In this document: piece after piece, positions 1 to 28,863 of the stretch
Position numbering within the stretch: position 1 is the first letter of the stretch
Layout: the number at the start of each line of letters is the position of its first letter
IMG/VR virus record: IMGVR_UViG_3300042382_000223
Span: 1-28,863 of that record
DNA from: a virus
Strand: one strand, 5' to 3'
Length of the DNA: 28,863 bases
Notes under the pieces: model-generated
Databases searched by the model: none
Told to the model about the DNA's origin: nothing
What the model saw: only the letters and a program-made list of their open reading frames with translations
Translations under genes and position numbers: made by a program

Positions 1-12
1 ATTAGTCAATCA

Positions 13-660
13 ATGAGCGAAATAATGGAAAATAGGCTTCAAATAAATATTGTTCCAGGATACATCAAAGATCATGAACAGTCTATTGGTGGAATAGTTG
101 GAAACGTAAATGATTTGTCTACTCCTCTAGAAAGATCAAAATATACTGTTGATTTTATTGAGTCTCTTGGCAAAATGATAAAAAGTATAGATCATTCTAC
201 TAACGCAGAAAATGAACCATTAAAAAATAGCCTAGATATTTTTATTTCTACAACAAATAGTTATGTATTAGAAGCAGTAAAAAAGTATAATAACAAAATC
301 ATACTTCCATACCACATATATAAAAGAGGGTTTTGGTCAGATGTTCATAAAGATCCTTCATTAAAAATTCCTATCGATATCAAAGACACTGAAGTAATGA
401 TAACCATGACACCTATTATTAGAAAAACTGAAGAAGAACTTAAATCATTGCACAACTACTCCTTAAGGCCAGTGTGGAGAAAAGGAGAAGTTCCAAAAGT
501 AATAGATGACACCGAATACTTTACTCATGAAAGTTTTGATGAGTTTGTTAATACTCTTGAGCAAGATGGCATAAACCATTTATTAATAAATGCTGTGCCA
601 AGGCAAGAAAGGAATATTATTATTCCATTTATCAAACAGTATTTGGATTCTAAACAATGA
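13..660 (+). CDS. Unknown phage protein, possibly truncated at its 5' end by the window edge
   Basis: This encodes 215 residues from the first ATG, but the frame stays open to base 1 and no Shine-Dalgarno sequence precedes that ATG, so the true start may lie outside the window. The protein is mixed charged/hydrophobic with no signal peptide or clear membrane segment. I do not recognise the family. The stop overlaps the next ATG (ATGA), which suggests translational coupling to the small gene at 657. It is the first of a rightward series ending near 3538. Confidence 0.75.
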   Translation: MSEIMENRLQINIVPGYIKDHEQSIGGIVGNVNDLSTPLERSKYTVDFIESLGKMIKSIDHSTNAENEPLKNSLDIFISTTNSYVLEAVKKYNNKIILPYHIYKRGFWSDVHKDPSLKIPIDIKDTEVMITMTPIIRKTEEELKSLHNYSLRPVWRKGEVPKVIDDTEYFTHESFDEFVNTLEQDGINHLLINAVPRQERNIIIPFIKQYLDSKQ

Positions 661-818
661 TAGAATTTAAGTCATACGACCAACTTTCTTTTGAACCATT
701 AGGAACCTGCAGCGTTATTGGCTGCGATGTTGATGGAGAAAAATTATTTAGCACTGAAACAAAAATTTTAGATATCTGTTTAAATCATTACACACAACTA
801 CAAAAATCGAGGGAATAA
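657..818 (+). CDS. Small hypothetical protein (53 aa)
   Basis: The ATG overlaps the stop of the upstream gene (ATGA), and its TAA directly abuts the ATG at 819. The product begins MIEFKSYDQLSFEPLG and has three cysteines (a CSVIGC pair and a later single Cys). It is too small to assign. Support is positional: it fills the gap between two genes with perfect coupling on both sides. Confidence 0.6.
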   Translation: MIEFKSYDQLSFEPLGTCSVIGCDVDGEKLFSTETKILDICLNHYTQLQKSRE

Positions 819-1004
819 ATGAAAGAAATATTACTATCACTATCAGTAGGGCTTACTTTAGGCATAATTATCCTATCAATAAGCGCAATATCCCCAATTA
901 AGATTCCAATCCCTGCTCCCCCAGTTTTTGCTGGAGTTGCTGGTATAATTGGATTATGGCTTGCTCAACCAGTTTGGACAGCCATATCGAAGTTCATATC
1001 CTAG
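819..1004 (+). CDS. XapX-domain (DUF1427-like) small membrane protein
   Basis: A 61-residue protein with two hydrophobic segments (about residues 4-24 and 36-58) separated by the short motif KIPIPAPPVFAGVAG. This matches the P-x-PAPP-x-x-x-G-x-x-G signature of the XapX/DUF1427 family; the family assignment is from memory. GAGGGA lies just upstream of the ATG as the ribosome binding site. It sits next to another small hydrophobic protein (1015), an arrangement seen for lysis-associated membrane proteins, but a lysis role is only an inference. Confidence 0.7.
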   Translation: MKEILLSLSVGLTLGIIILSISAISPIKIPIPAPPVFAGVAGIIGLWLAQPVWTAISKFIS

Positions 1005-1014
1005 GAGGAATAAA

Positions 1015-1323
1015 ATGAATGAACAAATTAAAAATGCACTAGCGTCATACGGACGATCAGTACTTGGAGCAGCAACAGCAATGTATGCCTCTGGTGTAAC
1101 TGATCCACAGACACTAGCATACTCACTACTTGGAGCACTTGTGCCCGTAGTATTGAGAGCAGCAAATCCATCTGATCCAGCGTTCGGTAGAATGCCATCA
1201 GTAAAAGACGTAGATGTTGCAGTTAAGAATGCAAAGGTAGTTAAGAAGACTGCCAAGAAGGCTCCAGCAAAGAAGTCAACTCGCAAGAGTGGCGGAGGCG
1301 GAACAAGCCATAACGTATTGTAA
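1015..1323 (+). CDS. Holin-like small membrane protein with basic tail
   Basis: A strong ribosome binding site (AGGAGGA) fixes this start; a longer in-frame reading from 949 would overlap the upstream gene. The 102-residue product has an N-terminal hydrophobic half (about residues 14-50) and a Lys/Ala-rich tail (KKTAKKAPAKKS) ending in a Gly-rich stretch. Small size, hydrophobic core, charged C-terminus and the adjacent XapX-like gene suggest a holin or other lysis membrane protein. No lysin gene is visible nearby, so this remains tentative. It is followed by an intrinsic terminator at 1345. Confidence 0.75.
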   Translation: MNEQIKNALASYGRSVLGAATAMYASGVTDPQTLAYSLLGALVPVVLRAANPSDPAFGRMPSVKDVDVAVKNAKVVKKTAKKAPAKKSTRKSGGGGTSHNVL

Positions 1324-1344
1324 TCAAAAATACAAATAAGATTT

Positions 1345-1375
1345 GACGGTTGTTATTTGACAGCCGTCTTTTCTT
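1345..1375 (+). terminator. Rho-independent terminator overlapping the hsp20 promoter
   Basis: GACGGTTGT (1345-1353) pairs with ACAGCCGTC (1360-1368), giving a 9-bp stem with one G-U and a 6-nt loop, followed by TTTTCTT. The 3' arm contains the -35 hexamer of the following promoter. Confidence 0.8.
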
Positions 1376-1385
1376 ATGCTATAAT
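1357..1385 (+). promoter_or_regulatory. Perfect consensus sigma70-type promoter for hsp20
   Basis: TTGACA (1357-1362), exactly 17 bp, then TATAAT (1380-1385). This is the exact textbook consensus and is embedded in the terminator of the preceding gene. It drives the Hsp20 gene with a leader of about 50 nt. Confidence 0.9.
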
Positions 1386-1441
1386 ATTATGCCTGCCCAT
1401 ATGGGGGGTAATTTAACTTATTCGCTTGAAAGGGGAATAAA

Positions 1442-1861
1442 ATGAAACAAACATGGTCAACACTGGATCTATTTAATGATCCTTTTTTTATTGGCTTCAA
1501 CAGAGAGTTGAATCGCCTAAACAATGCATACAAAACAAACTCACAGTCATATCCACCTTATGATCTTATCAAACTAGATGAAGATACATATAGGATATCT
1601 CTTGCGGTTGCTGGTTTTTCCAAGGGAGATATTGATGTCTCAGTAGACAATGGAACTCTTATTATTAAGGGAGAGATTGTAGATGTAATAGATGCAGAGG
1701 TAGTCCATAAGGGTATAGCAGGACGAAAGTTCGTAAGATCTTTTGCTCTTGGTGAGTATATGGAAGTGACCTCGGCAGAACTAAAAGATGGCATGCTAAA
1801 TGTAAATGTCATCAGGGTAGTTCCAGAAGAAAAGAAACCTAAGTCTATTAAAATTAAGTAG
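1442..1861 (+). CDS. Hsp20 small heat-shock protein (alpha-crystallin domain)
   Basis: A 139-residue ATP-independent holdase chaperone of the IbpA/Hsp20 type. The alpha-crystallin domain covers about residues 38-130, with the typical opening YPPYDLIKLDEDTYRISLAV, the AGF turn, and the G-x-L stretch (LKDGMLNVNV). The C-terminus carries the I-x-I-type tail (SIKIK) used for oligomer contacts. The ribosome binding site is AAAGGGG. It has its own consensus promoter (1357-1385) inside the upstream terminator, so it can be expressed independently. Phage Hsp20 proteins are known from cyanophages and other T4-like phages and are thought to help capsid assembly or stress survival. Confidence 0.93.
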   Translation: MKQTWSTLDLFNDPFFIGFNRELNRLNNAYKTNSQSYPPYDLIKLDEDTYRISLAVAGFSKGDIDVSVDNGTLIIKGEIVDVIDAEVVHKGIAGRKFVRSFALGEYMEVTSAELKDGMLNVNVIRVVPEEKKPKSIKIK

Positions 1862-1873
1862 TATAATAGACAG

Positions 1874-1977
1874 TATTCCGTCATGATACATGCAGTTGCT
1901 TATAGCAACCTTATTGCTGAGTACGGAGGACCAGGGTAATTACCTGGGGGACCTGAGCAAGTCTACTAAACTGCTCC
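1874..1977 (+). ncRNA. Candidate structured RNA / 3'UTR downstream of hsp20
   Basis: Several nested stems are visible. TTCCGT (about 1876) pairs with ACGGAG (about 1923) as an outer stem. GTTGC/GCAAC forms an inner hairpin. CCAGG/CCTGG forms a second. The final element CCTGAGCA...AAACTGCTC (1952-1977) is the recurrent hairpin found five more times on the other strand. A TATAAT (1862-1867) lies just upstream. No known riboswitch class is recognised. Confidence 0.35.
1952..1977 (+). terminator. Recurrent operon-end hairpin, copy on + strand
   Basis: GAGCA (1955-1959) pairs with TGCTC (1972-1976) in the conserved frame CCTGAGCA-N8-AAACTGCTC. This is the only copy on the + strand and lies 90 nt downstream of hsp20. 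It lacks a U-tract. It may be a terminator or an RNA-processing signal. Confidence 0.5.
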
Positions 1978-2001
1978 ATTATTATGTTACAATATAGTTG
2001 T

Positions 2002-2081
2002 CCCCATACAGGACCTTAGAGATGGCTTAGTTACCCATTGATATATACCGTGGCCTTCGTGCCTGAATTGCCTGTATGGGG
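2002..2081 (+). ncRNA. Candidate structured RNA closed by an 11-bp stem, directly upstream of the HNH gene
   Basis: CCCCATACAGG (2002-2012) is perfectly complementary to CCTGTATGGGG (2071-2081). Inside are shorter potential hairpins (ATGG/CCAT; GGC around a CTTC loop). A TACAAT -10-like box (1988-1993) would start a transcript near 2000. The element is close to tRNA size but is not a tRNA: the closing stem is too long and there is no T-loop. Confidence 0.4.
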
Positions 2082-2108
2082 CTTCTAATGCCCTTAAAAG
2101 GCTATATA

Positions 2109-2396
2109 ATGGGTATATCTATGACAGACAAAGAGTTGTCCGCTTACAATAAGAAACAGTTTAAGCAGAGACTTACAGAGATAAAAGAGGCTGCTGGTTG
2201 TGCTGATTGTGGGAATAAGAACCCTATAGTCTTAGATTTTGATCACCTAGGAAATAAAAAATACAATGTTTCAAGGATGGTCCACGACGGGATGTCCTGG
2301 AAGGCCATTAAAAAAGAGATAGAAAAGTGCGAGGTAGTTTGTGCCAACTGCCACAGGATAAGGACTCATAATAGGTTTTTAGGTCTTACAAAGTGA
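2109..2396 (+). CDS. Small free-standing HNH endonuclease
   Basis: A 95-residue protein with the zinc-supported HNH (beta-beta-alpha metal) fold. C31-x-x-C34 and C78-x-x-C81 are the zinc knuckles. DFDH (43-46) is the first catalytic strand, followed by CHRIRTHNR with the final histidine. The ATG at 2109 is preferred because AAAAGG precedes it at good spacing; an upstream in-frame ATG at 2076 lies inside an RNA stem and has no ribosome binding site. Such genes are common homing endonucleases in phages. The structured sequence directly upstream is noteworthy. Confidence 0.85.
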   Translation: MGISMTDKELSAYNKKQFKQRLTEIKEAAGCADCGNKNPIVLDFDHLGNKKYNVSRMVHDGMSWKAIKKEIEKCEVVCANCHRIRTHNRFLGLTK

Positions 2397-2408
2397 TATA
2401 ATAGTTAG

Positions 2409-3386
2409 ATGTTAAAAGAAGGCGACTTTGTTATGGGATCAACCTCTGAGGGGGTTATTCATGGCGTTATAGAGCACATTATGACTGAGGGTGGAATACT
2501 TGGTACTCCTGGATCAGAATATGCTTTGGTTTCAATGCCACCAGAAAACCCAGCAATGTCAGTTAGAATACACAAAGAAGAAAACGGTACATGGAAGCCA
2601 ACAGCATACAGTATTGGCATGATGTACAAGGATGCTGAAAAAGCAGATATGGATAATCACTCAATGGATTCAGAGGTTGCTATGGCAATGTACGATTCGC
2701 AGATGGGCAAGTCGTATAAAGAAGAAGAAAAGATTAAAAAAGAATACGAAGGCTGTGGCTGTCCAATGTGTAAAGAACTAAATGTTACATGCGAAGAATG
2801 TCCTCAGTGTCAGGCTGGAGAAATGAAATCAGATTGCTGTGGTAATGTAAGTAAGCAAGCACCTTGTTGGGATGGATATGTTCAAAGAGGAATGAAGCCA
2901 GGAGACAATGGTAAGCCAGTTCCTAATTGTGTACCTGCTGCAAAAGCAGATGATCTATTTGAAGATGATGATACAGTTGAATACGAAACAGATTCAGTTT
3001 CAAAAGCGGACGGATACTCACCACCAGCAGGAGCAAGATCTGCTGCTCGTAGAGCAATTAAGTTTAAGGAAGATGGAAAAGCAAATGGTGCTGGAACTGC
3101 AGTTGGTTGGACTCGTGCAGGGCAGTTAGCAAGAGGAGAAACTATCTCTCTCAGTACTGTTAAGAGAATGTTCTCGTACTTCTCACGCCATGAAGTAGAC
3201 AAGAAGGGTAAGGACTGGGGCAACTCAGCAAACCCATCTAACGGATATATTATGTGGCTTGCATGGGGTGGAGATGCAGGATTCTCTTGGTCAAGAGGAA
3301 TTGTTAATCGTGAAAAAGATAAAGCATTGTTTGCCGAATTTGGTAAAGATCATACCAAGGTACAAAGAGAAACACACACGATATAA
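2409..3386 (+). CDS. Phage protein with SH3/Tudor-like N-terminus, Cys-rich middle and conserved C-terminal domain
   Basis: 325 residues in three visible parts. Residues about 1-70 (EGDFVMGSTSEGVIHGVIEHI... then ...WKPTAYSIGMMYKD) resemble small beta-barrel domains fused to phage head or protease proteins. Residues about 115-175 are Cys-rich (CGCPMC, CEECPQC, CC) and end in CWDGYVQRGMK...VPNCVP, a motif common in phage structural proteins. Residues about 200-310 (ARSAARRAIKFKEDGKANG ... MFSYFSRHEVDKKGKDWG ... WLAWGGDAG) form a conserved phage domain of unknown function. A virion or head-maturation link is likely but unproven. No strong ribosome binding site is visible. The stop overlaps the next start (TAATG). 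Confidence 0.8.
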   Translation: MLKEGDFVMGSTSEGVIHGVIEHIMTEGGILGTPGSEYALVSMPPENPAMSVRIHKEENGTWKPTAYSIGMMYKDAEKADMDNHSMDSEVAMAMYDSQMGKSYKEEEKIKKEYEGCGCPMCKELNVTCEECPQCQAGEMKSDCCGNVSKQAPCWDGYVQRGMKPGDNGKPVPNCVPAAKADDLFEDDDTVEYETDSVSKADGYSPPAGARSAARRAIKFKEDGKANGAGTAVGWTRAGQLARGETISLSTVKRMFSYFSRHEVDKKGKDWGNSANPSNGYIMWLAWGGDAGFSWSRGIVNREKDKALFAEFGKDHTKVQRETHTI

Positions 3387-3538
3387 TGGGAAACAGAAAA
3401 GCATCTGGGAAGTTTAGGACAAAGCATCCATTTAATCCTGTTCAGATTAAAGACGGAATGATTGTTCGTTTAAGAAAAGACGGGACAGTTAAAGCAGTCC
3501 TTGGTAAATATGGAGAGTATAAGAAGGATAAGGGCTAA
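3386..3538 (+). CDS. Small basic hypothetical protein (50 aa)
   Basis: The ATG overlaps the TAA of the upstream gene (TAATG), so it is probably coupled. The product (starting MGNRKASGKFRTKHPFNPVQ, ending GKYGEYKKDKG) is strongly basic and has no recognised domain. Its stop overlaps by 2 nt the stop of the convergent gene on the - strand, marking the boundary between the rightward and leftward halves. Confidence 0.65.
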   Translation: MGNRKASGKFRTKHPFNPVQIKDGMIVRLRKDGTVKAVLGKYGEYKKDKG

Positions 3539-3684
3539 TTAGTTTTATTAAATAAGGCTATTAATTCAGCAGTGTATTTTTCATAATCCATTTCAACAAT
3601 TAAGTTACCATCTATTAATTTATGAATCTTGATGTCTTTTCCTATTTCAAAAAGAATATCTTTTATTTCTTTTTCTAGATCCAT
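3535..3684 (-). CDS. Small hypothetical protein (49 aa), leaderless
   Basis: An acidic/amphipathic peptide (starts MDLEKEIKDILFEIGKDIKI). TATAAT (3691-3696) ends exactly 6 nt before the ATG, so the transcript should begin at or next to the start codon. There is no Shine-Dalgarno sequence. It is convergent with, and overlaps at the stop, the gene ending at 3538. Function unknown. Confidence 0.6.
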   Translation of the reverse strand: MDLEKEIKDILFEIGKDIKIHKLIDGNLIVEMDYEKYTAELIALFNKTN

Positions 3685-3713
3685 AAATCAATTATATCAG
3701 AGTAAAATTTAGG

Positions 3714-3776
3714 AGGGTGTGGTGTTGCAACATAGGCTATAAAAGTTTCCCGACAAATATAGGCTAACCACACCCT
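3714..3776. repeat. Long hairpin with 10-bp perfect arms and internal ATAGGCTA repeats
   Basis: AGGGTGTGGT (3714-3723) pairs with ACCACACCCT (3767-3776), and the intervening 43 nt contain ATAGGCTA twice. It lies just past the 3' end of the carbamoyltransferase gene. It could be that gene's terminator or a small structured RNA. No clear U-tract on the - strand. Confidence 0.5.
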
Positions 3777-3794
3777 TGATACTATTATATCACC

Positions 3795-5219
3795 CTACCT
3801 ACAGATTGTGAAGTTGTATTCTTTTTCCCATTTAACAATATCAGCCTCGTCATTTAGCAATGGCTGTCCCTTAATGTTAAGACTTGTGTTTAAAAGGACG
3901 GGAACACCAGTTTCAAGGTAAAATTTATTGATTGCTCTCCATAGGCCACGGTGTTGATCTTTATTTACAGTCTGAACCCTTGAAGTTCCATCTGCATGAA
4001 CTACAGATGGGATCTTTTCTGGTTGTAGACACTTGACGGTATATTGCATATAAGGGCTTGCAAAGTCCATATCAAACCATTTAGATGCACACTCTTCCAT
4101 AACTACTGGAGCAAATGGACGAAACAACTCTCTTTGTTTAATTAGATTGACTTTATCTTTAATGTTTGGATCTCTTGGATCTGCAAGTATGCTTCTATTT
4201 CCCAGTGCTCGTGGACCGTACTCGGCTCTACCTGTTGCTACTGCTACGATTCCATCTTTTAATATACCGTCCACAATTTGCTGAACAGGATACTTGCCTC
4301 CAAGATTATAGCCAAGATAAGGAGTCTTCCATTCAAGGTGCTTTCCGTATAGGGCTGCTGCTGCACCCAAAGAACTACCAGCATCTCCTGGGTTTGGCAT
4401 GATCCAAATCATATCAAAAATATTCCACAGCAATGTATTTGCTGAAGAGTTAAGGGCACAACCACCCATAAATACCAAATTCTTTTTACCAGTAATAGAG
4501 TATGCCATATGCATAAAGTCATTAAGTCTTTGTTGATATACTACTTGTACCGCTGCAGCAATATCAAACCTATCTTGTTCTGTAATAGTCATGCACCAGT
4601 CATTAATTCCTTTATGAAAGTTATATTTTTGTTGATCATATTTTGGAAAATACTCATCTACTTCTTTATAATATCTTTTCCAATTTCCATAAGCAGCCAT
4701 GCCCATCATAATATATTCTTCTTGATTTGGCATTAGCCCAATCAACTTTGTAAATGCAGAATAAAATAATCCAAAACTAACAGGATAGTTTTGCTTATAC
4801 TTTAGTTTAATCTTATCTCCTTCACCAACCCATATTGTAGATGTGTTGTATTCACCAATTGCATCAAGCACTACGATTGCAGCACTACTAAAGGCGCTTG
4901 TATAGTAGCCTGCTGCTGCATGGGAATAGTGGTGGCTAAAAGATTTTCTTGGAATACTATCTATGCTAAACCTTGGCTTCCATTCCCCAGATCCACCCCT
5001 TAAAGCCAGCCTGGAGGCCTTTAGGAATGGCTTTTCATAGTAGGCAATGTGATCTGGTCTACCATATTGTAAGGCATCTTTTATTAAACTATCATTCACA
5101 TACCAGTCATTTTTTTGCTTGCTATATCTTTCAGCATGCCCTGCAAAAAGTATCTCTCCATCTTCAATTAATGACACAGATGCGTCGTGAGAAGTTTCAT
5201 TTATTCCCAATATTATCAT
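3795..5219 (-). CDS. NodU/CmcH/HypF-type carbamoyltransferase
   Basis: A 474-residue protein predicted to transfer a carbamoyl group from carbamoyl phosphate via carbamoyl-AMP to a hydroxyl acceptor. Diagnostic features: NETSHDAS at residues 8-14, SHHYSHAAAGYY at 95-106 (metal/active-site histidines), VVLDAIGE at 116-123, GGCALN at 252-257, NPGDAGSS at 276-283, and GPRALGNRSIL at 335-345 of the C-terminal YrdC-like domain. The length is somewhat below the usual 550-600, mainly at the C-terminus, but all motifs are present. There is no ribosome binding site. It is followed by SGNH, peroxidase and oxygenase genes on the same strand. The acceptor (cell-surface sugar, nucleoside or metabolite) cannot be read from the sequence. 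Confidence 0.92.
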   Translation of the reverse strand: MIILGINETSHDASVSLIEDGEILFAGHAERYSKQKNDWYVNDSLIKDALQYGRPDHIAYYEKPFLKASRLALRGGSGEWKPRFSIDSIPRKSFSHHYSHAAAGYYTSAFSSAAIVVLDAIGEYNTSTIWVGEGDKIKLKYKQNYPVSFGLFYSAFTKLIGLMPNQEEYIMMGMAAYGNWKRYYKEVDEYFPKYDQQKYNFHKGINDWCMTITEQDRFDIAAAVQVVYQQRLNDFMHMAYSITGKKNLVFMGGCALNSSANTLLWNIFDMIWIMPNPGDAGSSLGAAAALYGKHLEWKTPYLGYNLGGKYPVQQIVDGILKDGIVAVATGRAEYGPRALGNRSILADPRDPNIKDKVNLIKQRELFRPFAPVVMEECASKWFDMDFASPYMQYTVKCLQPEKIPSVVHADGTSRVQTVNKDQHRGLWRAINKFYLETGVPVLLNTSLNIKGQPLLNDEADIVKWEKEYNFTICR

Positions 5220-5247
5220 TAGTAAATAAAGTTTTTCTTTTTTCTTT

Positions 5248-5268
5248 TTCTATTTTTAAAAAATAGAA
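5248..5268. repeat. AT-only inverted repeat between the carbamoyltransferase and SGNH genes
   Basis: TTCTATTTTT and AAAAATAGAA form perfect 10-bp arms around one A. The 78-nt gap is otherwise A/T-rich. As a - strand transcript it is followed by A-rich rather than U-rich sequence, so it is not a classical terminator for the upstream gene. Confidence 0.4.
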
Positions 5269-5297
5269 CTATTTTATAATACATCCATTTAATTTCA

Positions 5298-6281
5298 TTA
5301 ATCATTTTTTATTTGTTCATACCTTTCAACAAATTTTTCTGCTATGTGCTGATGTACATGAATGCCCCAATGTCCCAATTTTTTTTTGCCATCATAATCC
5401 GCAGCCCAGTTATAGAGAACATTATCTTTAAAATCTTTATGACATTCTTTGTGTTTATTCTCCATTAAAAGATTAGTTTCAGAACTATATTTGTTTTTAC
5501 TAAATACATTGTTTAAATATTGAAATTCTCCCAATACATTTGATGTATTTATATAATTTTTTAATACATTTTTTGAGTTTTGTTTTATATGAGAGTTAAT
5601 ACCCTCATCGTCTTCATAAAAACTCCAAATTAGTTTTATATTATTAGACTCGCAATATTGTTCTAAAAATTTTACAAACATAAAATTATAAAACAAAACA
5701 AAATTTTTAGGAATTACACGAGACGGATCGTGTGGCGCTTTAGAAAATTTTAATAAACCAGGTTCATAAAAATATGATACAGATATGCGAGGCGCTTCAT
5801 CTTTTTTGGTTTCTAAAGAATTTCCTGTACTAAATTCAAATTTTCCTGGAGTTAAAACATATTCCATCCTATACAAAGGAAGTAGTGCTAGAATTATTTT
5901 AGGATTTCCTATTTCTTCAAAATATTTAAATGCTTTATATACCTGCCCCCCAGCGCTATCACCCATAATTGCCAATCTAGAATATTTTTTATTTAAATAT
6001 TTGCAAACAAGATCAGGCCATGTGAAATTATTTGGAATTCCAGTTCCAAATGTTTGAGAGCATCCTAATACTAAAACTTCGTTATCTTTGTCAAACTGAT
6101 CCGACCTATACCCATGATTATTTATATCATAATATACCACATCTACAGTATCAATCGGATTTGTCTGTCCTGCACCACGATCAATTTCTGCAACTGTAGA
6201 TAATTGTGACAAGGTTCTATCAAATAAGCAAGTTTCTAAATAATTTTTTAAAAGTTCATCTTCTATAAGTATGGGATCCAT
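5298..6281 (-). CDS. SGNH/GDSL-like hydrolase family protein
   Basis: A 327-residue protein. GCSQTFG (residues 73-79) matches block I of SGNH hydrolases with the nucleophile serine. GDSAGG (about 107-112) may be a second conserved block. HWGIHVHQH (about 304-312) is the block V region carrying the catalytic histidine. Such enzymes often remove or add acyl groups on sugars. I start at the Met reading MDPILIEDEL; an upstream in-frame Met would overlap the preceding gene by 50 nt. No Shine-Dalgarno is visible. It lies 10 nt after the glutathione-peroxidase gene and is followed by the carbamoyltransferase, so all three may modify the same glycan or metabolite. Confidence 0.75.
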   Translation of the reverse strand: MDPILIEDELLKNYLETCLFDRTLSQLSTVAEIDRGAGQTNPIDTVDVVYYDINNHGYRSDQFDKDNEVLVLGCSQTFGTGIPNNFTWPDLVCKYLNKKYSRLAIMGDSAGGQVYKAFKYFEEIGNPKIILALLPLYRMEYVLTPGKFEFSTGNSLETKKDEAPRISVSYFYEPGLLKFSKAPHDPSRVIPKNFVLFYNFMFVKFLEQYCESNNIKLIWSFYEDDEGINSHIKQNSKNVLKNYINTSNVLGEFQYLNNVFSKNKYSSETNLLMENKHKECHKDFKDNVLYNWAADYDGKKKLGHWGIHVHQHIAEKFVERYEQIKND

Positions 6282-6291
6282 TTTTTTTATT

Positions 6292-6717
6292 TTACAATTC
6301 TGATACCTGATAAGAACTAGGATAATGGGTAATAGATCCATCTGTAGATATTAAAAATTTTTCAAAATTCCAGCCAATGTCTGCTCTACCAGTAACTTCT
6401 TTGCAGTACTTATATATTGGATGGGCATTTGGTCCATTTACATCTACCTTTTTAGAAATTGTAAAGGTTACACCATAATTTGTTGTACAGAAATCTTTAA
6501 TTTCTTGATCTGTACCTGGCTCTTGATTGCCAAATTGATTACATGGAAACCCAATTACAACTGTATTTTCATTTTGTATTTTTTGCAAATCCGCATACTG
6601 TGTAGTATAGCCACAATGGCTTGCGGTATTTACTATTAATATATTTTTTCCTTTAAAATTATTTAGTTTTATTTCATTTCCAAAGTTATCAGTAAGTGAT
6701 AAATCATATATGCTCAT
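6292..6717 (-). CDS. Glutathione-peroxidase-family protein (Cys type)
   Basis: A 141-residue thioredoxin-fold peroxidase. The peroxidatic motif NTASHCGYT places Cys35 where selenocysteine sits in animal enzymes. Next is GFPCNQFGNQEPG (Cys59 and Gln61), then WNFEKFLI (Trp116), completing the Cys-Gln-Trp-Asn catalytic set. It is about 20-40 residues shorter than typical bacterial homologues, mainly at the C-terminus. The ribosome binding site AAAGGAG lies within an inverted repeat (6722-6768), and TATAAT (6748-6753) with an upstream TG is inside the loop. It probably reduces hydroperoxides in the infected cell. Confidence 0.92.
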   Translation of the reverse strand: MSIYDLSLTDNFGNEIKLNNFKGKNILIVNTASHCGYTTQYADLQKIQNENTVVIGFPCNQFGNQEPGTDQEIKDFCTTNYGVTFTISKKVDVNGPNAHPIYKYCKEVTGRADIGWNFEKFLISTDGSITHYPSSYQVSEL

Positions 6718-6721
6718 AAAA

Positions 6722-6768
6722 ATTTCTCCTTTAAGGTCTATAGTTTAATTATACCATAAAGGAGAAAT
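6722..6768 (-). promoter_or_regulatory. 12-bp inverted repeat containing the peroxidase ribosome binding site and flanking its -10 box
   Basis: ATTTCTCCTTTA (6722-6733) and TAAAGGAGAAAT (6757-6768) are perfect complements. The downstream arm contains the Shine-Dalgarno AAAGGAG, and the TATAAT (6748-6753) lies in the loop. Read-through RNA would mask the ribosome site, whereas RNA started at this promoter would not contain the masking arm. Confidence 0.6.
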
Positions 6769-6784
6769 ATTATATTTTAATATA

Positions 6785-7594
6785 TTAAACAGCAATTAGT
6801 TCTTGATCAACAGAATGAACATATGCTGGGTTTACAATTGATTTTTCTCCAGCCATCAATCTTTCGATATGATCACGAATAACTGCGTTTTCTTCGTTGA
6901 ATATGTACTCAGATCTATCAGGACCCATTTTAGGATCTTGTCCCTTTGCAATAAGGTCTTCTTTTAGTGTGCGCTCTACATCCCAGTTTAATGTTGTAGC
7001 AGGATAATGCTTAACTACATAACCATCTTTGTCAATTAAATATTTTTCAAAGTTAGCATTCATCATAACTCCACCATCATGTTCGTTTAAGTAGCGTGAT
7101 TCGTAATCTGTTTTTTCAACAATACCAAGTTCTTTTTTCTTTTCCATAATTGCTAAAACTTGTCTTGAAACTTCTAAATAAAGTTCGTGTCTTTCTCCAA
7201 ATGGTTGACCATTTCCGTTAAGTCCTGGACCTTTGCCAAGCCATGGTGCTTCTAATGGAATATCTGCGGGATTAGATGTGATCATTTCTGAGAATGGGAA
7301 TGTAACACCATAAACATCTTCTCCGTATAACTTAGAATCCATACCACAAGTAATGCCTTGTGACCACTTTCCTTTTGTAATGCTTGGTCCACAAAAATCA
7401 TTAGTAGGAATTGCTACAACGGTAAAGTCTTCTCCAGCCAGGTCTTCTTGAATCCATTCAATAGACTCCATTTGTCCAGCGTTACCACAACCAACAGTCG
7501 TATTGATTAATAGCACTGCCTTGCCCTTGAATTGCTGCAAAAAGTGTGGTTCTTTTTCTGCAGATGGTAATTCTATGTCATATATTGATTTCAT
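6785..7594 (-). CDS. Divergent, enlarged glutathione-peroxidase-like protein
   Basis: A 269-residue paralogue of the next gene. NTTVGCGNAG (Cys36) aligns with the peroxidatic motif and AIPTNDFCGPS with the GFPCNQF block, but the conserved Gln is replaced. NFEKYLIDKDGYVVKHYPATT (about residues 181-201) is the familiar C-terminal strand-helix. An insertion of about 60-70 residues separates the blocks, and a C-terminal extension of about 60 residues follows. The loss of Gln and Trp suggests changed redox chemistry, for example a thioredoxin-dependent reductase or binding role. AGGAGGT lies ahead of the ATG and a TGT-TATAAT extended -10 lies upstream. Confidence 0.8.
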   Translation of the reverse strand: MKSIYDIELPSAEKEPHFLQQFKGKAVLLINTTVGCGNAGQMESIEWIQEDLAGEDFTVVAIPTNDFCGPSITKGKWSQGITCGMDSKLYGEDVYGVTFPFSEMITSNPADIPLEAPWLGKGPGLNGNGQPFGERHELYLEVSRQVLAIMEKKKELGIVEKTDYESRYLNEHDGGVMMNANFEKYLIDKDGYVVKHYPATTLNWDVERTLKEDLIAKGQDPKMGPDRSEYIFNEENAVIRDHIERLMAGEKSIVNPAYVHSVDQELIAV

Positions 7595-7636
7595 TTAAGA
7601 CCTCCTAAAGGTTATGATAATATTATAACACCCATT

Positions 7637-8320
7637 TTAGCAGTCTTCTGCGGTGCTAACTGGTGCCTTTTCAACATCTATAAACGAGTTTCCGTAAAGT
7701 GTGTGTCTTGAGTTAGGACCTAAAACTCTTTTTACTCTGTGTTTGTATAGGTCTCCGTCTGCAATATGAGCAAGCATGCCAGCCTTTGGCTTAATTGTTA
7801 TTGGAAGGTTTCCAAACTCTAACTCTCCACCATCAAAGTCGTCGTTAAGGTATAGGCTAAATGAACCCTGAATGTTTGCTTCAGCACCAGGATCCTGATG
7901 CCAATACATCGCAAAGTCTATATTTGTTGTATCAACTTTTGATTCTGTAAACCATTCTAAATCTAAGCGTTCTTGAATTTCTTCCTCTGTTAAATATTTA
8001 AATGTTTGTAGTGTTGCATGTCTTTTATATCCTGGAGGTAAAACAGAATCAAGCCTATCCCAAATCCCCCCTGGATCAGAAAAAAGTGGAAGGCTGACTA
8101 CTACTGAGTCCTTATCAGGAAATTTTATATTTCCATCATCATGATAAGAAGGAACTATGTCTAAAAATTTGTTTAATATATTTTTGTATGGAGACCTCAT
8201 TGTTGGGTACCATCCATTTGGGTCATCGGTTTGTACTTTAAACCATGCCAACTCTTCTGTTGTTAAAAAATCTTCAATAACCCAAATTTTTTTGGCCTCG
8301 TCCAAATATATTTTATTCAT
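7637..8320 (-). CDS. 2OG-Fe(II) dioxygenase (prolyl-4-hydroxylase-like)
   Basis: 227 residues. The double-stranded beta-helix core holds H141-x-D143 (HQD), then SLYLNDDFDGGELEF, a distal H194 and R205 (SRHTLYG) for 2-oxoglutarate. It is the iron/2OG hydroxylase fold of the P4Hc type common in phages. It is leaderless: TATCAT (8327-8332) ends 6 nt before the ATG. It is a sister of the next gene (8359-9072), sharing FIEDFLT-type N-termini, MRSPYKNILN and RHTLYG. The substrate cannot be inferred. Confidence 0.9.
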   Translation of the reverse strand: MNKIYLDEAKKIWVIEDFLTTEELAWFKVQTDDPNGWYPTMRSPYKNILNKFLDIVPSYHDDGNIKFPDKDSVVVSLPLFSDPGGIWDRLDSVLPPGYKRHATLQTFKYLTEEEIQERLDLEWFTESKVDTTNIDFAMYWHQDPGAEANIQGSFSLYLNDDFDGGELEFGNLPITIKPKAGMLAHIADGDLYKHRVKRVLGPNSRHTLYGNSFIDVEKAPVSTAEDC

Positions 8321-8358
8321 AACAATATGATACCATAGTTTTTATTTTAAGCATTTTG

Positions 8359-9072
8359 TCAGCAGTCGTCCTTTGTGCTTAATGGAATTTCTGGTGTTGA
8401 CCAGCATTGGCCATATAGCGTGTGCCTATCATTAGGGCCTAAAACTTTCTTAACTCTATGCTCAAACTCTTTTCCTACTGGTATATTTATTAGCATGCCA
8501 GCCTTTGGCTTGATAGCATGACCACTTTTAAACTCTATCTCTCCACCTTCAAAATCATCATTAAGATAAATAGAGTGTGAGGCTGTTCTGTTTTTATTTT
8601 TACCAGTGTCTTCCCAGTGCCAATCCATCGCATAGTCAATGTCCTTAGCATCTTCTGGGTTAGATCTAATAGCATGCATTTCTGCATCACCAAGAGACAT
8701 ACTTTCGTCTCTATCTCTTTCTATTTCTTCATCAGTGCAATACTTAAAGGTTTGAATTCCGCTATTGGGTCCATAGCCTTCTGGGAGAACAGATTCTAAT
8801 CTTTTCCAAATGCCGTCTTCTTTAGAAAAAATATCCCAAACTTCTTGAACTCTTACGCTATTTTCAGTGGGAATTGAAAGTGTCCCGTCTGGCTCATACT
8901 CTGGTATATGCATTGGCCATCTGTTTAATATGTTTTTGTATGGAGATCTCATAGTTTTGTACCAGGCACCTGGAGCATCCCAATATTTTTTTAATATATT
9001 TAGTTCTTCTTTAGTTAAAAAATCTTCTATAAACCAAACGCCATCGCCTTTATCTAAATATATTTTTTCCAT
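8359..9072 (-). CDS. 2OG-Fe(II) dioxygenase, sister copy with variant HxE facial triad
   Basis: 237 residues, tandem paralogue of 7637-8320 (shared KIYLD, WFIEDFLT, MRSPYKNILN, YLNDDFEGGE, KPKAGML, RHTLYG). The metal site reads H152-W-E154-D155, so the acid may be Glu (HxE) or shifted to Asp; the distal His205 and Arg216 are intact. Leaderless: TATTAT (9079-9084) is 6 nt from ATG and part of an extended -10. A duplicated pair with a changed metal ligand suggests different substrates or rates. Confidence 0.9.
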   Translation of the reverse strand: MEKIYLDKGDGVWFIEDFLTKEELNILKKYWDAPGAWYKTMRSPYKNILNRWPMHIPEYEPDGTLSIPTENSVRVQEVWDIFSKEDGIWKRLESVLPEGYGPNSGIQTFKYCTDEEIERDRDESMSLGDAEMHAIRSNPEDAKDIDYAMDWHWEDTGKNKNRTASHSIYLNDDFEGGEIEFKSGHAIKPKAGMLINIPVGKEFEHRVKKVLGPNDRHTLYGQCWSTPEIPLSTKDDC

Positions 9073-9096
9073 TTATATATAATACCATACTTTTAG

Positions 9097-9169
9097 TATC
9101 TCCAACGGGATTCGAACCCGTGTTGCCACCGTGAAAGGGTGGAGTCCTAGGCCACTAGACCATGGAGAC
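9097..9169 (-). tRNA. tRNA-Glu (anticodon UUC)
   Basis: Full cloverleaf on the - strand: acceptor GTCTCCA/TGGAGAT, anticodon stem CCACC/GGTGG around CTTTCAC (anticodon TTC), and T-arm GGGTTCGAATCCC. Discriminator A; no encoded CCA. It reads GAA, a frequent codon in these AT-rich genes. Confidence 0.93.
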
Positions 9170-9173
9170 ATAG

Positions 9174-9247
9174 TAGAGCAGGTAGGACTTGAACCTACGA
9201 TAACCGAATTATGAGTTCGGGGCCTTAACCAACTTGGCTACTGCTCC
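9174..9247 (-). tRNA. tRNA with CAU anticodon (elongator Met or Ile2)
   Basis: Acceptor GGAGCAG/CTGCTCT, anticodon stem CCGAA/TTCGG around CTCATAA, T-arm TAGGTTCAAGTCCTA, discriminator A, no encoded CCA. It is 4 nt from tRNA-Glu in a common transcript. The CAU could be Met, or Ile if the host lysidine synthetase modifies it; this cannot be settled by reading. Confidence 0.9.
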
Positions 9248-9254
9248 CCGTATT

Positions 9255-9416
9255 TTAGTTTGATATAGATCTTAGACCAGAAGAAATAATTTCTTGTCTT
9301 TTGGCAATTAGTTTGCGTTCATGTTTTGACAAGTATGGCTTATCTTTTAGTCTTTTCTTATTTTTTGCATAACGCTTTGCTTTGTGTTGAGATAACTTAT
9401 TATTATTTTTTTTCAT
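9255..9416 (-). CDS. Small Lys/Arg-rich protein (53 aa), leaderless
   Basis: A highly basic peptide starting MKKNNNKLSQHKAKRYAKNK. It may bind nucleic acid. It has a clear promoter (TTGACT-N17-TATGAT, 9423-9451) with the -10 exactly 6 nt before ATG. It lies 8 nt upstream of the CAU tRNA, so the tRNAs are probably cotranscribed with it. Confidence 0.7.
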   Translation of the reverse strand: MKKNNNKLSQHKAKRYAKNKKRLKDKPYLSKHERKLIAKRQEIISSGLRSISN

Positions 9417-9422
9417 AGTCTA

Positions 9423-9451
9423 ATCATATCATAGTTGACTGTTCTAGTCAA
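9423..9451 (-). promoter_or_regulatory. Promoter TTGACT-N17-TATGAT with palindromic -35
   Basis: -35 on + coordinates 9446-9451 and -10 at 9423-9428, leaderless to ATG 9416. The palindrome GTTGACT-N5-AGTCAAC (9434-9440 / 9446-9452) overlaps the -35 and the stop codon of the preceding gene, and could be an operator or hairpin. Confidence 0.75.
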
Positions 9452-9897
9452 CCACGATCACCGTCCCAATCTCCTATTTTTGTAGTAGGAATTCCATTAT
9501 CCTGCCACAATTTTATAACATATGGGTTGTCATCTATCGCATGAACAACATCCCAAAGTTCTGTAATCCTATTAAGGATATCCCTTTTGGTTTCGTAATC
9601 TGGCCTGTGATCATCGTCTGCCCTCATAAAAAGTGCATGACACTTTATCTTATTTCTTGCAAGCCACAGAGAGGTTATACCACGATACTTTTCTTTTCTA
9701 GATGTAACAATTATTATAGAGTGGTCATCACTAGCAGAATTATTTAGCATCTCAACAACTTCCACATTTGGCAGGGCATCAATAGAAGAATAATGAAAGG
9801 CATCGTAATCTTTATTGCCATTACGAACATAGTGCAAGAACGGATCTACATTAGCAAGAGTTCCATCTACATCATAAATGTGTGCTGTAGGCTTCAA
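9448..9897 (-). CDS. HAD-family phosphatase, PseT/Pnkp 3'-phosphatase-like
   Basis: 149 residues with HAD motif I IYDVDGT (Asp9 nucleophile, Asp11), motif II VTSRKEKYRG, a Lys in KRDIL, and motif IV AIDDNPYVIKLW. This arrangement resembles the phosphatase half of T4 polynucleotide kinase, without the kinase. It may trim 3' phosphates of nicked nucleic acids or act on nucleotides. It starts with TTG, and the start overlaps the stop of the upstream gene (TTGA), so translation is probably coupled. Confidence 0.87.
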   Translation of the reverse strand: MKPTAHIYDVDGTLANVDPFLHYVRNGNKDYDAFHYSSIDALPNVEVVEMLNNSASDDHSIIIVTSRKEKYRGITSLWLARNKIKCHALFMRADDDHRPDYETKRDILNRITELWDVVHAIDDNPYVIKLWQDNGIPTTKIGDWDGDRG

Positions 9898-9998
9898 TTA
9901 TGCTCTTTCATATGTCTTGCTAGAGACTCATTGGCCATGATTCCCCATCTTAGTTCCCACTCTTTTTTGCAAACAGAACATACAACCATTCTACTCAT
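9894..9998 (-). CDS. 34-aa C2H2-like zinc-finger peptide
   Basis: A compact peptide starting MSRMVVCSVCKKEWELRWG, with CSVC and H-x4-H spacing (LARHMKEHN) resembling a single C2H2 finger. Its ATG overlaps the upstream stop (ATGA) and its TGA overlaps the TTG start of the HAD gene. This chain of overlaps supports real translation. Confidence 0.6.
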   Translation of the reverse strand: MSRMVVCSVCKKEWELRWGIMANESLARHMKEHN

Positions 9999-10351
9999 AT
10001 TCCGTTATCCTCCATATACTTTAATCTTTCTTCTGTGTCATTCACAGGACCACCTTCGTCTTCCCACTTTTCCCAATACGCAATACCATTTTCATCATAG
10101 TCATCCCACTCAGGACCAGACATGTCTACTTTAAAAGACAAAAGGTCTACCATATAGTATGTGCCCCATTTTTCATAAGGTTTGTTTACATAATGCCAAA
10201 CTTTTGTATGAAACTTAAAACGAGGTCCAAAGTTTTCATCATCTTGTAGGTTAAATGCTTTAACTAAACTATTGCTTGAAATTTGACCACACAGATTTCC
10301 AATCCATCTTAATGGAACGATCTTAGTTTTTTCTACTCTTTGTGATATCAT
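9995..10351 (-). CDS. Hypothetical phage protein (118 aa)
   Basis: Soluble, with a basic N-terminal third and an acidic tail (EWDDYDENGIAYWEKWEDEGG). No domain is recognised. It starts 3 nt after the upstream stop and its stop overlaps the next ATG, so it belongs to the run of coupled genes 10886-9448. Confidence 0.75.
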   Translation of the reverse strand: MISQRVEKTKIVPLRWIGNLCGQISSNSLVKAFNLQDDENFGPRFKFHTKVWHYVNKPYEKWGTYYMVDLLSFKVDMSGPEWDDYDENGIAYWEKWEDEGGPVNDTEERLKYMEDNGI

Positions 10352-10354
10352 CTG

Positions 10355-10528
10355 TTACTCAAAATCTTTTTGGTTTTCAAACATGTTGGTCATATAATTG
10401 TTTTTGCCTCTTGCTATGTGTGCAGCAGCCATTCGCATGCCTATTGCATTTGTTACTGATGATTCAATAGGAAGGGCTTCAATCTCTCTTGCTATTTCTT
10501 CTCTTAGTGCCATTTCATCTATACTCAT
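10355..10528 (-). CDS. Small helical hypothetical protein (57 aa)
   Basis: The peptide (starting MSIDEMALREEIAREIEALP) is predicted to be mostly helical, with no recognised domain. It sits in the coupled run, 14 nt after the upstream micro-ORF and 3 nt before the next ATG. Confidence 0.6.
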   Translation of the reverse strand: MSIDEMALREEIAREIEALPIESSVTNAIGMRMAAAHIARGKNNYMTNMFENQKDFE

Positions 10529-10542
10529 TTTGTCTTCAATCC

Positions 10543-10632
10543 TTAGTTCTGATCAACTTTGTATGTCATTACAAAATAGCATACAACATATCCAGCAATA
10601 AAAGCAGGGATAAGAAAAAATAAACTAATCAT
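10543..10632 (-). CDS. 29-aa single-span membrane peptide
   Basis: Starts MISLFFLIPAFIAGYVVCYF and ends with a short polar tail: one transmembrane helix. It has an ATGA overlap with the PnuC-like gene stop and a ribosome binding site (AGGAG) 7-8 nt upstream. It is a plausible partner of the adjacent membrane protein. Confidence 0.6.
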   Translation of the reverse strand: MISLFFLIPAFIAGYVVCYFVMTYKVDQN

Positions 10633-10886
10633 GTGCGTTCTCCTAAAGTATCTGTTTTGTGTAATTGTTTCCAATAAAAGTATGACTTCATATATACAAT
10701 GGTATATGCAATTGCAGCAAAGATAAAGCCATACTGTTTAGTGCTTATTGCATAATATATCCACATTGCTTCATTGAGGGTAGCCCAAATCCAGCCCCAT
10801 ATGTGCTTTCTGCCAATAAAATATATTGCTGCAACCCCACTGAGAGCGAGCACCCATGAGGCATAGTCATTAATCCATTGTTCCAT
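10629..10886 (-). CDS. Half-size PnuC-like membrane protein
   Basis: 85 residues with about three hydrophobic segments. WIWATLNEAMWIYYAISTKQYG and the closing MKSYFYWKQ resemble the C-terminal half of PnuC nicotinamide-riboside transporters, but the length is less than half of the usual 190-250. It may work as an oligomer or have another role; small homologues of this kind occur in actinophages (from memory). Strong leaderless promoter TTGACC-N17-TATACT, 6 nt before ATG. Confidence 0.7.
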   Translation of the reverse strand: MEQWINDYASWVLALSGVAAIYFIGRKHIWGWIWATLNEAMWIYYAISTKQYGFIFAAIAYTIVYMKSYFYWKQLHKTDTLGERT

Positions 10887-10892
10887 ATGTCC

Positions 10893-10921
10893 AGTATACC
10901 TTACTTCAGTGGTTTGGTCAA
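10893..10921 (-). promoter_or_regulatory. Promoter TTGACC-N17-TATACT, leaderless
   Basis: -35 at 10916-10921, -10 at 10893-10898, 6 nt to the ATG at 10886. The -35 overlaps the stop of the upstream reading frame. The 8-bp palindrome CTTGGTTT-A-AAACCAAG (10930-10946) lies just upstream. Confidence 0.85.
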
Positions 10922-11145
10922 GTTCTTCCCTTGGTTTTAAACCAAGAGCCTATAAATCCATTGATCACTCTTTGTCTTAGTTCTTCTGCAAAGTTTCCAT
11001 GAGGAATTTCTGAGCCTAAATATTCTTGTCCTGTTTCAAGGTCTATTAGTTTCCACTTAGCAGGAGCCTTAGTATGTATAATTAAATCAATTGGCTTGTC
11101 GTAGGAATCAACTTCTGATCCATCTTTAAGTTTTCTTTTGTTAAT
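10918..11145 (-). CDS. 75-codon conserved-looking frame with no standard start codon (ATT?)
   Basis: The frame reads (I/M)NKRKLKDGSEVDSYDKPIDL and includes a well-formed WKLIDLETGQEYLGSE. It begins after TAA with AAA ATT AAC and contains no ATG or TTG; its only GTG lies about 16 codons from its end. AAGGTAGGA (11153-11161 region) is well placed for initiation at ATT (11143-11145). It may be a gene using a rare ATT start, one whose ATG was mutated, or a pseudogene. Protein-like composition argues against chance. Confidence 0.5.
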   Translation of the reverse strand: MNKRKLKDGSEVDSYDKPIDLIIHTKAPAKWKLIDLETGQEYLGSEIPHGNFAEELRQRVINGFIGSWFKTKGRT

Positions 11146-11159
11146 TTTTTAATCCTACC

Positions 11160-11285
11160 TTAAGACACTAGAGATACAGTAAAGTGCTTACCACAGACAT
11201 CAGCAACGATGTATTTTTCATTTTTAATGACTATATCGTAATACATTGCTTCTTGATCACAGAAAAAACATTTTGTTTTGGTCAT
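11160..11285 (-). CDS. 41-aa zinc-ribbon peptide, leaderless
   Basis: The start MTKTKCFFCDQEAMYYDIVI carries CFFC, and a later DVCGKHF carries CxxH: a compact four-ligand zinc site. TATAAT (11292-11297) is exactly 6 nt before ATG. It is first of a local leftward unit leading to the 75-codon frame. Confidence 0.7.
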   Translation of the reverse strand: MTKTKCFFCDQEAMYYDIVIKNEKYIVADVCGKHFTVSLVS

Positions 11286-11309
11286 AACCTTATTATATCA
11301 TGAATAATA

Positions 11310-11402
11310 CTATTTATTATCTGTATCTACTTTATCTTTAGGAACCCAGACTTTTTTTCCATCTTTATAGACAGGCCAGTAGCCCAAGGCCCTCCAGTCC
11401 AT
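11310..11402 (-). CDS. 30-aa hypothetical peptide
   Basis: Aromatic-rich N-terminus (MDWRALGYWPVYKDGKKVWV) and charged tail. It follows the upstream micro-ORF by 10 nt. No strong ribosome binding site and no known domain. Confidence 0.4.
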   Translation of the reverse strand: MDWRALGYWPVYKDGKKVWVPKDKVDTDNK

Positions 11403-11412
11403 CTTCGTAATC

Positions 11413-11514
11413 TTAGGCTCTCTTGGCACACCACACCTTGTAATCACTCATAGTTTGATGAGTATCCCAGTAGTTAATGTTTTCTTTGTCCATTCCGCAG
11501 GTTTTACAGATCAT
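11413..11514 (-). CDS. 33-aa CxxC peptide
   Basis: Starts MICKTCGMDKENINYWDTHQ, with a further Cys near the C-terminus; probably metal binding. The ATG is 3 nt after the stop of the DUF4236-like gene, implying coupling. Confidence 0.55.
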   Translation of the reverse strand: MICKTCGMDKENINYWDTHQTMSDYKVWCAKRA

Positions 11515-11517
11515 TAT

Positions 11518-11979
11518 TTAGGCTGCTCGTTCCTTAGCAATAACATCAAGTTCTTCTTGAACACCAGGAATAAGTGAAGGGTACTCAGCAGCAAACCTAA
11601 GAAACTTAGAGAATGCCCAAGTTGGAACCATTAGAATTAACCATGCATATCCAACCCACTCATGAACAAAGGCTCCAAGAAAAATCCAAGGCAGGATAAC
11701 CATAAAGATGCTAACATTTGGAATGTCATCCTTAGATGTAGCAATAGGAACAACTTCATTTGTAGCAGCCTTAGTATTCTTAGACTTAGACTTGCCATTG
11801 AGCATAGTGGTACTTGATAGACCAGTGCCATTTAGACCAGCAGTACCTCTTACCTGCCCCTTAGAATTAACACTAACTCGTGCACCATTAGTACCAAGTG
11901 ATCCGCTAATACCATTCTTACCAAGTGTGACTCTGACTCCTGGCATAATCTTCATGCTCTTTCTGAATCTAATTGCCAT
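11518..11979 (-). CDS. DUF4236-like membrane protein
   Basis: 153 residues. The N-terminal ~60 residues (FRKSMKIMPGVRVTLGKNG, SGSLG, then GTAGLNGTGLSS) match the DUF4236 pattern. A low-complexity Lys/Ser linker follows, then a hydrophobic hairpin (about residues 90-125), then a polar tail. Function unknown. It follows the secreted DUF3761-like gene by 1 nt, so both may act at the envelope. Confidence 0.78.
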   Translation of the reverse strand: MAIRFRKSMKIMPGVRVTLGKNGISGSLGTNGARVSVNSKGQVRGTAGLNGTGLSSTTMLNGKSKSKNTKAATNEVVPIATSKDDIPNVSIFMVILPWIFLGAFVHEWVGYAWLILMVPTWAFSKFLRFAAEYPSLIPGVQEELDVIAKERAA

Positions 11980-11980
11980 A

Positions 11981-12574
11981 TTATTTTGTCCCCTTAATCA
12001 ATGCACACTCTGGGTTGTCTTGAATCTGAATCAACCTACCACCAGTGATCCAATAATCTAAAGAAGTATATGTGTTGTTTCCTAATGGTGTTGTGTATCC
12101 CTTATTGACAAGAAGTTGCTCACAAACAATAAATCCAATGCAGTTCGGTAATGAGTGAGATGCGCCAAATTCTCTGCATAATACAAAGTTGTCAGTTTGC
12201 ATTACATATTGTCTTGGGTTGTTTGGGTTTAGTTTTGCTTCTATTTTTTTTGCTTCATCAATTTTTGCTTGTGCTTGTCTTGCAGCCTCTGCTTTTGCAT
12301 TTGCTTTTTGCTTTTCAAGAAGTTTTGCAGCAGCGTTAAATTGAATGGCATCATTTTGGCTTCCGTCGTTTATTGTTATTCCATAATTCTTTTTAATTTT
12401 TGCTACAATTTTTTCATATTCTGCAGACTTAGCAACTCCACCATGTTTTGAGCATGTGCCCCTGCCAGTAGAGGTTGAGTATGTTCCATCTTTACACTTA
12501 GTTAGTGCTGCTTGTGCTGGAGTGAAGCCCCCAGATAGTAAAAGCACCGATACTATAAAAGCAATTTTCTTCAT
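11981..12574 (-). CDS. Secreted DUF3761-like protein
   Basis: 197 residues with a signal peptide (positive MKK, hydrophobic core, cleavage near AQA-A at about 22). The mature start CKDGTYSTSTGRGTCSKHGG matches the short DUF3761 motif. A charged Ala/Lys/Glu coiled-coil (about 75-115) and a Cys-containing C-terminal half follow. Export by a phage suggests modification of the host surface, for example superinfection exclusion; this is inference. Promoter TTGACT-N17-TATACT and ribosome binding site AAGGA. Confidence 0.8.
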   Translation of the reverse strand: MKKIAFIVSVLLLSGGFTPAQAALTKCKDGTYSTSTGRGTCSKHGGVAKSAEYEKIVAKIKKNYGITINDGSQNDAIQFNAAAKLLEKQKANAKAEAARQAQAKIDEAKKIEAKLNPNNPRQYVMQTDNFVLCREFGASHSLPNCIGFIVCEQLLVNKGYTTPLGNNTYTSLDYWITGGRLIQIQDNPECALIKGTK

Positions 12575-12603
12575 TTTAGTCCTTCGTTAGTAGGTATATT
12601 ATA

Positions 12604-12632
12604 AGTATACACTTTGCGAGGGGGTAAGTCAA
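12604..12632 (-). promoter_or_regulatory. Promoter TTGACT-N17-TATACT for the secreted-protein operon
   Basis: -35 at 12627-12632 and -10 at 12604-12609, with a leader of about 25 nt and ribosome binding site AAGGA. The -35 lies just below the stop of the micro-ORF 12635-12754. Confidence 0.8.
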
Positions 12633-12634
12633 GT

Positions 12635-12754
12635 CTATTGTCTATGTCGTTTCTTATTACCAAACTTAGATTTAACCTCAGCCTTAGCCTGATTAACTAT
12701 AGCATTAGTAATCTCTTCAACACTAAACTCTTGATCGAACTCTGCTTCGTTCAT
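12635..12754 (-). CDS. 39-aa charged hypothetical peptide
   Basis: Starts MNEAEFDQEFSVEEITNAIV: acidic N-terminus and basic C-terminus, with no recognised domain. ATGA overlap with the upstream gene, forming a coupled chain from 13103. Confidence 0.6.
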   Translation of the reverse strand: MNEAEFDQEFSVEEITNAIVNQAKAEVKSKFGNKKRHRQ

Positions 12755-12897
12755 CTAAATAACTCCACCCCTATATACCACTTTAAAAAGTATACACCTA
12801 ACTCCCACTCATTAGCAATAGGATACCCCCAGTTGTATAGGTATATTCCAAAAGAATAACCAGCAGTCTGTGTACCACGATTAATTTTAATTCTCAT
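12751..12897 (-). CDS. 48-aa aromatic-rich hypothetical protein
   Basis: The protein (starting MRIKINRGTQTAGYSFGIYL) is rich in Tyr/Trp (NWGYP, KWYIG). It overlaps the upstream stop (TGATG) and the next start (ATGA). Family unknown. Confidence 0.6.
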   Translation of the reverse strand: MRIKINRGTQTAGYSFGIYLYNWGYPIANEWELGVYFLKWYIGVELFR

Positions 12898-13103
12898 CAG
12901 TACCCTCCAAGACATTCGTTGCGTGTGTGAAACAATCTAATCTTTGTCAAAATTTTGCGGGATGGAGCAAACAAATCTTCCTTACAGCATCCACACTTCA
13001 TATGCCATTCTCTAGCAAAGAAGTCATACACAGCACCCTTAGCGTTGGCGTACTTGTTGGCTACAAAGGTTTGAAATGGATCTGGTATTTCCATGTTTAT
13101 CAT
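12897..13103 (-). CDS. 68-aa CxCC zinc-binding-like protein, leaderless
   Basis: It contains HMKCGCCKEDLFAPSRK, a cysteine cluster in a basic context, and a later Cys near the C-terminus. The start at MINMEIPDPF is fixed by TTGACT-N17-TACAAT (13110-13138) exactly 6 nt upstream. Function unknown; it leads a three-gene coupled unit. Confidence 0.7.
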   Translation of the reverse strand: MINMEIPDPFQTFVANKYANAKGAVYDFFAREWHMKCGCCKEDLFAPSRKILTKIRLFHTRNECLGGY

Positions 13104-13109
13104 ATATAC

Positions 13110-13138
13110 ATTGTATCTAATATATAACTATAAGTCAA
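13110..13138 (-). promoter_or_regulatory. Promoter TTGACT-N17-TACAAT, leaderless
   Basis: -35 at 13133-13138, -10 at 13110-13115; the ATG at 13103 begins 6 nt after the -10. Confidence 0.85.
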
Positions 13139-13142
13139 GCCT

Positions 13143-13934
13143 TTATTCATAATGTTTATTTAACCAATCATTCTCTTTATATCTTGTTATGCTGTTGCCA
13201 ACGACATAATTATCATATTTTTCTTTTCTTATTTGTGTCATTTCATCAACTGTATAGTCTATGATTTCAGATGACCAGGACTCATTCTTAATTGGAATTA
13301 CCTGTGCATAAGGTGTACCTGCTGGGATTGTCCCATACCAGCCATCTTTAATGTAAAAAGGATAGTTTCCAGAAACTAAATACTTTGTTGCGGCATCGCT
13401 AAAGCCTGATATAGTTTTAAATGGAAGATCCTGTATGTTTATTGGGTGCGTAAAGAACACAGTGTACCCTTTTGGAACTTCAAACCACCATGTTGGTCTC
13501 CAAACAAGAGTATATGGAGAGTAACCATCTGGGTGTGGTAAACCATCTTCAATCCCCCTATAGTCGCAAAAGCCTCTTGCTGGTCCACAATCTTTCCATT
13601 TTTCATCATACTCTATCATAGATTTTCCTCTTTGATGGTGATGAAGTCCTTCTTGAATAGAACCATCATTTGGCTTAACCATTATATCGCAAGGAGTAAA
13701 TAGATAATATCCAGACATAAAAATATCTAGCATTGCTGGACACGATTTCCAGGTTGGCATTCTATGAATTTTATCTCCATACCTATACAACTGATAAGTA
13801 CCATCTTGATTTTTTTTAAACTTTTCTTTATCTAAAAACCATTGGGGAATATTATCTTTGACTGGCTCTGGCCTATAGTCCTTAGTAGTATTATTTGATG
13901 GGTGATATGAATGAAATTTTATTACATTGCTCAT
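13143..13934 (-). CDS. DUF6065-like phage protein
   Basis: 263 residues from MSNVIKFHSYHPSN, chosen because TTGACA-N18-TACAAT ends 5 nt before this ATG; an upstream in-frame ATG lies inside the -10 region. The order PQWFLDK, KSCPAMLDIFMSGYYLFTPCDI, VPKGYTVFFTHPIN, GNYPFYIKDG, IPAGTPYAQVIPIK resembles a family widespread in marine phages (DUF6065, recalled from memory), possibly cupin-like. A metabolic or oxygenase-accessory role is only a guess. Confidence 0.75.
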   Translation of the reverse strand: MSNVIKFHSYHPSNNTTKDYRPEPVKDNIPQWFLDKEKFKKNQDGTYQLYRYGDKIHRMPTWKSCPAMLDIFMSGYYLFTPCDIMVKPNDGSIQEGLHHHQRGKSMIEYDEKWKDCGPARGFCDYRGIEDGLPHPDGYSPYTLVWRPTWWFEVPKGYTVFFTHPINIQDLPFKTISGFSDAATKYLVSGNYPFYIKDGWYGTIPAGTPYAQVIPIKNESWSSEIIDYTVDEMTQIRKEKYDNYVVGNSITRYKENDWLNKHYE

Positions 13935-13939
13935 AACTA

Positions 13940-13969
13940 ATTGTACCAAATTGTATCAGGGTATGTCAA
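13940..13969 (-). promoter_or_regulatory. Promoter TTGACA-N18-TACAAT
   Basis: -35 at 13964-13969, overlapping the TGA of the 28-aa membrane peptide; -10 at 13940-13945; ATG 5 nt further. Confidence 0.82.
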
Positions 13970-14052
13970 GCAAGTATGGCTGTAAGAAGAACAACGGCAA
14001 CAACTAATATAAGTAAGTATTTAACGCCCTTTTCGGCTTTTTCTGTATTCAT
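13966..14052 (-). CDS. 28-aa single-span membrane peptide, leaderless
   Basis: Starts MNTEKAEKGVKYLLILVVAV: short charged head and one transmembrane helix. TATAAT (14059-14064) is exactly 6 nt from ATG. Its stop codon is shared with the -35 box of the next gene. Confidence 0.65.
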   Translation of the reverse strand: MNTEKAEKGVKYLLILVVAVVLLTAILA

Positions 14053-14070
14053 ATAACTATTATACCCTAT

Positions 14071-14310
14071 TTAAAGTTCTACGCTTTCTGTCCATATTAA
14101 ACCACATTTGGTGCAGGTAATACCAGCATCTCTCATGTAGAAGGTATGTTTGCATGGAGCAAAGACAGTGTGATCCTTGTAGCCTTTATTGCGTTGTTGA
14201 ATCTTAAACTTTCCATTCGGGTCATGGACATGGCACAAACCATTTTTGCGAAAATCCTCAACATCTATGTTGCAAGGAGTTTTCTTTTTGGTTAGTGCTT
14301 TACATCTCAT
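14071..14310 (-). CDS. Two-part zinc-binding protein (79 aa), leaderless
   Basis: N-terminal RCKALTKKKTPCN plus LCHVHD gives a CxH-type cluster common in small phage proteins. The C-terminal CKHTFYM...CTKCG is a zinc ribbon. TTGACA-N17-GATACT ends 6 nt before ATG. The start is divergent from 14359; the promoters overlap. Confidence 0.78.
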   Translation of the reverse strand: MRCKALTKKKTPCNIDVEDFRKNGLCHVHDPNGKFKIQQRNKGYKDHTVFAPCKHTFYMRDAGITCTKCGLIWTESVEL

Positions 14311-14316
14311 AAATCA

Positions 14317-14352
14317 AGTATCTCAGATTTTGCGGGGGATGTCAAGTATAAT
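14317..14352. promoter_or_regulatory. Back-to-back divergent leaderless promoters
   Basis: On the - strand, TTGACA (14340-14345), 17 bp, GATACT (14317-14322), 6 nt, ATG 14310. On the + strand, TATAAT (14347-14352), 6 nt, ATG 14359. The two ATGs are 48 bp apart, so one regulator could control both. Confidence 0.85.
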
Positions 14353-14358
14353 AGAACT

Positions 14359-14670
14359 ATGACCCTACTATATATACTCTATAGCCCCATATACAAGGCT
14401 ATCAAGATAGGTATATCAGATGTCTCAGGCAGAAGGTTTGCAAGCCATAGGACCAAGGGTTGGATATTGATCAAGTATTGGGCATTTTCCGAACGGGATA
14501 TGGCAAGAAGAGTCGAATCTACAGTACTAAAAACACTAAGGGAAAGATATGGTTACTTTCTGGATAAGGCGGATATGCCTCAAAATGGATACACAGAGAC
14601 CTTTGATGCTTCAAAGATAACCCGTAGGGCTTTGATCCGTATGGTTAACAAAACCATAAAAAGTATTTAA
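14359..14670 (+). CDS. GIY-YIG/T5orf172-type nuclease-like protein, leaderless
   Basis: 103 residues. LLYILYSPIYKAIKIGISDVSGRRFASHRT follows the Y-x-L...(V/I)KIG-x-S...R pattern of T5orf172/MUG113 GIY-YIG domains. ESTVLKTLRERYG supplies the helix with the catalytic Glu. It may be a homing endonuclease or DNA-processing enzyme. Its C-terminal third is duplicated as a broken copy at 15335-15467. Confidence 0.78.
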   Translation: MTLLYILYSPIYKAIKIGISDVSGRRFASHRTKGWILIKYWAFSERDMARRVESTVLKTLRERYGYFLDKADMPQNGYTETFDASKITRRALIRMVNKTIKSI

Positions 14671-14673
14671 TAT

Positions 14674-15282
14674 TTATATTTTTTCAATGCTTATATTGAC
14701 AACCATGCTAAGCCTGTAGTCATGATGTTTTGGGTGTTCCCAGGTGTGAAAATAGTCTCCATCAAAAATTACTGCATGGCCTGCACCTGGAGAAAACCTT
14801 TTTTTCTCTAAGAGTTCTTCTTGAGTGTGTGGATGACCATCTGCTTTTAAATCAAACATTATAGTATCTCCATCAGAGTCGTTAACAAAAAATAAAAAAA
14901 TATAGTGTTTTTCTTTTCCTCTAAGATCTACATGAGGCATTGTAGGTCTTGGGTCATTAGACATAAAGGTCATGTTAGTTCTAGTCCTATATATCTCTAA
15001 AAGTTTAAAGCCATGCTTTAGACAAAATTTTTCTACTAGCATTTTTGCCATCGGTCTTAATTGATCTGGAATGTGTAGATGATTATTTCCAGAAATCATT
15101 ATAAGTCTATCAAAAAACCTATCACCAGTTATTCCAGTTATCCCATCCTCAGATGTTCCAATGGTATTATTTGGATCAAAATTAAATGGTGCCTGAGATA
15201 TCTCTAAAAAAACACTATTTAACTCTTCTTTAGTTAAAAACTCTGTGTCGATAATATAATCTGGAAAATTATTATCTATCAA
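14674..15282 (-). CDS. 2OG-Fe(II) dioxygenase
   Basis: 202 residues. H117-V-D119 (MPHVDLRG), the distal H179 (YFHTW) and R190 (DYRLSMVV) form the iron/2OG site. Starts with TTG, preceded by AGGGG; there is no suitable ATG nearby. TATAAT with an extended TGA lies 5' (about 15317). It differs clearly from the two sister oxygenases at 7.6-9.1 kb. Confidence 0.88.
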   Translation of the reverse strand: MIDNNFPDYIIDTEFLTKEELNSVFLEISQAPFNFDPNNTIGTSEDGITGITGDRFFDRLIMISGNNHLHIPDQLRPMAKMLVEKFCLKHGFKLLEIYRTRTNMTFMSNDPRPTMPHVDLRGKEKHYIFLFFVNDSDGDTIMFDLKADGHPHTQEELLEKKRFSPGAGHAVIFDGDYFHTWEHPKHHDYRLSMVVNISIEKI

Positions 15283-15334
15283 TTTTTACCCCTAATTCTT
15301 GCTTAACCAACAGTTTAAATTATATCACAATGCC

Positions 15335-15467
15335 TCACTTAAAGGTATCCAATATCATGATAAGTCAGATATGCCACAGGGGGGGGTATACAGAAACATT
15401 TGATGCTAGTAGGATAACTCGTAAGGGTTTAATCCGTATGGTCAATAAGTTAATTAAAGATCAGTAA
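15335..15467 (+). pseudogene. Decayed duplicate of the GIY-YIG gene 3' end
   Basis: YTETFDASRITRKGLIRMVNK matches the C-terminus of the protein at 14359-14670 (YTETFDASKITRRALIRMVNK). Further upstream DKSDMPQ matches DKADMPQ, but one extra G in an 8-G run (15379-15386) breaks the frame. The 5' two thirds are missing. It overlaps the 3' end of the convergent oxygenase gene. Confidence 0.85.
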
Positions 15468-16038
15468 ATCCTGCTCTTTTTAAAATGCCCCAATATTCTT
15501 TTGAATATACAAACCCAGAATAGGCTATTCTATCTTTGCCAATAACTTGTTTTACTGCATGACTGTACTCTTCGCTTGCTGGAAACACAATTAGAGTTCC
15601 TTTTTTAGGCATAAACTCAATTGGCTTATGCTCAAAGACTAACTCGCCTCCAGAGTATCCATCATTTAAATATAACACAACTCCAAGAGTAATCCATCTT
15701 GATTCGTAATCGCATTCTGGGTGATTCTCGTAATGATATCCTAGCGCTAGGTGGTCAGATGTGGCTGGGCTGTACTTAGTCAGCATGTTTGTTCGTCTTA
15801 GTTTTTGATTTTCGTCATCAGTTACGAACCTAATCTTATCTTCTATGTTTTCTTTAAAATATTTAATTGATTCTTCTGACTTAAAAACAGATGTGTATAT
15901 CTTTTCGTGCTGATCGTCTGCACCTCTTAACTTCCACTCTATGTCAGATGCAAGAAGTTCGTCGATTTCGGATTCGGCGATAAAATTGTCGATATAAAAA
16001 ATGTTTTCTTCTATGTATGTTTTTTCGTGAATGTCCAT
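15454..16038 (-). CDS. 2OG-Fe(II) dioxygenase with HxE motif
   Basis: 194 residues. H102-Y-E104 in GYHYENHP is the likely metal pair; LYLNDGYSGGELVF, H160 (YSHAV) and R170 complete the site. Fourth oxygenase of the window. TATAAT (16047-16052) is 8 nt before ATG, so the leader is minimal. The 3' end overlaps the pseudogene on the other strand. Confidence 0.87.
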   Translation of the reverse strand: MDIHEKTYIEENIFYIDNFIAESEIDELLASDIEWKLRGADDQHEKIYTSVFKSEESIKYFKENIEDKIRFVTDDENQKLRRTNMLTKYSPATSDHLALGYHYENHPECDYESRWITLGVVLYLNDGYSGGELVFEHKPIEFMPKKGTLIVFPASEEYSHAVKQVIGKDRIAYSGFVYSKEYWGILKRAGFTDL

Positions 16039-16124
16039 ATAATTTAATTATAGCATAGGGTCTTTAGAGTTCGGCGCAAAATAGAGATAACAAACCTTCC
16101 CATGCCCTAAAAGGGCAATATCGG

Positions 16125-16328
16125 TTAGTATTCTGTATCTGGCGCTTTACATTTACGAAGATAGTCCGCTCCATAATGATCTAGCATAAATAGGGTGATC
16201 TCAGCCTTATCGTTTGTAACCACAAAATCATTACATTTATGGCAGTCCATCAATAGTATTTCTTTTAGAGGTATTTCCCAGTCTACCTTATTGTCCAAAT
16301 ATTTGCGGGGATCAAAAGGTTTCATCAT
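16125..16328 (-). CDS. 67-aa hypothetical protein with CxxC
   Basis: It contains MDCHKCND and a later single Cys. The ribosome binding site is weak (AGG). TATAAT (16351-16356) is followed 6 nt later by a different ATG that opens a 10-codon frame (MNNRYYDETF) ending inside the start of this gene: a possible leader peptide. Function unknown. Confidence 0.65.
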   Translation of the reverse strand: MMKPFDPRKYLDNKVDWEIPLKEILLMDCHKCNDFVVTNDKAEITLFMLDHYGADYLRKCKAPDTEY

Positions 16329-16373
16329 AATACCTATTATTCATATATCAATTATACATGATAGAATCAGGGT

Positions 16374-16694
16374 ATGAATAATGAAGTAAGACATATAGGT
16401 AGTAAAGTCATTATAGATATCGCTAATGCCGAAGATAGTCTAAGTGAAAGAAAGCCCCAAGGATGTAAGGCAAATGCCACCAATAGCCATGATGGCCAAT
16501 GGGGAAAAATAGGGTTTTGCCCATGTGGAGAGTATGTTGCCCATCAGAGCGATAGGCCATGTAAGGTTGCTGACACTATAACCGATGAGGAGTTTCTTCC
16601 TAAGCCAGATAACTGTACATGTAGGACAGATGCATGTCCATGTGGTTCATTTGTGTCACATAAGGCCATTGATCCATGTACCGCCAAAGAATAG
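16374..16694 (+). CDS. Protein with two CPCG-type zinc-binding repeats, leaderless
   Basis: 106 residues. Two 15-residue repeats, CPCGEYVAHQSDRPC (49-63) and CPCGSFVSHKAIDPC (88-102), share CPCG-x-(F/Y)-V-x-H-x5-PC; another CTC lies between them. Metal binding is likely. TAGAAT (16362-16367) is 6 nt before ATG. Divergent from the gene at 16328. I do not recognise the family. Confidence 0.75.
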   Translation: MNNEVRHIGSKVIIDIANAEDSLSERKPQGCKANATNSHDGQWGKIGFCPCGEYVAHQSDRPCKVADTITDEEFLPKPDNCTCRTDACPCGSFVSHKAIDPCTAKE

Positions 16695-16695
16695 G

Positions 16696-16836
16696 CTACT
16701 GGGACTCTGATAGGCTTTCGTAATACTCTGCAGATGCCTCAATAATCTGGTTTGCTAATTTGATAGACAGGGCATCTTTATGCTTACCCTTTAAATGATC
16801 GTATAGGATATCTGCAATAATCTCATGTAAGTTCAT
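16696..16836 (-). CDS. 46-aa helical hypothetical peptide
   Basis: Starts MNLHEIIADILYDHLKGKHK; predicted all-helical. TATAAT (16845-16850) is 8 nt from ATG, and a DnaA box (16860-16868) sits directly upstream of that -10. Convergent with the gene ending at 16694. Confidence 0.6.
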   Translation of the reverse strand: MNLHEIIADILYDHLKGKHKDALSIKLANQIIEASAEYYESLSESQ

Positions 16837-16859
16837 ACCTACCCATTATAGCATTATAG

Positions 16860-16868
16860 TTATCCACA
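16860..16868 (+). promoter_or_regulatory. Single DnaA box TTATCCACA
   Basis: An exact 9-mer DnaA box 9 bp upstream of the -10 of the 16836 gene, so binding could directly block or modulate that promoter. Confidence 0.6.
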
Positions 16869-16896
16869 GGCAAAACGATAATTTAGATAGGCTGAA

Positions 16897-17190
16897 TTAG
16901 CCGAATTTCCAATCCCAAGCAGGATTATCTGGTAATCCCGTTACGTTTCCTGATCCCCCAGTTGATGGGTTCATGTGAACATGTGGTGCAAACATTGCGT
17001 GGTTCACATAGTGTTCATGATGCCAAGCCCAATGTGCGCCCATTGTAGTATCACTAAGAAGAATTAGAGCATAACATATACCACATAAGCCCACTGGTCC
17101 GACATAACCAAAATTAGGATTAGGGTTTTCAAATACAACTTGGCATGAAGATTTGAACGCTTCCCAATCTCCAGTTATTAGATCACTCAT
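16897..17190 (-). CDS. 97-aa hypothetical protein rich in Cys/His, leaderless
   Basis: It carries GLCGICYALI and a His cluster (AHWAWHHEHYVNHAMFAPHVH), which could bind metal. TACAAT (17197-17202) is 6 nt before ATG. Family unknown. Confidence 0.72.
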   Translation of the reverse strand: MSDLITGDWEAFKSSCQVVFENPNPNFGYVGPVGLCGICYALILLSDTTMGAHWAWHHEHYVNHAMFAPHVHMNPSTGGSGNVTGLPDNPAWDWKFG

Positions 17191-17260
17191 TTTACTATTG
17201 TATCATATTAGGGTTTGTCAATATCCACCATATGGGGAGGTGTCTGGTGTATCGTAATGT

Positions 17261-17359
17261 TTATATACCCTGGCATTTTGGACACTGCTTCGTAATGTCT
17301 TTTGTACCATAGGCTACTTGGAACATAGCCCCACAGTCAAAGCATAGGACATCTAACAT
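17261..17359 (-). CDS. 32-aa zinc-ribbon peptide
   Basis: Starts MLDVLCFDCGAMFQVAYGTK and ends in KQCPKCQGI: two CxxC knuckles of a classic mini zinc ribbon. Its ATG overlaps the upstream stop (TAATG). Confidence 0.65.
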   Translation of the reverse strand: MLDVLCFDCGAMFQVAYGTKDITKQCPKCQGI

Positions 17360-17445
17360 TATCCAGTCATCCTAATTTGTTGGAGATAGGCCATATAGTT
17401 AAGAAAGATAAATAGGCCAAGCATTATGATCAGAAAAGGTTTCAT
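17359..17445 (-). CDS. 28-aa membrane peptide, leaderless
   Basis: Starts MKPFLIIMLGLFIFLNYMAY: one hydrophobic helix and a polar tail. TATAAT (17452-17457) is 6 nt from the ATG. It overlaps the next zinc-ribbon ORF. Confidence 0.6.
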   Translation of the reverse strand: MKPFLIIMLGLFIFLNYMAYLQQIRMTG

Positions 17446-17476
17446 GGTTTAATTATAGCAGTTCCACAGGTTAGTC

Positions 17477-17749
17477 TTATTGTTTCCACCATGTATAGAA
17501 TCTGGTTAGTCGGTCAGATTTAAAATAATCATTTCTGAACTTTTGTGGTTTTAAATAGATACCTGGATATACAGCATCTATTAAGTATCTTGCTGTCTCA
17601 ATATCAATAATTTTTTCATAAGCATCCCTCATTATGCTATGAATAGTATCTCTACGATAGGCATCCAAATCTTTTTCATCTAATTTTGACATTTCTTCTT
17701 CAAGTTTTGCTTTAATGTATACTACATTTTCTGTATAGTCTAACTTCAT
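17477..17749 (-). CDS. 90-aa helical hypothetical protein
   Basis: N-terminal coiled-coil-like segment (VVYIKAKLEEEMSKLDEKDL), then a helical acidic/aromatic part. It has a leader of about 30 nt with an AAAGGGA ribosome binding site and a strong promoter (17779-17807) just below a pair of DnaA boxes. Function unknown. Confidence 0.75.
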   Translation of the reverse strand: MKLDYTENVVYIKAKLEEEMSKLDEKDLDAYRRDTIHSIMRDAYEKIIDIETARYLIDAVYPGIYLKPQKFRNDYFKSDRLTRFYTWWKQ

Positions 17750-17778
17750 TTTGATCCCTTTGTTGTAGTTATATCCTA

Positions 17779-17807
17779 AGTATATACCCGTAGATGTGGT
17801 TTGTCAA
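17779..17807 (-). promoter_or_regulatory. Promoter TTGACA-N17-TATACT below a DnaA box pair
   Basis: -35 at 17802-17807 and -10 at 17779-17784. The upstream edge touches DnaA boxes at 17814-17822 and 17826-17834. Confidence 0.85.
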
Positions 17808-17813
17808 TCATAG

Positions 17814-17834
17814 TTATCCACAGGTTTATCCACA
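17814..17834 (+). promoter_or_regulatory. DnaA box pair, 3-bp gap
   Basis: TTATCCACA at 17814-17822 and again at 17826-17834, separated by GGT. The same 3-bp spacing occurs at 23041 and 27534. Confidence 0.75.
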
Positions 17835-18017
17835 GATAAATGTTACTGATTATTTAAATAGATAGTCTAGAAGTGGAGTGAAGTGGAGGATAGTGGAGAA
17901 TGGCGCACTTTTATAGAAGGCGTTCGTAATGCCAAACCACCAAACCTCACACCTCCAAACCTCATACCACATATGCCCGATATTGTCAAACCTCACATCC
18001 CATTGTAAGGTTTGGGC

Positions 18018-18046
18018 ATTATACATGCAAAACCTTGGTTTGTCAA
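18018..18046 (-). promoter_or_regulatory. Perfect consensus promoter TTGACA-N17-TATAAT with no clear gene downstream
   Basis: -35 at 18041-18046 and -10 at 18018-18023. The transcript would run into the non-coding repeats 17835-18010, so it may produce a small RNA. Half of the 17-bp inverted repeat shared with 18447-18463. Confidence 0.8.
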
Positions 18047-18072
18047 GTCCTTGTATGCATGATTTTGCCCAT

Positions 18073-18097
18073 AAAAAATCTCCCAAAACCAGGGAGA
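18073..18097 (-). terminator. Intrinsic terminator for the 18175-18426 gene
   Basis: On the - strand TCTCCC-N7-GGGAGA (18079-18084 / 18092-18097) is followed by TTTTTTA. Confidence 0.8.
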
Positions 18098-18174
18098 AAT
18101 TGTCGATAATCGTAATGTTATTTTATAAAACCAATATGAAATTTATAGAAAACCAGGATAAAAGGTTTGTTATT

Positions 18175-18426
18175 CTATAGGGGGTTGTTTTGTTCTTCTT
18201 GATCCCCCGCAATTTGCGACGGCATTGGGTAAGGCGCATCAATGATAGTACTATTAACGATTTCGGCAGGGGATCTAAAGAAAGGAAAGAACACCTTTAA
18301 GGTTACTATACTATATAACATACCTGTTATAGTACCTACTTTGTTTTCAATACGCTTTTCCATATCTCTTTCTTTTTCAGAGACATGATAGTGGTTTGAA
18401 TATAGTTTAGCAAAGTGGTGTGGCAT
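18175..18426 (-). CDS. 83-aa hypothetical protein with possible membrane segment, leaderless
   Basis: The middle (VGTITGMLYSIVTLKVFFPFF) could span a membrane; the tail is polar. TATAAT (18433-18438) is 6 nt before ATG, and a perfect TGGTTTG-A-CAAACCA palindrome (18443-18457) overlaps the upstream promoter region. It is ended by the terminator at 18073-18097. Family unknown. Confidence 0.65.
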   Translation of the reverse strand: MPHHFAKLYSNHYHVSEKERDMEKRIENKVGTITGMLYSIVTLKVFFPFFRSPAEIVNSTIIDAPYPMPSQIAGDQEEQNNPL

Positions 18427-18442
18427 ATATTAATTATACACC

Positions 18443-18457
18443 TGGTTTGACAAACCA
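18443..18457. promoter_or_regulatory. Operator-like palindrome TGGTTTG-A-CAAACCA
   Basis: Perfect 7-bp arms around one base, placed between the - strand -10 for 18426 and overlapping the + strand -35 at 18447. Confidence 0.6.
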
Positions 18458-18475
18458 AGGTTTCTATGGTATAAG
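18447..18475 (+). promoter_or_regulatory. Rightward promoter TTGACA-N17-TATAAG into non-coding DNA
   Basis: -35 at 18447-18452 and -10 at 18470-18475. The first 17 bases are identical, in inverted orientation, to the promoter at 18018-18046. Downstream 18476-18600 has GGTTTGG and TCGTAATG repeats but no gene, hinting at a short RNA antisense to the end of the 18609 gene. Confidence 0.7.
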
Positions 18476-18596
18476 GTTTGGGGATATAAAGGTTTGGATC
18501 GTAATGCTTCAGTGGGGGCTACGGTTTTGGGGTTCGTAATGTCTTTTCGTAATAAGGTTTAGAGGTTTGGTACTTGACAAATATCCAAAAATATGT

Positions 18597-18602
18597 CACG
18601 TG
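18597..18602. promoter_or_regulatory. CACGTG motif at operon end
   Basis: One of six CACGTG hexamers, each just 3' of the last gene of a leftward unit (others at 21758, 23067, 24815, 25842 and 27558). Confidence 0.5.
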
Positions 18603-18608
18603 CGCTTT

Positions 18609-18872
18609 TCACTCATCATCTTCTAAAAGATCGGTGATATCTTCAAACCCTGTATCCTCAATATCTAAACCTAAGATAAGCAGATCAAATGATTCGTTTA
18701 TATATTTCTCTAGTGTTGGTGTGCTATTAATTATCCCCTCGGCATATGCAAAAGCAAGTGGCAAACCAAGATCATTGTATACAAAGAAATCTGCCAACTC
18801 TTCATCATCTTTATAATTTAACCAGAGTTGTCCTAAGATCAGGGCCTTACTTTCAAAAGTTGTTTTTGGCAT
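18609..18872 (-). CDS. 87-aa acidic hypothetical phage protein
   Basis: The sequence ESKALILGQLWLNYKDDEELADFF...YNDLGLPLAFAYAEGI looks like a conserved short phage protein with a very acidic tail. No functional motif is visible. Its start overlaps the upstream gene end by 20 nt. Confidence 0.78.
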   Translation of the reverse strand: MPKTTFESKALILGQLWLNYKDDEELADFFVYNDLGLPLAFAYAEGIINSTPTLEKYINESFDLLILGLDIEDTGFEDITDLLEDDE

Positions 18873-19059
18873 AATTTGTACCTTCCTTAGTCTCTTTGGC
18901 TGATTCTGCTATTACCTGTAATCTATTATACACGACATTGGGTTGGGACTTTGCTAAGTATTCCCCCACTAATTCCAAATCAACTCTGAGGTCGGAAATC
19001 TCATTGCCAAGTTTATTAGCAACCTTTTCCTCCGCTGTCAGTATTCGTCTTATACGCAT
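18853..19059 (-). CDS. 68-aa helical hypothetical protein
   Basis: Charged helices (EEKVANKLGNEISDLRVDLELV). Strong ribosome binding site GGAGGAGG and TACAAT upstream. It overlaps the next gene by 20 nt. Confidence 0.75.
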   Translation of the reverse strand: MRIRRILTAEEKVANKLGNEISDLRVDLELVGEYLAKSQPNVVYNRLQVIAESAKETKEGTNYAKNNF

Positions 19060-19084
19060 AGTCCTCCTCCATTATCTATTGTAT

Positions 19085-19126
19085 CAAAAAGTAGGGGAAA
19101 GGGCAACCCCACGCTGCCCCTCCCCT
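19085..19126 (-). terminator. Strong GC-rich intrinsic terminator
   Basis: On the - strand AGGGGAGGGGCA (19115-19126) pairs with TGCCCTTTCCCCT (19093-19105) with one bulge, followed by ACTTTTT. It ends the operon closing at 19148. Confidence 0.85.
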
Positions 19127-19129
19127 GTA

Positions 19130-19154
19130 GGTCTAGGAGACCCAGTCCTAGACC
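19130..19154 (-). terminator. 9-bp hairpin around the stop codon
   Basis: GGTCTAGGA (19130-19138) and TCCTAGACC (19146-19154) form a perfect stem containing the TAG of the gene ending at 19148. It lies just 5' of the main terminator. Confidence 0.7.
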
Positions 19155-19513
19155 TGCTCAACTAAAACTTTTGGAGCATATGCATTAATAAAGTCAACCC
19201 AGCCAATAACATTTCTATTATTGTCAATGATAGTTTCTTTAGCAATGTCGATGACTACCGTCGTTTCCCCCAGGTCATAGTTACTCCCAGTGATTGAATA
19301 AATTCCAAACCCTGTCTCATCAAGAATAGAATCTTGCATAAGGTAACTAATCATCATACGATTGAAGTAAGCATAGTCTGACCACCTAGGCTTTGCATGC
19401 TGCAGGGCCATTGCTAGGTCCCGCTGCCATTCAGTCTCACCCCAGTGGCTATATAGGACCACATGGGCCTCATCTTCAACATCCTTAAATACAAAATTAA
19501 TACGGGCTCCCAT
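19148..19513 (-). CDS. 121-aa conserved-looking phage protein
   Basis: A mixed alpha/beta protein (INFVFKDVEDEAHVVLYSHWG...QRDLAMALQHAKPRW...YFNRMMISYLMQ). I recall similar proteins in phages but cannot name a function. TAATG overlap with the upstream micro-ORF. Confidence 0.8.
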   Translation of the reverse strand: MGARINFVFKDVEDEAHVVLYSHWGETEWQRDLAMALQHAKPRWSDYAYFNRMMISYLMQDSILDETGFGIYSITGSNYDLGETTVVIDIAKETIIDNNRNVIGWVDFINAYAPKVLVEQV

Positions 19514-19659
19514 TAGTCATTCTCCTTAAAAGATACGATTGATAGTTGGCTTAGTACTTCATTGAGCAGCGCTTCTTCATCTTCTGCCTCTGCTTCATAT
19601 CTAAATGTCATGTAATCGCCTGTTGGCTCAAAGATAACTTCTACTTTAAATTCTGACAT
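19513..19659 (-). CDS. 48-aa acidic hypothetical peptide
   Basis: Starts MSEFKVEVIFEPTGDYMTFR. It is overlapped at both ends by TAATG junctions, which strongly supports translation. Function unknown. Confidence 0.7.
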   Translation of the reverse strand: MSEFKVEVIFEPTGDYMTFRYEAEAEDEEALLNEVLSQLSIVSFKEND

Positions 19660-19982
19660 TATTCAATCTCACCTTCGAAATCAATAACTACCTTGCTAAC
19701 TCGTCCGTCCTCGTTGAGTTGAACATAGACAGGGTAAAGTCCGTCACCATAGCCTGTGTTGAATACAACAGCAGAACCGATACCAAGTTCGCCATAAGAA
19801 TTAGAAATGGTTGTGGCGCAAGCGCCGTGATAAGAATAGTCGCCTTGCTTTCCGTCTAACTCGAATGCTTCTCCGTCATTGGTATTCCATTGGTCAAGGT
19901 AGCAGGGGTCGCCTACCATTGCTTGTCCGCTATCTACCGCAAATGAACCTGCTAATACAAGTTCGTCTAATACATACTTCAT
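19659..19982 (-). CDS. DUF4241-like protein
   Basis: 107 residues. VDSGQAMVGDPCYL near the N-terminus and NTGYGDGLYPVYVQLNEDGR toward the end are the two hallmarks of DUF4241-type proteins (from memory), common in phages and actinobacteria. The biochemical role is unknown. Coupled at both ends. Confidence 0.78.
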   Translation of the reverse strand: MKYVLDELVLAGSFAVDSGQAMVGDPCYLDQWNTNDGEAFELDGKQGDYSYHGACATTISNSYGELGIGSAVVFNTGYGDGLYPVYVQLNEDGRVSKVVIDFEGEIE

Positions 19983-20434
19983 TGGGTCTCCTTTATTGTT
20001 AGTCCTACTAAGGTCATTTCATCAAGTGTAGCACATTCTGTGCATTTTTCCAAATCGTGGTCTTGGAAGGAATCTCTAATAAGATTATCAGGGTCTTCCA
20101 GTTCAGCATGGCAGTTCTCACAGAAGTACCAGTTATAGCCAATACGGATTTGAATGGTAGTGTCAGGTGGGCACGGTACCTCAGTAATGAAGTATCCTAA
20201 TCTATTTACAAATCCCCAGCCAGACCAGATATAGGAGCCACCGTCATCGCCATCCCCATACATCCAGATTTTGTCAGGGGATTGAGATTTAACAAACTCT
20301 ACCTCATCACCATATGTCTCAAACATAATGCCACCCTCCCCATTATCAAATGAGGCATTTGGGTCTATATGATTAGTGATTGGTTTGTATGTAGTTAGCC
20401 ATTCATCAAATTCCATTTCAATAAACTTATCCAT
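19979..20434 (-). CDS. 151-aa protein with C-terminal zinc ribbon
   Basis: The start MDKFIEMEFDEW overlaps the upstream stop by 8 nt; a Met nine codons earlier would overlap more. The N-terminal half is acidic and Gly/Trp-rich (YGDGDDGGSYIWSGWGF). CENCHAE and KCTECAT form a C-terminal CxxC/CxxC ribbon. Function unknown. Confidence 0.75.
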   Translation of the reverse strand: MDKFIEMEFDEWLTTYKPITNHIDPNASFDNGEGGIMFETYGDEVEFVKSQSPDKIWMYGDGDDGGSYIWSGWGFVNRLGYFITEVPCPPDTTIQIRIGYNWYFCENCHAELEDPDNLIRDSFQDHDLEKCTECATLDEMTLVGLTIKETQ

Positions 20435-20699
20435 TTTTCTTAGCCCTATCACTAATAGCAAAGGATAGTTGATATGTTAGGGCATATACCCATGACAGAG
20501 CGTCCATTTGGCCTTCCCAGTATTTACGCTCCATAGAATCCATTGCCTCTTCTGTATATTCTTCTTGCTCAACAGCGGCATTGTATTCTTTTTCAGCCTC
20601 AAGCATGAGGTTCTTAAGTTCACCATGGAGGATGTCTGTGCCTGATTCTCCAAGGTCAATGAGTTTCTGTAGTCGTGGTTCTAGGTCTGTTGTCATCAT
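20427..20699 (-). CDS. 90-aa helical hypothetical protein
   Basis: Mainly helical and acidic (EPRLQKLIDLGES, EEAMDSMERKYWEGQMDALSWV). Overlaps the next gene by 8 nt. Starts at the TAATG junction with the upstream gene. Confidence 0.75.
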   Translation of the reverse strand: MMTTDLEPRLQKLIDLGESGTDILHGELKNLMLEAEKEYNAAVEQEEYTEEAMDSMERKYWEGQMDALSWVYALTYQLSFAISDRAKKNG

Positions 20700-20905
20700 T
20701 ACTCTAGTATACCCTCGGCCACTGACAAAATGTGGGAGGTGGCAATCATCTGTCCATTTAGAGATATATCCTCTATCTCCAAGTCCCAGTATTCATCTGA
20801 GTTCATATCTTCAATTAGTATCATTTCAGATTTGAGTTTCTCAGAATCTTGCTCCAGCGATAGGAGGTGCAGTTTCATGTATTCTTTAAGTGTGTTTAGG
20901 TCCAT
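20699..20905 (-). CDS. 68-aa hypothetical protein, leaderless
   Basis: N-terminal amphipathic helix and central acidic part (SDEYWDLEIEDISLNGQMI). TTGTAA-N17-TATAAT (20912-20940) is 6 nt before ATG; that promoter uses the last codons of the upstream gene. Confidence 0.75.
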   Translation of the reverse strand: MDLNTLKEYMKLHLLSLEQDSEKLKSEMILIEDMNSDEYWDLEIEDISLNGQMIATSHILSVAEGILE

Positions 20906-20908
20906 ATA

Positions 20909-21148
20909 TTAATTATAGGGGTTTGAGTTGATTTTTACAACTTGGCGGGGTGTGACTTTAATCACAGGTTCATAGTCAGGGGTAGGATCCTCATCTACAT
21001 GTGTAACAGTAGCATCCCATTTGCTTAATAGGATTACATGAGATGATGCATGGCAAATGCAGGCGGGATCAATCTGAGGCTCAACTGATGCAGTAATCTC
21101 TATAAGAGCATCACAGTCAGTACATAGATAAGTAAACTTAGTCCACAT
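20909..21148 (-). CDS. 79-aa zinc-binding hypothetical protein
   Basis: It carries LCTDCDALI and CICHASSH: two metal-ligand pairs. The C-terminal codons encode the next gene's -10 (TATAAT). A perfect CRP-like palindrome (20951-20966) lies within the coding sequence. Coupled by TAATG to a 26-aa ORF. Confidence 0.75.
   Translation of the reverse strand: MWTKFTYLCTDCDALIEITASVEPQIDPACICHASSHVILLSKWDATVTHVDEDPTPDYEPVIKVTPRQVVKINSNPYN
20912..20940 (-). promoter_or_regulatory. Promoter TTGTAA-N17-TATAAT, leaderless, inside the 3' end of the upstream CDS
   Basis: -35 at 20935-20940 and -10 at 20912-20917; ATG at 20905. Confidence 0.8.
20951..20966. promoter_or_regulatory. CRP/GlxR-like palindrome TGTGA-N6-TCACA (intragenic)
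   Basis: An exact match, centred about 58 bp upstream of the 20905 start, which is a reasonable activator position. It could also be coincidental, since it is inside a gene. Confidence 0.5.
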
Positions 21149-21228
21149 TAGCAGTCCTCACAAGTAGTATCGCCATAGGTAATAGATACTCCACAGTCAG
21201 AGCACCAGGATTCATCATACATTCCCAT
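21148..21228 (-). CDS. 26-aa CxxC-CxxC peptide
   Basis: Starts MGMYDESWCSDCGVSITYGD and ends in CEDC: a minimal zinc ribbon. TAATG overlaps on both sides. Confidence 0.62.
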   Translation of the reverse strand: MGMYDESWCSDCGVSITYGDTTCEDC

Positions 21229-21389
21229 TACTCACCCCAATACTTTATAATAGTATTCATAGTCATATGGAGATTACAATCGCAATCCCCACCATTCATG
21301 TTCTCCATGAATTCAAAGTGCGATAGGTTGTCCTCATAGATTTCTGTTACCAGTTCATCTATGGTGTATGGTTTGTGGGTTGTGGTCAT
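21228..21389 (-). CDS. 53-aa hypothetical protein
   Basis: The start MTTTHKPYTIDEL is chosen because its ATG overlaps the upstream stop (ATGA); an upstream Met would overlap more. It carries GGDCDCNLHM. Family unknown. Confidence 0.72.
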   Translation of the reverse strand: MTTTHKPYTIDELVTEIYEDNLSHFEFMENMNGGDCDCNLHMTMNTIIKYWGE

Positions 21390-21616
21390 ACTGTACAAGA
21401 CTCCTGACATATGTGATAGGCTTTTAGAGATGATACTGTCAATTCTAACATTTCGTCAGGGTATCTGTCAAGCACCCAATTAAGTGCTTCACCAGCAGTA
21501 TTGAAGTCAGAGGCAGTGCTACTTTCTCCATAGCCTTGTATAGTTGCTTCCCAGCAGTCAACGCCACCAGGGGAGCAGGAGTATTCCATTTCGTATATTT
21601 CTACATTTAGGGTCAT
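21386..21616 (-). CDS. 76-aa hypothetical protein, leaderless
   Basis: It contains SPGGVDCWEATIQGYGESSTAS, resembling short phage proteins of unknown role. TTGACA-N17-CATAAT (21623-21651) with -10 exactly 6 nt before ATG. Confidence 0.75.
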   Translation of the reverse strand: MTLNVEIYEMEYSCSPGGVDCWEATIQGYGESSTASDFNTAGEALNWVLDRYPDEMLELTVSSLKAYHICQESCTV

Positions 21617-21622
21617 GTATTA

Positions 21623-21651
21623 ATTATGACAGGAATCCTGGGAAATGTCAA
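21623..21651 (-). promoter_or_regulatory. Promoter TTGACA-N17-CATAAT
   Basis: -35 at 21646-21651 and -10 at 21623-21628, leaderless to ATG 21616. Confidence 0.83.
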
Positions 21652-21656
21652 GTCTA

Positions 21657-21732
21657 TCGTAAAGATTTTTTGGTTTGATATTTTTGGGGATTTTTAATAG
21701 TCTTCGTAAAGATTTTTTAATTTGACATTTTT
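21657..21732. repeat. Two 29-bp imperfect direct repeats, period 47
   Basis: Copies at 21657-21685 and 21704-21732 begin TCGTAAAGATTTTTT and end ATTTTT, with three mismatches. They lie between the tRNA-Asp end and the promoter at 21623. Related CGTAAA motifs recur at 23032, 27490, 27521 and 28857. Confidence 0.7.
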
Positions 21733-21733
21733 A

Positions 21734-21763
21734 TGTCCGATATGTCTGAATTGTCCACACGTG
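21734..21763. promoter_or_regulatory. Three TGTCY repeats (9-bp period), DnaA box and CACGTG
   Basis: TGTCC/TGTCT/TGTCC begin at 21734, 21743 and 21752. The last lies in TTGTCCACA (21751-21759), an actinobacterial-type DnaA box, which runs into CACGTG (21758-21763). Confidence 0.55.
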
Positions 21764-21776
21764 CGGATTTTCTTTG

Positions 21777-21852
21777 CGATTCCGATGGGATTTGAACCCA
21801 CGATCTCTACAGTGACAGTGTAGCGATTTAAACCAGACTAATCTACGGAACC
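21777..21852 (-). tRNA. tRNA-Asp (anticodon GUC)
   Basis: Acceptor GGTTCCG/CGGAATC, D-stem GATT/AATC, anticodon stem CTACA/TGTAG around CTGTCAC (GTC), T-arm GTGGGTTCAAATCCCAT, discriminator G, no encoded CCA. It lies 3' of the DUF932 gene and the recurrent hairpin, probably on the same transcript. Confidence 0.93.
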
Positions 21853-21857
21853 AAATG

Positions 21858-21883
21858 GTGAGCAGTTTTTATTCTTACTCAGG
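21858..21883 (-). terminator. Recurrent hairpin CCTGAGYA...AAACTGCTCA
   Basis: Stem TGAGTA/TGCTCA with a G-U pair, at the 3' end of the DUF932 gene and upstream of tRNA-Asp. No U-tract. Confidence 0.6.
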
Positions 21884-21894
21884 AATTTTTTTAA

Positions 21895-22911
21895 TTATGC
21901 AATCTGCAAAACATTTTGCACAACTTTTAGCAAACGATTCTTTTCTGCATTGATAGCAGGGTCAAATCCGCTTGCGCTTGCAAGGATAGATTCGTTAGAA
22001 CCACCACGAGCAGAACGATACCAATCAAGGCGTTCAGTTAGTGCATTGAAAGCACCCCACGCATTACCAGCAATCATTCCATTGAATTCGCCAGTGTAGA
22101 TGTCATTGATAACATCAACCTTGTTTTCCCATTTCTTGAAAGCACCCTTAGAATCTTTTTCAGGCTTAGGGTATGCAGCAAGAATGATGTTGTTGAAATC
22201 TTGTGCGGTGATTTCTTTTTGAATCATAGCGTTAGCCATAACATCAAAAGAGTCCATGTACTTATGGGCAAGACCCAAAGTTTCACGAGCAACGGCAACC
22301 TTACCAGAAGCGGTCTGAGTGTGGCGAATCTTGAAAGATTGCTTGACACCATTCTTTTTCTTAGTAGTGTTTAGTGCAAGGTTAAGAGTGTTAGCGCATA
22401 CAACACGAACAGGTGTGATACTTGCTTGAATAGCGATTGAGCCATCGTGTGATGTATTGATAAGTAGATAAGTCTTGACCTTATCTGCAACACCGCTAGG
22501 GTCTAAGATTGTTTCACGCTCTAGTGCTAATGCACCGAATACGACACGACCACCCTTGATTGAACCAGCGGTTTCCCAACGACCTCCGCCATCGAGAATG
22601 TTATCACCGAATGAAAATAAATCTTCATTCTGCATAACATGATAACGCTCACCAACGACACCAAGAATGTCGGTCTGAGAGTTGTCAGTAGGATTGGTAC
22701 GCAATACATACTGATAGTTTTTGTCACTTGTTAAGTGTGATGGGGTTTCCAAATCCTCAAGACGAACATTCCAATTAGAAAGGCTTGCTAGGTCTAGCAT
22801 TTCTTTTGTTGTTTTTTCCTCTGTGAATACGGTACCCAATCCATGCCAAGCGGGTTCACGAAATGATGCGAATGAAGCCTTACCATTTTGTGTTTCGATT
22901 TCATGTGCCAT
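21895..22911 (-). CDS. DUF932 / phage-plasmid-like (TIGR03299-type) protein
   Basis: 338 residues from MAHEIETQNG, fixed by AAGGAG upstream; in-frame earlier codons overlap the promoter. The pattern AWHGLGTVF...TTKEMLDLASLSNWNV...GVVGERYHVMQNED...GRVVFGALAL...ASITPVRVVCANTLNLAL is typical of the DUF932 family found in phages and plasmids. The function is unsettled; a role in DNA metabolism has been suggested. Promoter class with TGTCAG (22943-22971). The operon ends with the recurrent hairpin and tRNA-Asp. Confidence 0.92.
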   Translation of the reverse strand: MAHEIETQNGKASFASFREPAWHGLGTVFTEEKTTKEMLDLASLSNWNVRLEDLETPSHLTSDKNYQYVLRTNPTDNSQTDILGVVGERYHVMQNEDLFSFGDNILDGGGRWETAGSIKGGRVVFGALALERETILDPSGVADKVKTYLLINTSHDGSIAIQASITPVRVVCANTLNLALNTTKKKNGVKQSFKIRHTQTASGKVAVARETLGLAHKYMDSFDVMANAMIQKEITAQDFNNIILAAYPKPEKDSKGAFKKWENKVDVINDIYTGEFNGMIAGNAWGAFNALTERLDWYRSARGGSNESILASASGFDPAINAEKNRLLKVVQNVLQIA

Positions 22912-22942
22912 GAGTTTTCTCCTTTTTTGTTGTTGAATTTTA

Positions 22943-22971
22943 AGTATAGCAGGACGGGCTGACAAATGCAA
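22943..22971 (-). promoter_or_regulatory. Promoter TTGCAT-N17-TATACT with TGTCAG element
   Basis: -35 at 22966-22971, -10 at 22943-22948; TGTCAG at 22959-22964, exactly 10 nt upstream of the -10. Confidence 0.85.
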
Positions 22972-22990
22972 ATCGGGATAGTTAAACATG

Positions 22991-23072
22991 GGACAAATTG
23001 GACATTCCTTAATGTGATTAAATTCACATGATCGTAAAAGTTATCCACAGACTTATCCACAGGCCCCACGTG
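22991..23072. promoter_or_regulatory. Complete composite control cassette
   Basis: In - strand order: CACGTG (23067-23072), DnaA boxes (23053-23061 and 23041-23049, 3-bp gap), CRP-like TGTGATTAAATTCACA (23013-23028), TGTCC pair (23000-23004 and 22991-22995), then the promoter at 22943-22971. The most complete copy of the kit. Confidence 0.7.
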
Positions 23073-23093
23073 TAAATTTTGCGGGAATTAAAA

Positions 23094-23120
23094 GTTGAGC
23101 AGTTTTAAAACATGCTCAGG
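23094..23120 (-). terminator. Recurrent hairpin CCTGAGCA...AAACTGCTCA
   Basis: Stem TGAGCA (23113-23118 side) with TGCTCA (23096-23101 side), loop ending AAAC; followed by ACTTTTAATT, the most terminator-like of the copies. Confidence 0.65.
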
Positions 23121-23138
23121 TTTATTAGTAGCCCCCTA

Positions 23139-23567
23139 CTAAATATCTATACGGTCCACACTGGATGATAACCATGTGACATCATCTGAATTGTAAGATA
23201 CAGTATCGAAATCAATATCATGAATTAGATTCTGTGCACTTTCTTCATCTCGTGCATTGACTGTAATTGAATAAAGAACTGTGACTTCCAATTCAAATTC
23301 TTTTGTTAACTCAAATCCGCAAATATCTGCAATTGCTTGTGCAGTCTCTTCTGAAATGGTACCGTCGTCCAAGTTTTCTAAGGTCCACTCTTGCATTTCA
23401 TTACGCATACGAGAGCGCTCTGCAGCCTCACCATATGAGCGCTGAGTTACTTTTTGAATGTGCTCTTCAAGTTGTTGAATGCGTTCTTTGTTTTGTACTA
23501 GAGTAGTTTCTAAAAACTCTCGTGTCATATAGTGTGTGTCTGTTGCTACTGTGATTGGTTGGTCCAT
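23139..23567 (-). CDS. 142-aa conserved-looking phage protein with coiled coil
   Basis: N-terminal helix/coiled-coil (REFLETTLVQNKERIQQLEEHIQKV), then MQEWTLENLDDGTISEETAQAIADICGFEL and a beta-rich tail (YSITVNARDEES). I recall similar proteins in actinophages without known function. Its promoter (23599-23628) carries the TGTCAG element. Confidence 0.82.
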   Translation of the reverse strand: MDQPITVATDTHYMTREFLETTLVQNKERIQQLEEHIQKVTQRSYGEAAERSRMRNEMQEWTLENLDDGTISEETAQAIADICGFELTKEFELEVTVLYSITVNARDEESAQNLIHDIDFDTVSYNSDDVTWLSSSVDRIDI

Positions 23568-23598
23568 GGGGGCCTCTTTCTGTTAGTTGGTTAATTCA

Positions 23599-23628
23599 AT
23601 TGTACTGGGTGCCACTGACATTTGTCAA
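23599..23628 (-). promoter_or_regulatory. Promoter TTGACA-N18-TACAAT with TGTCAG element
   Basis: -35 at 23623-23628, -10 at 23599-23604, TGTCAG at 23615-23620 (10 nt from -10). Confidence 0.85.
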
Positions 23629-23639
23629 GATCCCTTGCG

Positions 23640-23665
23640 GGGAGTAGTTTATACACATACTCAGG
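23640..23665 (-). terminator. Recurrent hairpin, covariant copy (GAGTA/TACTC)
   Basis: The third pair is changed on both arms relative to other copies (C-G to T-A) while the loop keeps AAAC. Located 3' of the 23724 gene. Lacks a U-tract. Confidence 0.6.
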
Positions 23666-23723
23666 TGTCTTATCTCAGGCATACCTACACATCAAGGCGT
23701 AGGGCTTAGCAGAGATAAATTAT

Positions 23724-24149
23724 TTAGAGATAACGAGCAACCGCATTGTAAGTGCTGGTGCTAACTACTTCCTCATCTGTCATCTTGAGAATACGAATTG
23801 CGTTAGACATTTCATCTACCATCTCGTTGTAGGTGTGTCTGTGGATTTGCTCAAAATTACGCTCAGGTTCAGCAGGAAAGTTTGTTCCGCTTTCTACCTT
23901 GATGTCAAAATCAACATTGAGAGTTTTGTTCCACTCACGATAGTTCGTGCGTAGATTTTCTGCCTTTGAGATTTGACTAATAGCATACTTTACTAATTGT
24001 TCGTTCCAAGCCTTTTGTGCTTCTTGGAACTTTGCTTCGTTCTCATCTTGTGTTTTGTAGTTAGCCTCTAGTTCTGCTAACTTAGTTTCTAGTGCGTTGA
24101 TAACTCTCTGTGTAGGTATCTTTACGCTAATTGCTTTTCCTCTTGCCAT
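23724..24149 (-). CDS. 141-aa conserved-looking phage protein
   Basis: MARGKAISVKIPTQRVINALETKLAELEANY... with a long helix, then a mixed domain containing RTNYREWNKTLNVDFDIKVE. I recall this N-terminal pattern from phages; no function is known. AAGGAAAC precedes ATG. It may be cotranscribed with the 24235 gene through the intervening hairpin. Confidence 0.82.
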   Translation of the reverse strand: MARGKAISVKIPTQRVINALETKLAELEANYKTQDENEAKFQEAQKAWNEQLVKYAISQISKAENLRTNYREWNKTLNVDFDIKVESGTNFPAEPERNFEQIHRHTYNEMVDEMSNAIRILKMTDEEVVSTSTYNAVARYL

Positions 24150-24187
24150 TGGGTCTGTTTCCTTTTCTTTGTTTTGTTAGGGGGTTG

Positions 24188-24220
24188 GTTGAGCAGTTTA
24201 TTTATTATCTCATGCTCAGG
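24188..24220 (-). terminator. Recurrent hairpin, long-loop copy
   Basis: TGAGCA/TGCTCA stem with a 17-nt loop ending AAAC. Located between genes 24399-24235 and 24149-23724. Confidence 0.6.
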
Positions 24221-24234
24221 AGATAATTGTCAAA

Positions 24235-24399
24235 CTACTTGGCTGTCCAAGTTGTGTATCGTGGCTTGCCATTTACATCTAACTTGACACGAACATTTCC
24301 GTTAGCCTGTGGTGTGATTTCTGTGATGATACCACTTACCTTTGACTTTTGAGTTGTGTAGGTGTCGCCTACTTTGTAAGTTGCGGTTGCTACTGACAT
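24235..24399 (-). CDS. 54-aa SH3-like small protein, paralogue A
   Basis: YKVGDTYTTQKSKVSGIITEITPQANG...VRVKLDVNGKPRYTTW has the alternating pattern of a small beta-barrel. It shares layout and leader DNA with the gene at 24498-24668. Promoter TTGACA-N17-CATAAT (24439-24467), ribosome binding site AAGGAAAC. Confidence 0.78.
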   Translation of the reverse strand: MSVATATYKVGDTYTTQKSKVSGIITEITPQANGNVRVKLDVNGKPRYTTWTAK

Positions 24400-24438
24400 T
24401 TGTTTCCTTCTTTCTGTTAGGGTTTTGCTTACTATCTA

Positions 24439-24467
24439 ATTATGACATTTCTTGGGAAAAATGTCAA
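24439..24467 (-). promoter_or_regulatory. Promoter TTGACA-N17-CATAAT
   Basis: -35 at 24462-24467 and -10 at 24439-24444; the leader is shared almost word for word with the paralogue's leader near 24690. Confidence 0.8.
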
Positions 24468-24497
24468 GTCTAATTTGAGATTTCTCAAATAGTGAGA

Positions 24498-24668
24498 TTA
24501 CTTGCTGGTCTTGACCATAGCCAAACGGCGTGAGCCATTTGCTAGAACTAGACTAACTCTGGTAAGTTTATTAGACATTGGCTCAAAACTAGCAATACGA
24601 CCTGTAATGCCTGTCTTGCTTGTCGTGAATAAATCACCAATTTGGTATTGGTATCCTCCAAGGGTCAT
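24498..24668 (-). CDS. 56-aa SH3-like small protein, paralogue B
   Basis: YQIGDLFTTSKTGITGRIASFEPMSNKLTRVSLVLANGSRRLAMVK aligns with paralogue A in pattern (Y-x-(V/I)GD-x-(Y/F)TT-x-K). Promoter -10 TAGAAT (24708-24713). Its leader repeats ATTAGATAGTAAGCAAAACC of the other copy, showing a duplication of gene plus leader. Confidence 0.78.
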   Translation of the reverse strand: MTLGGYQYQIGDLFTTSKTGITGRIASFEPMSNKLTRVSLVLANGSRRLAMVKTSK

Positions 24669-24756
24669 TGTTCTGCCTTTCTGTTGTGGGGTTTTGCTTA
24701 CTATCTAATTCTAGCAGAAAAATGTCAAAAATACCAATTCAGCGGAGGATTTGGGG

Positions 24757-24820
24757 TGTGTCCTTAATCACATCTTAAAGGCGTGTCGTGACTTGACAGA
24801 TCAAAGATTTTGCCCACGTG
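24757..24820. promoter_or_regulatory. Composite control cassette, partial
   Basis: CACGTG (24815-24820), GGCGTGTCG (24780-24788, opposite orientation to the other copies) and an imperfect CRP-like TGTGT-N6-TCACA (24757-24772), lying between the 24835 ORF end and the promoter near 24708. No DnaA pair here. A CCC-GAAA-GGG mini-hairpin sits beside the CACGTG. Confidence 0.5.
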
Positions 24821-24834
24821 CCCTTTCGGGATTA

Positions 24835-24897
24835 CTACTGATACAAAAATAAAATAAATAAAAAAAATGCTAAGAACATCCATTGTGTTGAATTCAT
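24835..24897 (-). CDS. 20-aa membrane peptide
   Basis: MNSTQWMFLAFFLFILFLYQ: a single hydrophobic helix. It starts 5 nt after the stop of the GP88-like gene. Very short, so the call rests on its position and membrane-like composition. Confidence 0.45.
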   Translation of the reverse strand: MNSTQWMFLAFFLFILFLYQ

Positions 24898-24902
24898 TTA
24901 TC

Positions 24903-25625
24903 TCATTTCTTACTCGCAGAAAAAATTATGTCACTCTTAGAGTATACACAAAGTGAGCAAGAAACGCAAGCGCTTCCATTTGTTGAGATAAGCGGAATTT
25001 GTTTATTATTCTCAGGACACTTAGCAGCAGGCTTACCAATCATTTCTTTTACATCTGCTTGACCAATAGCAAAATTCTTAGCAAGGTATGCCATGCGTAC
25101 GCCACTATTAATTTTTAGGTCTACTGCGGTTTTTACATTCTCGCTATCTGCAGAAAAGTATAGGCTTAGATTATCAATACCCTTGAGCATTAGAGCAGCA
25201 CTTGCTACACGAGTATAAACCCAAAATTGAATTTCAGGATGATTAAGTATTACATGCTTCCATGCGAATGTGTAGGTATCGTTAAAAAAGTCTCCGTCCC
25301 AATGAATACGGAATAGTTTAGGAGCGTCTTTCTTATTGCAGTCTGCAACAAAATCAACAATCATTTCTTCAAGCAATGCTTTCATAGTATCATGGTCTGC
25401 GTCTTTAAGCAATGCCCAATTGTGTAATAGATTAGTTTTTACTGCGGGGAATAGTCTTTCGAGTTTTCCTGCGTAGCATACGCTTTCACATACGCTAGTG
25501 GCACCAGGGCACGAGAAAGCCTTTCCAGCAGGTAATCCAAATGTGTTTGCGATACTTGCTTGTTTTCCATTTTTTGTGACAAGGTTAGCCACCTTCCTAT
25601 CTTTAGAGCGTTTTAGTTTAGTCAT
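24903..25625 (-). CDS. Actinophage GP88-like protein
   Basis: 240 residues. FSCPGATSVCESVCYAG (Cys cluster), FRIHWDGDFFNDTYTFAWKHVI, a YTRVASAA stretch, and CVSCSLCVYS near the end. This order matches the GP88 family of mycobacteriophages (from memory). Clustered cysteines suggest metal or Fe-S binding; function unknown. Promoter -10 TATAAT (25648-25653) with TGTCAG 10 nt upstream. Confidence 0.85.
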   Translation of the reverse strand: MTKLKRSKDRKVANLVTKNGKQASIANTFGLPAGKAFSCPGATSVCESVCYAGKLERLFPAVKTNLLHNWALLKDADHDTMKALLEEMIVDFVADCNKKDAPKLFRIHWDGDFFNDTYTFAWKHVILNHPEIQFWVYTRVASAALMLKGIDNLSLYFSADSENVKTAVDLKINSGVRMAYLAKNFAIGQADVKEMIGKPAAKCPENNKQIPLISTNGSACVSCSLCVYSKSDIIFSASKK

Positions 25626-25631
25626 GGGGTT

Positions 25632-25775
25632 CTACTTTCTTTCTTTAATTATAGCGGAGGGGTCTGACAATTTTTTTCTATTGTAGGTTTTCTTTGACGG
25701 AACACTTGAGGCAGCATTAGATCTACGCAACTCCATAAGTCTGCGTAATTCCTCGGGTGTTTTCTTTTGTGTCAT
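25632..25775 (-). CDS. 47-aa basic peptide, leaderless
   Basis: Lys/Arg-rich (starts MTQKKTPEELRRLMELRRSN). TAAGAT (25782-25787) is exactly 6 nt from ATG, with TTGACA 18 bp upstream and a CRP-like site beyond. Its 3' end contains the promoter of the GP88-like gene. Confidence 0.68.
   Translation of the reverse strand: MTQKKTPEELRRLMELRRSNAASSVPSKKTYNRKKLSDPSAIIKERK
25648..25669 (-). promoter_or_regulatory. Promoter of GP88-like gene: TATAAT with TGTCAG element
   Basis: -10 at 25648-25653 and TGTCAG at 25664-25669 (10 nt apart); the -35 position is A-rich and poor, so the TGTCAG element may be essential here. Confidence 0.75.
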
Positions 25776-25781
25776 AAACTA

Positions 25782-25811
25782 ATCTTAGCATACATGGGAT
25801 AAAAATGTCAA
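25782..25811 (-). promoter_or_regulatory. Promoter TTGACA-N18-TAAGAT, leaderless
   Basis: -35 at 25806-25811, -10 at 25782-25787; ATG 25775. Confidence 0.83.
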
Positions 25812-25820
25812 ATCTTAAAA

Positions 25821-25836
25821 TGTGATAAAGATCACA
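25821..25836. promoter_or_regulatory. CRP/GlxR-like palindrome TGTGAT-AAAG-ATCACA
   Basis: Perfect 6-bp arms, just upstream of the TTGACA promoter at 25782-25811. CACGTG (25842-25847) and a 10-bp hairpin follow further upstream. Confidence 0.72.
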
Positions 25837-25841
25837 CGACG

Positions 25842-25878
25842 CACGTGGGCATTTTTATGCGGGGAAGTGCATAAAAAT
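25842..25878. repeat. CACGTG plus 10-bp hairpin
   Basis: ATTTTTATGC (25851-25860) and GCATAAAAAT (25869-25878) form perfect arms around an 8-nt loop, with CACGTG (25842-25847) next to them. Located at the 3' end of the 25887 gene and probably its terminator. Confidence 0.6.
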
Positions 25879-25886
25879 ACTTTTAG

Positions 25887-26129
25887 TTATTCTATTGTTT
25901 CAATAAAAACATACAACGGAATTAAATCAGTGTAAGAATAATTGGCAAAGTCTAATTCATCAAATTCATTCTTAGTCTGAATACTCCAATTATCTGCAGT
26001 TGAATCACTTTCAATAAACATAACTTCAACAATGTCATCACCGACTTTAATTAAATCGCCAATCATTAATTGATCTGGCTTGAGTTCATCTGCAAAGATT
26101 AGTTCCATGCTATTTATTGTATCAGACAT
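25887..26129 (-). CDS. 80-aa conserved-looking acidic phage protein
   Basis: ADELKPDQLMIGDLIKVGDDIVEVMFIESD then a C-terminal LIPLYVFIE: a small beta-rich fold that I recall from actinophages. No function known. Last gene of the operon 26856-25887. Confidence 0.78.
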   Translation of the reverse strand: MSDTINSMELIFADELKPDQLMIGDLIKVGDDIVEVMFIESDSTADNWSIQTKNEFDELDFANYSYTDLIPLYVFIETIE

Positions 26130-26130
26130 T

Positions 26131-26346
26131 TTACTTTCCTCCTACTTTTCCGTCACGATAAAAAATCTTGGTGTGCATTTTGCCATTAGGCTCTGAAAAA
26201 TTGTAGGTTGCATAGTCATCTGCAAATCCCCAATCCACAATTTTATTCCACTCGGTCACTGCGCTAATTGCGTCTGAATAACGACCAACCCAATGAGGTG
26301 AAGTATCATTATCATAGGTTGCAGTAATTGCGTATGAGTATTCCAT
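26131..26346 (-). CDS. 71-aa hypothetical phage protein
   Basis: Starts at MEYSYAITATYDND, preceded by AAAGGGA and 1 nt after the upstream stop. Aromatic-rich alpha/beta protein (WVGRYSDAISAVTEWNKIVDWG). Function unknown. Confidence 0.75.
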   Translation of the reverse strand: MEYSYAITATYDNDTSPHWVGRYSDAISAVTEWNKIVDWGFADDYATYNFSEPNGKMHTKIFYRDGKVGGK

Positions 26347-26347
26347 T

Positions 26348-26644
26348 TTAGTATTCCCTTTCAATAAGCCACGCATTTAGGTGGTGTTGTTCAATTATTG
26401 CATAAGCGGGGGCAGTAGTCAAACCCTTATAGGTTATTCCTTCGGGCATAGGTATTTCCAAGTCCCATAGTCCTGCGTCATTTACTGCGTCAATAGCCTC
26501 AATACATACCGATACCATAGACTTAGGCACTGGCGGGTAGTGATTAGCAGATAAGTGAATACCTATCTGAGTTTCTAAATCAAGATGAATACCAAGATTA
26601 TCAAGTGTTCCGTCTGCCATTTCTGTTGCAAAATTACTTCCCAT
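26348..26644 (-). CDS. 98-aa hypothetical phage protein
   Basis: Contains IGIHLSANHYPPVPKSMVSVCIEAIDAVND and a C-terminal amphipathic helix. Coupled by TAATG to the upstream gene. No family recognised. Confidence 0.75.
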   Translation of the reverse strand: MGSNFATEMADGTLDNLGIHLDLETQIGIHLSANHYPPVPKSMVSVCIEAIDAVNDAGLWDLEIPMPEGITYKGLTTAPAYAIIEQHHLNAWLIEREY

Positions 26645-26856
26645 TATCGTGCTTCTCCGCTCATTAGTAGTTCAGGCTCACTTAGTAGCCCATTATCCCA
26701 AATAACACTTCCGTCATAGTCTAATAGTAATTCGTAGGGATTACACTCGCAAGTTTCTGAGTCAAAATCCTCGCCATTTCCCCAATACAAATTACCTTGA
26801 CCATTACAAGCATTACAATTCTGTATCGCTCTTAGTGCGTATTCTAATTTATCCAT
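26644..26856 (-). CDS. 70-aa DnaJ-type CxxCxGxG zinc-binding protein
   Basis: CNACNGQGNLYWGNG...CEC is a CxxCxGxG zinc motif of DnaJ type plus further ligands. I use MDKLEYALRA, with AAGGAA upstream. An alternative ATG at 26877 (MNRKKEK...) lies exactly 6 nt after the -10 TAGGAT and could be a leaderless start. Confidence 0.75.
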   Translation of the reverse strand: MDKLEYALRAIQNCNACNGQGNLYWGNGEDFDSETCECNPYELLLDYDGSVIWDNGLLSEPELLMSGEAR

Positions 26857-26883
26857 TTTTTCCTTCTTTCTGTTCATACTGAA

Positions 26884-26912
26884 ATCCTATCAGATAGGGC
26901 TGACATTTTCAA
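26884..26912 (-). promoter_or_regulatory. Promoter TTGAAA-N17-TAGGAT with TGTCAG element
   Basis: -35 at 26907-26912, -10 at 26884-26889, TGTCAG at 26900-26905 (10 nt from -10). Confidence 0.83.
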
Positions 26913-26926
26913 CCCTACCCAACCAC

Positions 26927-27424
26927 TCACCAAGACGAATGGTACGAAAAGGACAAATTGGACAATTCGGGTAGAGCAAGAATACGCTCTAATTGTTCAA
27001 TAGTATTCTCTAGGTCACGCCAATACCATTGATCGATATCTGTTCCACCAAAGAAAAATCCTTCTTGTGGTGGCAATAGGCTAGGGTCTTTATTTTCTAA
27101 AGAGTGCTTACAAATCGCAAGCAATTCTATTAATTTATCTTGTGATACATAGTAGTCACCGCAGTCGTCAATTCCTTTTTGTACATTTTTGACAAACCAA
27201 TTATGAATCTGATTAGCCTTGCGCCAATAAGCACAAGTCACTTCTACGCTTGCGCCATAGATATCTGTTGCGACATTGGATAATTGTGTTAATTCCATTA
27301 GGTTGTTGAATTGCGGATATACCGCTTCAGGTGAGTCATAAGATAATTCGTCATTATCTCTTAGTGCGTTCCAATTCACTTTTTCCAAGTGTTTCTTGGC
27401 TAGTAAGTACATATCTAATCCCAT
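26927..27424 (-). CDS. Widespread phage hypothetical protein (165 aa)
   Basis: Starts MGLDMYLLAKKH, has YWRKANQIHNWFVKNVQKGIDDCGDYYVS, then PPQEGFFFGGTDIDQWYW and ends SYHSSW; I recall this pattern from many phages. It is probably enzymatic or structural but unassigned. AAGGTAA precedes ATG. A GGACAAATTGGACA copy lies in its 3' end. Confidence 0.85.
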   Translation of the reverse strand: MGLDMYLLAKKHLEKVNWNALRDNDELSYDSPEAVYPQFNNLMELTQLSNVATDIYGASVEVTCAYWRKANQIHNWFVKNVQKGIDDCGDYYVSQDKLIELLAICKHSLENKDPSLLPPQEGFFFGGTDIDQWYWRDLENTIEQLERILALPELSNLSFSYHSSW

Positions 27425-27452
27425 TGGATTACCTTCTTTCTTTTAGGCTTCT

Positions 27453-27481
27453 AGCCTATCATTTCCTACTGACAAAATCAA
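27453..27481 (-). promoter_or_regulatory. Promoter TTGATT-N17-TAGGCT with TGTCAG element
   Basis: -35 at 27476-27481, -10 at 27453-27458, TGTCAG at 27469-27474 (10 nt from -10). GGCGTGTCG (- strand, 27484-27492) lies immediately upstream of the -35. Confidence 0.83.
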
Positions 27482-27483
27482 AC

Positions 27484-27563
27484 CGACACGCCGTAAAATC
27501 TGGGGGAATCTTAAAATGTGTCGTAAATCACCCTGTGTATAACCCTGTGGATAACCCCACGTG
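27484..27563. promoter_or_regulatory. Composite control cassette (second complete copy)
   Basis: CACGTG (27558-27563), DnaA boxes (27546-27554 and TGTGTATAA 27534-27542, 3-bp gap), an imperfect CRP-like site (27517-27532) and GGCGTGTCG (27484-27492), then the promoter at 27453-27481. Confidence 0.7.
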
Positions 27564-27568
27564 AAAAT

Positions 27569-27595
27569 TTTGAGCAGTTTTAGATCATGCTCAGG
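27569..27595 (-). terminator. Recurrent hairpin CCTGAGCA...AAACTGCTCA
   Basis: Stem TGAGCA (27588-27593 side) with TGCTCA (27571-27576 side), loop ending AAAC; followed by AAATTTTCACGTG. 10 nt after the stop of the 33-aa membrane peptide. Confidence 0.65.
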
Positions 27596-27604
27596 ATTTG
27601 AAAA

Positions 27605-27706
27605 CTAGAATCCGTTTTCTTTTATGTCTTTAATTGCTAATCGCAATAAATAAAATGTTGAAATTAGCAAAGCAAGTTGCACAAGTGTTGTTAAAAATCT
27701 GCTCAC
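27605..27706 (-). CDS. 33-aa membrane peptide, GTG start
   Basis: Starts (GTG) with SRFLTTLVQLALLISTFYLL: one transmembrane helix and a charged tail. GTGA overlaps the upstream stop. An alternative ATG frame at this place gives a less membrane-like peptide. It ends just before the recurrent hairpin. Confidence 0.55.
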   Translation of the reverse strand: MSRFLTTLVQLALLISTFYLLRLAIKDIKENGF

Positions 27707-27903
27707 GCATTTACCTCAATTCCTTTATAGCAAGCAAGAGCAAATCTATTTGCGTCAAATCTTGGATTATCAGTTTCAAACATTAGAGAAAATTCATCTA
27801 CCAAATCAGCAAATAAAATTTCTCCTTGCTCATCAAAAACAGAAGTAGCAAAGTAATTGCTAAGAATTTCAGCAGTTGCGACATAGTCTTTTCGTGTCAT
27901 CAT
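27703..27903 (-). CDS. 66-aa conserved-looking phage protein
   Basis: TRKDYVATAEILSNYFATSVFDEQGEILFADLVDEFSLMFETDNPRFDANRFALACYKG is a pattern I recall from actinophages (short helical protein of unknown role). ATGA overlap with the upstream gene. Confidence 0.78.
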   Translation of the reverse strand: MMTRKDYVATAEILSNYFATSVFDEQGEILFADLVDEFSLMFETDNPRFDANRFALACYKGIEVNA

Positions 27904-27992
27904 TTATGAGCACACTCGCTTTCTATTTCGTGTCCAAATTCATCTACTAATTCCTCGTAGATTTCGTCTAAGTATTCTAAGTAATCGCTCAT
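27900..27992 (-). CDS. 30-aa acidic peptide
   Basis: Starts MSDYLEYLDEIYEELVDEFG: one acidic amphipathic helix. It is overlapped at both ends (TAATG and ATGA), which supports translation. Confidence 0.6.
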   Translation of the reverse strand: MSDYLEYLDEIYEELVDEFGHEIESECAHK

Positions 27993-28198
27993 TATTCAGC
28001 CACCTTTAGAGTAGCCCAAGAATTGCCCTTATTGACTTCATCAAGGACAGGACCGAGAGCAGGCGCAAGCAAATCTTTTAGCATACTTTCAAGAAAGTGA
28101 ATTTGAATTTCACTATCTAATTCTAATAGTTGCTTAGCAGTTGGATTATTTTCATCTACCTCAGTTATGAAGTGGAGAGAGTGTTTAATTGTTTTCAT
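27992..28198 (-). CDS. 68-aa helical phage protein
   Basis: Mixed helical protein (HSLHFITEVDENNPTAKQLLELDSEIQIHFLESMLKDLLAPALG). No recognised family. Third gene of the operon from 28409. Confidence 0.75.
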   Translation of the reverse strand: MKTIKHSLHFITEVDENNPTAKQLLELDSEIQIHFLESMLKDLLAPALGPVLDEVNKGNSWATLKVAE

Positions 28199-28217
28199 TT
28201 ATTTTATTTCCTATTCT

Positions 28218-28409
28218 TTAATTTGAGGGGATAAGTGTGCCACGAAGTGTGCCACGAATTGAGAGAGTGTCGCAAGACATTTTGACCGCAACGCCTACTG
28301 GTAATTGAGTAGGATAAGTTGAGATAAATTGAGCAACCGCACCTTTAGAGGGCAGGCTAATTTTTTTAGTAGAACCATTAAAGGTTTCTAGTGTTATAGT
28401 GTAAGTCAT
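28218..28409 (-). CDS. 63-aa hypothetical phage protein
   Basis: Beta-rich (MTYTITLETFNGSTKKISLP). Leader contains AAAGGAAG; a TATAAGA-N3-TCTTATA palindrome overlaps the -10. Function unknown. Confidence 0.75.
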   Translation of the reverse strand: MTYTITLETFNGSTKKISLPSKGAVAQFISTYPTQLPVGVAVKMSCDTLSIRGTLRGTLIPSN

Positions 28410-28441
28410 TTTGACTTCCTTTCGTTTTTAGGTATAAGACT

Positions 28442-28463
28442 ATCTTATACTATGGGGCTGACA
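28442..28463 (-). promoter_or_regulatory. Promoter with TAAGAT -10 and TGTCAG element
   Basis: -10 at 28442-28447 and TGTCAG at 28458-28463, 10 nt apart. The -35 position is weak. The palindrome TATAAGA-N3-TCTTATA spans the -10. Confidence 0.72.
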
Positions 28464-28464
28464 A

Positions 28465-28677
28465 TTAGTCTGCGTTTTTTACCGCTAGATAGCGATAGGT
28501 ATCCTTTAGGTTAAATATTGAGGGATAGTGTGGGCGAACCTGAACCCGATAAGTATCACAATTAGCATACCAAACCTTATCGGTTTTTTCTGCGTCGATT
28601 ATTTCGCCATTTATTGAGCGAGAATTGTAAGTCTTGCCAATTAGCAGACTTTCTACATTATAGACATTTGCTGACAT
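28465..28677 (-). CDS. 70-aa hypothetical phage protein
   Basis: YNVESLLIGKTYNSRSINGEIIDAEKTDKVWYANCDTYRVQVRPHYP has the look of a small beta domain. AAGGAAG precedes ATG. Two tandem promoters lie upstream. Family unknown. Confidence 0.75.
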   Translation of the reverse strand: MSANVYNVESLLIGKTYNSRSINGEIIDAEKTDKVWYANCDTYRVQVRPHYPSIFNLKDTYRYLAVKNAD

Positions 28678-28708
28678 AGTGTCACTTCCTTTTTTTCTTT
28701 AGATAGTA

Positions 28709-28737
28709 AGTATAGCATTTTTGGCTGACATTATCAA
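28709..28737 (-). promoter_or_regulatory. Promoter TTGATA-N17-TATACT with TGTCAG element
   Basis: -35 at 28732-28737, -10 at 28709-28714, TGTCAG at 28725-28730 (10 nt from -10). Confidence 0.86.
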
Positions 28738-28747
28738 ATCCAAATTC

Positions 28748-28784
28748 GGACATTTCCGACATTTTGAATGTGATACTCATCACA
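28748..28784. promoter_or_regulatory. CRP/GlxR-like site with TGTCC repeats
   Basis: TGTGAT-ACTC-ATCACA (28769-28784, perfect 6-bp arms) is upstream of GGACA (28748-28752) and CGACA (28757-28761), 9 bp apart. It precedes the promoter at 28709. Confidence 0.72.
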
Positions 28785-28817
28785 CCGATTTTGCTATTTA
28801 TTTAATTGTATAAGAGA

Positions 28818-28857
28818 ATACTACCAGATAAATCTCAAAAAGTCAAGGCGACACGCC
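28818..28857 (-). promoter_or_regulatory. Upstream promoter TTGACT-N17-TAGTAT
   Basis: -35 at 28841-28846, -10 at 28818-28823. GGCGTGTCG (28849-28857 on the complement) is 2 bp upstream of the -35. It would read through the CRP site into the 28677 gene. Confidence 0.75.
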
Positions 28858-28863
28858 GTAAAT

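What the first reader, a model, noticed from the sequence alone, without database searches (positions are those of the whole stretch)
1874..2108. Two structured RNA-like segments directly upstream of a free-standing HNH nuclease
A 235-nt gap holds nested stems, the recurrent hairpin, then an 80-nt element closed by an 11-bp perfect stem, each with a -10-like box upstream. The HNH gene starts right after. RNA next to an HNH nuclease recalls intron or guide-RNA systems, although the protein is far smaller than IscB and no RuvC part is seen.
Basis: partly seen in the sequence, partly recalled or inferred. Interest (0 to 1): 0.6.

Follow-up and report, generated by a model that had tools for sequence, protein, structure and literature searches.

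The report
Structured RNA gene paired with HNH nuclease
Uncultured phages, most likely of Actinobacteria, carry a small folded RNA gene that is almost always found right next to, and never found without, a tiny DNA-cutting enzyme gene; the pair is inherited together, so the RNA probably works with the enzyme, but how is untested.

Summary
The gap between an Hsp20 gene and a 91-aa HNH nuclease gene holds two unrelated conserved RNA genes. RNA-A (1875-1976) ends in an H-type pseudoknot. RNA-B (2000-2082) is a three-way-junction RNA. All 11 pairs of its closing stem show compensatory changes (99.8% of cells paired). Nothing in Rfam matches either. RNA-B has its own -10 box, placed so that transcription starts at the stem (130 of 136 copies). 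The HNH gene has a separate -10 box and probably a leaderless mRNA.

RNA-B and the HNH form a unit. In a search blind to the HNH, 102 of 105 testable RNA-B copies have it about 100 nt downstream of the motif and the other three within 0.9 kb. All 140 distinct copies with enough downstream sequence have an intact HNH frame (median dN/dS 0.07). With two anchor genes that are neither, the pair is present or absent together (67 both; no untruncated exception). Empty sites exist.

Intron and guide-RNA readings are not supported: no split gene, no RuvC or Nop domain, no room for a guide. Best reading: a two-gene, homing-type cassette in which RNA-B is a dedicated partner or regulator of the HNH. The joint mechanism is inferred, not shown.

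The parts
1442..1861 (+). Hsp20 gene, upstream flank (present at both occupied and empty sites)
   Evidence: Pfam HSP20 1.4e-17; phrog_432
1862..1867 (+). -10 box TATAAT of RNA-A, directly after the Hsp20 stop codon
   Evidence: sequence; same arrangement in relatives
1875..1976 (+). RNA-A: structured RNA gene with a near-invariant 5' domain and a 3' H-type pseudoknot
   Evidence: 21 distinct sequences, 100% of cells paired; a second 5'-domain variant in 28 others
1950..1976 (+). Pseudoknot of RNA-A: GAC 1950-1952 with GTC 1961-1963; GAGCA 1955-1959 with TGCTC 1972-1976
1988..1993 (+). -10 box TACAAT of RNA-B
   Evidence: 130 of 136 distinct copies have a TANRAT box here, background 8%
2000..2082 (+). 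RNA-B: three-way-junction RNA. P1 2002-2012/2071-2081, P2 2021-2025/2035-2039, P3 2052-2054/2061-2063; conserved GGACCUUAG and UAGUUACC
   Evidence: P1 and P2 covary; P3 weak; covariance model R1 finds it upstream of the HNH in relatives
2105..2110 (+). -10 box TATAAT of the HNH gene, 10 nt before ATG, no Shine-Dalgarno before that ATG
   Evidence: about 110 of 124 distinct relatives have a perfect TATAAT 6-10 nt before the ATG; 121 of 124 have no SD-like motif
2121..2396 (+). HNH nuclease, 91 aa (frame open from ATG 2076 inside the 3' arm of P1)
   Evidence: phrog_3106 5e-24; conserved DFDH...CxNCH...RT; HNH-type fold, best match Gme HNH nickase 4h9d, Z 4.7
2409..3386 (+). downstream flank gene (called XkdF-like in this work; function unknown)
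   Evidence: phrog_2859 8e-31, unknown function; follows Hsp20-RNA-A directly at the empty site L304

Best explanation
RNA-B and the HNH gene are two genes of one small cassette. RNA-B is transcribed from its own -10 box as a discrete RNA of about 85 nt that starts at its closing stem; the HNH protein comes from a separate, probably leaderless, mRNA. The cassette sits between two promoter boxes in a hypervariable spot of a phage group that most likely infects Actinobacteria. The HNH most likely acts as a free-standing homing-type DNA nuclease that helps the cassette spread into, and persist in, related phages. RNA-B is most likely its dedicated partner or controller: it binds the HNH, or restrains or directs it. 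Shown: conserved RNA fold, strict linkage, joint presence and absence, separate -10 boxes, purifying selection on the HNH. Inferred: transcription, DNA cleavage, homing. Least certain: the physical RNA-HNH interaction.
For: RNA fold: 11 of 11 P1 pairs compensated, 99.8% paired. Linkage in an HNH-blind search: 102 of 105 adjacent, 3 within 0.9 kb. 140 of 140 distinct copies followed by an intact HNH frame, median dN/dS 0.07. All-or-none with two independent anchors: 41+26 both; RNA-only 2, both cut at a contig end; HNH-only 3, of which two are distant 47-49% HNHs elsewhere and one is cut at a contig start; 80 neither. Empty sites. RNA-B/HNH distance correlation exceeds flank/RNA-B correlation in every subset: 0.29 v 0.08, 0.64 v 0.04, 0.72 v 0.22, 0.17 v 0.09. 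A cassette gene sits between them in L022 and L030/L122 and both are kept; in L085 the HNH is replaced by a longer HNH and RNA-B stays. Closest cultured HNH relatives lie in tRNA clusters.
Against: No transcript, binding or cleavage data. Loci are related and partly overlapping, so counts are not independent events. 74 more distant HNH loci lack a detectable RNA-B, so this HNH fold does not in general need it. The two genes are usually only about 25-35 nt apart, so close linkage alone explains part of the co-inheritance; in the CHAP subset the correlation difference is small, and next to an adjacent Hsp20 the flank tracks the HNH as well as RNA-B does (0.30 v 0.29). 34+46 anchor loci lack both, but many are truncated before the site; only some are proven empty sites.
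Confidence: 0.42

Rival explanations
1. Hitch-hiking: RNA-B is an independent phage RNA (for example an anti-defence or translation-related RNA) that benefits from a neighbouring homing endonuclease, as T-even tRNA genes do with SegB. RNA and protein do not interact.
For: Closest cultured HNH relatives all sit inside tRNA clusters; RNA-B lies next to tRNA genes in L035 and L047; SegB precedent (PMC13096335); RNA-B is kept when cargo separates it from the HNH.
Against: No RNA-B without HNH among about 140 testable distinct copies, whereas hitch-hiking predicts leftovers after nuclease decay; even when the HNH type changes (L085), an HNH remains.
Confidence: 0.27
2. Cis leader: RNA-B is a 5' structure that controls HNH expression, like the hairpins that sequester the RBS of I-TevI, segB or mobE until a late promoter inside the structure fires.
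For: Structure plus internal promoter upstream of a homing gene is a known design (PMC2988022); in L217/L219/L221 the only usable start codon lies inside P1; in the window the frame is open from an ATG in P1.
Against: In most copies the start lies 23-34 nt after the RNA, with no SD to hide and its own TATAAT box; RNA-B stays fully conserved when a promoter-bearing gene separates it from the HNH; the conserved loops exceed what sequestration needs.
Confidence: 0.2
3. RNA-guided nuclease: RNA-B is a guide scaffold for the HNH.
For: HNH plus linked structured RNA recalls IscB, TIGR-Tas and reRNA-TnpB systems; a weak fold match to TasH (Z 3.9).
Against: The inferred start at P1 leaves no 5' guide; variable interior only a few nt; one RNA-B per genome; no Nop domain in 11 genomes; the protein is a bare 91-aa HNH.
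Confidence: 0.04
4. Intron or intron remnant with an HNH ORF.
For: HNH ORFs are common in phage introns (general knowledge; no tool result here supports it).
Against: No Rfam intron match; flanks are complete genes and empty sites are intergenic; each part has its own promoter box.
Confidence: 0.01

Closest known systems
Free-standing HNH homing endonucleases of phages (T4 mob genes, Aeh1 mobE; PHROG 3106/2255)
   Same: Small phage HNH gene, present or absent at intergenic sites among relatives, near tRNA or structural-RNA genes
   Different: No conserved RNA gene always paired with the nuclease appears in the passages read of the T4 review (PMC2988022); the RNA structures there are RBS-hiding hairpins, not a separately promoted RNA
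IscB with its HEARO/omega RNA
   Same: HNH nuclease and structured RNA side by side
   Different: No RuvC part, RNA about 85 nt instead of hundreds, no guide, no Rfam match
TIGR-Tas (TasH)
   Same: Phage HNH and RNA; weak fold similarity of the HNH part (Z 3.9)
   Different: No Nop domain found in related genomes, no repeat array seen
Type III toxin-antitoxin (ToxIN-like)
   Same: Structured RNA gene immediately upstream of a small nuclease gene, always together
   Different: HNH fold instead of the ToxN fold, one RNA unit instead of tandem repeats, a promoter box for each gene (ToxIN features from general knowledge)
SegB-tRNA gene pairs of T-even phages
   Same: Nuclease gene beside RNA genes
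   Different: GIY-YIG enzyme and tRNA; here an HNH and a new RNA family

Membership tests
Free-standing HNH homing endonuclease | HNH (beta-beta-alpha metal) motif intact | tested here: met
   F40-D41-H42, C74-N76-C77-H78 and R81-T82 columns invariant in 34 proteins; intact in 140 of 140 RNA-B loci
Free-standing HNH homing endonuclease | Occupied and empty sites among related phages | tested here: met
   Hsp20-to-flank empty sites L304, L317, L324 and Hsp20-to-CHAP L379, L411
Free-standing HNH homing endonuclease | Cleaves the empty allele and is copied into it | not testable with these tools
   needs biochemistry and co-infection
IscB / HEARO | RuvC domain split around the HNH | tested here: not met
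   ORF is 91-106 aa, HNH only
IscB / HEARO | omega RNA (HEARO) fold | tested here: not met
   no Rfam match at gathering or E<=5 for this region
TIGR-Tas | Nop-domain Tas protein | tested here: not met
   PF01798: 0 of 11 related phage records, which may be fragments; controls rang
TIGR-Tas | Tandem interspaced guide array | not tested
   RNA-B is single-copy in 19 of 19 records; no array search was run
Group I/II intron | Intron core and interrupted gene | tested here: not met
   no Rfam hit; neighbours whole, sites intergenic
RBS-hiding hairpin of homing genes (mobE/segB type) | RNA stem that covers the RBS or start codon | tested here: inconclusive
   most copies: start 23-34 nt past the RNA, no SD; L217 lineage: start codon within P1
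Type III toxin-antitoxin | Tandem-repeat RNA antitoxin | tested here: not met
   single RNA unit
Type III toxin-antitoxin | RNA neutralises the nuclease | not testable with these tools
   needs co-expression assay

The most novel reading that the evidence does not exclude
RNA-B and the HNH form a ribonucleoprotein or an RNA-antitoxin/nuclease pair: a new two-component RNA-HNH system, without RuvC, Nop or guide, in which a folded RNA licenses or restrains a minimal HNH DNA nuclease carried by phages.
Probability: 0.3. Interest if true: 0.85.

Novelty: new variant of a known kind. Interest (0 to 1): 0.6.

Why it matters
A structured RNA strictly paired with a minimal HNH nuclease has no match in Rfam, and none was found in the papers searched here. 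Such stable RNA-nuclease co-occurrence has led to RNA-guided enzymes before (reRNA-TnpB, PMC11061315, seen as an abstract). If the RNA controls or completes the HNH, this would be an RNA-nuclease pair of about 0.4 kb; if it does not, it is still a new, widespread phage RNA family with a clear gene partner that can be tested.

Tried and rejected
Rfam at gathering and at E<=5: nothing but tRNAs or chance. Search of cultured phages for RNA-B: none; covariance-model search of the genomes of four nearest HNH-relative phages: none, with no positive control in that set. RNA-B motif in 84,980 bacterial and archaeal genomes: none. Nop domain: none in 11 related records. PADLOC: none; NCBIfam gave only a sub-threshold cytochrome c nitrite reductase hit. 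Pfam named the HNH 'Cytochrom_C552' (E 7e-7), judged a false hit to the CxxCH motif. PDB sequence search with the HNH profile: none. RNAalifold on A1 gave P1 plus two 2-bp helices and missed P2 as drawn; P2 rests on counted changes. P3 is only 68% paired and is not claimed strongly. Energy z-score of RNA-A alone is unremarkable. Paper searches for an HNH-linked phage RNA other than HEARO/IscB and TIGR-Tas found none.

Full report
WHAT IS THERE. The window is a 28.9-kb virus record. One of its genes has relatives almost only in Mycobacterium and Streptomyces phages (369 of 374 records), and its HNH has its closest cultured relatives in Streptomyces phages, so the phage most likely infects Actinobacteria; this is inference. 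Rfam has no match for either.

RNA-B, 2000-2082. A blastn of the gap against 80 viral loci found through the HNH showed a block of about 100 nt conserved in nearly all of them, usually just upstream of the HNH. Aligned copies share a closing stem P1 (2002-2012/2071-2081), P2 (2021-2025/2035-2039) and a weak P3, around a strongly conserved GGACCUUAG and UAGUUACC. Over 42 distinct sequences P1 is 99.8% paired with compensatory changes at all 11 pairs; P2 is 96% paired with three compensated pairs; sliding the partners drops pairing to 31-50%. One-sided changes in P1 are G-U and not A-C on the + strand, as expected of an RNA from that strand.

RNA-A, 1875-1976. It has its own TATAAT right after the Hsp20 stop. 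The 5' domain is almost invariant in its type, and a second type has another 5' domain. Its 3' end is an H-type pseudoknot, S1-CCUGAGCA-S1'-nnAAAC-UGCUC. All 25 pairs, pseudoknot included, are 100% paired, with two pairs compensated; the second type adds six. The pseudoknot recurs five times in this window, and with four or more S1 pairs 129 times in all loci against 2 in a reversed-sequence control. RNA-A is not tied to the HNH: it sits at sites without it (L304, L317, L324) and elsewhere on the other strand in L047.

SEPARATE GENES. 130 of 136 distinct RNA-B copies have a TANRAT box in the 25 nt upstream, mostly 5-7 nt before the stem, against 8% of random windows; transcription would start at P1. 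About 110 of 124 distinct HNH starts have a perfect TATAAT 6-10 nt before the ATG and 121 of 124 have no SD-like motif: a probable leaderless mRNA. Exception: in L217, L219 and L221 the HNH start codon lies inside the 3' arm of P1. Promoter activity itself is inferred.

THE PAIR. Of 105 copies with enough downstream sequence, 102 have the HNH on the same strand about 90-110 nt after the start of the motif and three within 0.9 kb. (2) All 140 distinct copies with room have an intact HNH frame; median dN/dS over 1158 pairs is 0.07. (3) Two anchors that are neither RNA-B nor HNH gave: upstream-gene anchor 41 both, 2 RNA-only (both cut at the contig end), 1 HNH-only (49% identical, other strand), 34 neither; CHAP anchor 26 both, 0 RNA-only, 2 HNH-only (one 47% identical elsewhere, one cut at the contig start), 46 neither. 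Many 'neither' loci are truncated, but real empty sites are present, with Hsp20 followed within about 90-330 nt by the downstream gene. (4) Distances of RNA-B track those of the HNH (Spearman 0.29, 0.64, 0.72, 0.17 in four subsets; no permutation as high) better than those of flanking Hsp20, XkdF-like or CHAP genes track RNA-B (0.08, 0.04, 0.22, 0.09). An adjacent Hsp20 tracks the HNH about as well (0.30), so this test supports the pair only in part. (5) A glutathione-peroxidase-like cassette gene sits between RNA-B and HNH in L022/L435 and in L030/L122, with two different RNA-B subtypes; both partners are kept. In L085/L404 a longer HNH with an N-terminal zinc-finger-like part replaces the usual one and RNA-B stays. 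(6) Each of 19 longer records has one RNA-B and one HNH of this subfamily (the second, weak RNA-B rows are the reverse strand of the same place). 74 more distant HNH loci have no RNA-B.

INSERTION. At L304 Hsp20 and RNA-A are followed by ...TTATGCTATAATGGTTAGATG and the downstream ORF; in the window the same place reads ...TTATGTTACAATATAG-[RNA-B]-[HNH]-...GTGATATAATAGTTAGATG. The pair thus lies between two -10 boxes, which would keep the neighbour's promoter intact.

HOW IT LIKELY WORKS. The protein is an HNH nuclease by motif and predicted fold (pLDDT 89); the best solved match is the Gme HNH nicking enzyme, at a modest Z of 4.7. Its closest cultured relatives lie in tRNA clusters, a usual place for homing endonucleases. 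The simplest account is a homing-type cassette carrying an RNA gene. That RNA-B never appears without an HNH, even when the HNH type changes or cargo intervenes, makes a functional tie more likely than mere hitch-hiking, but hitch-hiking and leader models remain open; the SegB-tRNA case (PMC13096335) and the RBS-hiding hairpins of mobE, segB and I-TevI (PMC2988022) are their precedents.

COMPARISON. It is not IscB, TIGR-Tas or an intron on the features tested. It resembles type III toxin-antitoxin loci in layout only. As far as the library and Rfam show, the RNA family and its strict tie to an HNH are new.

Noticed in passing
window - strand, about 24190-24225, 23640-23670, 23085-23125, 21860-21885; + strand 1950-1976: The pseudoknot S1-CCUGAGYA-S1'-nnAAAC-UGCUC recurs just after stop codons and between genes (five copies in the window); it may be an unusual terminator or a 3'-end protecting element of this phage group.
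   Followed up: partly
L058:3584-3648, L049:3405-3484: A third RNA (RNA-C, GUCGGGGGGACAGCGACAC... plus the same 3' pseudoknot), in tandem with RNA-A and with its own -10 box; its 5' module is joined to RNA-B in L013, L022 and L071, so these RNAs look modular.
   Followed up: partly
L379:7880-8001, L408:7912-8001, L411:7913-8001, L422:7881-8001: At sites without RNA-B and HNH, other short pseudoknot RNAs fill the Hsp20-CHAP gap, with different but still paired S1 and S2 stems.
   Followed up: partly
L085 (- strand) and L404: RNA-B followed by a longer, non-orthologous HNH with an N-terminal zinc-finger-like part.
   Followed up: partly
L010:3968-4903, L030:4209-4991, L049:3650-4320: Host-like cargo genes (transporter-like, glutathione-peroxidase-like, others) inserted around RNA-A, RNA-B and HNH: a hypervariable cassette site.
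   Followed up: no
window 2121-2393: Pfam Cytochrom_C552 passes its cut-off on this HNH (29.1 v 24.1 bits), a likely false annotation caused by the CxxCH motif.
   Followed up: no
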